Assembly: GCA_030656555.1 (NCBI GenBank)
Contig: JAUSPN010000067.1
Coordinates: 1-42,760, forward strand
DNA length: 42,760 bases
Direction: 5' to 3'
Source: Candidatus Desulfaltia sp.
GTDB lineage: Bacteria; Desulfobacterota; Desulfobacteria; Desulfobacterales; ETH-SRB1
The notes under the pieces were generated by a model. It saw only the letters and a program-made list of their open reading frames with translations, searched no databases and was not told the origin of the DNA. The translations under genes and the position numbers were made by a program. Positions within the stretch are counted from its first letter, which is position 1, and each line of letters opens with the position of its first letter. Shown in pieces: positions 1-42,760 of the stretch.

Positions 1-282
1 CTTAAACACGGAGTCCTGGGATTAGTTATCGCTCTGGTTGAGATCATCAAGGAGGCCCTCAGACTTCAGGCTTTGAAAAGAATGGAGGGAGGAAGTCTTA
101 CCGAAGAAGAGGTTGAGAGGCTCGGGGAAGCCCTGATGGACCTGGATATAGCAATTGAGGAGATAAAAAAAGAGCAGGGGATCACCGAATCGGTCAAATC
201 TGTAAGAGATGGGTTGGATAGTATTGTGGATGATGTGATAGATAAGATAATAAATCCTGAAAGGTGGGAGAAAAAACAGTGA
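1..282 (+). CDS. gvpK: Gas vesicle protein GvpK (3' part)
   Basis: The reading frame is open from base 1, so the gene starts outside the window and only the last 93 codons are present. The visible part reads LKHGVLGLVIALVEIIKEAL, then LRLQALKRMEGGSLTEEEVE and LGEALMDLDIAIEEI. This matches the conserved core and C-terminus of the GvpK family, which is about 110-150 residues long. GvpK is a minor, mostly helical accessory protein needed for gas vesicle formation. It is followed by a 107-base repeat-filled gap and then GvpL/F in the same orientation, so it belongs to the same gvp locus. The TTG at 73 and ATG at 82 are internal codons, not starts, because conserved sequence continues upstream of them. 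Confidence 0.9.
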   Translation, partial: LKHGVLGLVIALVEIIKEALRLQALKRMEGGSLTEEEVERLGEALMDLDIAIEEIKKEQGITESVKSVRDGLDSIVDDVIDKIINPERWEKKQ

Positions 283-341
283 TCAGTGATCAGTGGGCAG
301 TGGGCAGTAGGCAGTGGTCAGTGGGCAGTGATCAGTGATCA
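281..341. repeat. CAGTGAT/CAGTGGG heptamer array
   Basis: Nine or so tandem 7-base units of the forms CAGTGAT, CAGTGGG, CAGTAGG and CAGTGGT begin right at the gvpK stop codon. They resemble the short tandemly repeated repetitive (STRR) sequences known from filamentous cyanobacteria. The phase is 7 bases, so the array shifts reading frame at every unit. It fills the gap between gvpK and the next gene together with the ATGACCA-type array that follows. Confidence 0.85.
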
Positions 342-370
342 GAAGTGACGGATACATGATACAGGATACT

Positions 371-399
371 AACCAATGACCAATGACTAATGACTAATA
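371..399. repeat. ATGACCA/ATGACTA heptamer array
   Basis: Four 7-base units, ATGACCA, ATGACCA, ATGACTA and ATGACTA, sit immediately before and overlap the GvpL/F start codon. This is the same family found at 1474-1515, 1893-1922, 3011-3043, 3284-3330, and inside the ArsA-like gene. Each unit carries an ATG and, in another frame, stop codons, so the repeat supplies gene starts and ends in this locus. Confidence 0.85.
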
Positions 400-1472
400 T
401 GATGAAAGAGATAATCGAAAAGATGGTGAAGCAAGAGATAAGGGATATCCTTGCCGAGAGTGAAGAAATGATAAGGGATATCGTAAAAAACTCCCTTTTG
501 CCGGAACTAAGATCGGAAATTCGGCAAACAATTTCACAAGCATTGGAAGAACTAATAGGAAAATCGCCGGACCTGGCACAGCATCAACAAGTGAACAACG
601 ATGTGAGCCCTCAACAGAGCGAAGAGGTTCAGAAGCCTGAATCCTATTCAAAGACAGACCTTGGACATCAAGACTCAGACGTTGGACATCGGACGTCGGA
701 CATTGGACCTGCCGGAGGAAGATACCTTTACTGTGTGGTCGAAGGCAATGAAAAGATGAGCTTCGGCAAGATTGGAATAGAGGAAAACGAGGTTTACACC
801 ATTCCCTATGAGGAGCTTTCCGCAGTTGTTCACAGCTGTCCTGCTGAACCGTATAAATCGGAAGATGAAGAAATAATGAAGGGGTGGGTAATGGCGCACC
901 AGAATGTGATCGACCGGGCATGGGAAAGGTTCGGCGGCGTTCTTCCTCTCGGTTTTGACACCATAATTCAGGGAGAGGGAACTACATCCCCAAAAGAGAA
1001 TATGAGGAATTGGTTAAAAGATGATTATGACAACCTGAAGGAAAAGATGGGAAAGGTCAGAGGCATGGCGGAATATGGAGTGCAGGTTTTCTGGGATCCA
1101 AAAATTATCGCCAAAAAGATCGCCGAAGAGAGCCCTGAGATTAAAAAATTAGATGAGGAGATAAAATCAAAGCCAAAAGGTCTGGCCTATATGTATAGAC
1201 AGAAATTAGAGAATCTCATAAAAAAGGAGATGGAAGGAAAGGCAGATCAAAAATTTAAGGAGTTTTTTGAAAGGATTAAACCCTGTGTAGATGACCTGAA
1301 GGTAGAAAAGACCAAAAAAGCGGAGGATGGAAAGCAGATGCTCATGAATCTATCCTGCCTGCTTCCGAAAGAGGCCAACAAAAAACTGGGAGAGGAGCTG
1401 GAAAAGATCGATAATATGGAGGGCTATTCTGTTCGTTTCACCGGGCCATGGCCGCCATATTCCTTCGTATGA
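390..1472 (+). CDS. Gas vesicle protein GvpL/GvpF with N-terminal extension
   Basis: The C-terminal 250 residues are a GvpL/GvpF protein, starting at RYLYCVVEGNE (about residue 111) and ending with YSVRFTGPWPPYSFV, the classic family tail. GvpF/L proteins are minor structural or assembly proteins that contact GvpA. Residues 1-60 form a charged helix, probably coiled coil (MMKEIIEKMVKQEIRDILAE), joined by a polar linker at about 61-110. The usual family length is 210-280, so the 360-residue form is extended. Part of the linker is encoded by 7-base repeats (659-708). The ATG at 390 lies in a repeat and has no clear Shine-Dalgarno; ATGs at 399 and 402 are equally possible starts. It could be called either GvpL or GvpF; the family split is not resolvable by eye. 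Confidence 0.9.
   Translation: MTNMMKEIIEKMVKQEIRDILAESEEMIRDIVKNSLLPELRSEIRQTISQALEELIGKSPDLAQHQQVNNDVSPQQSEEVQKPESYSKTDLGHQDSDVGHRTSDIGPAGGRYLYCVVEGNEKMSFGKIGIEENEVYTIPYEELSAVVHSCPAEPYKSEDEEIMKGWVMAHQNVIDRAWERFGGVLPLGFDTIIQGEGTTSPKENMRNWLKDDYDNLKEKMGKVRGMAEYGVQVFWDPKIIAKKIAEESPEIKKLDEEIKSKPKGLAYMYRQKLENLIKKEMEGKADQKFKEFFERIKPCVDDLKVEKTKKAEDGKQMLMNLSCLLPKEANKKLGEELEKIDNMEGYSVRFTGPWPPYSFV
659..708 (+). repeat. In-frame TTGGACA-type heptamers inside gvpL/F
   Basis: Units TTGGACA, TCGGACG, TCGGACA and TTGGACC, with decayed copies upstream, encode part of the linker between the N-terminal helix and the GvpL/F domain (peptide LGHQDSDVGHRTSDIGP). The motif is unlike the intergenic arrays but has the same 7-base period, which suggests that a repeat insertion was absorbed into the coding sequence. 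Confidence 0.6.
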
Positions 1473-1473
1473 A

Positions 1474-1515
1474 GACAGTCATTGGTCATTGGTCATTAGT
1501 CATTAGTCATTGGTA
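1474..1515. repeat. CATTGGT/CATTAGT heptamer array
   Basis: Five tandem units, CATTGGT, CATTGGT, CATTAGT, CATTAGT and CATTGGT, begin directly after the GvpL/F stop codon. This is the reverse-complement orientation of the ATGACCA array that precedes the same gene, so the gvpL/F gene is bracketed by inverted copies of one repeat family. Confidence 0.85.
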
Positions 1516-1538
1516 ACGGAAGGAATGAGGAAGAGACC

Positions 1539-1910
1539 ATGAATTTGGAAGATCTGAAAGTTTATCAAATGGCAATGGCACTGGGTGAGAAAGTTTGGGA
1601 AATCGTAATTCAGTGGAATTATTTTGCTAAGGATTCAATAGGTAAACAGTTAGTTAGATCTGCCGATTCAGTGGCAGCAAATTTGAGTGAGGGGTTTGGT
1701 CGTTTCTCTTATAAAGAAAATAAACAGTTCTGTTATTATGCCCGTGGTTCACTGTATGAGACAAGAACTTGGCTTGCTAAAGGGAATAACAGAAAATTGA
1801 TAAATGATGATGACTTCAATTCACTGGATGAAGACATAGAATTGATCGGTAAAAAGCTGAACGCCTATATCAAATCTATAGGCAAGAAACCAATGACCAA
1901 TGACCAATGA
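1539..1910 (+). CDS. Four-helix bundle protein (S23/IVP family)
   Basis: This 123-residue protein has the features of the four-helix bundle family first seen in 23S rRNA intervening sequences (PF05635/TIGR02436): MNLEDLKVYQMAMALGEKVW, then IGKQLVRSADSVAANLSEGF and KENKQFCYYARGSLYETRTW. The function is unknown; it is a small pentameric helical bundle in solved examples. The ATG at 1539 follows a GAGGAAGAG-type ribosome binding site. The last residues (KPMTNDQ) and stop codon are supplied by an ATGACCA heptamer array at 1893-1922. These genes occur singly across many genomes, often as mobile-looking insertions, so its place in the gvp locus may be accidental. Confidence 0.85.
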   Translation: MNLEDLKVYQMAMALGEKVWEIVIQWNYFAKDSIGKQLVRSADSVAANLSEGFGRFSYKENKQFCYYARGSLYETRTWLAKGNNRKLINDDDFNSLDEDIELIGKKLNAYIKSIGKKPMTNDQ

Positions 1911-1924
1911 CCAACGACTAATTC

Positions 1925-3043
1925 ATGGAACCTCAACGCAACACCAACGCAACCCTCGTAGATTTATTAGACCGTGTCCTTGACAAGGGCCTCGTGATCC
2001 ATGCCGATCTGATCGTGTCGGTTGCGGGCATTCCCTTGATCGGCGTCAACCTGAGGGCAGCGTTGGCGGGAATGGAAACCATGCTCAAATATGGTGTGAT
2101 GCAGGCGTGGGATGAGAAGAGCAGGGCGTGGGAGAGAGAACATCGGAAGAAGGCTATCCCTTCTTTGGTTGAAGGAGAAGAGATTGTCCTGAAAATGTAT
2201 GGTTCTTATTACTATAGTAAGGGGATATACGCCGCATGGAAACCGGGCTATTTTTATTTGACTGACAAAAGACTTATTCTTCACCGGCAGGATTTCGATG
2301 AAATCACATTTCAGATACCGTTAGAAGAAATAAAAGCATTGATAATAAAAGAGGAAGAGCATTTTGTTAAAGAGAAACAAAAACAGGTGCTCTATCTTCT
2401 TGACAAACAGGGTCGAGTACATCGGCTCAGTGCGGTGGAAACAAACCGGTTGAAAGACGCTATTGAGCAAAAAATAAAGGATATGGGATTTTATCTCGAA
2501 GAAAATCCCGTTCTTCCGGAGGTTGAAGATGAGCAAATTGCAGGTTCGTTGATGGAGGAGGAAAGAGTTGTTCATCGAGGAAAAAAGGTGTGGTATTTAG
2601 TGCCGGCTGAAGGAATTCAGCAAGAGCCCTGGAGACCGGGCCACCTCTATCTTACTAATAAGAGATTATGCTGGTGGTATGATTTTGAGAAGAAGTTGGT
2701 TTTTGACGTCTCTATTGACCGGATAATCAATGCTATCAGTGATATTAGAAAGGTAAGCGGACTGGACAGCAAAAAAGAGAGGGTTCTTGATATAATATAC
2801 GGGGTTAATTCAACAAGAAAAACAGCTTCTTTTGCCGGAAAGGAAATAGATGAATGGGCAAAGGTGTTGAAGGGTGTCGTGTCAGTCCGAAGTGCGGAGT
2901 TTTTAAGCCCTGAGATGGAGACATGCCCTGAATGCGGAAAAGAAGCGCCGGTTAAAGAACTTTTAGGAAAGGGCTGCTCATATTGTAACTGGGTTAGCCC
3001 GCTTAGAAACAGTAGTCAGTTGCCATTAGTCATTAGTCATTAG
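1925..3043 (+). CDS. GvpA/J-like domain fused to two GRAM/PH-like domains and a zinc ribbon
   Basis: Residues 10-60 match the GvpA/GvpJ/GvpM family: ATLVDLLDRVLDKGLVIHAD, then VSVAGIPLIGVNLRAALAGM and ETMLKYG. After it come two GRAM/bacterial-PH-like modules. Module one covers roughly residues 80-185 (GEEIVLKMYG, GYFYLTDKRLIL, PLEEIKALII). Module two covers roughly 200-320 (GHLYLTNKRLCWWYDF, SIDRIINAISDIRKV). The tail has a CPECG...CSYCNW zinc ribbon (about 338-358). Normal GvpA/J proteins are 70-150 residues, so this 372-residue architecture is unusual. I infer an accessory shell protein or adaptor that sits on or nucleates the gas vesicle and presents PH-fold domains to a partner. There is no obvious Shine-Dalgarno before the ATG at 1925. 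The final residues (SQLPLVISH) and stop come from a heptamer array. Confidence 0.8.
   Translation: MEPQRNTNATLVDLLDRVLDKGLVIHADLIVSVAGIPLIGVNLRAALAGMETMLKYGVMQAWDEKSRAWEREHRKKAIPSLVEGEEIVLKMYGSYYYSKGIYAAWKPGYFYLTDKRLILHRQDFDEITFQIPLEEIKALIIKEEEHFVKEKQKQVLYLLDKQGRVHRLSAVETNRLKDAIEQKIKDMGFYLEENPVLPEVEDEQIAGSLMEEERVVHRGKKVWYLVPAEGIQQEPWRPGHLYLTNKRLCWWYDFEKKLVFDVSIDRIINAISDIRKVSGLDSKKERVLDIIYGVNSTRKTASFAGKEIDEWAKVLKGVVSVRSAEFLSPEMETCPECGKEAPVKELLGKGCSYCNWVSPLRNSSQLPLVISH
3011..3043. repeat. CATTAGT heptamers encoding the gene end
   Basis: Three CATTAGT units encode the last residues and stop codon of the GvpA-GRAM fusion gene. They continue on the far side of the element at 3044-3283, so the array appears to have been split by that insertion. 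Confidence 0.75.
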
Positions 3044-3283
3044 TTGTTAAATGCCACAACATCGTGGACGAATAAATGTGCCATGACATCGTGGACTTGA
3101 GGAAATTTAGACATATTGATTCTAATAAGGTTGTGTAATTCAATTGTGCGCAAGTTATAAACATATATGATGTTTCGTCCAGTAGTGGCCATGATTTCTA
3201 ATGCGCTGTCAGTCATGTTTTTATAGGTTCGTCCACGATGTCGTGGCATTAAAATCTGTCCACGATGTTGTGGCACTCAACAA
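3044..3283. mobile_element. 240-bp MITE-like element with ~53-bp terminal inverted repeats
   Basis: The two ends, 3044-3096 and 3231-3283, are imperfect inverted copies. Each starts TTGTTRARTGCCACAACATC and contains two copies of a CCACRACATCGTGGAC-type palindromic box. The element sits inside a heptamer array and is flanked on both sides by TTAG, which may be a 4-bp target duplication, although TTAG is also part of the repeat. The minus strand is open for 78 codons across almost the whole element (3040-3276); I do not recognise the peptide. The size and structure fit a non-autonomous transposon. No transposase with matching ends is in the window. Confidence 0.7.
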
Positions 3284-3345
3284 TTAGTCATTAGTCATTG
3301 ACCATTGACCATTGACCATTGACTAATGACCACTACCCACTGACA
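3284..3345. repeat. CATTAGT/CATTGAC heptamer array
   Basis: The array continues after the MITE-like element with units CATTAGT, CATTGAC (three times) and then inverted ATGACCA/CCACTGACA-like units. It ends 20 bases before the histidine kinase start. It is the continuation of the array at 3011-3043. Confidence 0.75.
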
Positions 3346-3365
3346 ACAGATTAAGGAGAAATATC

Positions 3366-4091
3366 ATGGTTGCATCAACTGCTGAGGATTCTTATGGAGA
3401 ATTTGGTGATAGAAGGGAAGAATTTGTTCGTTCCGAAAGGCTTGCCTTCACCGGCAGGATAGCCGCCAGTATAGCCCATGAGATAAGAAATCCTTTGGGC
3501 AACGTATCTATGTCGGTCCAGCAGCTTAAGAAGGGTTGTGCTCCAGACAGCCCCTGGGTCAAACATATTGAGGTTATTACCAGAAATACGGAAAGGATTA
3601 ATTTTCTTATTACCGAGCTCCTTAATTGTGCCAGGCCGCCAAAACTGAATGTCGAGCCTCATGATATTCATGAAGTCTTAGAAAATGTTCTAAATTCTAT
3701 CAGGACCAAGATTCTTTCACAACATATAAAAGTTCACAAAAAGTTAAACGCTGAATTATCAGTAATAAATGTCGATAATGAACAGATAAAGCGTGTTTTC
3801 TCAAACGTGATGATCAATGCGGTTGAGTCTATGCCTGAAAATGGCGAAATGACTGTTGTTACAGAGAATGATGAAAACAATTTCATCGTGAAGATTAAAG
3901 ACAATGGGCATGGTATCCCGGATGAAGATATTATCAGGATATTTGATCCATTCTTTAGCACAAAATCATCGGGGGTAGGTTTGGGGCTATCCATATGTTA
4001 TGGGATCGTTGTGAGCCACGGCGGGATCATAGGGGTGGAAAGCGAGACGAGTAAAGGGACGACCTTTACAATCTCTTTGCCAATAAGATAG
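3366..4091 (+). CDS. Soluble sensor histidine kinase
   Basis: This 241-residue protein has only the kinase core and no sensor or membrane segment. The HisKA H-box is SIAHEIRNPLGNVS with phospho-acceptor His38. The HATPase_c has an N-box (NVMINAVESMPENG), a G1 box (DNGHGIP), an F-box (FDPFFSTK) and a G2 box (GVGLGLSICYGIV). It should phosphorylate a response regulator, most likely the one encoded next at 4385. The start at 3366 has a good AAGGAG ribosome binding site. With no sensor domain, its input must come from a partner protein or from cell state. Its position inside the gvp cluster suggests control of gas vesicle formation or placement. Confidence 0.9.
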   Translation: MVASTAEDSYGEFGDRREEFVRSERLAFTGRIAASIAHEIRNPLGNVSMSVQQLKKGCAPDSPWVKHIEVITRNTERINFLITELLNCARPPKLNVEPHDIHEVLENVLNSIRTKILSQHIKVHKKLNAELSVINVDNEQIKRVFSNVMINAVESMPENGEMTVVTENDENNFIVKIKDNGHGIPDEDIIRIFDPFFSTKSSGVGLGLSICYGIVVSHGGIIGVESETSKGTTFTISLPIR

Positions 4092-4384
4092 ACCAAAGAA
4101 ATTGAAGACCAAAGCAATTGAAGATTGAAGACCAGGGCAATTGAAGATTGAAGATTGAATATTGAAGATTGAAGGAATTCTGTCAATTTTTAAAAAGAAA
4201 CAGAGCGGAGCGATTCCACAAATATACAATATTCAATATACAATATTCAATCCATACGCGATTCCACAAATATTCAATATTCAATATTCAATATTCAATA
4301 TTCTATTTTCAATATTCAATCCATATGGCGATTCCACAAATCTTCAATATACAATATACAATCTTCAATTTAAAGGGGTGATTT
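4092..4384. repeat. Inverted-arm repeat: ATTGAAG array - core - ATTCAAT array
   Basis: This gap has no gene. The left arm is tandem ATTGAAG heptamers with GACCAAAG/GACCAGGG interruptions. The core is GAATTCTGTCAATTTTTAAA followed by ACAGAGCGGAGCGATTCCAC. The right arm is tandem ATATTCA/ATTCAAT units, interrupted by two further copies of GCGATTCCACAAAT. The two arms are complementary, so the RNA could form a long hairpin just before the response regulator start. The same core appears inverted at 5059-5088 and again at 6957-7008. Confidence 0.75.
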
Positions 4385-5005
4385 ATGGCGGAAATAAAAT
4401 ATGATATCAAAAGGGGTGCGGATGTATATAGACTGATCTATCACGCAAGATTAAGGAGTTGGATTCTAAAGGGTGTTATCAAAAGAGGTGAAGCAATTGT
4501 ATGGCGAAGTGGTCTATCGGGTTGGCGTAAACCTGAAGATCTTGAAGAGTTGAAACCTTATTTTAGACAAAAGGACAAAGAGGATTTAAAGAGAAAAAAA
4601 CAAGAAATAAAGCCAGGTCCCTTTCCAAAGAAGCGTATAAAAAATATTTTGATAATAGAGGACGAAGAGGATTTGTGCTGGCTTTTATCTAATACTTTAA
4701 AGGATAAAGGGTATAATGTAATTATTGCCAATACCATAAGTGAGGGCGCAGCCTGTCTAAAGGAATCACTCGATTTGGTATTTTTAGATTTAAAACTGCC
4801 CGACGGTGATGGGATGGATATCCTTCCTAAAATCAAAGAAATAACCTCGGAGACATTGGTAGCCATCATTTCTGCCTATGGTAGTGAAGAAAGAATGGAA
4901 GAAGCAAGGGCCAAAGGAGTCTACAGCTTCATCAACAAGCCATTTACTGAGGAACGCATATTAGATCTTCTATCGCAAATCAGTGGACAGGCAATTGAAG
5001 ATTGA
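4385..5005 (+). CDS. Response regulator with N-terminal GYF-like domain
   Basis: Residues 1-60 resemble a GYF_2-type module, with a W26...G30...G35 pattern and GLSGWRKPEDLEEL. A lysine-rich linker follows, then a receiver domain at about 86-200: acidic pair ED in ILIIEDEEDL, phospho-acceptor Asp135 in VFLDLKLPDGDG, and Lys in FINKPF. There is no DNA-binding output domain, so signalling is probably by protein contact, perhaps through the GYF-like part. The gene follows the histidine kinase at 3366 and has an AAGGGGTG ribosome binding site. The stop codon lies in the first ATTGAAG heptamer of the next array. The GYF assignment is by eye and less certain than the receiver domain. Confidence 0.85.
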   Translation: MAEIKYDIKRGADVYRLIYHARLRSWILKGVIKRGEAIVWRSGLSGWRKPEDLEELKPYFRQKDKEDLKRKKQEIKPGPFPKKRIKNILIIEDEEDLCWLLSNTLKDKGYNVIIANTISEGAACLKESLDLVFLDLKLPDGDGMDILPKIKEITSETLVAIISAYGSEERMEEARAKGVYSFINKPFTEERILDLLSQISGQAIED

Positions 5006-5186
5006 AAATTGAAAATTGAATATTGAAGACCAAAGAAATTGAATATTGAATATTGAATATTTGTGGAATCGCTTCGCTCTGTTTTTTAGTCGAGTGGTCG
5101 AGTGGGAAAGTGGTCGAGTGGTTAACTACTTACTACTCGACTAATTCCCTACTCGACTACTCGACTATTTCCTTCAATATTCAATC
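4990..5186. repeat. ATTGAAG/ATTGAAT array, inverted core and GTCGAGTGG palindrome
   Basis: From the response-regulator stop codon onward there are ATTGAAG, ATTGAAA and ATTGAAT heptamers. Then comes ATTTGTGGAATCGCTTCGCT, which is the reverse complement of the core at 4192-4222. From 5089 there is a second inverted repeat: GTCGAGTGGTCGAGTGGGAA on one side and CTACTCGACTACTCGAC-type units on the other. The gap ends with CTTCAATATTCAAT just before the dnaK-like ribosome binding site. Confidence 0.75.
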
Positions 5187-5199
5187 CCAAAAGGAGAAC

Positions 5200-6909
5200 A
5201 TGACTAAAGCAATCGGCATAGATCTTGGCACTACCTACTCGGTGGCAGCCGTAATAGAAAATGGACGGGCCAAAGTGATTAAAAATGCCGAAGGCGAAAA
5301 TCTAACCCCCTCTGTTTTTGCTGTAACCGGCCTTGGGCAGAGATTGGTCGGATCTGTGGCAAAAAGCCAGGCTTCAGCCAATCTGGAAAAGACAGTCATA
5401 TCCATTAAGAGGCATATGGGCAGCGACTACAGAGTCTCCCTCAATGGCAGAAGCTATTCCCCCCAGGAGATATCCTCCTTTATTTTGCGCAAGATAAAAT
5501 CAGACGCCGAAAAATATCTGGGAGAGCCGGTAGATAAGGCAGTTATTACAGTTCCGGCATATTTCAATGATGGGCAGCGCCAGGCAACCAAAGAGGCCGG
5601 AATTATGGCCGGCTTTGATGTGATGAGAATAATCAATGAGCCTACAGCAGCCGCTCTGGCCTATGGGCTGGATCGAGAAGAAATCCAGACAATTCTTGTA
5701 TGGGATCTTGGAGGCGGAACATTTGATGTGTCAATTCTGGAGCTTGGAGATGGTCTCTTTCATGTAAAGGCTGTAAACGGCAACACCAGGCTTGGCGGCG
5801 ATGACTGGGATGAAAGGATAGTCGATTATCTAACTGAAAAAATATTAAATGAACATGGGTTTGATATAAAATCAGATAAAATTGCACTTCAGCATCTAAA
5901 AGAGGTCAGTGAAAAGGCCAAGAGAGAACTTTCTTACGGGCAGACTGCTAAAATTCCCCTTAATTTTATCAAAACAAATGGTAGCCGTTTAAAAGACCTG
6001 GAGACCTCGATTGATCGGGAAATGTTTGAGGACATAACTGCGGACTTAAGGGAAAAACTTCTCGGTCCCACACGGCAGGCTTTATCCGATGCCGGACTGT
6101 CTCCGGATGGTATTGATAGAATTGTGCTGGTTGGAGGCTCTACCCGGATGCCGTCTATTAGACATCTCGCGGAAGAAACTTTTCATAAAAAACCATACGT
6201 CAAGGTCAACCCCGATGAAGTGGTAGCTATTGGAGCGGCTATTCAGGCCGGCGTTTTAATGGGTGAAATTAACGATGTCGTACTTGTAGATGTAACGCCT
6301 CTTTCTTTAGGGATTGAGACAGAGGGTGGCCTTTTTGCAAAGATCATTCCTCGCAATTCTACTATCCCTACATCTGCAGGGCAAATTTTCACCAATGCTG
6401 AGGACAATCAAACCGTGATGGACTTCCATGCCCTTCAGGGTGAACGGGAGGTAGCGGCAGATAATATCAGCCTGGGGCAATTCCAGTTGACCGATATTCC
6501 CTCCCTGCCCAGGGGAAAGGCACAGGTGGAGGTTACCTTTGAGATCGATGTAAACGGAATAGTCAAAGTCTCTGCCCAGGAGCTATACACCGAAGAACAG
6601 ACCGGTATAAGGATTGACGCTTCACACCTTTTGAGTGATGAGCAGGTCGAGGAGGCGGTGAAGGAAGCTGAAGCCTTTGCCGAAGAGGATATGGAAAGAC
6701 GCACAGAAATAGAAATTAATATCCAGGCCGACAGCATGATCCGGGCAGCCGAATTATTCATAGAGGAGACAAGGGAAAAGCTTTCAACTTCTTATCTGTA
6801 CGTAATTGAGTCTGCCGTATTGGACCTGAAATCAGCCTTAGCCGAAGGTGAAAGCACTGTCGTCGAAAATAAGACCAAAGGGCTGAGGAAGTTATTGGAC
6901 AAAATATAG
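5200..6909 (+). CDS. Hsp70/DnaK-family chaperone, short form
   Basis: The protein is an ATP-dependent Hsp70. Signatures are IGIDLGTTYSVAAV, VWDLGGGTFDVSIL, ITVPAYFNDGQRQATK and IVLVGGSTRMP in the nucleotide-binding domain. A substrate-binding domain follows, with VTPLSLGIETEGG. I chose ATG 5200 because it has an AAGGAG site and begins at the conserved MTKAIGIDLG; the open frame upstream to 5053 is repeat-derived. At 569 residues it is about 70 shorter than canonical DnaK and lacks the long disordered tail. No grpE or dnaJ is adjacent, so it is probably a dedicated second Hsp70 working with the gas vesicle locus rather than the main DnaK. Confidence 0.92.
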   Translation: MTKAIGIDLGTTYSVAAVIENGRAKVIKNAEGENLTPSVFAVTGLGQRLVGSVAKSQASANLEKTVISIKRHMGSDYRVSLNGRSYSPQEISSFILRKIKSDAEKYLGEPVDKAVITVPAYFNDGQRQATKEAGIMAGFDVMRIINEPTAAALAYGLDREEIQTILVWDLGGGTFDVSILELGDGLFHVKAVNGNTRLGGDDWDERIVDYLTEKILNEHGFDIKSDKIALQHLKEVSEKAKRELSYGQTAKIPLNFIKTNGSRLKDLETSIDREMFEDITADLREKLLGPTRQALSDAGLSPDGIDRIVLVGGSTRMPSIRHLAEETFHKKPYVKVNPDEVVAIGAAIQAGVLMGEINDVVLVDVTPLSLGIETEGGLFAKIIPRNSTIPTSAGQIFTNAEDNQTVMDFHALQGEREVAADNISLGQFQLTDIPSLPRGKAQVEVTFEIDVNGIVKVSAQELYTEEQTGIRIDASHLLSDEQVEEAVKEAEAFAEEDMERRTEIEINIQADSMIRAAELFIEETREKLSTSYLYVIESAVLDLKSALAEGESTVVENKTKGLRKLLDKI

Positions 6910-6921
6910 TGGACAGGGATA

Positions 6922-7034
6922 AAATTGAAGATTGAAGATTGAAGAATGAATATTGAAGGAATTCCGCCAATTTTTTAAAAAAACAGAGCGTAGCGATTTC
7001 CGCAAATCTTCAATCTTCAATCGACAATATTCAA
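6922..7034. repeat. ATTGAAG array - core - CTTCAAT array
   Basis: Third copy of the inverted-arm element: ATTGAAG heptamers, then GAATTCCGCCAATTTTTT and ACAGAGCGTAGCGATTTCCG, then TCTTCAATCTTCAATCGACA as the opposite arm. It lies between the Hsp70 gene and the Hsp20-like gene. Core differences from the copy at 4173-4222 are few and scattered, so the copies are diverged but clearly homologous. Confidence 0.75.
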
Positions 7035-7046
7035 TTGATAAACGTT

Positions 7047-8027
7047 ATGCGAATGACTTCTCAAAAAATCAATATCCCCGTGCTTCAATCAGGGGAGAAT
7101 ATCATATTACAGGGCAAGGGGGCATATAAGAATACTTTTCGCTCCGGCTGGAAGATTGCCGATTGCTTTCTGACTAATCAAAGGGTCGTGATCAAGCAGG
7201 GGGCAAATGTCCGTTTAGGAATTTCGACTAAGGATATCACTCAGTTAAGGGTGGAAAAGCTTCATTATGTTATAAAAAAGAAAGAGGCTCTCTCTCTTTT
7301 TTATAAGAGCGGCAAGGATTCGAAGGAATGCAGGATCTGGCTTGTCACACAAGATCTGGAAAACTGGAAAAAAAGAATCTATCAGCTCACTCTACTGAAG
7401 ATTGATGCTGATCTGATTGAAAAAATAGCCGTTCAATTGGATTCTGAAGGCCGGGATATTCTGAGGTTTCTTTGGGAGAATCGTCACGCCAGGATCGACC
7501 GGTTGGCTGAGCTTATCAATGCCCCAAATCATATGCATGTTCTTCTGAACATTAAGGAGACGATCAATCCCATAGCAGAAAAGGTTGCCGGATGTCCGAT
7601 TCTCTCTTTTGAAAGGTCAAAAACAGACCCGGAAACCGGAGAAAAAGTCTTATTTAGTTGGTGGCTGTTAGGGGAGCCTGAGGAATGGGACAATAAAAAT
7701 GAACGTCTTTTGGATATATTTGATGAAGGCTCTTACATACAGGTAATTATGGAAGTGAAAAAGGTAGAGAAATCCGATTTGAGTTTAGAGATTAATGGAA
7801 CTGAACTTATAGTCAAATCCAGCAAAACAGGGGCCAAATGGACAGAAACATTTCATTTGCCTGCTGAAGCGAATTACAATAACCACCGGATCCACCTGAG
7901 AAACAATTTGTTGGAAATAAGATTGTCCAAGGTCCAAGGTCCAGGGGACAGGGGTCAGTGGACAGTGATCAGTGTGGTCAGCAAAACGAGTAACACCCCC
8001 CTAAATCCCCCCTTGAGGGGGGACTAA
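7047..8027 (+). CDS. GRAM-like / winged-helix-like / Hsp20 (GvpH-like) protein
   Basis: Three parts are visible. Residues 1-115 look like a GRAM/PH-like domain (GENIILQGKGAYKNTF, DCFLTNQRVVIKQG, STKDITQLRVEKLHYV). The middle part at about 125-215 looks like a winged helix (EGRDILRFLWENRHARIDRL, FSWWLLGEP). Residues 225-310 are an alpha-crystallin/Hsp20 domain (FDEGSYIQVIMEVKKVEKSD, NGTELIVKSS, HLPAEAN, LRNNLLEIRLSK). Hsp20 proteins called GvpH occur in haloarchaeal gas vesicle loci, so a chaperone role in vesicle assembly is likely. The last 20 residues (to NTPLNPPLRGD) are encoded by heptamers and a G/C palindrome, not by family sequence. ATG 7047 was chosen over TTG 7035; neither has a strong ribosome binding site. 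Confidence 0.75.
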   Translation: MRMTSQKINIPVLQSGENIILQGKGAYKNTFRSGWKIADCFLTNQRVVIKQGANVRLGISTKDITQLRVEKLHYVIKKKEALSLFYKSGKDSKECRIWLVTQDLENWKKRIYQLTLLKIDADLIEKIAVQLDSEGRDILRFLWENRHARIDRLAELINAPNHMHVLLNIKETINPIAEKVAGCPILSFERSKTDPETGEKVLFSWWLLGEPEEWDNKNERLLDIFDEGSYIQVIMEVKKVEKSDLSLEINGTELIVKSSKTGAKWTETFHLPAEANYNNHRIHLRNNLLEIRLSKVQGPGDRGQWTVISVVSKTSNTPLNPPLRGD

Positions 8028-8039
8028 GGGGGGTGTTAA
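7992..8039. repeat. G/C palindrome (AACACCCCCCTAAATCCCCC type)
   Basis: A near-perfect 48-bp inverted repeat whose arms are AACACCCCCCTAAATCCCCC and its complement around CTTGAG. It covers the last codons of the Hsp20-like gene and extends past the stop. It would form a very stable hairpin. Copies occur at 8334-8381, 9420-9556, 10229-10334 and 11758-11867. Confidence 0.85.
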
Positions 8040-8077
8040 CCAGCAACCAGCAACTACCAACGAACAACCAATGACAA

Positions 8078-10504
8078 ATGACTAATAAAGTTCCTGAATA
8101 TTTTCAAAACAAAGAGCTTCGCCTTATTCTTTTCGGCGGCAAGGGCGGAGTGGGCAAGACAACCATGGCTGCGGCTGCGGCCCTTCATCTTGCCCAAACA
8201 TATCGCAACGAAAAGAATGTCCTGGTTATATCTACCGATCCCGCCCATTCTTTGGGGGACAGCTTTGGAATAGAGCTGGGGGACGAGGTAACTTCAGTGG
8301 TCAGTGGTCAGGGGGCAGTGACCAGCAACGAGCAACACCCCCCTAAATCCCCCCTTGAGGGGGGACTAAGGGGGGTGTTAACGAGCAACAATCAACAATC
8401 AATGACTAATGACCAATGTCCAATGACTAATTTATACGCGCGCGAGCTGGATGCGGTCAAACTGGGGAACGAGTTTAAACAGAGAAATGGAGCTGTAATC
8501 AAGAAACTTGCAGACAGGGGAACATACTTTGACCGGCAGGACATTACCGAGTTTTTTAATCTTTCACTTCCAGGGATGGATGAGGTCATGGCCATCATCG
8601 AGATAGCCGATATTTTGAGAGAGGGGATCTATGATGTCCTGATACTCGACACCGCTCCCACCGGCCACACGGTGCGGATGCTCAGCCTTCCCGAACAGAT
8701 GCTGAAATGGATTGAATTCATGGACTTGATGCAGCAAAAGCACAGATTCATGGCAGTTCATTTTACCGGCAAAAAATACGTGAAAGATGAGTGTGATCTT
8801 TTCATCGATAAACTCACTTCTGATATTAAGCGTGTCAAAAAGCTGCTTTCGAACGAGCAGACAACCCGCTTTGTGCCGGTAACTATTCCTGAGCCGATGG
8901 CGACATCTGAGACGAAGAGGTTGTTAAGCGCTCTAAAGAGAAATAATATTCCAGTGACGGATATTATTGTCAACCGTGTAGCGGATGCTCATGAATGTGC
9001 ATTTTGCGCGTCAAAGCAAGAGGATCAAAGACAGCCTTTGTCCGAGATCCAAGAGAGTTTTTCTCAATATGGTTTGATCAAAGTTTCGTTGTTTCCTAAT
9101 GAAATCCGAGGTGTGGAAGGACTGAAAGGTCTGGCCGATTATCTTATGGGAATATCCAGACCACATGAACTCCCTAAGGCTGTTGTCAGTGTTGAGGAAA
9201 CCCAGGCCTGTTTAGCTCTTGATCCCAACCTGGAATTTGTTCTCTTCGGCGGTAAAGGCGGGGTAGGCAAGACGTCTCTGGCTTCTGCCGCCGCCCTTCA
9301 TCTGGCACGATGCAATCCGGATAAAAACATACTTATTTTCTGCACAGATCCCGCTCATTCACTCTCCGATTCATTTAAACTAACTATCGGGGATAAAATT
9401 ACACAGATAGACTGGTCACAACACCCCCCTAAATCCCCCCTCAAGGGGGGACTAGGAGGGGTATCCCCCATTGAGGGGGGACTAGGAGGGGTATCCCCCA
9501 TTGAGGGGGGACTAGGAGGGGTATCCCCCATTGAGGGGGGACTAAGGGGGGTGTTAACGAGCAACGAGCAACCAGCAATGACTAATGACCAATGTCCAAT
9601 GACTAATGACCCCGCCCGCCTCGCAAGCGAGAGCGTTGCGGGCAGGCAATCCCCAATGACTAATGACCAATGTCCAGTGACCAATCTTTTTGCCTTGGAG
9701 ATAAATGCGGATAAGTTGTTTGAAGATTTTAAGCAGGATTTCAAACAAGAGATAGAAGAGATATTTGACAAATTTCTTGGTGGTGGCGTTGATATAAAAT
9801 TCGACCGCGAGGTCATGACGGAACTTTTAACCCTTGCACCCCCCGGCCTTGATGAGATCATGGCTCTGGATAAGATCATGGACCTGAGAAAGGAAGGAAA
9901 ATTTGACATCTTTGTCCTCGACACGTCGCCTACCGGCCATCTTCTTCGCTTTTTGGAGCTTCCCGATATGGTGAGGGAATGGTTAAATGCATTTTTTAGA
10001 TTATTATTGAAATACAAAGGGGTGGTCAGGATGGCCAAGGCCGCTGAAAAGGCTTTAGCCATGTCCAAAAATGTCAGAAGAATTCAGGAAGCCTTTATGG
10101 ATCGCAATAGAACGAATTTTGTAGCAATCACTATTCCCGAGGCCATGGGATTGCTTGAGCTGGAGCGGCTTGTAAGCGCTTTGGATAATGCAAAGATCCA
10201 TTGCGGCAACATTATAGTTAACATGGTTAACACCCCCCTTAGTCCCCCCTCAAAGGGGGATACCCCCCTTAGTCCCCCCTCAAAGGGGGATACCCCCCTT
10301 AGTCCCCCCTCAAAGGGGGATTTAGGGGGGTGTTGTAATTTTTGTTTGTCCAAAAGGGTTGAGCAGACAGGATATATCAAAAAAATCCATTCGATATTTC
10401 CTTCCAGAACAATAACAAAGGTGCCGATGTTTCCCCATGAGGTGCGGGGAATAGATGATCTGCACAAAATAGGCGAGATCATTTTTTGTAATGGAGAATT
10501 CTAA
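8078..10504 (+). CDS. Tandem ArsA/Get3-type ATPase with repeat-derived inserts
   Basis: This 808-residue protein has two ArsA/Get3 halves. Half one has P-loop FGGKGGVGKTT (residues 19-29), switch II DTAPTGHT and CAFC. Half two has FGGKGGVGKTS (about 390-400), DTSPTGHLLRFL and CNFC. The CxxC pairs match the zinc-binding pair of Get3-like proteins. No arsB/arsR genes are nearby, so arsenite export is unlikely; delivery of membrane or shell proteins, as for Get3, fits the gas vesicle context better. Three in-frame inserts are repeat-derived: residues about 73-120, 447-535 and 717-753. They encode peptides such as HPPKSPLEGGLRGV, SPIEGGLGGV (three times) and TPLSPPSKGD (three times). The start codon lies in a heptamer array with no clear ribosome binding site. 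The stop overlaps the next ATG (TAATG). Confidence 0.88.
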   Translation: MTNKVPEYFQNKELRLILFGGKGGVGKTTMAAAAALHLAQTYRNEKNVLVISTDPAHSLGDSFGIELGDEVTSVVSGQGAVTSNEQHPPKSPLEGGLRGVLTSNNQQSMTNDQCPMTNLYARELDAVKLGNEFKQRNGAVIKKLADRGTYFDRQDITEFFNLSLPGMDEVMAIIEIADILREGIYDVLILDTAPTGHTVRMLSLPEQMLKWIEFMDLMQQKHRFMAVHFTGKKYVKDECDLFIDKLTSDIKRVKKLLSNEQTTRFVPVTIPEPMATSETKRLLSALKRNNIPVTDIIVNRVADAHECAFCASKQEDQRQPLSEIQESFSQYGLIKVSLFPNEIRGVEGLKGLADYLMGISRPHELPKAVVSVEETQACLALDPNLEFVLFGGKGGVGKTSLASAAALHLARCNPDKNILIFCTDPAHSLSDSFKLTIGDKITQIDWSQHPPKSPLKGGLGGVSPIEGGLGGVSPIEGGLGGVSPIEGGLRGVLTSNEQPAMTNDQCPMTNDPARLASESVAGRQSPMTNDQCPVTNLFALEINADKLFEDFKQDFKQEIEEIFDKFLGGGVDIKFDREVMTELLTLAPPGLDEIMALDKIMDLRKEGKFDIFVLDTSPTGHLLRFLELPDMVREWLNAFFRLLLKYKGVVRMAKAAEKALAMSKNVRRIQEAFMDRNRTNFVAITIPEAMGLLELERLVSALDNAKIHCGNIIVNMVNTPLSPPSKGDTPLSPPSKGDTPLSPPSKGDLGGCCNFCLSKRVEQTGYIKKIHSIFPSRTITKVPMFPHEVRGIDDLHKIGEIIFCNGEF
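8290..8435 (+). repeat. In-frame repeat block 1 in the ArsA-like gene
   Basis: The block has CAGTGGT heptamers, then the 48-bp G/C palindrome (8334-8381), then CAATCAA and ATGACTA/ATGACCA heptamers. It lies after the first-half sequence GIELGDEV and before LYAREL, a point that is a surface loop in ArsA/Get3 folds. The reading frame is kept throughout. Confidence 0.85.
9420..9685 (+). repeat. In-frame repeat block 2 in the ArsA-like gene (30-bp tandem palindromes plus heptamers)
   Basis: The G/C palindrome is extended by three tandem 30-bp units (CCCCCATTGAGGGGGGACTA with GGAGGGGTAT), each encoding SPIEGGLGGV. A heptamer array follows, then an inverted CGCCCGCCTCGCAAGCGAGA segment at about 9612, then more heptamers. 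The position in the second half (after DKITQIDW, before LFALEI) is equivalent to block 1 in the first half. Confidence 0.9.
10229..10334 (+). repeat. In-frame repeat block 3 in the ArsA-like gene
   Basis: Three tandem 30-bp units (ACCCCCCTTAGTCCCCCCTC with AAAGGGGGAT) encode TPLSPPSKGD three times and end with TTTAGGGGGGTGTT. The block lies immediately before the CNFC zinc-binding-like motif of the second half. It is the opposite strand orientation of block 2. Confidence 0.9.
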
Positions 10505-11607
10505 TGTCCCAAAAAGTAACCTATGAAAAACTGGAAGAGCGTATTAAAGAACGCACCGCCGAACTTGCAAAAGCCAATGAAAAACTCCGGCTTGAAATCA
10601 TTGAGCGCAAGCTGGCGGAGGAAAAAATCAGATCAGCCCATGCAGAGTTAAATCAGATCTTTGATGCTATTCCCGGTGGTATTTGTTTGATCGATAAAAA
10701 TTTTAATGTGTTCAAAGCTAATAAATGGATATCGACTCTATGCGGCACACCTGTTGATGAAACAACAGACAAGAAGTGCTATGAAACATTTTCAAGTAAT
10801 ATATGTAATACGCCCGAGTGTGTTTTGACTAAAATTCTTGGCGGCGAAGAATACATTACAATGGAGGTGGAAAAGAAATGCATCAATGGCAAGAAAATTC
10901 CCTGTATTTTATCAGCAACACCCTATTATACGCATGATGGCGAGCTTGTCGGTATAATTGAGAATCTAACTGACATTACCACACGCAAGAACTATGAGAA
11001 TGAACTTAAGGATAGCCTTAGGGAGTTGCGTAAATCCTTGCGTGGAACTATCCGGGCTATGGCATTGACAGTTGAAGCCAGAGATCCATACACATCCGGC
11101 CATCAACAGCGTGTTGCTGATCTGGCCCGTGCCATAGCAAAAGAAATGGGTTTTTCAAGAGATAAAACAACGGGGATTCGTATGGCCGGGGCGCTTCATG
11201 ATATTGGTAAGATAGCAATACCTGTGGAGATTCTCAGCAAGCCCAGTCAATTAAACGGAATGGAATTTGAACTTATTAAAGAGCACCCTCAAGTCGGTTA
11301 CGATATATTGAAGCCAATAAAATTTCCATGGCCTGTTGCTCAAATTATTTTTCAACATCACGAAAGGATGGATGGTTCCGGATATCCTCAAGGTCTATCG
11401 GGTGAAGAAATTCTAATTGAAGCCAGAATCCTGGGTGTAGCTGATGTTGTTGAAGCCATGGCTTCGCACCGGCCATACAGACCTGCTCTTGGTATTGATA
11501 AAGCCTTAGAAGAGATCTCAATTAATAGAGGAAAGCTTTATGATGTTGAGGCAGTAAATGCGTGTTTGAAGGTTTTTAAAGAGAACGGGTTTAAATTTAA
11601 GATATAA
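10504..11607 (+). CDS. PAS domain HD-GYP phosphodiesterase-like protein
   Basis: The start overlaps the ArsA stop by one base (TAATG), so the two genes are translationally coupled. Residues 1-45 are a coiled coil. A PAS domain follows at about 48-165 and carries a Cys-rich insertion (KKCYETFSSNICNTPECVL) seen in many anaerobe PAS domains. An HD-GYP domain covers about 180-367, with HDIGKIAIP and HHERMDGSGYPQG. HD-GYP proteins hydrolyse cyclic di-GMP, so this gene may link redox or ligand sensing to buoyancy versus attachment. There is no membrane segment. It appears to be the last gene of the gvp locus. Confidence 0.92.
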   Translation: MSQKVTYEKLEERIKERTAELAKANEKLRLEIIERKLAEEKIRSAHAELNQIFDAIPGGICLIDKNFNVFKANKWISTLCGTPVDETTDKKCYETFSSNICNTPECVLTKILGGEEYITMEVEKKCINGKKIPCILSATPYYTHDGELVGIIENLTDITTRKNYENELKDSLRELRKSLRGTIRAMALTVEARDPYTSGHQQRVADLARAIAKEMGFSRDKTTGIRMAGALHDIGKIAIPVEILSKPSQLNGMEFELIKEHPQVGYDILKPIKFPWPVAQIIFQHHERMDGSGYPQGLSGEEILIEARILGVADVVEAMASHRPYRPALGIDKALEEISINRGKLYDVEAVNACLKVFKENGFKFKI

Positions 11608-11620
11608 TTTAGAAGCAAAA

Positions 11621-11697
11621 TGGTCGGGACGACTGGATTTGAACCAGCGACCCCAGCGTCCCGAACGCTGTGCTCTACCAGACTGAGCCACGTCCCG
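11621..11697 (-). tRNA. tRNA-Pro(CGG)
   Basis: Read on the minus strand, the gene starts CGGGACGUGGCUCAGUCUGG and has a 7-bp acceptor stem with CGUCCCG. The anticodon loop is UUCGGGA with anticodon CGG on a CAGCG/CGCUG stem. The T-arm is GGUUCAAAUCC and the CCA end is encoded. It lies convergent to the end of the HD-GYP gene. Confidence 0.95.
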
Positions 11698-11757
11698 ACA
11701 TTTCACAGTTTTTATTTTAATAAACTTTATGTGTCAATTAATAACAGTTGGCGTCCT

Positions 11758-11867
11758 TAACACCCCCCATTCCCCCCTTTGAGGGGGGATTAAGGCCCCC
11801 CTCAAAGGGGGGATTAAGGAACACCCGCTCCCATTCCCCCCTCAAGGGGGGATTAAGGGGGGTGTTA
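11758..11867. repeat. G/C palindrome cluster
   Basis: Two or three copies of the AACACCCCCCATTCCCCCC / GGGGGGATTAAGGGGGGTGTT palindrome lie between tRNA-Pro and the end of purA. They are the intergenic counterpart of the repeats found in frame in the ArsA-like gene. They are the likely transcription end for both converging sides, though not a classic U-tract terminator. The rest of 11698-11946 shows nothing else. Confidence 0.8.
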
Positions 11868-11946
11868 TTGCACTTACGAGTTTTCTAAAGTGTCAACTAC
11901 TTCCATACGATTATGAAGGATGCCTAACGGTTTTTTAAAACAGCTT

Positions 11947-13733
<1,787 letters not shown>

Positions 13734-13750
13734 GATATAAATAAAATAAG

Positions 13751-13931
13751 TAACCGTTCACGGTTGTCGGTTCACATTTCACGGTTTTTTCTAATGAACT
13801 ATGCAACGATTGAAGTATTTTGCATATTGATTTCAATTAATTCTTTCGCATCTAAATCAGAAAATATATTAACCTTTCGTGAAATATAAATCTGTGAACT
13901 GTGAACCGTTAACTGTGAACCGTGAACGGTT
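13751..13931. repeat. Inverted-arm repeat with TAACCGTTCACGGTT ends
   Basis: The outer 15 bases, TAACCGTTCACGGTT, are perfectly inverted at both ends. The right arm adds tandem GTGAACTGTGAACCGTTAA-type units and the left arm adds CGGTTCACATTTCACGG. The core of about 100 bases is AT-rich and has no coding signal. The element fills the gap between tadA and tRNA-Arg and may contain the promoters of both. Confidence 0.8.
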
Positions 13932-13991
13932 ATGAATATATTTTAACTTACCATTGACATAAAGATTGGTATGGCATAAAAACTTTTATGC

Positions 13992-14069
<78 letters not shown>

Positions 14070-14073
14070 ATTA

Positions 14074-15321
14074 TTAATCCCCTGAAATATAATTTATGCC
14101 GGGACGTTTCCACAAAAGTATCATGCTGTTCGCATCAATGGAAGTTATTTTGATTTTTTCAATATCTTCGGAAACTTTAACGGAAGAGTCGTTTAAATAT
14201 TCTGTTCTTAACTGGTAAGAACCCGGGGCAATTTTGAGGCAAAGGATATGCACAGAGTCGGGCAGGTTATTCCAGTAGCGTGTGTCGGCATGAGTGCGCG
14301 TTCTTGCTGCAAGCGCCATTTCAGCAACACCCAGAATCCCAAGTGCGGCACTTACCCCGGATAGAGTATCGGAATGCGAAGTTATAGGACTTGCCAATAG
14401 CATATTTGACGAAATATCCGTCAAGGTAGTTCCGATTTTTTCTTGGGTCTTGCGGAATTGAACCTGGCTCTTGATTATCTTGTCAACAGGTCTTCCTCCG
14501 CGTGTCATGGCCTGCCATGCGATATCCTCTATTGGGTAGGCTGCTAATTCCTTATCATCTATATGGAGCGTAACCCGTTTTTCCATAATATTGCGGCCTC
14601 TGAAGAATTTTAGCTCTCCATGTCCAACACCGTCGGCAAGTTTACGCGGGGACGTTCCTGTCTCAACAATTATCAGGAGATTAGAATCGCCTGGAGGAAG
14701 AATGAAGTCCGGCCGCAATTTTTTCAATTCATCAAAAGCCGCTGTTGCCAATTGATGATCTCCAAGCTTCAGAGAAGAATATCCTTCCAGAAACAACAAC
14801 AGGGCAAAATCACAGCGGTTTTGGTTTTCTTCGGCAAATGCATCCTGGATGATGCCTGACTTGAAGCATGCCCTGGCATTCTCGTAATCTTTGTCTGCGA
14901 GGTATAAAAGCCCTCTGTAATAATATGCCATAGCGCGCTCATAGGGCTCGCCCTTAAAATCTTTCATGCCCTCTTCATACCATAGACTTCTTGCTTTTTT
15001 TGCATTTTCATTATCAGCAAAAACAGCTTCGATATGACTTAATGCATTGTCAAAACACCTTTTTGCAATCTCACGATGTCCTAAAAGCAAGGCATCTATG
15101 CCAACACGCATATTATTTAAAACATAGTTTCTTTTTCCCTCCTCAAGCATGGCACGAAACCCAGGTCTGAGTTCTGCGGGCTTGTCAGCAAGATATGACT
15201 GCATATCTGCTTCAGGAACATCGATTTTCTTAAATTCCTGCCTTCCCGCACAACCAGCGAAAATCAGTAAAACAGCAGCTAAGATAAAGGGGGTTTTTTT
15301 AATGTGACTAAAATTTTGCAT
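14074..15321 (-). CDS. COG3014-like lipoprotein with TPR-like repeats
   Basis: The N-terminus has a signal peptide and lipobox (LLIFAGCAGRQ), so the protein is a lipoprotein. Residues 60-210 hold helical TPR-like repeats (RAMAYYYRGLLYLADKDYEN, LEGYSSLKLGDHQLATAAFD). A beta-rich C-terminal part follows, with MTRGGRPVDKIIKSQVQFRK. This layout matches the COG3014 family of uncharacterised conserved lipoproteins, which often sits next to LpoB-like genes as it does here. Its biochemical role is unknown; the context suggests the peptidoglycan or outer-membrane envelope. Third gene of a - strand cluster with 15468 and 16150. Confidence 0.75.
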   Translation of the reverse strand: MQNFSHIKKTPFILAAVLLIFAGCAGRQEFKKIDVPEADMQSYLADKPAELRPGFRAMLEEGKRNYVLNNMRVGIDALLLGHREIAKRCFDNALSHIEAVFADNENAKKARSLWYEEGMKDFKGEPYERAMAYYYRGLLYLADKDYENARACFKSGIIQDAFAEENQNRCDFALLLFLEGYSSLKLGDHQLATAAFDELKKLRPDFILPPGDSNLLIIVETGTSPRKLADGVGHGELKFFRGRNIMEKRVTLHIDDKELAAYPIEDIAWQAMTRGGRPVDKIIKSQVQFRKTQEKIGTTLTDISSNMLLASPITSHSDTLSGVSAALGILGVAEMALAARTRTHADTRYWNNLPDSVHILCLKIAPGSYQLRTEYLNDSSVKVSEDIEKIKITSIDANSMILLWKRPGINYISGD

Positions 15322-15359
15322 TACAGACTTTTCTCATCGTATAAGAAACTTAACCGTCA

Positions 15360-15460
15360 AATTTCCCCATTGAGGGGGGGGGGCTTTAAAGAACGGCCCT
15401 TAAGTTAACGACCTTGGTTAACACATGAACATTTGAACCCTGAACCCGTGAACAGTTACT
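15360..15460. repeat. Decayed palindrome and CCGTGAACAGTTA fragments
   Basis: The gap between the LpoB-like and COG3014-like genes contains CCCCATTGAGGGGGGGGGG, a partial copy of the G/C palindrome. It also has a fragment of the CCGTGAAC family seen at 13751-13931. Neither is complete. Confidence 0.5.
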
Positions 15461-15467
15461 TATTATT

Positions 15468-16130
15468 TTATCTGTATATAATATCTTCCTGGCCGACTTT
15501 TTTGAAGTTATAGGAACCGCTCCAAACTATTTCACCGGTATTCAAGTCTACCATTTCAAACAAAATCTGGTGATAACGGGCGAAACTGCCGGTTTTGGGA
15601 TCAACCGAATCCAGAGTAGAAATGCGTCCTCCCAGCCGAAAATCACCTCCGTAAGCCTTAGGTTCGGATGTAGATTCTCCTTCCTTGATTACGCCCAATT
15701 GTTTTAATTGTAGTTCTTTGAGCATCATATTCAGGTACTCTCGGCCGATAAATATCATTTTGCCGCGAGCAGCCTGGTTGAGCCCCGTTCTGAGCCGATC
15801 GGTAATCATATTCTTATTGATTCTCGTGGAACTTTCATTTTTAAAGTATTCTGCATCAATTATAACCTTGGGGATAACCTTAGGAGGGGTCTTGGGGTGG
15901 AAGAATAATGGTGTGACCAGTATATCACGCATCATTTTGTCTGTCATATTGATGATATCTTGAGATTCAATGCCGACGCCGGAAACTTGGCTCTGTTGGC
16001 TTGGATCAACATAGTGTGCTGTCGTACCATCTGCGTGCTTTGGGGCTGTTGCACAACCAGAAAAGAAAATAGTCAGGAAAAACAGCGCTACACCAAGTTT
16101 TATCAACTCACGATTAGTTGCGGAAAACAT
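15468..16130 (-). CDS. LpoB-like penicillin-binding-protein activator lipoprotein
   Basis: A signal peptide and lipobox (FFLTIFFSGCATAPKH) mark a lipoprotein. The body fits the LpoB/CsgG-like fold family (PF13036): DIINMTDKMMRDIL, NESSTRINKNMITDRLRTGL, MIFIGREYLNMMLKELQLKQ, YGGDFRLGGRISTLDS and ending TGEIVWSGSYNFKKV. LpoB in gamma-proteobacteria activates PBP1b from the outer membrane. The 220-residue length is usual. It follows the 16150 lipoprotein gene by 19 bases and precedes the COG3014 gene by 146 bases. Confidence 0.85.
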   Translation of the reverse strand: MFSATNRELIKLGVALFFLTIFFSGCATAPKHADGTTAHYVDPSQQSQVSGVGIESQDIINMTDKMMRDILVTPLFFHPKTPPKVIPKVIIDAEYFKNESSTRINKNMITDRLRTGLNQAARGKMIFIGREYLNMMLKELQLKQLGVIKEGESTSEPKAYGGDFRLGGRISTLDSVDPKTGSFARYHQILFEMVDLNTGEIVWSGSYNFKKVGQEDIIYR

Positions 16131-16149
16131 ATTTCAACCCATCAGGTGG

Positions 16150-16686
16150 CTATTTGGCCGGAGCGTTAAGAATGGCGTTATAGTACCCCTTTTTTAGTCC
16201 AGGATATATTTCCATGGTTGCCTCTAAGACTTCCTGGAAATGTTCATTAGTAGAGTGTGTCGCATAAATATACACTGAAAGATCGTTTACGTTATCAAAA
16301 GAACTATCGCTTGTGCTTTTTATATAATCCCATCCGCCGCTGGCTTTAATGGCAATTGCACGGCCTGTTGCTTCACCGGCCATACTTCCTAAAAATCCGC
16401 CAACAAAGGGGATATTCTCTAATGCTTTTTGTCCAATAAAGGTGCCTGCATGCTTACCTATAGTTGCACCCATTTTGGCATTTATGGCCTTATCTACCCA
16501 CTCCGCAGCAACGCCATCCTGCGTATACGGACACAAATAGGCGCCTTCATTATCAAGCCTTGGAGTTGGCGGAATTATTTGGTTTGGTTGTAGAGGTTGC
16601 CTCATAGCACAACTTGTGATACTCAAGACAACCAGGATTACTATTAGTGCTGCAGGAAATCTGTTTTTAATGGAAGCCAATTTCAT
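16150..16686 (-). CDS. Small lipoprotein with glycine-zipper segment
   Basis: The N-terminus is a signal peptide with lipobox (VVLSITSCAMRQP). Residues 70-115 contain a Gly/Ala-rich amphipathic stretch (ATIGKHAGTFIGQKALENIP, GGFLGSMAGEATGRAIA) like a glycine zipper that could insert in a membrane. I do not recognise the family. It is the first gene of the cluster with the LpoB-like and COG3014-like lipoproteins, so an envelope role is likely. Confidence 0.7.
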   Translation of the reverse strand: MKLASIKNRFPAALIVILVVLSITSCAMRQPLQPNQIIPPTPRLDNEGAYLCPYTQDGVAAEWVDKAINAKMGATIGKHAGTFIGQKALENIPFVGGFLGSMAGEATGRAIAIKASGGWDYIKSTSDSSFDNVNDLSVYIYATHSTNEHFQEVLEATMEIYPGLKKGYYNAILNAPAK

Positions 16687-16976
16687 AATTTAAACCCCCT
16701 TGTTTTAAGAAATGAATCATAAATACTATTATTGTTTTTAGGAAGAAACAGGCTGTGTGTCAAGAAAAAATATGGTAATTATTCAAGTTATTTAGGCTGT
16801 AGGCTAAGGGTTGTTAGTAGCAGTGTGAAGGTCTAAATGCTTAAGCAGTTATAAAAACATGAAAAATATGAAAGTATTTGCTTTGCGGGGAGCAAGCCGG
16901 TCAAGAGCTGATTTAATTTGACAGACAAAGGAGAAGTTTGTAGTCTTTTGAAAACTCTAACAGAAAGGATCTTTTT

Positions 16977-17876
16977 GTGGAAAAAACAGTATTTGAAACT
17001 AATTTCCCTGAACTAAATCTAATAAAAACCGGCAAGGTGAGGGATATATACGACCTTGATGAATGCTTTTTAATGGTAGCGACCGATAGAATTTCCGCAT
17101 TTGATGTTATCATGCCGGACCCTGTTCCTGAAAAAGGAAAAATTCTAACACAGATTTCGCTCTTCTGGTTTAAGGTAATGGAGTCTGTTTTATCCAACCA
17201 TGTTATTACCGGCAATGTTGATGAATATCCTTCCGTATGCAAACCTTATGCTGAAACACTTCGCGGAAGAAGCATGCTCGTTAAAAAAGCAGAGCCGCTT
17301 CTTGTAGAATGTGTGGTCAGAGGATATATATCCGGTTCAGGCTGGTTATCTTATCAAAAATCAGGAAGTGTTTGTGGTATAAAGCTTCCTAAAGGTCTGA
17401 AAGAATCGGATAGACTTCCTGAGCCGATTTTTACTCCTTCAACAAAAGAGGAGACAGGCACCCATGATATAAATATAGATTTTGAAGAGGCCGCAAAGAT
17501 ACTAGGGAAAGCAGATGCAAACACGGTTAAAGAGCTTAGCATTGCAATCTATAAAAAAGGTGTTGAGTTGGCTGATAAAAAAGGGATAATAATTGCAGAC
17601 ACAAAGTTTGAATTCGGTCGCCTTGGCAAAGATATCATTCTTATTGATGAGGCGTTGACGCCTGATTCATCAAGATTCTGGTTAAAAGAGACTTACAAAC
17701 CAGGTGGTTCGCAAAAAAATTTTGACAAACAATATGTTAGAGATTACCTGATTTCCATAGATTGGAACAGAAAGCCACCGGCGCCAAATCTTCCAATCGA
17801 AGTAATCGAAAATACACGCAAGAAATATATGCAGGCATTGAAACTGCTTACAGGAGTTAAGGGATTAGAGGATTAA
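16977..17876 (+). CDS. purC: SAICAR synthetase
   Basis: PurC joins CAIR and aspartate using ATP to make SAICAR in purine synthesis. Motifs are [60 protein letters not shown] and [13 protein letters not shown]. The 299-residue length matches the long form of the family. The start is GTG at 16977 with an AAAGGAT site upstream; no in-frame ATG lies near. It is unlinked to purA except by proximity. Confidence 0.96.
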
Positions 17877-17924
17877 GGATTATCTCCGATTCCTAACACC
17901 CTTTTCTTAAATAACCCTTGGTGC

Positions 17925-18905
17925 TTGGCAGAAATATGTACGGTAACTGAAAAAATGAATTTTAAGATAAAGACAGTTCCTGTCTCATGTATTGATTCAG
18001 AAGATAATACCTACCGTATCACAACCAAAACAAAAATAGATGATCTTATCAATTCCATTAATAAGGTGGGGTTGATAAACCCGCCGTTATTAATAGCAAA
18101 GGGATCGGCATTTATTGTCATATGCGGTTTCTGCCGGATTGAAGCATGCCGATATCTTGGATGTGCAGCGCTTGAAGCAAAAATACTTGATTCTGATACA
18201 AGCAGGCTCCAATGTGCAAAGATTGCAATAACAGATAATACCATGCAAAGACCGCTTAACCTGATCGAAAAGTCTAAAGCGTTAAGCATGCTTTCCATCT
18301 TTTACAAGGATTCTATCAGCCTTTCTAAAGCAGCTTCGGAGCTTGGTTTGCCGGAAAATCCGGATTTGATAAAAAAAATTAAAAACATTTGCTGTCTCCC
18401 CTTGTCTGTTCAGGATCACATACTTTCAAATACTATTCCTTTAAGTATAGCCGTGGAACTCGGCATGCTTGAACAGGCTGCAGCGGTTTTACTGGCAAAC
18501 CTTTTTCATGAATTTAAATTAAGTTTAAATAAGCAAAAAGAAATAATTACCCTGATTAAAGAGATCGCATTTCTCGAAAATATCTCTATAATGGAAGCGC
18601 TGCGCAAATGCGATTTCCCGGACATTTTAAATAGAGAGGATATTGACCGAACGCAAAAAACCCAAATAATCAGAACTTATTTAAAGCAGAGGCGATTTCC
18701 TGAAATAACAAGAGCAAAAAGAGAATTTGAAAACAATGTAAGTGCGCTAAAACTTGGCAGCGGCATAAAACTAATCCAGCCGGCCGATTTTGAAGGCCAA
18801 ACCTATATGTTAAATTTAAGGTTTAACACCATTAAGGAGCTTCAAGAACGCGCCGTCAAACTAAACAGCATCGTGAAAAACCCTATTCTTGAGAAAATCC
18901 TTTAA
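17925..18905 (+). CDS. ParB-like nuclease-domain protein
   Basis: The N-terminal 100 residues resemble the ParB/sulfiredoxin-like domain (VSCIDSEDNTYRI, LINSINKVGLINPPLL, FIVICGFCRIEACRYLG), with a degenerate GFCR in place of the usual G-x-RR box. A helix-turn-helix-like part follows (SLSKAASELGLPENPDLIKK). The rest is helical without a recognised domain. There is no parA nearby and no parS-like site, so chromosome partition is not supported. The start is TTG 17925 or ATG 17955 in the same frame; the latter begins MNFKIKTVPVS. Spacing to purC is 48 bases. Confidence 0.65.
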   Translation: MAEICTVTEKMNFKIKTVPVSCIDSEDNTYRITTKTKIDDLINSINKVGLINPPLLIAKGSAFIVICGFCRIEACRYLGCAALEAKILDSDTSRLQCAKIAITDNTMQRPLNLIEKSKALSMLSIFYKDSISLSKAASELGLPENPDLIKKIKNICCLPLSVQDHILSNTIPLSIAVELGMLEQAAAVLLANLFHEFKLSLNKQKEIITLIKEIAFLENISIMEALRKCDFPDILNREDIDRTQKTQIIRTYLKQRRFPEITRAKREFENNVSALKLGSGIKLIQPADFEGQTYMLNLRFNTIKELQERAVKLNSIVKNPILEKIL

Positions 18906-19095
18906 TATACCACTTATGTTCCCTCTCCTTCCCGATTCTTAAAAGTTTCTCCAAGACGTTAAATTTTTGTATTAATTTAGCCTGTTGAAACAAATCGATT
19001 TCAAACAAGCTGCAGCGGTTATATTTTCAAAAAGCTAAAATGTTACAAATTTTTCAACCCCCAAAAAATAATCTTTAAAAAATGAATATTTTTTG

Positions 19096-19123
19096 TTGAC
19101 TAAATAAAAAACATCATTTATAA
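19096..19123 (+). promoter_or_regulatory. Candidate promoter of acs copy 1
   Basis: TTGACT (19096-19101) and TTATAA (19118-19123) are 16 bases apart. They lie about 65 bases upstream of the acetyl-CoA synthetase start and look like a sigma70-type promoter. A similar leader (TTGATTAAATAAAAAA) lies before the TetR gene. Confidence 0.5.
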
Positions 19124-19134
19124 GCCAAATTAAT

Positions 19135-19153
19135 AACTGAATCCCATTCAGTT
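19135..19153. promoter_or_regulatory. Candidate operator AACTGAAT-CCC-ATTCAGTT
   Basis: A perfect 8-bp inverted repeat with a 3-bp spacer lies between the candidate promoter and the ribosome binding site of acs copy 1. TetR-family sites have this kind of dyad. The half-site ATTCAGT recurs at 22824-22830 directly in front of the TetR gene start. Confidence 0.5.
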
Positions 19154-19185
19154 TATTGTGGAAAAAAACTTAAAGGAGGTTAATT

Positions 19186-21231
19186 ATGGCAAAAAAAGAG
19201 GTAGTAGAAACATCAGAAGCTCAAATAGCTGTTCACTGGCAGGAGGAGGATTATGTTTATCCTTCTGAAAAATTTATTAAGCAGGCTAATCTTACTGACG
19301 AGAGCGTCTTTGATCGGTTTGGTCTGGATAATTTCCCTGAATGTTACACGGAATATGCTGATCTTTTACACTGGTACAAGAAGTGGGATACCATATTAGA
19401 CACAAGCGATGCTCCATGCTGGAAATGGTTTGTAGGCGGAAAGATAAACGCATGTTACAACTGTGTTGACAGGCATCTTGAGAAGAATAAAAACAAAACC
19501 GCCATCCATTTTGTACCGGAGCCTGAAAACGAACTGGTTCAGCATATCACATATCAGGAACTTTATGTGCGGGTTAACGAGGTCGCAGCGCTTCTTCAGG
19601 ATTTTGCCGGTTTAAAGGCAGGAGACACTGTAACACTTCATTTGCCTATGACGGCAGACCTTCCTATAACCATGCTTGCCTGCGCCAGGCTCGGAGTTAT
19701 TCACTCTGAAGTATTTGGAGGGTTCAGTGGAAAGGCATGTGCGGACAGGATAGTTGATTCTAAAAGCAAAGTGCTGATTACGATCGACGGTTATTATAGA
19801 AGCGGAAAATTGATTAACCATAAACAAAATGCCGACATAGCCGTCGATATGGCAAAAAAGGACGGCCAGAATGTTGATAAGGTGCTTATATGGCAACGTT
19901 ATCCTGGGAAAAATTCAACTCCCACACCGATGATTAAAGGACGTGATTATTTTATAAATGATTTACTTAAAAATTACCGTGGTAAAAGGGTGGATCCTGT
20001 TCCAATGCCGGCTGAAGATCCTCTTTTTCTCATGTATACCAGCGGCACAACAGGAAAACCAAAAGGGTGCCAGCACAGCACAGGAGGCTATCTTGCGTAT
20101 GTGACAGGCACATCAAAGTATATTCAGGATATTCATCCGGAAGATGTTTACTGGTGTATGGCTGATATTGGATGGATTACAGGCCATTCATACATAGTTT
20201 ACGGTCCATTGTCTCTATGTGCCTCAACGGTAATTTACGAAGGGGTTCCCACCTATCCTGATGCGGGCCGTTCATGGAGAATAGCGGAAGAGCTTGATGT
20301 AAATATTTTCCATACAGCTCCTACTACTATACGGGCATTAAGAAAAATTGATCCTGATCTGCCTAAAAAGTATAATCATCATTTTAAGCATATGACAACT
20401 GTTGGAGAACCGATTGAACCCGAAGTCTGGCGATGGTATCATGAGGTGGTCGGAAAGAATGAAGCTGTAATAGTTGATACATGGTGGCAAACAGAAACAG
20501 GGGGTTTTCTTTGCAGCACCGTGCCTGCGATAAAACCGATGAAGCCTGGAAGCGCGGGCCCGGGAGTACCCGGCATTCATCCGATTATTTATGATGAGCT
20601 TGGCAATGAAATAAAGGCCGGAGAGGGCAGAGCAGGCAACATTTGTATAAGGAATCCATGGCCCGGCGCTTTTCAGACAATATGGGGAGATCGGGATCGA
20701 TATGTTTCAACCTATTATGCAAGATACTGCAAGGACAAAAACAGCAAAGATTGGCGAGACTGGCCGTATCTTGCAGGCGACGCCGCTATGGAGGCTGAAG
20801 ACGGATATTATCGTATTCTCGGCAGAATTGACGATGTAATCAATGTTTCGGGCCACAGGCTGGGAACCAAAGAAATCGAGTCTGCCGCTCTTACGGTAAT
20901 GGAGGTGGCTGAGGCAGCCGTTGTTCCTGTTTCCGATGAGATAAAAAGGGTTGTCCCTGATCTGTATATTTCTTTAAAGCCAGGATATGAGCCAACCGAT
21001 GAACTGGCAATGAAAATTTCAGCAAAGATTTGTGAAACAATCGGAAAGATCGCAAAGCCGAGAAGGGTCTGGCTTGTATCTGACATGCCAAAGACACGTT
21101 CCGGCAAGATCATGCGCAGGGTTCTTGGAGCTATTTCAAACAAAAAGGACGTAGGTGATGTGACTACGCTGGCCAATCCTGAAATCGTTGATGAAATCAA
21201 AAAGAAGGTAGATAAGATAACAGGCAATTAA
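19186..21231 (+). CDS. Acetyl-CoA synthetase-type AMP-forming ligase, copy 1
   Basis: The protein activates a short carboxylate (most likely acetate, possibly propionate) to its acyl-CoA through an acyl-adenylate. Core motifs are YTSGTTGKPKGCQHSTGGY, DTWWQTETGG, LGRIDDVINVSGHRLGTKE and the catalytic Lys region KTRSGKIMRRVLG. The 681-residue length is close to AcsA. An AAAGGAGG site lies 7 bases before ATG 19186. A second, near-identical gene lies at 23590 and the two flank a transporter and a regulator. Substrate choice cannot be read from sequence alone. Confidence 0.9.
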   Translation: MAKKEVVETSEAQIAVHWQEEDYVYPSEKFIKQANLTDESVFDRFGLDNFPECYTEYADLLHWYKKWDTILDTSDAPCWKWFVGGKINACYNCVDRHLEKNKNKTAIHFVPEPENELVQHITYQELYVRVNEVAALLQDFAGLKAGDTVTLHLPMTADLPITMLACARLGVIHSEVFGGFSGKACADRIVDSKSKVLITIDGYYRSGKLINHKQNADIAVDMAKKDGQNVDKVLIWQRYPGKNSTPTPMIKGRDYFINDLLKNYRGKRVDPVPMPAEDPLFLMYTSGTTGKPKGCQHSTGGYLAYVTGTSKYIQDIHPEDVYWCMADIGWITGHSYIVYGPLSLCASTVIYEGVPTYPDAGRSWRIAEELDVNIFHTAPTTIRALRKIDPDLPKKYNHHFKHMTTVGEPIEPEVWRWYHEVVGKNEAVIVDTWWQTETGGFLCSTVPAIKPMKPGSAGPGVPGIHPIIYDELGNEIKAGEGRAGNICIRNPWPGAFQTIWGDRDRYVSTYYARYCKDKNSKDWRDWPYLAGDAAMEAEDGYYRILGRIDDVINVSGHRLGTKEIESAALTVMEVAEAAVVPVSDEIKRVVPDLYISLKPGYEPTDELAMKISAKICETIGKIAKPRRVWLVSDMPKTRSGKIMRRVLGAISNKKDVGDVTTLANPEIVDEIKKKVDKITGN

Positions 21232-21402
21232 CTAAATCATAACCATTTGATATGATTGACAAGTTGTTTTCGGTTGTAGTGCCGTAAAGCGACATAATGT
21301 AGTTTTTTACGAGCTTGTCATTATTAAAGTTTCTACAATTTTGATAGCGAATTTAGGTTTTGAAATACTATTGACAAAAACGAGTATTGGAAGGAGGATT
21401 TA

Positions 21403-22716
21403 ATGTCTGACAATGAAAATATAATGAACAGGTGGCTGGTTGTTATTGGGGCAATAGTAATACAACTTTGTTTAGGCGCGATTTATGCGTGGTCTGTTTT
21501 TACTCCCGGGCTTGTCGATCCGGCCGGAGTGTATGCATTTACAGCTAAACAGACCCAGTGGGTATTTTCCGTTGGGCTCTTTACTTTTGCAATTGTTATG
21601 GTCATTGCAGGGCGCCTGCAGGCAAAGATAACCCCACGTGCCCTTGCTTCACTTGGAGGGATCATCCTTGGCGCAGGATACATTCTTGGCGGTTTCTTTG
21701 GAAACACCTTTGCCTCACAGATAATATGCATAGGGTTTTTGGGCGGTGCTGGGATTGGCCTCGCTTATGTTGTGCCGATAGCTGTTGGAGTCAAGTGGTT
21801 TCCTGATAAAAAAGGCCTCATCACAGGGCTGGCTGTTGCTGGTTTCGGTTTTGGAGCTCTTATATGGGTTAAATCTGCCGGAGAATGGTTCGATCTGCTT
21901 AACAGGCTCAACTTCTTCGGTCTGGGAGGAGTACAAAGCGTGTTTTTGCTTTACGGTGTGATTTTTGGTGTAGTAGTTCTGCTTGGAAGCATTGTCATGG
22001 TCAACCCCCCTGCTGGTTGGCTTCCTGATGGTTATACTCCTCCTGATTCCAGCAAAAGTAATGCCTCACAGAATGGTGCTATAGCGTTTGAGACAGGTGA
22101 GATGCTCAAGACGCCTCAGTTCTATATGATATTTATGGTCTTTTTCTTAAGCGCGATGGCCGGCTTGATGGTTATTGGATGCATTAAGCTGTTCGGCATA
22201 GATGTCCTTACTGCAAAAGGCATTGAAAAAGGGGCTGCATCGGCTATTGCAGGAACTGCAATGGGCTGGTATGCCATATTCAACGGTTTTGGCAGAATTA
22301 TCTGGGGCAGGGTTTCCGACAGTATCGGCAGAAGGGTTTCCATTTTTCTCATGTGTCTCTTTCAGAGTATCATCATGTTCCTGTTCTTCAAACTAGGCGG
22401 GACATCAATTGGTCTTATTGCAGGAGCATGTATTATCGGGTTCAATTTCGGCGGAAACTTTGCGCTCTTTCCCGCAATCACTGCAGACTATTTTGGCAAC
22501 ATTGCTGTGGGCAAAAACTACGGATGGGTATTCCTGTCCTACGGTTTTGCCGGTATTGCAGGCCCTCAGATTGCAGGATTCTTTAAGGATTTGGCAATTT
22601 CATCGGGTGCCGGCGTTGATGCGTGGATAAAACCTTTTATGATTGCCGCCACTGGCTGTCTGATAGGCGCTGTCATCGCTCTGCTCAATAAGCCTCCCAA
22701 AAAGAGAAAGGCATAA
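21403..22716 (+). CDS. OFA-family MFS carboxylate transporter
   Basis: This 437-residue membrane protein has about 12 hydrophobic segments. Its start (WLVVIGAIVIQLCLGAIYAW SVF) and GLAYVVPIAVGVKWFPDKKG followed by LITGLAVAGFGFGALIW match the oxalate/formate antiporter (OFA) branch of the MFS. The neighbours are two acetyl-CoA synthetases, so acetate or another short monocarboxylate is the likely substrate. A strong GGAAGGAGG site precedes ATG 21403. A rho-independent terminator follows at 22731. Confidence 0.9.
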   Translation: MSDNENIMNRWLVVIGAIVIQLCLGAIYAWSVFTPGLVDPAGVYAFTAKQTQWVFSVGLFTFAIVMVIAGRLQAKITPRALASLGGIILGAGYILGGFFGNTFASQIICIGFLGGAGIGLAYVVPIAVGVKWFPDKKGLITGLAVAGFGFGALIWVKSAGEWFDLLNRLNFFGLGGVQSVFLLYGVIFGVVVLLGSIVMVNPPAGWLPDGYTPPDSSKSNASQNGAIAFETGEMLKTPQFYMIFMVFFLSAMAGLMVIGCIKLFGIDVLTAKGIEKGAASAIAGTAMGWYAIFNGFGRIIWGRVSDSIGRRVSIFLMCLFQSIIMFLFFKLGGTSIGLIAGACIIGFNFGGNFALFPAITADYFGNIAVGKNYGWVFLSYGFAGIAGPQIAGFFKDLAISSGAGVDAWIKPFMIAATGCLIGAVIALLNKPPKKRKA

Positions 22717-22730
22717 CCCACAATGTAGAA

Positions 22731-22765
22731 GGGGGTGGTAGAATGTCTCCCACCCCCATTTTTTT
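22731..22765 (+). terminator. Rho-independent terminator after the MFS gene
   Basis: GGGGGTGG pairs with CCACCCCC across an 11-base loop and is followed by ATTTTTTT. It ends transcription of the acs copy 1-MFS unit. Confidence 0.9.
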
Positions 22766-22766
22766 C

Positions 22767-22835
22767 TTGATTAAATAAAAAAGAAACATTAGAGCTTAGA
22801 GTAAATTTTAACAAATAAATCAAATTCAGTAAATT
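22767..22835 (+). promoter_or_regulatory. TetR gene leader with ATTCAGT half-site
   Basis: TTGATTAAATAAAAAA at 22767 resembles the acs copy 1 promoter region (TTGACTAAATAAAAAA). ATTCAGTAAATT at 22824-22835 resembles ATTCAGTTTATT in the acs operator. No Shine-Dalgarno separates the half-site from ATG 22836. The pattern fits autoregulation by the TetR protein. Confidence 0.4.
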
Positions 22836-23477
22836 ATGGGAATACAGGAAAGAAAAGAGCGTGAAAGGGGAAGAAGGCGTCAGCAGATCATGATAGCCGC
22901 AAAAAGGGTGTTTTATAATAAAGGCTTTGCCAGGGTAACAATGGAAGATATTGCCAGGGAAGCCGAACTTAGCCCGGGCACCCTTTATCTTTATTTCAAA
23001 AACAAAGACGAACTATGCGCCTCCCTTTCTCTTAGAATACTTCAATATCTAAATATGAGATTAAGGCATGTAAGCTCTGAAAAGGAGTTAGATGGAAAAC
23101 AAAAATTAGAGGCATTAAAGAATACCATAATTAATGTTTATGAATTCGACCCCTTAATTCTTGTAAACCTGTTTCGTCTTCAATCAAGTGAAACCCTCAA
23201 AAATTTATCGCCAGAACTCCTTGCAGATATCAAAGAACTTTTTAGCAGTTCTCTTAGCGCAATGTCTGATATATTTAATGAAGGCATCAAAACAGGCGTT
23301 GTTATTGACAAAAAACCTGAAGCTCTTGCCGACCAGATGTGGGCGTTGTTTTCCGGCATTGTTCTCTGGGGGGAAAGTAAAAAAATAATGTATAACAATA
23401 AAGATTATTTGAAGCAGGCTCTTGAAACAGCATTTGAAGTATTTTTGCTTGGAATAAAAAGGGAAAATAGAGTTTAA
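22836..23477 (+). CDS. TetR/AcrR-family regulator
   Basis: The N-terminal helix-turn-helix is typical: RQQIMIAAKRVFYNKGFARV, TMEDIAREAELSPGTLYLYF and KNKDELCASL. The C-terminal ligand-binding half (residues 70-213) is helical and variable. It lies between the transporter and acs copy 2, so it probably represses one or both acs genes in response to an acyl compound. It has its own terminator on each side and an unusual start with no ribosome binding site. Confidence 0.92.
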   Translation: MGIQERKERERGRRRQQIMIAAKRVFYNKGFARVTMEDIAREAELSPGTLYLYFKNKDELCASLSLRILQYLNMRLRHVSSEKELDGKQKLEALKNTIINVYEFDPLILVNLFRLQSSETLKNLSPELLADIKELFSSSLSAMSDIFNEGIKTGVVIDKKPEALADQMWALFSGIVLWGESKKIMYNNKDYLKQALETAFEVFLLGIKRENRV

Positions 23478-23517
23478 ATTAGTTTTGAGATCCATAAAAA
23501 ACAAGAACAACTTTTTT

Positions 23518-23550
23518 AGAAACCCTTGGTTTTTTTCAAGGGTTTCTTTG
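23518..23550 (+). terminator. Terminator after the TetR gene
   Basis: AGAAACCCTTG pairs with CAAGGGTTTCT (11 bp, loop of eight, mostly T) and is followed by TTG. The U-tract is short. It lies 27 bases before the ribosome binding site of acs copy 2, so acs copy 2 may depend on read-through or attenuation. Confidence 0.75.
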
Positions 23551-23589
23551 TTAAACATTAGGAAATAAAAAACCTTGAGGAGGTCAATT

Positions 23590-25620
23590 ATGGCAAAAAA
23601 TGAAGTAGTAGAAACATCAGAAGCTCAAATAGCTGTTCACTGGCAGGAAGAGAAATATGTTTATCCTTCCAAAAAATTTATTGAACAGGCCAACATAAAG
23701 GATGAAACAATTTACGAGCGGTTTGCTTTGAATAATTTCCCCGAATGTTACACGGAATATGCTGATCTTTTACACTGGTACAAGAAGTGGGATACCATAT
23801 TGGATACAAGTGATGCCCCGTGCTGGAAATGGTTTGCAGGCGGAAAGATAAACGCATGTTACAACTGTGTTGACAGGCATCTTGAGAAGAATAAAAACAA
23901 AACCGCCATCCATTTTGTACCGGAGCCTGAAAACGAACGGGTTCAGCATATTACGTATCAGGAACTTTATGTGCGGGTTAACGAGGTTGCAGCGCTTCTT
24001 CGGGATTTTACCGGTTTAAAGGCAGGAGATACTGTAACGCTTCATTTGCCCATGACGGCTGAACTCCCAATAACAATGCTTGCCTGCGCCAGGCTCGGGG
24101 TTATTCACAGTCAAGTATTTGGAGGGTTCAGTGGAAGGGCATGCGCAGACAGGATAGTTGATTCAAAAAGCAAAGTGCTGATTACGATTGACGGTTATTA
24201 TAGAGGCGGAAAATTGATTGACCATAAACAAAACGCCGACATAGCCGTCGATCTGGCAAAAAAGGACGGCCAGAAAGTTGATAAGGTGCTTATATGGCAA
24301 CGTTATCCCGGGAAAAATTCAGTTCCTACACCGATGATTGAAGGACTTGATTATTTTGTAAATGATTTACTTAAAAATTACCGTGGAAAAAAGGTGGATC
24401 CTGTTCCAATGCCGGCTGAAGCTCCTCTTTTTCTCATGTATACCAGCGGCACAACAGGAAAACCAAAAGGGTGCCAGCACAGCACTGGAGGCTATCTTGC
24501 GTATGTGACAGGTACATCAAAGTATATTCAGGATATCCATCCGGAAGATGTTTACTGGTGTATGGCGGATATTGGGTGGATTACAGGCCATTCATACATA
24601 GTTTACGGTCCATTGTCTCTATGTGCCTCAACGGTGATTTACGAAGGGGTTCCCACGTACCCTGATGCGGGTCGGGCATGGAGAATAGCGGAAGAGCTCA
24701 ATGTAAATATTTTTCATACAGCTCCTACCCTTATACGGGCATTAAGAAAAATTGATCCTGATCTGCCGAAAAAGTATAATCATCATTTTAAGCATATGAC
24801 AACTGTTGGAGAGCCGATTGAACCAGAAGTCTGGCGATGGTATCATGAGGTGGTCGGAAAGAATGAAGCTGTAATAGTTGATACATGGTGGCAAACAGAA
24901 ACCGGTGGTTTTCTTTGCAGCACCGTGCCGGGAGTAAAACCGATGAAGCCCGGAAGCGCAGGCCCTGGCGTGCCAGGCATTCATCCGATTATTTATGATG
25001 AGCTTGGAAATGAAATAAAGGCAGGAGAGGGCAGAGCAGGCAACATTTGTATAAGGAATCCCTGGCCTGGAGCGTTTCAGACAATATGGGGAGATCGGGA
25101 TCGATATGTTTCAACCTATTATGCAAAATACTGCAAGGACAAAAACAGCAAAGACTGGCGAGACTGGCCGTATCTTGCAGGCGATGCCGCTATGGAGGCA
25201 GAAGACGGATACTATCGTATTCTTGGCAGAATTGACGATGTAATCAATGTTTCAGGCCACAGACTGGGAACTAAAGAAATTGAGTCTGCCGCTCTTACGG
25301 TAATGGAGGTGGCTGAGGCAGCCGTTGTTCCTGTTTCCGATGAGATAAAAGGGGTTGTTCCTGATCTGTATATCTCTTTAAAGCCCGGATATGAGCCAAC
25401 CGATGAACTGGCGATGAAAATCTCGGCAAAGATTTGTGAAACAATCGGAAAGATTGCAAAGCCGAGAAGGGTCTGGCTTGTATCTGACATGCCCAAGACA
25501 CGTTCCGGCAAGATCATGCGCAGGGTGCTTGGAGCTCTTTCAAATAAAAAGGACGTAGGTGATGTATCTACGCTGGCCAATCCTGAAATTGTTGATGAAA
25601 TTAAGAGGGTCACATCGTGA
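23590..25620 (+). CDS. Acetyl-CoA synthetase-type AMP-forming ligase, copy 2
   Basis: A close paralogue of the gene at 19186, collinear over the whole length; differences cluster in residues 20-45 and the last few codons. The same motifs are present (YTSGTTGKPKGCQHSTGGY, DTWWQTETGG, KTRSGKIMRRVLG). ATG 23590 follows GAGGAGG and starts MAKNEVVETSEAQ like copy 1; the TTG at 23575 is inside the ribosome binding region. The protein ends five residues or so earlier than copy 1. Scattered third-position changes show that it is a real duplicate and not an assembly artefact. Confidence 0.9.
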   Translation: MAKNEVVETSEAQIAVHWQEEKYVYPSKKFIEQANIKDETIYERFALNNFPECYTEYADLLHWYKKWDTILDTSDAPCWKWFAGGKINACYNCVDRHLEKNKNKTAIHFVPEPENERVQHITYQELYVRVNEVAALLRDFTGLKAGDTVTLHLPMTAELPITMLACARLGVIHSQVFGGFSGRACADRIVDSKSKVLITIDGYYRGGKLIDHKQNADIAVDLAKKDGQKVDKVLIWQRYPGKNSVPTPMIEGLDYFVNDLLKNYRGKKVDPVPMPAEAPLFLMYTSGTTGKPKGCQHSTGGYLAYVTGTSKYIQDIHPEDVYWCMADIGWITGHSYIVYGPLSLCASTVIYEGVPTYPDAGRAWRIAEELNVNIFHTAPTLIRALRKIDPDLPKKYNHHFKHMTTVGEPIEPEVWRWYHEVVGKNEAVIVDTWWQTETGGFLCSTVPGVKPMKPGSAGPGVPGIHPIIYDELGNEIKAGEGRAGNICIRNPWPGAFQTIWGDRDRYVSTYYAKYCKDKNSKDWRDWPYLAGDAAMEAEDGYYRILGRIDDVINVSGHRLGTKEIESAALTVMEVAEAAVVPVSDEIKGVVPDLYISLKPGYEPTDELAMKISAKICETIGKIAKPRRVWLVSDMPKTRSGKIMRRVLGALSNKKDVGDVSTLANPEIVDEIKRVTS

Positions 25621-25643
25621 TTAGCTGATTTTACGAAGGAAGA

Positions 25644-26999
25644 TTAAGAGGGCGCAACCTTAATTTTGAGGTTGCGCCATTTTTCAAGCCTTTGTTTTAT
25701 TATCTTTTCATATCCCCTGTCTGTCGGAGAGTAGTAAAACCTGCCCTGGAGTTTTTCCGGCAAATAGTTCTGGGGAGTAAATCCTTCTTTATAGTCATGC
25801 GCATACTTGTAATCTTTTCCATACCCTATCTCTTTCATCAGCCTGGTTGGAGCATTCCTTATGTGCAGCGGAACAGGTTGCGAGCCTGAACTTTCAATTT
25901 CTTTTTTAACCATTTTAGAAGAGATGTATATGCTGTTGCTTTTCGGCGCTGTTGCAAGATAAACAGCGGCCTGGGTTAGAGCCAGATCCCCTTCAGGGTG
26001 TCCTAAAAACCTAAATGCTTCCATCGCGTTTAAAGCGACTCCGAGCGCATATGGATCTGCATTTCCAACGTCTTCGGATGCAAACCTGACCATCCTGCGG
26101 GCAATATATAACGGGTTTTCTCCAGCCATAAGCATTCTTTCAAGCCAGTAGATCGCAGCATCCGGGTCGCTTCCACGAAGGCTTTTATGAAAGGCTGATA
26201 TAAGATTATAGTGTTCTTCACCTGACTTGTCATATAAAAGAGCCTTTTTTTGCAAAGCCGTCTCAATAACCTGCAAGGTTATATGCCGGGTTGCCACGTT
26301 TTCAGCAGGTTCTGTTTCAGGTATGAGCAAAGAAGCCGCTATTTCAAGGTTGTTTAACGCAATGCGGGCGTCCCCTTCGGCGATCCGTATAAGAAATGAG
26401 AGAGCATCCCTGTCAAGCACAAGGCTCATTTTCCCAAGGCCTTTTTCACTGTCTTTAAGGCTGCGATCAATTATGGCCGCAATATTATCAGATGACAGGG
26501 CATTTAAGATTATAAGGCGGCATCTGGATAAAAGAGGCGGTATTACTTCAAAGGAAGGATTTTCAGTGGTAGCGCCGATTAATGTTATGAGACCGCTTTC
26601 CACATGATGAAGAAACGCATCCTGCTGGGCCTTGTTGAATCTGTGTATTTCATCTACAAAAAGTATGGTGCTCTTCTGGTAAAGTTTCTGCTGATCTTTT
26701 GCATCTTCTATAACAGATCTTATCTCCTTTACGCCGGAAAGCACGGCAGAGAAATGAACAAAATATGAACCGGTTTCACCGGCAATAAGTCTGGCAAGAG
26801 TTGTTTTTCCGCATCCTGGAGGTCCCCAGAGGATCATTGAAAAAATTCGATCTTTTTCAATTGCCTTGCGAATCAGCCCCTCTTGGTCTACAATATGACT
26901 TTGTCCAATAAATTCATCAAGACTCTTAGGACGCATCCTTTCGGCTAGGGGCTTTGATGCGGCTGATGCCTTCTGCGCTCTATATTCAAACAGATCCAA
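25644..26999 (-). CDS. rarA: Replication-associated recombination ATPase RarA/MgsA
   Basis: RarA is an AAA+ ATPase related to clamp loaders that acts at stalled forks. Motifs are RMRPKSLDEFIGQSHIV, Walker A GPPGCGKTTLARLIAG, Walker B STILFVDEIHRFNKAQQDAF and GATTENPSFEV, with the C-terminal MgsA domain AGENPLYIARRMVRFASEDV. The 451-residue length is usual. It follows der by three bases, so the two genes form an operon. Confidence 0.96.
   Translation of the reverse strand: MDLFEYRAQKASAASKPLAERMRPKSLDEFIGQSHIVDQEGLIRKAIEKDRIFSMILWGPPGCGKTTLARLIAGETGSYFVHFSAVLSGVKEIRSVIEDAKDQQKLYQKSTILFVDEIHRFNKAQQDAFLHHVESGLITLIGATTENPSFEVIPPLLSRCRLIILNALSSDNIAAIIDRSLKDSEKGLGKMSLVLDRDALSFLIRIAEGDARIALNNLEIAASLLIPETEPAENVATRHITLQVIETALQKKALLYDKSGEEHYNLISAFHKSLRGSDPDAAIYWLERMLMAGENPLYIARRMVRFASEDVGNADPYALGVALNAMEAFRFLGHPEGDLALTQAAVYLATAPKSNSIYISSKMVKKEIESSGSQPVPLHIRNAPTRLMKEIGYGKDYKYAHDYKEGFTPQNYLPEKLQGRFYYSPTDRGYEKIIKQRLEKWRNLKIKVAPS
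25651..25684 (+). terminator. Terminator of acs copy 2, lying in rarA codons
   Basis: GGCGCAACCT pairs with AGGTTGCGCC across an 8-base loop and is followed by ATTTTT. It ends the + strand transcript. The same bases encode the last residues of RarA (WRNLKIKVAPS) on the minus strand. Confidence 0.9.
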
Positions 27000-27002
27000 A
27001 TT

Positions 27003-28403
27003 TTATCCTTGGTGAAATATTACATTCTTTTTTTGTTTTGTTCGGTGTTGTTTCGTGGTTTCTGTTTTGTGGCTTGAATACCTTTTATCATCCTTGCCTG
27101 TTCTCTGCCGGAAGAATAGTCGTACAGGCGTTTTGTCAAGACCTGTTTCAGTCCTGATCTGATTGATAAGATATCTCTTGTAGGAAAAATGGACGGCGTC
27201 AGGATAATTTACAAAACAGACAAAAGCAGGCGGTTTTGCCGATACCTGTGTTGCATAATAAAATTTAAGCCGTTTTCCCATGTGAATAGACGGCTCATTT
27301 TTTTCGACTGCCCGCTCTAATATCCTGTTTATCTGACCGGTTCCGATACGCAGGGCATACTGGCTGTAAACTTCATCCACAAGTTTGAAGATTTTTGGAA
27401 CTCTTTGTCCTGTTAATGCCGAGATCGTTATGGCAGGAGCAAAGCTCAGATACTTTGCTTCAATTTTCAGTTGGTCGTAGTGTTTTTTTGCCGTATTGCT
27501 GTCTTTTTCAACAAGATCCCATTTGTTCAGCAGGAGAATACAGCCGCAGCCGCGCTCAAAAGCATAACCGGCAATGTTTATGTCCTGTTCTGTAACTCCT
27601 TCACCGGCATCCAGGACAATAAGCGCTATGTCACACCTGTCAAGGCTTCTTAGAGCCTTTATAATTGAAAATTTTTCAAGCTTTTTCGACACCTTTCCTT
27701 TTCGCCTGATTCCGGCAGTATCAATAAGAAGATATGATTTGCCGTTAATATCGAAGACAGAGTCAACAGCGTCACGCGTTGTGCCGGGAATATCGCTGAC
27801 AAGAACGCGGTTTTCTCCAAGAATGCTGTTTACAAGTGATGATTTGCCGACATTTGGCCTGCCGACCACGGCAAGCTTTATGATATCTTGTAATTTATCA
27901 GGAACAAATTTCGGAAGAGCGAGAATTAGCTCGTCAAGAAAGCCATATATGCCGTAACGATGTTCAGAAGAAACAGAGTATAATTTTTCAATGCCAAGAC
28001 TGTAAAAATCGAATATATTTTTTTCCTGCTCTGGTCCGTCGATTTTATTTACCACATAAAAAACAGGCTTTGTAACTGAGCGGAGAATCCTGACAATATC
28101 TTTATCAAAAGGAGAGATCCCCTGTTTTCCATCAAGCAGAACAATAATAACATCTGCTTCTTCAATTGCCTGCTTAACCTGGAAGCGTGTCTGATGAGCA
28201 AAATCATCATCATCATCTAATGAAAACCCACCTGTATCAACAAGGGTAAACTCAATATCATTCCAGCTTGCATCACCATAAATTCTATCCCTTGTAACAC
28301 CAGCGAAATTGTCAACAAGGGCATCCTTTGATCTGGTGATACGATTAAAAAATGTCGATTTGCCCACATTGGGACGGCCGACTATAGCGACAATAGGTTT
28401 CAT
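27003..28403 (-). CDS. der: Ribosome assembly GTPase Der (EngA)
   Basis: Der carries two G domains and acts in 50S ribosome maturation. G1 motifs are [14 protein letters not shown] and [14 protein letters not shown], with DTGG and DTAG switch II regions and NKID and NKWD specificity motifs. A KH-like C-terminal domain and a basic tail ([18 protein letters not shown]) end the protein. I chose ATG 28403 because the family starts [16 protein letters not shown]; an in-frame ATG at 28418 would add five residues. rarA follows. Confidence 0.96.
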
Positions 28404-28583
28404 GTGATAAATATCCATTAATCATTTTAGTTGTAACCAACCACAAAGATATATATGATAATCGACCATCGTATATCTTTCAATAAAAAAGATTGATATG
28501 CTCAGTTCTGGTTGCGAATCAAAATGCGCAAAAACCAACAGCCTTTAGCCTACAGCCTAAACAGCCTGAATGGTTCGGAAGTT

Positions 28584-29588
28584 ATGATAATACTCGGCAT
28601 TGAAACATCCTGTGATGAAACAGCCGCGGCAGTTGTGGTTGACGGCACAAAAATTTTATCCTCTGTTGTATCATCTCAGACAGATATCCATCATCCATAC
28701 GGCGGTGTTGTGCCTGAACTTGCTTCAAGGAAACATATTGAGTCTATTGTTCCTGTCGTCAAGGAAGCGATCAGTAAATCCGGCATTGATTTAAAACAGC
28801 TTGATGGAATTGCCGTGACCCAGGGGCCCGGGCTTATAGGTTCGCTGCTTGTCGGTTTTTCCTTTGCAAAGGCATATGCTTTTGCCCTTGATATTCCATG
28901 GGTGGGTGTAAATCACCTTGATGGACATATTAATTCGGTCTTTTTAGAGTCTGACCCGCCTCCTTTTCCTTTTGTGGCGCTGTTGGCATCAGGCGGCCAC
29001 ACAAGCATCACCCATGTTGTTTCCCATACTGAAATTGAGCTTATGGGGCAAACCAGGGATGATGCTGCCGGAGAGGCATTTGACAAGGTTGCCAAACTGC
29101 TTGGTCTTGGCTATCCCGGAGGAATCGTTATTGAGAGACTTGCTAAAGATGGAGATCCGGGGAAGATTGATTTTCCCAGGACATATCTGGACAAGTCTGA
29201 ATTTGATTTTAGCTTCAGCGGGATTAAAACAGCCGTAAGCCGGTATGTGAAGATTCACGAAGACAGCTATAAACAGCAGATTCCTGATATTACGGCAGGA
29301 TTTCAGGAATCAGTCATTGATGTTTTGTCATATAAGGTCATTAACGCCGCGCTGCAAAAGAGCTGCGATCATATTGCTGTGGTTGGAGGTGTGGCGGCAA
29401 ACAGCAGGTTAAGAGAAAGGTTAAAACAGGATGCCGGCGAAAGACGAATTACAGCCCATATACCATCTTTACATCTTTGCGGCGACAATGCGGCAATGAT
29501 TGCAGCAATCGGTTACCATTATTTAAAAGACGGAAAGGTATCCGGCATGAATGATGATGTATTTTCAAGGGTAAAAACAGGCTGGTAA
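28584..29588 (+). CDS. tsaD: tRNA N6-threonylcarbamoyladenosine transferase TsaD
   Basis: TsaD transfers the threonylcarbamoyl group to A37 of ANN-reading tRNAs with TsaB and TsaE. Conserved parts are ILGIETSCDETAAAVV, HHPYGGVVPELASRKHIE, the metal-binding HLDGHI, LLASGGHTS and VVGGVAANSRLRERL. I chose ATG 28584 because the family starts at ILGIETSCDE and a GGAAG site is close; the frame upstream to 28512 is not conserved. It is divergent from der. Confidence 0.96.
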   Translation: MIILGIETSCDETAAAVVVDGTKILSSVVSSQTDIHHPYGGVVPELASRKHIESIVPVVKEAISKSGIDLKQLDGIAVTQGPGLIGSLLVGFSFAKAYAFALDIPWVGVNHLDGHINSVFLESDPPPFPFVALLASGGHTSITHVVSHTEIELMGQTRDDAAGEAFDKVAKLLGLGYPGGIVIERLAKDGDPGKIDFPRTYLDKSEFDFSFSGIKTAVSRYVKIHEDSYKQQIPDITAGFQESVIDVLSYKVINAALQKSCDHIAVVGGVAANSRLRERLKQDAGERRITAHIPSLHLCGDNAAMIAAIGYHYLKDGKVSGMNDDVFSRVKTGW

Positions 29589-29734
29589 TAAGACCGGCAT
29601 GCAACCAATCTTGACATTAAATGATATTTTTTCTATAAATTCCAAATTTAATGGATTCGTAAAAAGTCGAACTCATCAAAGCTTATTGAAATGATAAAAT
29701 AAATTAGGCAAAATCTCAGTATAAGGAGAAGGCT

Positions 29735-30550
29735 ATGAAGAGGAAATTCTGGATCTTAAGTTTGATTATGTTGTGGCTTAGCATTCCTTTTGCGGCACAG
29801 GCTGCAGAGATGACCGGACGCGAGATCATGAAAAAGCAAAAGGAATTGCATAAAGTGCAAAGTGAAATCGGAGATGAAATCATGCTCCTCGTTGACGAGG
29901 ACGGCAGCAAGGAAAAGAGGCAGGTCAAACGCTATGCAAAGGAGGTGGGCGACGATGTTCATCATTATCTGATCGCATTCCTTAGCCCCGCTGATATCAA
30001 AGGGACGGCCCTCCTTACATGGGAACAGAAAGAGCGTGAGAACGATCAGTGGCTGTACCTTCCGGCACAGAAAAAAATGCAGCGTATTGCAAAGGGAAGC
30101 AAGAAAAATTACTTTATGGGCACAGACTTTACATATGAAGACATGGAACCGGAAGATATTGACAGCTTTAACTACACGATTCTGCGTTTGGAAAAGCTGA
30201 ATCAGGACAAGAAGGATTCTGACTGTTATGTGATTGAATCTGTTCCTGCCAACAACGAAAAGAAAAAAGAGAGCGGATATTCCAAACGTATTATGTGGAT
30301 AGAAAAGGAATACCTGTGCACCCTTAAGGTAGAGTTTTACGATCGCAGAGACAGGTTGCAGAAGACACAAACCAATCATGCGCTGGAAAATGTTTCCGGG
30401 ACAATATGGCGCGCGAACAAAAGCCTGATGAACCATCTGGAGAGAAAACATAAAACCCTTACAGGCACTACGTCGAGAAAAATCAACACGTCTGTAGAGG
30501 ATTCTGTCTTTACAGAACGATTTATACTCTCCGGCAAGCATATCCAGTAA
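29735..30550 (+). CDS. Outer-membrane lipoprotein-sorting (LolA-like) protein
   Basis: A cleavable signal peptide (ILSLIMLWLSIPFAAQAAEM) is followed by a LolA-like single beta-sheet domain of the PF17131 type: EIMLLVDEDGSKEKRQVKRY, YLIAFLSPADIKGTALL, DQWLYLPAQKKMQRIAKGSK and FMGTDFTYEDME. Such proteins are periplasmic carriers of lipids or lipid-anchored cargo. The next two genes encode an RND/MMPL permease and an outer-membrane protein, a common trio in this group. AAGGAG lies 8 bases before the ATG. Confidence 0.9.
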   Translation: MKRKFWILSLIMLWLSIPFAAQAAEMTGREIMKKQKELHKVQSEIGDEIMLLVDEDGSKEKRQVKRYAKEVGDDVHHYLIAFLSPADIKGTALLTWEQKERENDQWLYLPAQKKMQRIAKGSKKNYFMGTDFTYEDMEPEDIDSFNYTILRLEKLNQDKKDSDCYVIESVPANNEKKKESGYSKRIMWIEKEYLCTLKVEFYDRRDRLQKTQTNHALENVSGTIWRANKSLMNHLERKHKTLTGTTSRKINTSVEDSVFTERFILSGKHIQ

Positions 30551-30554
30551 AGAA

Positions 30555-30755
30555 AAGTGCCTAAAGTATATTAAAGTGCCTAAAATGCCTAAAGTTAAGG
30601 AATTCTGCTGTTTTATACCAGGCAGGCAGGAAGGTTTCTTAAACCATTAATACACAATTGGGGTGGACTCTAAGTGGTTTTGGGTTATCAATTAGCACGC
30701 CGAAGGCGTACCACAACTTTAGGCACTTTAAATACTTTAGCTCACTTTAGGCACT
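30555..30755. repeat. Inverted-arm repeat with GTGCCTAAAGT units
   Basis: The left arm has three units of the form AAGTGCCTAAAGT and the right arm the complement (ACTTTAGGCACTTTAA and CACTTTAGGCACTC). The core of about 115 bases carries no gene signal but includes GCACGCCGAAGGCGT, and a similar CGCACCGAAGGTGCG lies just outside at 30764-30778. It fills the gap before the RND gene. Confidence 0.8.
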
Positions 30756-30803
30756 CATGTTCGCACCGAAGGTGCGCTATATTGAAGGTAAAAGGTTATA
30801 CTT

Positions 30804-33548
30804 ATGCGTAAATTTATGCTGTGGAGTCAAATGCACCCGTGGCTTGTGATTCTTACTGTTGCTATTGTCACAATTTTTGCCTTATACAGCGCCCGCAACG
30901 TAAAGATTTCCGCTTCAACGGAAGGTATGATGATTCAGGGGGATCCTGCCCAGAATTATTATCGAGAAACCCTGAAAAAATTTGGGACAGATAATATCAC
31001 CGTCATCTTTATCAATGACAAAAACCTCTTTACCCCGGAAAAACTGAAACAATTAGATGATCTGGTTTTCAAGTTCGAGGAATTACACGGAGTCAGCAAG
31101 GTTGAAAGTCTTTATTCCGTAACCAACTTTAAAGGAGTTGACGGCGCCCTTGAAACAAATCCCCTTATGGACTGGCCGCCCGAAACTCTGGAAGAAGCTA
31201 AACAGGTAAAAGCAGACGCGCTTAGGAATCCCATATTTCTTAACAACCTGATTTCAAAAGATGGTACGGCTACGGCAATAAACCTTTTTGTGAAAGTAGA
31301 TTCTGATGATCCTGATTTTAATGTTAAGTTTTCCAGACAGGTAGATGAAATCATAAAACCGTTCCAAAACCGGTTTGATAGCATATTCCAGATCGGTCTT
31401 TCCTACACCCGCCGTTTGATAAGTGATAATATTATAGGAGACACGGTTAAACTGGTGCCAATGGCAATTTTTGTTCTCCTGTTAACTTTGATCGTATTCA
31501 TGCGTTCAGCCAGCGGGGCTGTGTTGCCTATGCTTACGGCAGGCACAAGTATCATCTGGACAGCCGGTTTTATGGCTCTGGCGGATATTCCTCTTAATGT
31601 GCTTACCGTTATCGTGCCTTCACTTATCGTTGTTATAGGCTCGACAGAAGACATACATATCCTTTCCGAATATTTAGAAAGTATTGGAGAAACGAATGGC
31701 AATAAAACCGAGGCTATTAAAATTATGTCCGGGAAAGTCAGCACGGCAGTACTCCTAACCTCGCTTACGACTTTTATAGGTTTTTTTTCCATTACGTTAA
31801 ACCAGATAACCCTGCTCAAACAATTCGGTATGGTGGCTGCATTTGGTCTTTTTGTTAATCCTGTTATCACCTGTTTTCTTGCTCCGGTTTATCTCCGTTT
31901 TTTTGGTTCTACAAAAGTCAAAAGGACCGAAGAGCACAAAGTAAGTTTCACAGACCGCTTTTTCGGCATACTTGCCGATAACATACTAAAGATTATTTAC
32001 AGTAATAAACGGCTGGTTCTTGTTTTTTTTCTGGGCATAGCTGCTGTCATCGGATTTTTTACATTGCAGGTCAATGTAGATAATGACCTTTTAGGCTATT
32101 TCAAAAAAAATTCGGCGATACGCAGCCGCAGCCAGACACTTCATAATAATCTGGCAGGCGCTCAAACCTTTTTCATCCGCATAAACAGCGGGTTTCCCGG
32201 CGCCTTTAAACAGCCTGAAAACCTTGCTTACATTGCTCAAACACAAAAATACATGTCCGAAAAAGGGTGGTTTGATAAAACAAAGTCCCTGGCAGATGAT
32301 ATATCCATCATACACAGAGAAATGAACAACGGTGATGAAAAATACCTAAAGGTGCCCGATTCGACCGACCTTATTGCCCAGTACCTCCTGTTTTTACGCA
32401 GGGATGATATTTCCCGTTATGTGACCGCAGATTTCAGTGAAGCAAATATTCTGGTGAGACATAACATAAGTTCCTCCTACGAACTTGCCGATGCGCTTAA
32501 CGACCTTGAGAAACACATTAAAAAGACATTGAATCCTCATTTCCTGTTGGGATTTACCGGCGAAAATATCCTTGTTAATGCAGCGGCTGACAGTATGGCC
32601 GAGGGACAGGCAAAATCACTCTCCCTGGTCCTTGTTCTCATCTTTATCATTATGTCGCTCTTATTTGTCAATGTTAAGGCCGGTTTCCTCTCACTGATCC
32701 CAAATATATTTCCAATAGTTCTTTGCTTCGGCATTATGGGTATTTTCGGCATCCCCTTAAATACCGGAACCGCCATGGTGGCGGCGATCGCTATTGGAAT
32801 TGCCGTGGATGACACCATACATCTCATGAGCCGTTATAATACTGAGATGCGCATACTGCAAAGCCAGGACAAGGCCATTAATGTGTGTATGCATGCTGAA
32901 ATAAGGCCTGTCATTTCAACATCTATAGCCTTGTCCCTGGGATTTGCCGTTCTGGGTTTTTCTAATTTTGTTCCTATCATCTGTTTTGGTCTGCTTTCAT
33001 CAATGGTAATGATATTTGCCGTCATAGGTGATTTGTTTATAACCCCGATTCTGCTTTCATCCACTCAGCTGATGACTATTTGGGATATGATAGGCCTTCA
33101 GCTTCAACAGGCGGTTATAAAGGGTGCGGAACTGTTCCGGGATCTCAGACCATGGCAGATAAAAAGGATCGTTTTGCTGGGCAGGATTCTTACCGCCGAA
33201 GCCGGGGGGGTGGCCGTATCACAGGGAGAAGAGGGATCAAGTATGTATCTCCTTCTTGAAGGCAGGGCCGAAGTAATAACAAAGGACAAAAAAACCGGCA
33301 AGGGAATCATCCTTGCGAAACTTAACCCCGGTGATGTTTTCGGTGAAATAGCTCTTGTGGAGCCAGGCCCGCGATCTGCCGACGTGTGTGCCTTAGAACC
33401 GATTAGTTATCTTGAAATTGACTGGAATGGCCTTAAAAGAATTCAAAAAATTTATCCCCGTATAGCCAGTCGCTTGTTCCTTAACCTGTCGCGGATTTTA
33501 GGGCGGCGCCTGGTACAGACGGATAAACTTCTTTTTGAAGCAAAATAA
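30804..33548 (+). CDS. RND/MMPL-family permease with C-terminal cyclic-nucleotide-binding domain
   Basis: The first 770 residues form an RND permease of the MMPL/hydrophobe-exporter type. An N-terminal transmembrane helix and a large periplasmic loop are followed by a helix bundle (VVIGSTEDIHILSEYLES). A second half repeats the pattern (LILFITEDL-like helices, AIAIGIAVDDTIHLMSRYNT). Residues 785-900 are a cNMP-binding domain: GVAVSQGEEGSSMYLLLEGR, then PGDVFGEIALVEPGPRSADV, the phosphate-binding cassette with Arg and Ser-Ala. RND permeases rarely carry this domain. Likely cargo is a lipid, given the LolA-like neighbour; a second-messenger gate is my inference. An AAAGG site precedes ATG 30804. 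Confidence 0.88.
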   Translation: MRKFMLWSQMHPWLVILTVAIVTIFALYSARNVKISASTEGMMIQGDPAQNYYRETLKKFGTDNITVIFINDKNLFTPEKLKQLDDLVFKFEELHGVSKVESLYSVTNFKGVDGALETNPLMDWPPETLEEAKQVKADALRNPIFLNNLISKDGTATAINLFVKVDSDDPDFNVKFSRQVDEIIKPFQNRFDSIFQIGLSYTRRLISDNIIGDTVKLVPMAIFVLLLTLIVFMRSASGAVLPMLTAGTSIIWTAGFMALADIPLNVLTVIVPSLIVVIGSTEDIHILSEYLESIGETNGNKTEAIKIMSGKVSTAVLLTSLTTFIGFFSITLNQITLLKQFGMVAAFGLFVNPVITCFLAPVYLRFFGSTKVKRTEEHKVSFTDRFFGILADNILKIIYSNKRLVLVFFLGIAAVIGFFTLQVNVDNDLLGYFKKNSAIRSRSQTLHNNLAGAQTFFIRINSGFPGAFKQPENLAYIAQTQKYMSEKGWFDKTKSLADDISIIHREMNNGDEKYLKVPDSTDLIAQYLLFLRRDDISRYVTADFSEANILVRHNISSSYELADALNDLEKHIKKTLNPHFLLGFTGENILVNAAADSMAEGQAKSLSLVLVLIFIIMSLLFVNVKAGFLSLIPNIFPIVLCFGIMGIFGIPLNTGTAMVAAIAIGIAVDDTIHLMSRYNTEMRILQSQDKAINVCMHAEIRPVISTSIALSLGFAVLGFSNFVPIICFGLLSSMVMIFAVIGDLFITPILLSSTQLMTIWDMIGLQLQQAVIKGAELFRDLRPWQIKRIVLLGRILTAEAGGVAVSQGEEGSSMYLLLEGRAEVITKDKKTGKGIILAKLNPGDVFGEIALVEPGPRSADVCALEPISYLEIDWNGLKRIQKIYPRIASRLFLNLSRILGRRLVQTDKLLFEAK

Positions 33549-33567
33549 ATAATAAGGATATATAGTT

Positions 33568-35031
33568 ATGAACCGGATAAAATATTTTGTTGCATTTTTT
33601 CTGACATTTTTTCTGGTCTTTGGTCTTCAGCAGGTTATGGGCGCTGATGATCTTGATTTGTTAAAAGATATGGACAAAGAGATATCGCCTGCAAAAGAGA
33701 GCTCCGGCGATGCTCTTGATCTTTTAAATGAATTAGGGGAAGCGCCGGCTGAGAAAAAGAATGACCAATTTAAGTGTCTCACCCAGATCGGCAAGAACTT
33801 TGAGGGAAGCCTTCAATTGCGCGGCCATGTTTTTTACCGGGAACCGGAAGACAGGGAAGGCCTTGACAAGAGGAATCCCGTCGGAGATGCTCTTCTGAGA
33901 TTTAAAACATGGACGGGCAACGACAAATTGCGTCTGGATTTTTCCGGCTGGCTGGAAGCAGGAACTCAAGAGGATACCTATGAGGGCGTTTTCAGGTGGA
34001 TGCAGGATAATGACCGTCAACGGCGCTATCTGGAATTAAATGAACTTTACCTTACTATTTTTCGGGGCGACTATGACATAACAATAGGCAAAAAGATTTT
34101 TCAGAATGGAATTTCAACTCTTTACTCTCCTGCCGACAGATACCGTCCCACGGATTCCAATGATCCCCTGGACCCCAAGGATTTTGGGGCATGGCAGACA
34201 AAAGTGGATTATTACCTTGATAAGTTTACCCTCACGGCAGCCATATTTCCGGTATTCAATACCGGCAAGCCGCCCAGTGCGCATTCCCGCTGGTCAGGCG
34301 ATACAGGAGATTTTGATATTTATGAAGAAGATACAGATACCTCCGACAATGAAGCCGAAGAGGATTTTCCCAATATTTCAATTGACAATGCCAGTTATTT
34401 TGCCAGGTTGAAGACAACCTTTCGCGGCTGGGATTTGTTTACATCTGCTTATCATGGCCTCAACCCTTATTATGTTTTGAGAGAGGAAACCCGTGGGGCT
34501 ACAACAGTTACCATCAAAGAGAATGTAAAGGTAGGCAACTACGCCGTTGGTTTTTCAACGGATTATAAAAAATGGGAGTTCCATGGTGAAGGTCTGTTCA
34601 GCTTCGCTTACGACGGAAAGGACGATAATTATATCAACTATGTCGGCGGCTTCACATACACTGTTGATGAATTGGCTAAAAAGATGTTTCTGGAAAAAAT
34701 TGACGTAACCATAGAATATGCAGGAGAAGCGGTAACAAAAGAACAATGCGCCGATAATTATACAAGAAGTTCACGGAAAAGCAGACTTGGCCGCAATAAT
34801 ATTTTCACCCGTATTAATTTTAAATATAATGAAGATTTAAGCTTTCAGTATATTTCGGATTTTGAATTCGATCCAACAGGCCGATACAACAAAATACAGT
34901 CCAAGTATAAAATCCAGCAGGGGCTTGAACTGGTTCTTGCCGCTGAATTTTTTAACGGCAAGAGCGACAGCTACTATGGTAGATGGGAGCGGAATGATCG
35001 GATTATAACCTCTTTGAAATATAGCTTTTAA
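33568..35031 (+). CDS. Outer-membrane beta-barrel protein
   Basis: A signal peptide (FVAFFLTFFLVFGLQQVMGA) is followed by an acidic linker and then alternating beta strands ending in a C-terminal aromatic (ITSLKYSF). The pattern includes YLELNELYLTIFRGDYDITI and GKKIFQNGISTLYSPADRYR, and resembles porin-like or DUF1302-type barrels coupled to RND exporters. It lies 19 bases after the RND gene and should be the outer-membrane partner. Confidence 0.8.
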   Translation: MNRIKYFVAFFLTFFLVFGLQQVMGADDLDLLKDMDKEISPAKESSGDALDLLNELGEAPAEKKNDQFKCLTQIGKNFEGSLQLRGHVFYREPEDREGLDKRNPVGDALLRFKTWTGNDKLRLDFSGWLEAGTQEDTYEGVFRWMQDNDRQRRYLELNELYLTIFRGDYDITIGKKIFQNGISTLYSPADRYRPTDSNDPLDPKDFGAWQTKVDYYLDKFTLTAAIFPVFNTGKPPSAHSRWSGDTGDFDIYEEDTDTSDNEAEEDFPNISIDNASYFARLKTTFRGWDLFTSAYHGLNPYYVLREETRGATTVTIKENVKVGNYAVGFSTDYKKWEFHGEGLFSFAYDGKDDNYINYVGGFTYTVDELAKKMFLEKIDVTIEYAGEAVTKEQCADNYTRSSRKSRLGRNNIFTRINFKYNEDLSFQYISDFEFDPTGRYNKIQSKYKIQQGLELVLAAEFFNGKSDSYYGRWERNDRIITSLKYSF

Positions 35032-35052
35032 GATGGGGCAGGGAGACTTTGC

Positions 35053-35547
35053 ATGCTGGATGTTGAGATAGCGAGAGGTTATATTCCAGGCTCGATCGGT
35101 CGAGTTGCTGAACTTCATGGCATATACTATCATGATAACTGGAATTTTGGATTTTCCTTTGAGGCAAAGGTGGCTACCGAGCTTTCAGAGTTCCTTGGGC
35201 GATATGACGAAAATCGTGACAGCTTCTGGGTTGCGTTGCTTGATGGTCGCGTTGAAGGCTCCATAACAATCGACGGGATTCACGCCCAAAAAGAGGGAGT
35301 GCATCTTAGGTGGTTCATTATTTCTGATGTTTTGCGCGGAAGAGGTGTCGGTAATAGGCTCATTAACACTGCTGTTGGGTTTTGCAAAAACAAAGGCTAC
35401 AAGCAGGCATACCTGTGGACATTTGAAGGGCTTGACGCGGCGAAACACCTTTACGAGAAGAGCGGTTTCAAGCTCGTTGAACAGCGCACAGGAGCCCAGT
35501 GGGGTACAGAGGTCAACGAGCAGCGTTTTGAACTGCGGTTCAGATAG
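35053..35547 (+). CDS. GNAT-family N-acetyltransferase
   Basis: The acetyl-CoA loop is ISDVLRGRGVGNRLI (motif A, R/Q-x-x-G-x-G), followed by AYLWTFEGLDAAKHLYEKSG and FKLVEQRTG. The 164-residue length is typical. The substrate is unknown. A GGGAG site precedes ATG 35053. It is 21 bases after the beta-barrel gene, perhaps by chance in the same transcript. Confidence 0.88.
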   Translation: MLDVEIARGYIPGSIGRVAELHGIYYHDNWNFGFSFEAKVATELSEFLGRYDENRDSFWVALLDGRVEGSITIDGIHAQKEGVHLRWFIISDVLRGRGVGNRLINTAVGFCKNKGYKQAYLWTFEGLDAAKHLYEKSGFKLVEQRTGAQWGTEVNEQRFELRFR

Positions 35548-35571
35548 GGGATGAGGAGATTCACACCGGAC

Positions 35572-36576
35572 TTATCTGCGCAGTTGATATTTCCTTACGG
35601 CCTTGTCGTGGTCTTTTATGTTCGTTGAAAACTTATGTGTTTGGTCCTTTTTTGAGACAAAATAAAGAAAATTTGTGTCAGCAGGGTAGAGGGCCGCTTC
35701 TATTGCTTTAATTCCCGGGTTTGAGATAGGGCCTGGCGGCAGACCTTTAATTGTATATGTATTATAAGGACTTTGGGCTAAAAGATGCTTTCGTGTTATA
35801 TTGCCGTCAAAGTCCTTTAAACCGTAGATGACTGTAGGATCACTTTCAAGGCGCATCCTTTTCTTTAAACGATTGTGAAAAACCGATGAGATAATCGGCC
35901 GCTCAAAAGAAATACCTGTTTCCTTTTCAATAATCGATGCAAGTGTCACCACCTGATGAATCGATAAATTAATATCTTTTGCCCGGTTTTCCCATTTTTG
36001 ATTAAATATCGACCTGAATTGCTCAACCATTGTAACTATTATTTTTTCCTGCGTTATATCTTTTGGAAAGCAATAGGTATCCGGGAAGAGATATCCTTCA
36101 AAGGTTTCAGCATTAATTCCATGCTTATGCACAAAAGATGGGTCTGTTGCCGCTCTTAAGAAGTCTTCTTTTGTTCCAAGTTTTGCGTTGGAAATAATTG
36201 ATGCGATCTGTTTCAGATTATAACCTTCCGGTATGGTTATTTTATAGAGCCGGACCTTTCCGCTCGCCATTGTTTCCAGTATTTGTATTGGAGACATGGA
36301 TGAAGAGAGCAGGTATTCACCGGCCTTTATCTTTTTGTCGCAGCCTTTAATGCGGGCCAGCAACTTAAATTTAACCGGATTTTTTATAATACCTGTATTG
36401 CTGAGATAGCCGGCAATAGTCGAAAGGTTTTGGCCTGGCAATATTACTACAACCTTTTCTGAATTATCGGCATCTGCGCTTTTATCCGCATAAACTAAAA
36501 TATCAAGAAAGAGGCATGACACGACTGAAAAAGAGATAAATAGGGATATTAAAAAAAATGTTTTTATTTTTTCCAA
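35572..36576 (-). CDS. mltG: Endolytic murein transglycosylase MltG
   Basis: MltG (YceG) cuts nascent glycan strands in the inner-membrane periplasmic face. An N-terminal anchor (FFLISLFISFSVVSCLFLDI) is followed by a LysM-like region (VVILPGQNLSTIAGYL) and the YceG domain. That domain has the catalytic Glu in LASIIEKETG, SVFHNRLKKRMRLESDPTVI and SPYNTYTIKGLPPGPISNPG. The start is a TTG at 36576 with a GGAGAA site 12 bases upstream. It converges with the GNAT gene. Confidence 0.94.
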   Translation of the reverse strand: MEKIKTFFLISLFISFSVVSCLFLDILVYADKSADADNSEKVVVILPGQNLSTIAGYLSNTGIIKNPVKFKLLARIKGCDKKIKAGEYLLSSSMSPIQILETMASGKVRLYKITIPEGYNLKQIASIISNAKLGTKEDFLRAATDPSFVHKHGINAETFEGYLFPDTYCFPKDITQEKIIVTMVEQFRSIFNQKWENRAKDINLSIHQVVTLASIIEKETGISFERPIISSVFHNRLKKRMRLESDPTVIYGLKDFDGNITRKHLLAQSPYNTYTIKGLPPGPISNPGIKAIEAALYPADTNFLYFVSKKDQTHKFSTNIKDHDKAVRKYQLRR

Positions 36577-36630
36577 TTTACAATATTCTCCGTAACTCCA
36601 TAATATCTTAACCTTTTGAAAATAAATTTA

Positions 36631-36725
36631 CTTTTACCACGGAGCACACAGAGATCACAGAGAAACATAAGGATAAAAAAACAAATTAATTTACTCTGTG
36701 TACTCTGCGATCTCTGTGGTAAAAG
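36631..36725. repeat. Inverted repeat with CTTTTACCACGGAG arms
   Basis: Two 32-bp imperfect arms, each of the form CTTTTACCACRGAGNNCRCA followed by GAGNNCACAGAG, are inverted around a 29-base AT-rich core. A stretch of T follows. The ACCACAGAGNNCACAGAG sequence is a widespread dispersed repeat in many bacteria. It sits between mltG and the radical-SAM gene. Confidence 0.85.
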
Positions 36726-36836
36726 TTTTTTACAAATGCAGATAGTTTGTTGCATAAGACTAACGTATTATAAAATATCAATAAACTATATATTAAACAC
36801 CTGCAAGTTGTTTAAGCTCTGGAATAATATACTGCA

Positions 36837-37991
36837 ATGACAGAAAATGATCAATATCATGGTTTTGAACAGGGACCGATCAGGCCGCCAAGCGAGGCGC
36901 GCAGCCTTCTTATACGCGTAACAAGGAACTGCCCCTGGAATCGCTGTACATTTTGTCCTGTATACAAAGGTTCCCGTTTTTCCATACGCAAGGTCGAGCA
37001 TGTTAAAAAGGATATTGATTCGGTTTACAGATATGTTGAGGCTTTGCAACAGATGGGCGGAGAATCCGGGAGTATAAGTCGAATTGATGCTAATAAAATT
37101 GCAGAAAATATCAATCAGGTTGACCGCCAGGCCTTTTTTGCAGCATTGAATTGGTTTAATAATTCTATGAGCTCTATTTTTATACAGGATGCAAACAGCC
37201 TGTTTATTAAACCTTCCGACATGGTAGAGATTCTCTTGTATCTTAAAAAGCGATTTCCATTGCTAAAAAGAATAACATCTTATGCACGATCTCATACAAT
37301 CGCACGGATAAAGGAGGATGATTTAAATGCAATAAGGGATGCGGGCTTAAACAGAATCCATATAGGGCTTGAGTCCGGTTCCGACCTTGTTCTTAAAATG
37401 GTCAATAAAGGGGCGACAAAGGAAACACATATTAAGGCGGGGATCAAGGTTAAAAATGCCGGGATAGAGCTTTCCGAGTATATAATGCCGGGTCTTGGAG
37501 GAAGAAGGTATTCCGACATTCATGCCCTGGAAACAGCCGATGCTTTAAACAGGATAAATCCCGATTTTATACGCATTAGAAGCCTGGCAATCCCAGGCAA
37601 TATCCCTCTTTTTGAGGATTATAAGGCAGGTCGTTTTGAAAAATGCTCAGATCTTATGACGGCCAATGAGATTTTAATGCTTATTGAGAACCTGGAAGGC
37701 ATTACAAGTATTATCAAGAGTGATCATATCCTGAATCTTCTTGAGGAGGTGGAAGGCGCTATGCCGGAAGATAAAGAGCATATGCTTTCTATTATCCGAT
37801 CATTTACGTCAATGGACCCGAAAAGTAGATGCCTGTATCAGGTCGGCAGGAGGCTTAACCTGTTTCATTGTCTTGGTGATCTGAACAATGCCCGAAGCAT
37901 GGCAAGGGTTGAAAAGATTTGCAATGAGCTTGGGGTTACTCCTGAAAATGTTGATGAAATAATAGATGAACTTACACAAAGATTTATTTAG
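36837..37991 (+). CDS. Radical SAM protein
   Basis: The cluster motif is CPWNRCTFC (CX4CX2C, preceded by LLIRVTRN), with HIGLESGSDLVLKMVNKG and KVKNAGIELSEYIMPGLGGR of the radical-SAM barrel. The 384-residue protein has an extra C-terminal helical part. The substrate is unknown. It has a weak ribosome binding site. Confidence 0.88.
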   Translation: MTENDQYHGFEQGPIRPPSEARSLLIRVTRNCPWNRCTFCPVYKGSRFSIRKVEHVKKDIDSVYRYVEALQQMGGESGSISRIDANKIAENINQVDRQAFFAALNWFNNSMSSIFIQDANSLFIKPSDMVEILLYLKKRFPLLKRITSYARSHTIARIKEDDLNAIRDAGLNRIHIGLESGSDLVLKMVNKGATKETHIKAGIKVKNAGIELSEYIMPGLGGRRYSDIHALETADALNRINPDFIRIRSLAIPGNIPLFEDYKAGRFEKCSDLMTANEILMLIENLEGITSIIKSDHILNLLEEVEGAMPEDKEHMLSIIRSFTSMDPKSRCLYQVGRRLNLFHCLGDLNNARSMARVEKICNELGVTPENVDEIIDELTQRFI

Positions 37992-38014
37992 CGTTTGAAC
38001 GAAAACTATCCAAA

Positions 38015-38045
38015 GCTGTCATTTCGAGCGGAGCGAGAAATCTTA
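38015..38045. repeat. Dispersed repeat CTGTCATTTCGAGCGGAGCG
   Basis: A 31-base sequence with the short palindrome CGAGCGGAGCGAG ends six bases before the hemW start codon and replaces a normal ribosome binding site. I recall this sequence as a dispersed repeat in many bacterial genomes; only one copy is in this window. Confidence 0.55.
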
Positions 38046-38050
38046 TAGTT

Positions 38051-39217
38051 ATGCAACCAGACCAGAACGAACCTGCCGGGATATATTTACACATCCCTTT
38101 TTGTTTAAGGAAATGCCCTTATTGTGGTTTTTATTCAATAAGCGATCTGTCTCTTAAGAAAGCATTTCTTAAAGCCCTGATGCGTGAAATGCGCATTCTT
38201 GGTAATATCCCCTTTGTGTTTGACACAATCTACATTGGAGGTGGAACCCCTTCGATCTTAACGGCAGAAGATATTGGTGAAATAGTTGAGACAGCCCGAC
38301 AGTTCTTTAGAATTTCTGCGGACGTTGAAATAACAATGGAAGTAAATCCCGGCGCTGTGGATCAAGAGCGCTTTATCGGTTATAAGAGCGTTGGGGTAAA
38401 TCGGATTAATATCGGAGCGCAGTCATTTCAGGACACAAACCTTTTATTTCTTGGGCGGATTCATTCAGAAAAGGATATAAATCCTGCGGTAAAATGGGCT
38501 CGAAAGGCTGGTTTTGATAATATGGGGCTTGATCTTATTTACGGCATTCCGGGGCAGACAAGGAAATCATGGCTTCTTGACTTGCAAAAGGCCGTTGATC
38601 TTAGACCTGAACACCTCTCATGCTATATGCTTACCTATGAACCAGGCACCCCAATGGATAAAGACCGGCAGGAAGCAAGGTTTTGTCCTTTGCCTGATAA
38701 TCTTGCAGGTGATATGTTCGAATCAACAATAGAATTTTTAAGCGCAAACAACTACGTTCAATATGAGATATCAAATTTTGCGCTGGTTCAATCAGATAAA
38801 AAGGCAGATAAAAGGGACAACAGGTCAAGGCATAACAGAAAATACTGGTTGTCTGCGCCGTATATCGGGCTTGGCCCTTCAGCCCATTCATTTGTTGAGC
38901 CTGTGCGTTACTGGAACACCCGCAGCGTGACAAAATATATCAAAGATGTCAATGGAAGCAGGCTTTCAATAGACGGAAAGGAGGTTTTATCAAGGAAGCA
39001 ACAGATGATAGAGGCGATTTCGCTTGGGTTGAGAATGACGGATGGAATAAAAACAGATGCTTTTGACAAAAAATTTGATGTAAGCTTTAAAAAAACATTT
39101 GCCGAAACAATAGCGTATCTTGAAGAAGACGGGTTGATTAAACTCACTGAAAACCGATGCTCACTTACACGCAATGGGATGCTGTTTGCGGACAGCATAA
39201 CCTCCATGCTGATATAA
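38051..39217 (+). CDS. hemW: Heme chaperone HemW
   Basis: HemW is a radical-SAM-like heme chaperone once annotated as oxygen-independent coproporphyrinogen III oxidase. Its motif is YLHIPFCLRKCPYCGFYS (CX3CX2C), followed by TIYIGGGTPSIL, RINIGAQSFQD, GLDLIYGIPGQT and the C-terminal HemW domain (YIGLGPSAHSF). The 388-residue length is typical. No Shine-Dalgarno is visible before ATG 38051. Confidence 0.94.
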   Translation: MQPDQNEPAGIYLHIPFCLRKCPYCGFYSISDLSLKKAFLKALMREMRILGNIPFVFDTIYIGGGTPSILTAEDIGEIVETARQFFRISADVEITMEVNPGAVDQERFIGYKSVGVNRINIGAQSFQDTNLLFLGRIHSEKDINPAVKWARKAGFDNMGLDLIYGIPGQTRKSWLLDLQKAVDLRPEHLSCYMLTYEPGTPMDKDRQEARFCPLPDNLAGDMFESTIEFLSANNYVQYEISNFALVQSDKKADKRDNRSRHNRKYWLSAPYIGLGPSAHSFVEPVRYWNTRSVTKYIKDVNGSRLSIDGKEVLSRKQQMIEAISLGLRMTDGIKTDAFDKKFDVSFKKTFAETIAYLEEDGLIKLTENRCSLTRNGMLFADSITSMLI

Positions 39218-39242
39218 TGGACATCCCCAATCGTCCCTCAAT

Positions 39243-39977
39243 CTATTTCTTCCGCTTATCACGAACATAAAGGGCCTTTGAATTGGTGGTGCCTATTTGC
39301 CTTTCTTCTATGTCAAAAAGCTTTGTTGCAGAAACCAGCTCACCCAACTTTCCATACCCGTAATTACGTGGGTCAAACTCAGGTGATTGTTTCGCAATAT
39401 TACTGCCGACAGATGAAAGATGAGCCCACCCGCTTTCATCGGAGGATGCTTCCACTGCATTACGTAGCAGGCTTACCAGTTTTGTGTCTTGTTTTAACTC
39501 CACACTGGATTTCTTGACAATCGCTTTGCTTTCATCGGTCTTCGCGCGAAGGACCTCTGTGTAAATAAATTTGTCACAAGCTGAAACAAAAGCGGAAGGG
39601 GTCTTTTGCTCTCCAAAGCCATACACCAATAATCCTGATTCTCTAATTCTTGACGCCAGCTTGGTAAAATCACTATCACTCGATACTATACAGAATCCGT
39701 TAAAGTTACTGGTGTACAACAAGTCCATTGCGTCAATAATCATTGCGCTATCAGTTGCATTTTTCCCTTTTGTATATGCAAATTGCTGCATTGGCTGAAT
39801 AGAATATTGCAATAGAACATCTTTCCATTTTTTCAGGCCAGGCGACGTCCAATCGCCATAGATTCTCTTGACGCTGGCTATCCCATAATTTGCTATCTCT
39901 GACAGTAAACTATCCACAATGTTTGGTTGAGCATTATCCGCGTCTATAAGAACTGCTAACTTATCAGTGTTTTCCAT
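39243..39977 (-). CDS. NYN-domain RNase-like protein with OST-HTH/LOTUS-like C-terminus
   Basis: Residues 1-145 form a NYN (PIN-like, LabA/DUF88) nuclease domain: acidic residues in LAVLIDADNAQ, NATDSAMIIDAMDLL and IVSSDSDFTKLASRIRESG. Residues 165-240 fit an OST-HTH/LOTUS-type RNA-binding module (LVSLLRNAVEASSDESGWAH, NYGYGKLGELV). Proteins of this layout probably cleave RNA. Its natural target is unknown. It is the last gene before the accessory end of the window. Confidence 0.88.
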   Translation of the reverse strand: MENTDKLAVLIDADNAQPNIVDSLLSEIANYGIASVKRIYGDWTSPGLKKWKDVLLQYSIQPMQQFAYTKGKNATDSAMIIDAMDLLYTSNFNGFCIVSSDSDFTKLASRIRESGLLVYGFGEQKTPSAFVSACDKFIYTEVLRAKTDESKAIVKKSSVELKQDTKLVSLLRNAVEASSDESGWAHLSSVGSNIAKQSPEFDPRNYGYGKLGELVSATKLFDIEERQIGTTNSKALYVRDKRKK

Positions 39978-40134
39978 GGTTTTTTAGTCCTCCAATTACT
40001 TACTAACGCTACCGGTACGCCCAAAATTTATAATATGTTGTAATATATTGATTTTATGTTCTTTTTATTTTTCTCTTGACAGGAGGATATAGGATTATCC
40101 CTATCCCTATAGGCATTTTGCATATTATAACCAA

Positions 40135-40416
40135 CTATTCAAGATACCCATTCCTCTCCAAATGCACCACATACTCATCAAGACCCTTTGTACACCCGTA
40201 CATCTTCTTCAAGTCGCTCAATTGTACCCAAAGTTCCTTTGCAATTAAACGCAGTATTTTGTCACTTAAATCTCTATGAGAACGAGAAAAACGCGTAGTG
40301 GCTACCTTTTTGCCATGAACGAAGAATGAGACAGCTTCATGTTTACTCCCAAAAACTTCTTGAAATCCAAACTTTTTCAATAAACACCTACGAAGATCGT
40401 TTTTGGAGATTGCCAT
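40135..40416 (-). CDS. HicA/YcfA-like putative toxin
   Basis: The 93-residue protein has GSKHEAVSFFVHGKKVATTR, with a His equivalent to the catalytic His of HicA (GSHH), and ILRLIAKELWVQLSDLKKMY in place of the short HicA C-terminus. HicA proteins are mRNA interferases. The extra C-terminal 30 residues (MYGCTKGLDEYVVHLERNGY) are typical of a longer HicA-like subfamily. It follows the HicB-like gene by 18 bases. Toxicity is inferred only. Confidence 0.65.
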   Translation of the reverse strand: MAISKNDLRRCLLKKFGFQEVFGSKHEAVSFFVHGKKVATTRFSRSHRDLSDKILRLIAKELWVQLSDLKKMYGCTKGLDEYVVHLERNGYLE

Positions 40417-40434
40417 AAGATTTTTATGATGAGA

Positions 40435-40866
40435 TTATAAAGCGATAAGCATACTTTTGAGATTTCTAAGTTGGCGCAAAAGGGCAGAAGAAAGGAGAGG
40501 TTCCGAACCTTTTAGTTCTTCAAAAAGATCTATCAACATCCCGACAAAGTCATCCGCGGCTCCTTGTTCGGTGTCACCAACTCCATAAACAGGAAACCCT
40601 GAAGAAGATGCGATAATTTCACCATCTTCATCAGGTTCAAATTCTATCATTAGGGGATAACGTAGCTGATACTCAGGGACATTAATTTGATAAAGCATGG
40701 AAATAGATTTGTGTTGTTGAGGGTGGATACGATATTTTTGCGATTGTGCTACAACGTAAGGACTTCTCGCAAGTTGTGGATGAGTTTGCAACGCATGAAG
40801 TGTTCTTTCATTTACAATAAATTGTGTCTTTTGGTATTGTTCAGGATGTATTGCCAATGTTGTCAT
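40435..40866 (-). CDS. HicB-like domain protein
   Basis: The C-terminal half (PLMIEFEPDEDGEIIASSSG, FPVYGVGDTEQGAADDFVGM) has the look of the HicB antitoxin's RNase-H-like domain (IEFEPDEDG, then G-x-G-DT-x-x-x-A). The N-terminal 70 residues (HPEQYQKTQFIVNERTLHAL) are not recognised. There is no DNA-binding domain like those on many HicB proteins. Its ATG overlaps the end of the DUF3467-like gene (ATGA), so they are coupled. Order is HicB before HicA, the reverse of the usual arrangement. Confidence 0.55.
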   Translation of the reverse strand: MTTLAIHPEQYQKTQFIVNERTLHALQTHPQLARSPYVVAQSQKYRIHPQQHKSISMLYQINVPEYQLRYPLMIEFEPDEDGEIIASSSGFPVYGVGDTEQGAADDFVGMLIDLFEELKGSEPLLSSALLRQLRNLKSMLIAL

Positions 40867-41192
40867 GACTTTTCCTCTACATCTACTCCATCATCTTGTT
40901 TTTGAACGACACGGTCAAGAAAATCTTGCGTGTTCTGCCGTATAACGTTGGCAAATGCTACCATATTCTCACGAGTAATCGCGATTTTAACTCTTGGTTG
41001 AATTTCTAAGCTTTCAGGAAGTTGTTCTTTCCCTCCAAGGAAAACCGCAGAGATCTCGCCAAAAACAAGATAAAATTCAGACCCCGTATGAGAAATAAGG
41101 AGTTGATTTGCATACACTGTAGGTGCTTGAGTAACATCACCCCATTTGACAGGGAGAACGACTCCATCCGGTTTATGTTCGTTATTATCCAT
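40863..41192 (-). CDS. DUF3467-like protein
   Basis: The 109-residue protein has YANQLLISHTGSEFYLVFGE and RVKIAITRENMVAFANVIRQ, the pattern of DUF3467 (a beta-rich N-half with Y-A-N and a helical end). Function is unknown. An AGAGGAAC site precedes ATG 41192. It begins a three-gene unit with the HicB-like and HicA-like genes. Confidence 0.6.
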   Translation of the reverse strand: MDNNEHKPDGVVLPVKWGDVTQAPTVYANQLLISHTGSEFYLVFGEISAVFLGGKEQLPESLEIQPRVKIAITRENMVAFANVIRQNTQDFLDRVVQKQDDGVDVEEKS

Positions 41193-41380
41193 ATCTTACA
41201 GTTCCTCTTAGTGTTTAGTACTTCTCGTTTCTATCATAATACCACACTTTACATCCTTATGGCAAATGAAGATTTAGTCAACAAAAAACGTGTATAGATT
41301 CTATTCTGCCCTGCTCAAGGTATTTAATAGATGCCGGCTGAAATCAGCGGCGCAGTTTACTGCGTCCGTTGAATTGACTT

Positions 41381-41510
41381 GTGTACGCCCGGCATGGGCG
41401 TGAACTTATGGGGTGAAAGTCCCCTATACGTGAATCCCGTTAATATTTTGATATATTAACAAAAGTATTAGCCGAAGGCAAGGGCGGAATCGTGAGGTTC
41501 TGTCTGAAGG
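41381..41510 (+). mobile_element. Group II intron fragment (5' end, + strand)
   Basis: GTGTACGCCCGGCATGGGCG, GGGGTGAAAGTCCCC and AGTATTAGCCGAAGGCAAGG are features of the 5' domain I of a bacterial group II intron family with which I am familiar. The fragment stops at about 41510, where a minus-strand intron 3' end begins. No intron-encoded protein follows it on this strand. Exact ends are uncertain. Confidence 0.6.
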
Positions 41511-41512
41511 CG

Positions 41513-41593
41513 GTCGAGTAGCCCCAAGGAACTGCCCCTTAAGGCTCTCACAAAACCGGACGTGAAACTCTCGCTTCATCCGGCTCTTATCAT
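41513..41593 (-). mobile_element. Group II intron domains V and VI (minus strand)
   Basis: On the minus strand GAGCCGGATGAAGCGAGAGT, continuing as TTCACGTCCGGTTTT (41552-41586), is a 34-35 nt domain V hairpin with the AGC-type catalytic triad. It is followed by GTGAGAGCCTTAAGGGGCAG and a strand ending CTACTCGACC, which fits domain VI and the intron 3' end. It lies directly after the remnant of the intron-encoded maturase. Confidence 0.7.
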
Positions 41594-41760
41594 TCAGCCC
41601 GATACACATACCCGATTCCAGTGTGCCAAAAGTAGTCTGTTCCTTCTTCTGAAAGCATTGACTCTTTTAGCTGCCTGTATCAATGTCTTGAGTTTCTTGT
41701 ACTTGCGCTTTGCCCAACGGCTGAGTTTCTTATCAAAATGGAACAGGACGTTAGTAATTG
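41594..41760 (-). pseudogene. Group II intron maturase, C-terminal remnant
   Basis: On the minus strand the frame reads HFDKKLSRWAKRKYKKLKTL and LLLAHWNRVCVSG, then a stop at 41594-41596. This is the typical C-terminal end of the reverse transcriptase/maturase of group II introns. The first 350 or more residues are gone; the coding sequence breaks at about 41760, next to the RAYT element. Confidence 0.7.
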
Positions 41761-41770
41761 GGGTGGAAAA

Positions 41771-42192
41771 GGGGGGTTGAAATTACGCGTTTCTATTCTT
41801 TCAGGGACAAGAATTGATCGACGATCAGTTTTTGGCCTCTATTGGCCGCTCGACTGACAGCGGATTTGCTCAGTCCGAGGTGCTTGCCAACCTCCGTTGC
41901 CGTCAGGCCCAGATCTCGAATCGCCCAGTAGGCCAGAACACTACGGGCACGTACCCGATTGGGCTGTTTTCCGGGCACAGCCGTAGCAGGGTGTGGATGT
42001 CTTTTGCAAAACAGAACCGAGTCTTTCCAGAAACCGGTTTCGATCGGTATTGTCTTTAAAAATGTTTCGTCGCTCAATACCCCTGCATATGATATGATGC
42101 AAGGCACCCGGCGCATCTATTCTGGCTTGACGTGGCATGTGACTTCATTACCCCAAACAAATGAAAAAAGAAACGCCTAAATTCAACCCCCC
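41771..42192. mobile_element. RAYT element bounded by 24-bp inverted repeats
   Basis: GGGGGGTTGAAATTACGCGT TTCT at 41771-41794 and its complement AGAAACGCCTAAATTCAACC CCCC at 42169-42192 match at 22 of 24 positions. They flank the broken RAYT transposase gene. This is the layout of an IS200/IS605-type or REP-associated element with its own ends kept while the gene decays. Confidence 0.7.
41793..42138 (-). pseudogene. REP-associated tyrosine transposase (RAYT), frameshifted and internally deleted
   Basis: The N-terminal part from 42138 reads MPRQARIDAPGALHHIICRG and IERRNIFKDNTDRNRFLERL, the classic Y1-transposase start with HxI metal-binding-like region. The frame then shifts near 42000. The C-terminal part reads ARSVLAYWAIRDLGLTATEV and GKHLGLSKSAVSRAANRGQK, a helix-turn-helix tail. 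The middle of the protein, about 150 residues with the catalytic Tyr, is absent, so it is not functional. Confidence 0.8.
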
Positions 42193-42251
42193 CCCCTTTG
42201 CGTCCCAGGGGGCAATACTACAACAATGCCTCCCCCAAAATGGCCTTGTCC

Positions 42252-42760
42252 CTATTTGTTCCCTGGGCTGCTTTTGGGGGCATTCCTTATATACTCGACA
42301 AAAAAGGCGAGGAAGATTGAAAAGAAAAGCCCGACAACTGCGGCAAGAAGCGCTGTTTTTTTCAGGTTCCTCGATCTCGTTTCAAAGTTTTCAGGATCCT
42401 TGATGACCTGAACAGCGCCAGCCACCAGTTTTCTCTGGTATTCCATATTCAGATCATTCGCCCTTTGCGACAGAAGGCGGATTTTATCCTGTATGGCCTT
42501 TAAAGATTCCTGTATGCAGGCAATCTTTTCTTTCTCGTTTCCCTCTTTCTTTCCCTTTAATATGTCAATCTTTTTCTCCAGGAACTCCTTGTCAACTTCC
42601 AGGTTCTTTGCCTCTACCTCCGCCTTCAGTGCCGTCTTCAGAAGAGATGAAAAATAGTCGTTCTTTATCAGATTTTCAATGAATGAGGAATCGAGAACCA
42701 GGCTTGTCCCTTTTTCCTTACCCACGTCCTTCGACAGTTCATACCTGCCGGTCTGCCTCA
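42252..42760 (-). CDS. Wzz-like polysaccharide chain-length/export protein (3' part)
   Basis: The frame is open at the window edge, so the N-terminus is outside. The visible 169 residues have a long coiled-coil-like helix (ALKAEVEAKNLEVDKEFLEK, ESLKAIQDKIRLLSQRANDL), a segment VAGAVQVIKDPENFETRSRN and a C-terminal transmembrane helix (KTALLAAVVGLFFSIFLAFF). This matches the C-terminal half of Wzz/chain-length determinant proteins, which are inner-membrane proteins that set the length of exported polysaccharide. No partner gene is visible on this side. Confidence 0.75.
   Translation of the reverse strand, partial: RQTGRYELSKDVGKEKGTSLVLDSSFIENLIKNDYFSSLLKTALKAEVEAKNLEVDKEFLEKKIDILKGKKEGNEKEKIACIQESLKAIQDKIRLLSQRANDLNMEYQRKLVAGAVQVIKDPENFETRSRNLKKTALLAAVVGLFFSIFLAFFVEYIRNAPKSSPGNK

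Follow-up and report, generated by a model that had tools for sequence, protein, structure and literature searches.

The open reading frame at positions 1925–3043 (+ strand, ATG start, 372 aa) of the DNA analysed here, a stretch of 42,760 nucleotides from Candidatus Desulfaltia sp. (the window), encodes a GvpM-type gas vesicle shell domain followed by two PH folds and a four-cysteine zinc ribbon. That these four parts are joined in one protein is confirmed, and the fusion is a widespread variant of a known protein kind that is undescribed as far as the open-licence literature was searched. A preliminary description of this DNA had named no precedent for the architecture, and this still holds, as no description of the fusion was found in the excerpts of the literature matches listed. 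PMC8620254 was considered as a precedent and rejected, since the gas vesicle and pleckstrin terms occur in unrelated places of this article. A public RefSeq record already carries such a fusion under a plain gas-vesicle name, and the fusion is far commoner across genomes than the preliminary description could tell.

Domain architecture of the fusion protein

The shell domain comprises aa 1–67 (1925–2125, + strand), with its PF00741 (Gas_vesicle) core at aa 10–48 (1952–2068, + strand; E 1.3e-16, 60.9 bits against a Pfam cut-off of 25). The preliminary description had assigned residues 10–60 to the GvpA/J family and had looked to a PF00741 match within residues 1–65; this match is present and well over the cut-off. 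The family assignment therefore stands, whereas the GvpJ label gives way to GvpM by score and the domain ends at about aa 67 instead of aa 60. The NCBIfam model for GvpM (NF046091) aligns across 67 of its 67 positions with 4.9e-28, compared to 7.8e-14 for GvpJ, and the bit scores are 96.6 for GvpM, 51.5 for GvpJ and 44 for GvpA. This GvpM model is of the kind 'exception' and named for haloarchaea, and because the score lies under its curated cut-off of 109 bits, the domain is called GvpM-type and not a named equivalog. The unfused relatives L132 and L140 likewise score under this cut-off (100.6 and 105 bits), and GvpM is the best NCBIfam match, again under the cut-off, in all three distant fusions scanned (from Streptomyces, Clostridium and Methanothrix).

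The motifs RAALA (aa 44–48) and KYGV (aa 55–58) are close variants of RAAIA and EYGL, which are given as confined to GvpJ and GvpM (PMC8716928), and the window protein thus carries motifs of the J/M type. The pattern (R/K)-x-A-x-A at aa 44–48 is kept in 55 of the 56 alignment rows and the strict form R-A-A-x-A in 38 of them. An identity as GvpJ was rejected on the basis of the NCBIfam scores and of a separate gene for a GvpJ with a ribbon in 59 of the 70 fused loci described below. RefSeq names the Streptomyces plasmid copy of the fusion GvpJ, which runs against the GvpM reading. The window protein resembles haloarchaeal GvpM and Bacillus GvpS, which is related to GvpM (PMC11445434, PMC9501494), in its full 67-position shell domain, its J/M-type motif and the location of its gene beside gvpK and gvpF/L, and all of these proteins belong with GvpA to one homologous shell family. 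In contrast, GvpM of Hbt. salinarum has 84 aa (PMC9501494), whereas the window protein has 372 aa including two PH domains and a ribbon.

PH1 (aa 79–186; 2159–2482, + strand) is a GRAM/Vps36-GLUE-like PH fold according to Pfam, AlphaFold2 and VIA, and PH2 (aa 206–326; 2540–2902, + strand) is a second PH fold according to AlphaFold2, VIA and its BLASTP similarity to PH1 (1e-6). In PH1, Pfam matches Vps36_ESCRT-II (PH/GLUE) at aa 79–158 (E 2.5e-7, 31.2 bits, cut-off 24.1) and GRAM at aa 81–139 (E 8e-6, 26.1 bits, cut-off 23.6). The AlphaFold2 model, based on a 56-row alignment, contains seven strands (87–170) and a helix (173–186) in PH1, with ten-residue pLDDT means of 77–97, and seven strands (215–305) and a helix (308–326) in PH2, with means of 91–97. 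Both modules are therefore predicted to have the seven strands capped by a C-terminal helix that characterize a PH fold, which bears out the earlier claim of two PH-like modules in the middle of the protein. The whole model has a pLDDT of 83.2, the shell region being poorly modelled (residues 22–41 below 50), and a pTM of 0.59, which leaves the relative arrangement of the domains unsure. The top Foldseek matches of the whole model (BBS5 and others) reach TM-scores of only about 0.2–0.3 at high rmsd and share the tandem PH order only.

For the separate PH modules, VIA-align was run on the Foldseek top 1000. PH1 aligns with the GLUE domain of EAP45/Vps36 (2hth; Z 12.7, rmsd 3.1 over 106), the PH domain of TAPP1 (Z 12.9, rmsd 2.4 over 98) and MTMR2 (1lw3; Z 12.4, rmsd 2.9 over 109), and PH2 aligns with the PH domain of Sin1 (3voq; Z 12.4, rmsd 3.8 over 100). 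No gas-vesicle protein appears in the PDB titles of the 50 VIA matches listed. The modules thus resemble GRAM, GLUE and bacterial PH domains (PF02893, PF11605, PF14470) in their fold, in the Pfam scores of PH1 over the cut-offs of Vps36_ESCRT-II and GRAM and in VIA Z-scores of 12–13. Canonical phosphoinositide-binding PH domains carry the motif K-Xn-(K/R)-X-R. The third position of this motif, which we take to be aa 108 in PH1 and aa 239 in PH2, is Gly in 54 of 56 and 41 of 43 rows, respectively, so that, unlike in canonical PH domains, the basic lipid motif is not kept there. Position 106 of PH1 is R or K in 55 of 56 rows and R116 is kept in 52 of 56, while G100 and W105 are invariant (56/56), which may be structural. 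Among seven fusions scanned with Pfam, a PH-type family scores over the cut-off in two (window, L094) and below it in three (L074, L103, L109), and is absent in two (L119, L129). The PH domains of L119, a Streptomyces copy, were detected by our own profile and not by Pfam; PH assignments beyond the Pfam-scanned fusions rest on such profiles, built from the same loci.

The zinc ribbon (aa 330–358; 2912–2998, + strand) consists of two CxxC knuckles. The cysteines of the CPECG..CSYC pattern noted earlier, C334, C337, C351 and C354, are all present in each of the 38 rows (of 56) with residues there, and the Pfam match to Zn_ribbon_3 is below the cut-off (E 0.034, 14.1 bits against 27). Related loci encode a GvpJ-type protein in which the shell domain is followed by a CPxC...CxxCGW ribbon of the same type as that of the fusion; this protein differs from the fusion by having no PH domains and is mostly 114–136 aa long. 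The one J-ribbon protein scanned (L081:2416–2769) has its top NCBIfam score with GvpJ. The same ribbon type is also found on a small double-ribbon protein of related loci.

Gene context, distribution and evolution

The gene lies in a gvp locus, as had been proposed, with GvpF/L recognized by Pfam and GvpK by our own profile. Upstream of the fusion are GvpK (1–282, + strand), an open reading frame truncated by the window start and matched by a profile of which one member is PF05121 GvpK, then GvpF/L (390–1472, + strand) with an extra N-terminal part of about 109 aa (PF06386, 1.6e-69 over aa 110–360; NF045778 GvpL, 201.7 bits, cut-off 200), and a 23S-IVP four-helix-bundle gene (1539–1910); a GvpJ gene would precede the window start. 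Downstream follow a histidine kinase, a response regulator, DnaK/Hsp70 (5053–6909, + strand; PF00012, 2e-199), a gene for a protein with PH, winged helix and Hsp20-type parts (7035–8027, + strand) and a double ArsA/Get3-type ATPase (8078–10504, + strand; PF02374, 2.1e-131). The only PF00741 genes in the own genome are the fusion and one 68-aa GvpA-like gene on another contig, 1.7 kb from its contig start and beside a repeat protein that we read as resembling GvpC. This genome has one GvpF/L and no GvpN over the cut-off. Because the window starts at the contig start, an assembly gap between it and the contig with the GvpA-like gene is likely; with the completeness of the genome given as 100, however, genes may also be truly absent.

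No match was found in six genomes of the same genus, which indicates that the locus is patchy. Among 58 near genomes, four including the own genome are matched, and the fusion is found in two others, complete in G056 and without the ribbon in G037. A single contig of the latter holds J, K, F/L, M, DnaK, PH-Hsp20, ArsA, GvpN, GvpG and GvpO together with a GvpA-like gene and an ATPase of the CDC48 type. Of 395 genomes drawn evenly from the phylum, 36 match the search profile and at least six have the fusion (own genome included in both counts), the latter being a lower bound as at most five candidates were scored per genome; the others have two PH domains (G165) or one (G327, G285, G329, G441). 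Furthermore, a scan of genome contigs gave 127 relatives of a fusion-derived query, from the best 80 of which 79 loci were kept (L065–L143). By our own profiles 70 of these 79 are fused and nine unfused, a ratio that, given this selection, is no measure of prevalence.

The 70 fused loci divide into 51 with two PH domains (35 shell-PH-PH-ribbon, 16 shell-PH-PH) and 19 with one (13 shell-PH, six shell-PH-ribbon). By the phylum names that NCBI gives for the record titles, of which many denote metagenome bins, they fall under 13 names, two archaeal and the others bacterial; five of the 70 have no such name. Another gvp gene or a ribbon-type J accompanies the fusion in 67 of the 70; the three exceptions (L071, L078, L088) have ArsA or DnaK plus a PH or PH-Hsp20 gene. 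The most frequent neighbours are GvpF/L (66), GvpK (62) and J-ribbon (59), and ArsA (31), CDC48 (30) and DnaK (29) are also found. The nearest profile match upstream of the fusion is GvpF/L in 33 loci, ribbon J in 14 loci and a gene with a PH domain in 12, from which it follows that both J-K-L-M and J-M-K-L orders occur, the latter as in Streptomyces. Outside the window, PH, shell, ribbon and neighbour calls were made with profiles built from these loci themselves. Loci rather than genomes are counted: L083 and L084 come from one bin, as do L142 and L143, the shell domain of L088 is truncated at a contig end, a second, shorter fusion frame in L085 was left uncounted, and L065 (= L025/L054), L070 (= L018), L077 (= L019) and L105 (= L056) were also found in other searches.

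The possibility that the gene is an artefact, that is, a chance frame or a wrong joining of genes, can practically be dismissed. The ribbon is absent in the orthologue L077 and the C-terminus is thus variable, but the fusion architecture recurs in 70 loci from separate assemblies, many of them metagenomic and others from named isolates, and in a Streptomyces plasmid gene annotated in RefSeq, which rules out a single-gene oddity. A phage origin was likewise rejected, as a scan of viral contigs gave 90 pattern matches and no relatives.

A PH tree of 148 domains and 118 columns (174 domains before removal of 12 near-duplicate loci) sets the 40 PH2 domains apart by a single starred branch (SH-aLRT 99), splits the M-borne PH domains from other PH domains with one change, and intermingles one-PH forms with the PH1 domains of two-PH forms; 62 of its 145 inner branches are open. 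The simplest reading of this tree would be that a PH domain was captured once and duplicated once, and that PH2 was then lost, or transferred, several times. Repeated late fusion was rejected, since a single capture fits better with the PH2 branch and the mixing of one-PH forms with PH1. Both PH domains are under purifying selection: dN/dS relative to the nearest relative L065, calculated with our own Nei-Gojobori script, is 0.034 for the shell, 0.11 for PH1, 0.29 for PH2 and 0.17 for the ribbon. Compared to the window protein, the median identity is 76 percent for the shell, 41 for PH1 and 39 for PH2. The spread over Bacteria and Archaea, together with a tree compatible with one capture, suggests a stable, selected variant of the assembly machinery.

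A compact form of the locus is found in Streptomyces, where all 13 loci consist of a J-ribbon gene, an M fusion with two PH domains and no ribbon, GvpK and GvpF/L. On the plasmid copy, RefSeq annotates these as 'gas vesicle protein' (J), 'GvpJ' (the fusion), 'gas vesicle protein K' and 'GvpL/GvpF', which confirms the four-gene cassette. Within up to 10 kb on each side, flanks being shorter on one side in some loci (e.g. L120, L122), none of the 13 has GvpN, GvpG, GvpO, DnaK, ArsA or CDC48, nor a stand-alone shell gene (gvpA). The idea that the hosts of such cassettes have no other shell genes was rejected: all 19 cassette genomes match PF00741 and 18 exceed the J and M pair by count, their additional matches being putative gvpA genes; the exception is G460 with two matches in a 1.5 Mb assembly. 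In all five Streptomyces genomes searched, PF00741 genes beyond the J-M pair are present, on other contigs too.

Candidate helper proteins with related PH domains

The protein encoded at 7035–8027, which is the proposed partner of the fusion, has a PH domain at aa 12–120 and an Hsp20-like part at aa 219–301, with a winged helix between them. No PH domain is listed for it by Pfam; the domain was detected by our own profiles. In the AlphaFold2 model, strands at 23–105 and a helix at 108–119 are followed by helices and a wing and then by strands at 226–299. VIA with aa 11–120 gives Z 13.6 and rmsd 2.3 over 98, and the VIA matches of the protein mostly span aa 12–214, that is, the part before the Hsp20-like region. 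The latter scores below the cut-off with both Pfam HSP20 (14 bits against 20.8) and NF041800 (5.1e-12). Genes for hsp20 and ArsA within gvp operons have been published (PMC2963123), and for Hakubella a gvpM with a neighbouring hsp20 is given, no fusion being named in the excerpt (PMC7325909). The protein encoded at 7035–8027 resembles GvpH and the other Hsp20 proteins of gvp clusters in being an Hsp20-type protein encoded within a gvp locus, and it may correspond to haloarchaeal GvpH. It differs in that its Hsp20 part follows a PH domain and then a winged helix, which the excerpts of the published accounts do not mention.

An Hsp20-type protein with a related PH domain is found in 26 of the 70 fused loci and a separate PH gene in 19. 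Either of them is present in 39 of 70 fused compared to one of nine unfused loci (Fisher 0.014, uncorrected for kinship). In most Clostridia-type loci the separate PH gene immediately precedes the M gene, and the two overlap. Among the separate PH genes of the 19 loci, two may be fragments of something else, as that of L081 runs to the contig end and that of L085 overlaps the second fusion frame. In the flanking DNA examined, 31 of the 70 fused loci, including all 13 from Streptomyces, have no separate PH protein, and L141 has a PH-Hsp20 protein with an unfused GvpM. In addition, a search of 390 genomes with an alignment of gvp-derived PH domains, in which up to 11 candidates were scored per genome, gave at least 14 matches with E<1e-15. 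Thirteen of these 14 are fusions or PH-Hsp20 genes that share a contig with a fusion, and the remaining one is a PH-Hsp20 gene in G193; five further matches are weaker.

Proposed role in vesicle seeding

We tentatively propose that the window protein is a seeding subunit of the GvpM/GvpS type whose C-terminal tail provides a docking platform in the cytosol, the probable partner being the PH-bearing Hsp20 protein, a reading that we hold to be a serious possibility, if short of probable. The protein would be a minor shell subunit of a J-K-L-M seeding module, with its shell domain joining the nascent vesicle and its PH-PH-ribbon tail facing the cytosol as a docking platform. The likeliest partner would be the PH-Hsp20 protein encoded in the same locus or, in loci that have one, the small separate PH protein. 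Such a PH-bearing helper may keep the aggregation-prone shell domain soluble and may deliver it to the GvpL/GvpK/GvpJ seed. Cytosolic exposure, PH-mediated docking and chaperone hand-over are the parts of this proposal that we infer, docking in particular from a tail at the helper-binding position of GvpM combined with related PH domains on putative helpers of the locus.

In haloarchaea, a fragment with the last 25 aa of GvpM contacts GvpF, GvpH and GvpL, and the GvpM that GvpH selects is monomeric (PMC7688916, PMC8716928). For Bacillus, GvpS, GvpK and GvpJ have been proposed as the vesicle seed, seeding being described as the least understood step of gas-vesicle assembly, and GvpS and GvpJ may occupy the vesicle tips; furthermore, vesicles formed with every GvpS fusion but with none of the GvpA2 fusions (PMC11445434). 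The tail of the window protein starts at the position of the helper-binding part of GvpM and is carried by a fusion-tolerant subunit. Counted against docking are the 31 fused loci without a separate PH protein in the flanking DNA examined, the unfused L141, the two separate PH genes that may be fragments and the data for haloarchaeal GvpM: by split-GFP the full-length protein bound only GvpL (PMC7688916), and vesicles form without its last 25 aa, the helper-binding part (PMC8716928). Of the earlier suggestion that the fusion might tether, nucleate or tag vesicles, nucleation fits the GvpM/GvpS assignment and the link to a membrane is less supported.

In such a membrane tether, which we consider unlikely, the PH domains would place the vesicle seed at the membrane by binding to lipid head groups or to a membrane protein. 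Tandem PH domains are common in membrane recruitment, and PH folds without the canonical motif can bind lipids. The tandem arrangement, the lipid binders TAPP1 and MTMR2 among the closest folds and the basic residues kept at aa 106 and 116 of PH1 are consistent with this; however, the Gly at the third motif position and the related PH domain on the Hsp20-type protein and on separate small genes make a tether less supported, the latter pointing to protein–protein docking, and the similarly close GLUE domain of EAP45 was solved for its recognition of ubiquitin, making it a protein binder. It is also rather improbable that the tail has no specific partner and acts by bulk, keeping the shell domain soluble or capping rib growth at the tip. 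The lower conservation of the tail compared to the shell, the many members without PH2 or the ribbon, and the vesicles formed with all GvpS fusions (PMC11445434) would agree with it, but purifying selection on PH1 and PH2, the invariant G100 and W105 (possibly structural) and the related PH domain on a locus partner suggest a specific surface. A quite remote option is a hub in which the partners of the PH domains and ribbon are GvpF/L, GvpJ, DnaK or ArsA and not the Hsp20-type protein in particular. The ribbon type shared with the J and double-ribbon proteins, the presence of DnaK and ArsA in part of the fused loci and the contacts of the GvpM C-terminal fragment with GvpF and GvpL in haloarchaea (PMC8716928) speak for such a hub; DnaK and ArsA are each found in fewer than half of the fused loci, many of which have flanks ending at contig ends, and so neither looks like a general partner.

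Besides docking of a PH-bearing helper, the Streptomyces loci bring in a reading that we regard as doubtful, namely that a portable seed cassette of GvpJ, GvpM-PH-PH, GvpK and GvpL sets the place and time of vesicle initiation, its PH tail sensing a local cue. This cue could be a chaperone, a membrane site or a polar landmark. As gvpA, gvpN, gvpG and gvpO are not found in the flanks examined and further PF00741 genes lie elsewhere in the genome, the cassette could seed in trans; alternatively, its product could be a related structure other than a classic gas vesicle.

As a natural GvpM-type protein with folded domains, the fusion offers a handle by which the seed could be isolated, labelled and imaged, and it names candidate partners. 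The tail further points to a place, already used in nature, at which engineered gas vesicles could be fused to cargo or targeting modules.

Variation in the fusion gene and its surroundings

Between the fusion gene of the window (1925-3043) and its relatives at three gvp loci from other genomes (L065, L066 and L076), the shell domain shows a higher proportion of synonymous differences than the first PH domain, PH1, with values of 0.547 against 0.367 for L065, 0.862 against 0.473 for L066 and 0.91 against 0.465 for L076. This excess in the shell may hint at intragenic recombination. The orthologue at L077 (10001-11005; 334 aa) contains two PH domains without the zinc ribbon. Locus L085 carries, besides a full-length fusion, the overlapping frames 5412-5915 (shell-PH) and 5704-6168 (PH), possibly a broken second fusion copy. 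The arrangement in which a 23S-rRNA-intervening-sequence (four-helix-bundle) gene is placed between gvpF/L and the gvpM fusion, at 1539-1910 in the window, recurs at L069, L070, L075, L077, L079, L092 and L105.

Ribbon proteins and four-gene cassettes

Three kinds of protein of the gvp loci bear one ribbon type, namely GvpJ, the GvpM fusion and small double-zinc-ribbon proteins, the last of which, with the ribbon type of the other two, are encoded at L072 (8228-8533), L077 (7879-8286) and L066 (1300-1797). Another conserved gvp-locus protein of ~230 aa (cluster 9; for example L066, 6069-6785) is found at 23 loci, and Pfam gives just a weak TraB/PrgY match, below the cut-off.

A four-gene cassette in the order GvpJ-type (ribbon J), GvpM fusion, GvpK and GvpF/L is present at 13 Streptomyces loci (L115, L117, L119-L122, L124, L126-L128, L130, L131 and L134) and at L168 (8007-10600). 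The flanking sequence of these cassettes, which at the 13 loci covers up to 10 kb a side and is shorter in some, contains no further gvp genes. At L168, the annotation places lanKC and a gene for a lanthipeptide of the SapB/AmfS type at a distance of a few kb from the cassette.

Tandem repeats in the window

Many intergenic gaps of the window contain degenerate 7-bp tandem repeats (277-342, 1478-1514, 1889-1922, 3013-3044, 3296-3332, 4140-4369, 4994-5061 and 6924-6958). One of them (3013-3044) overlaps the fusion ORF at its 3' end, and the last residues of the fusion are therefore encoded by repeat sequence. Two 30-bp tandem repeats, of 4.0 copies (9433-9552) and 3.0 copies (10232-10321), lie within the ORF for ArsA; this ORF has a length of 808 aa in the window and 671 aa in the relative L019.
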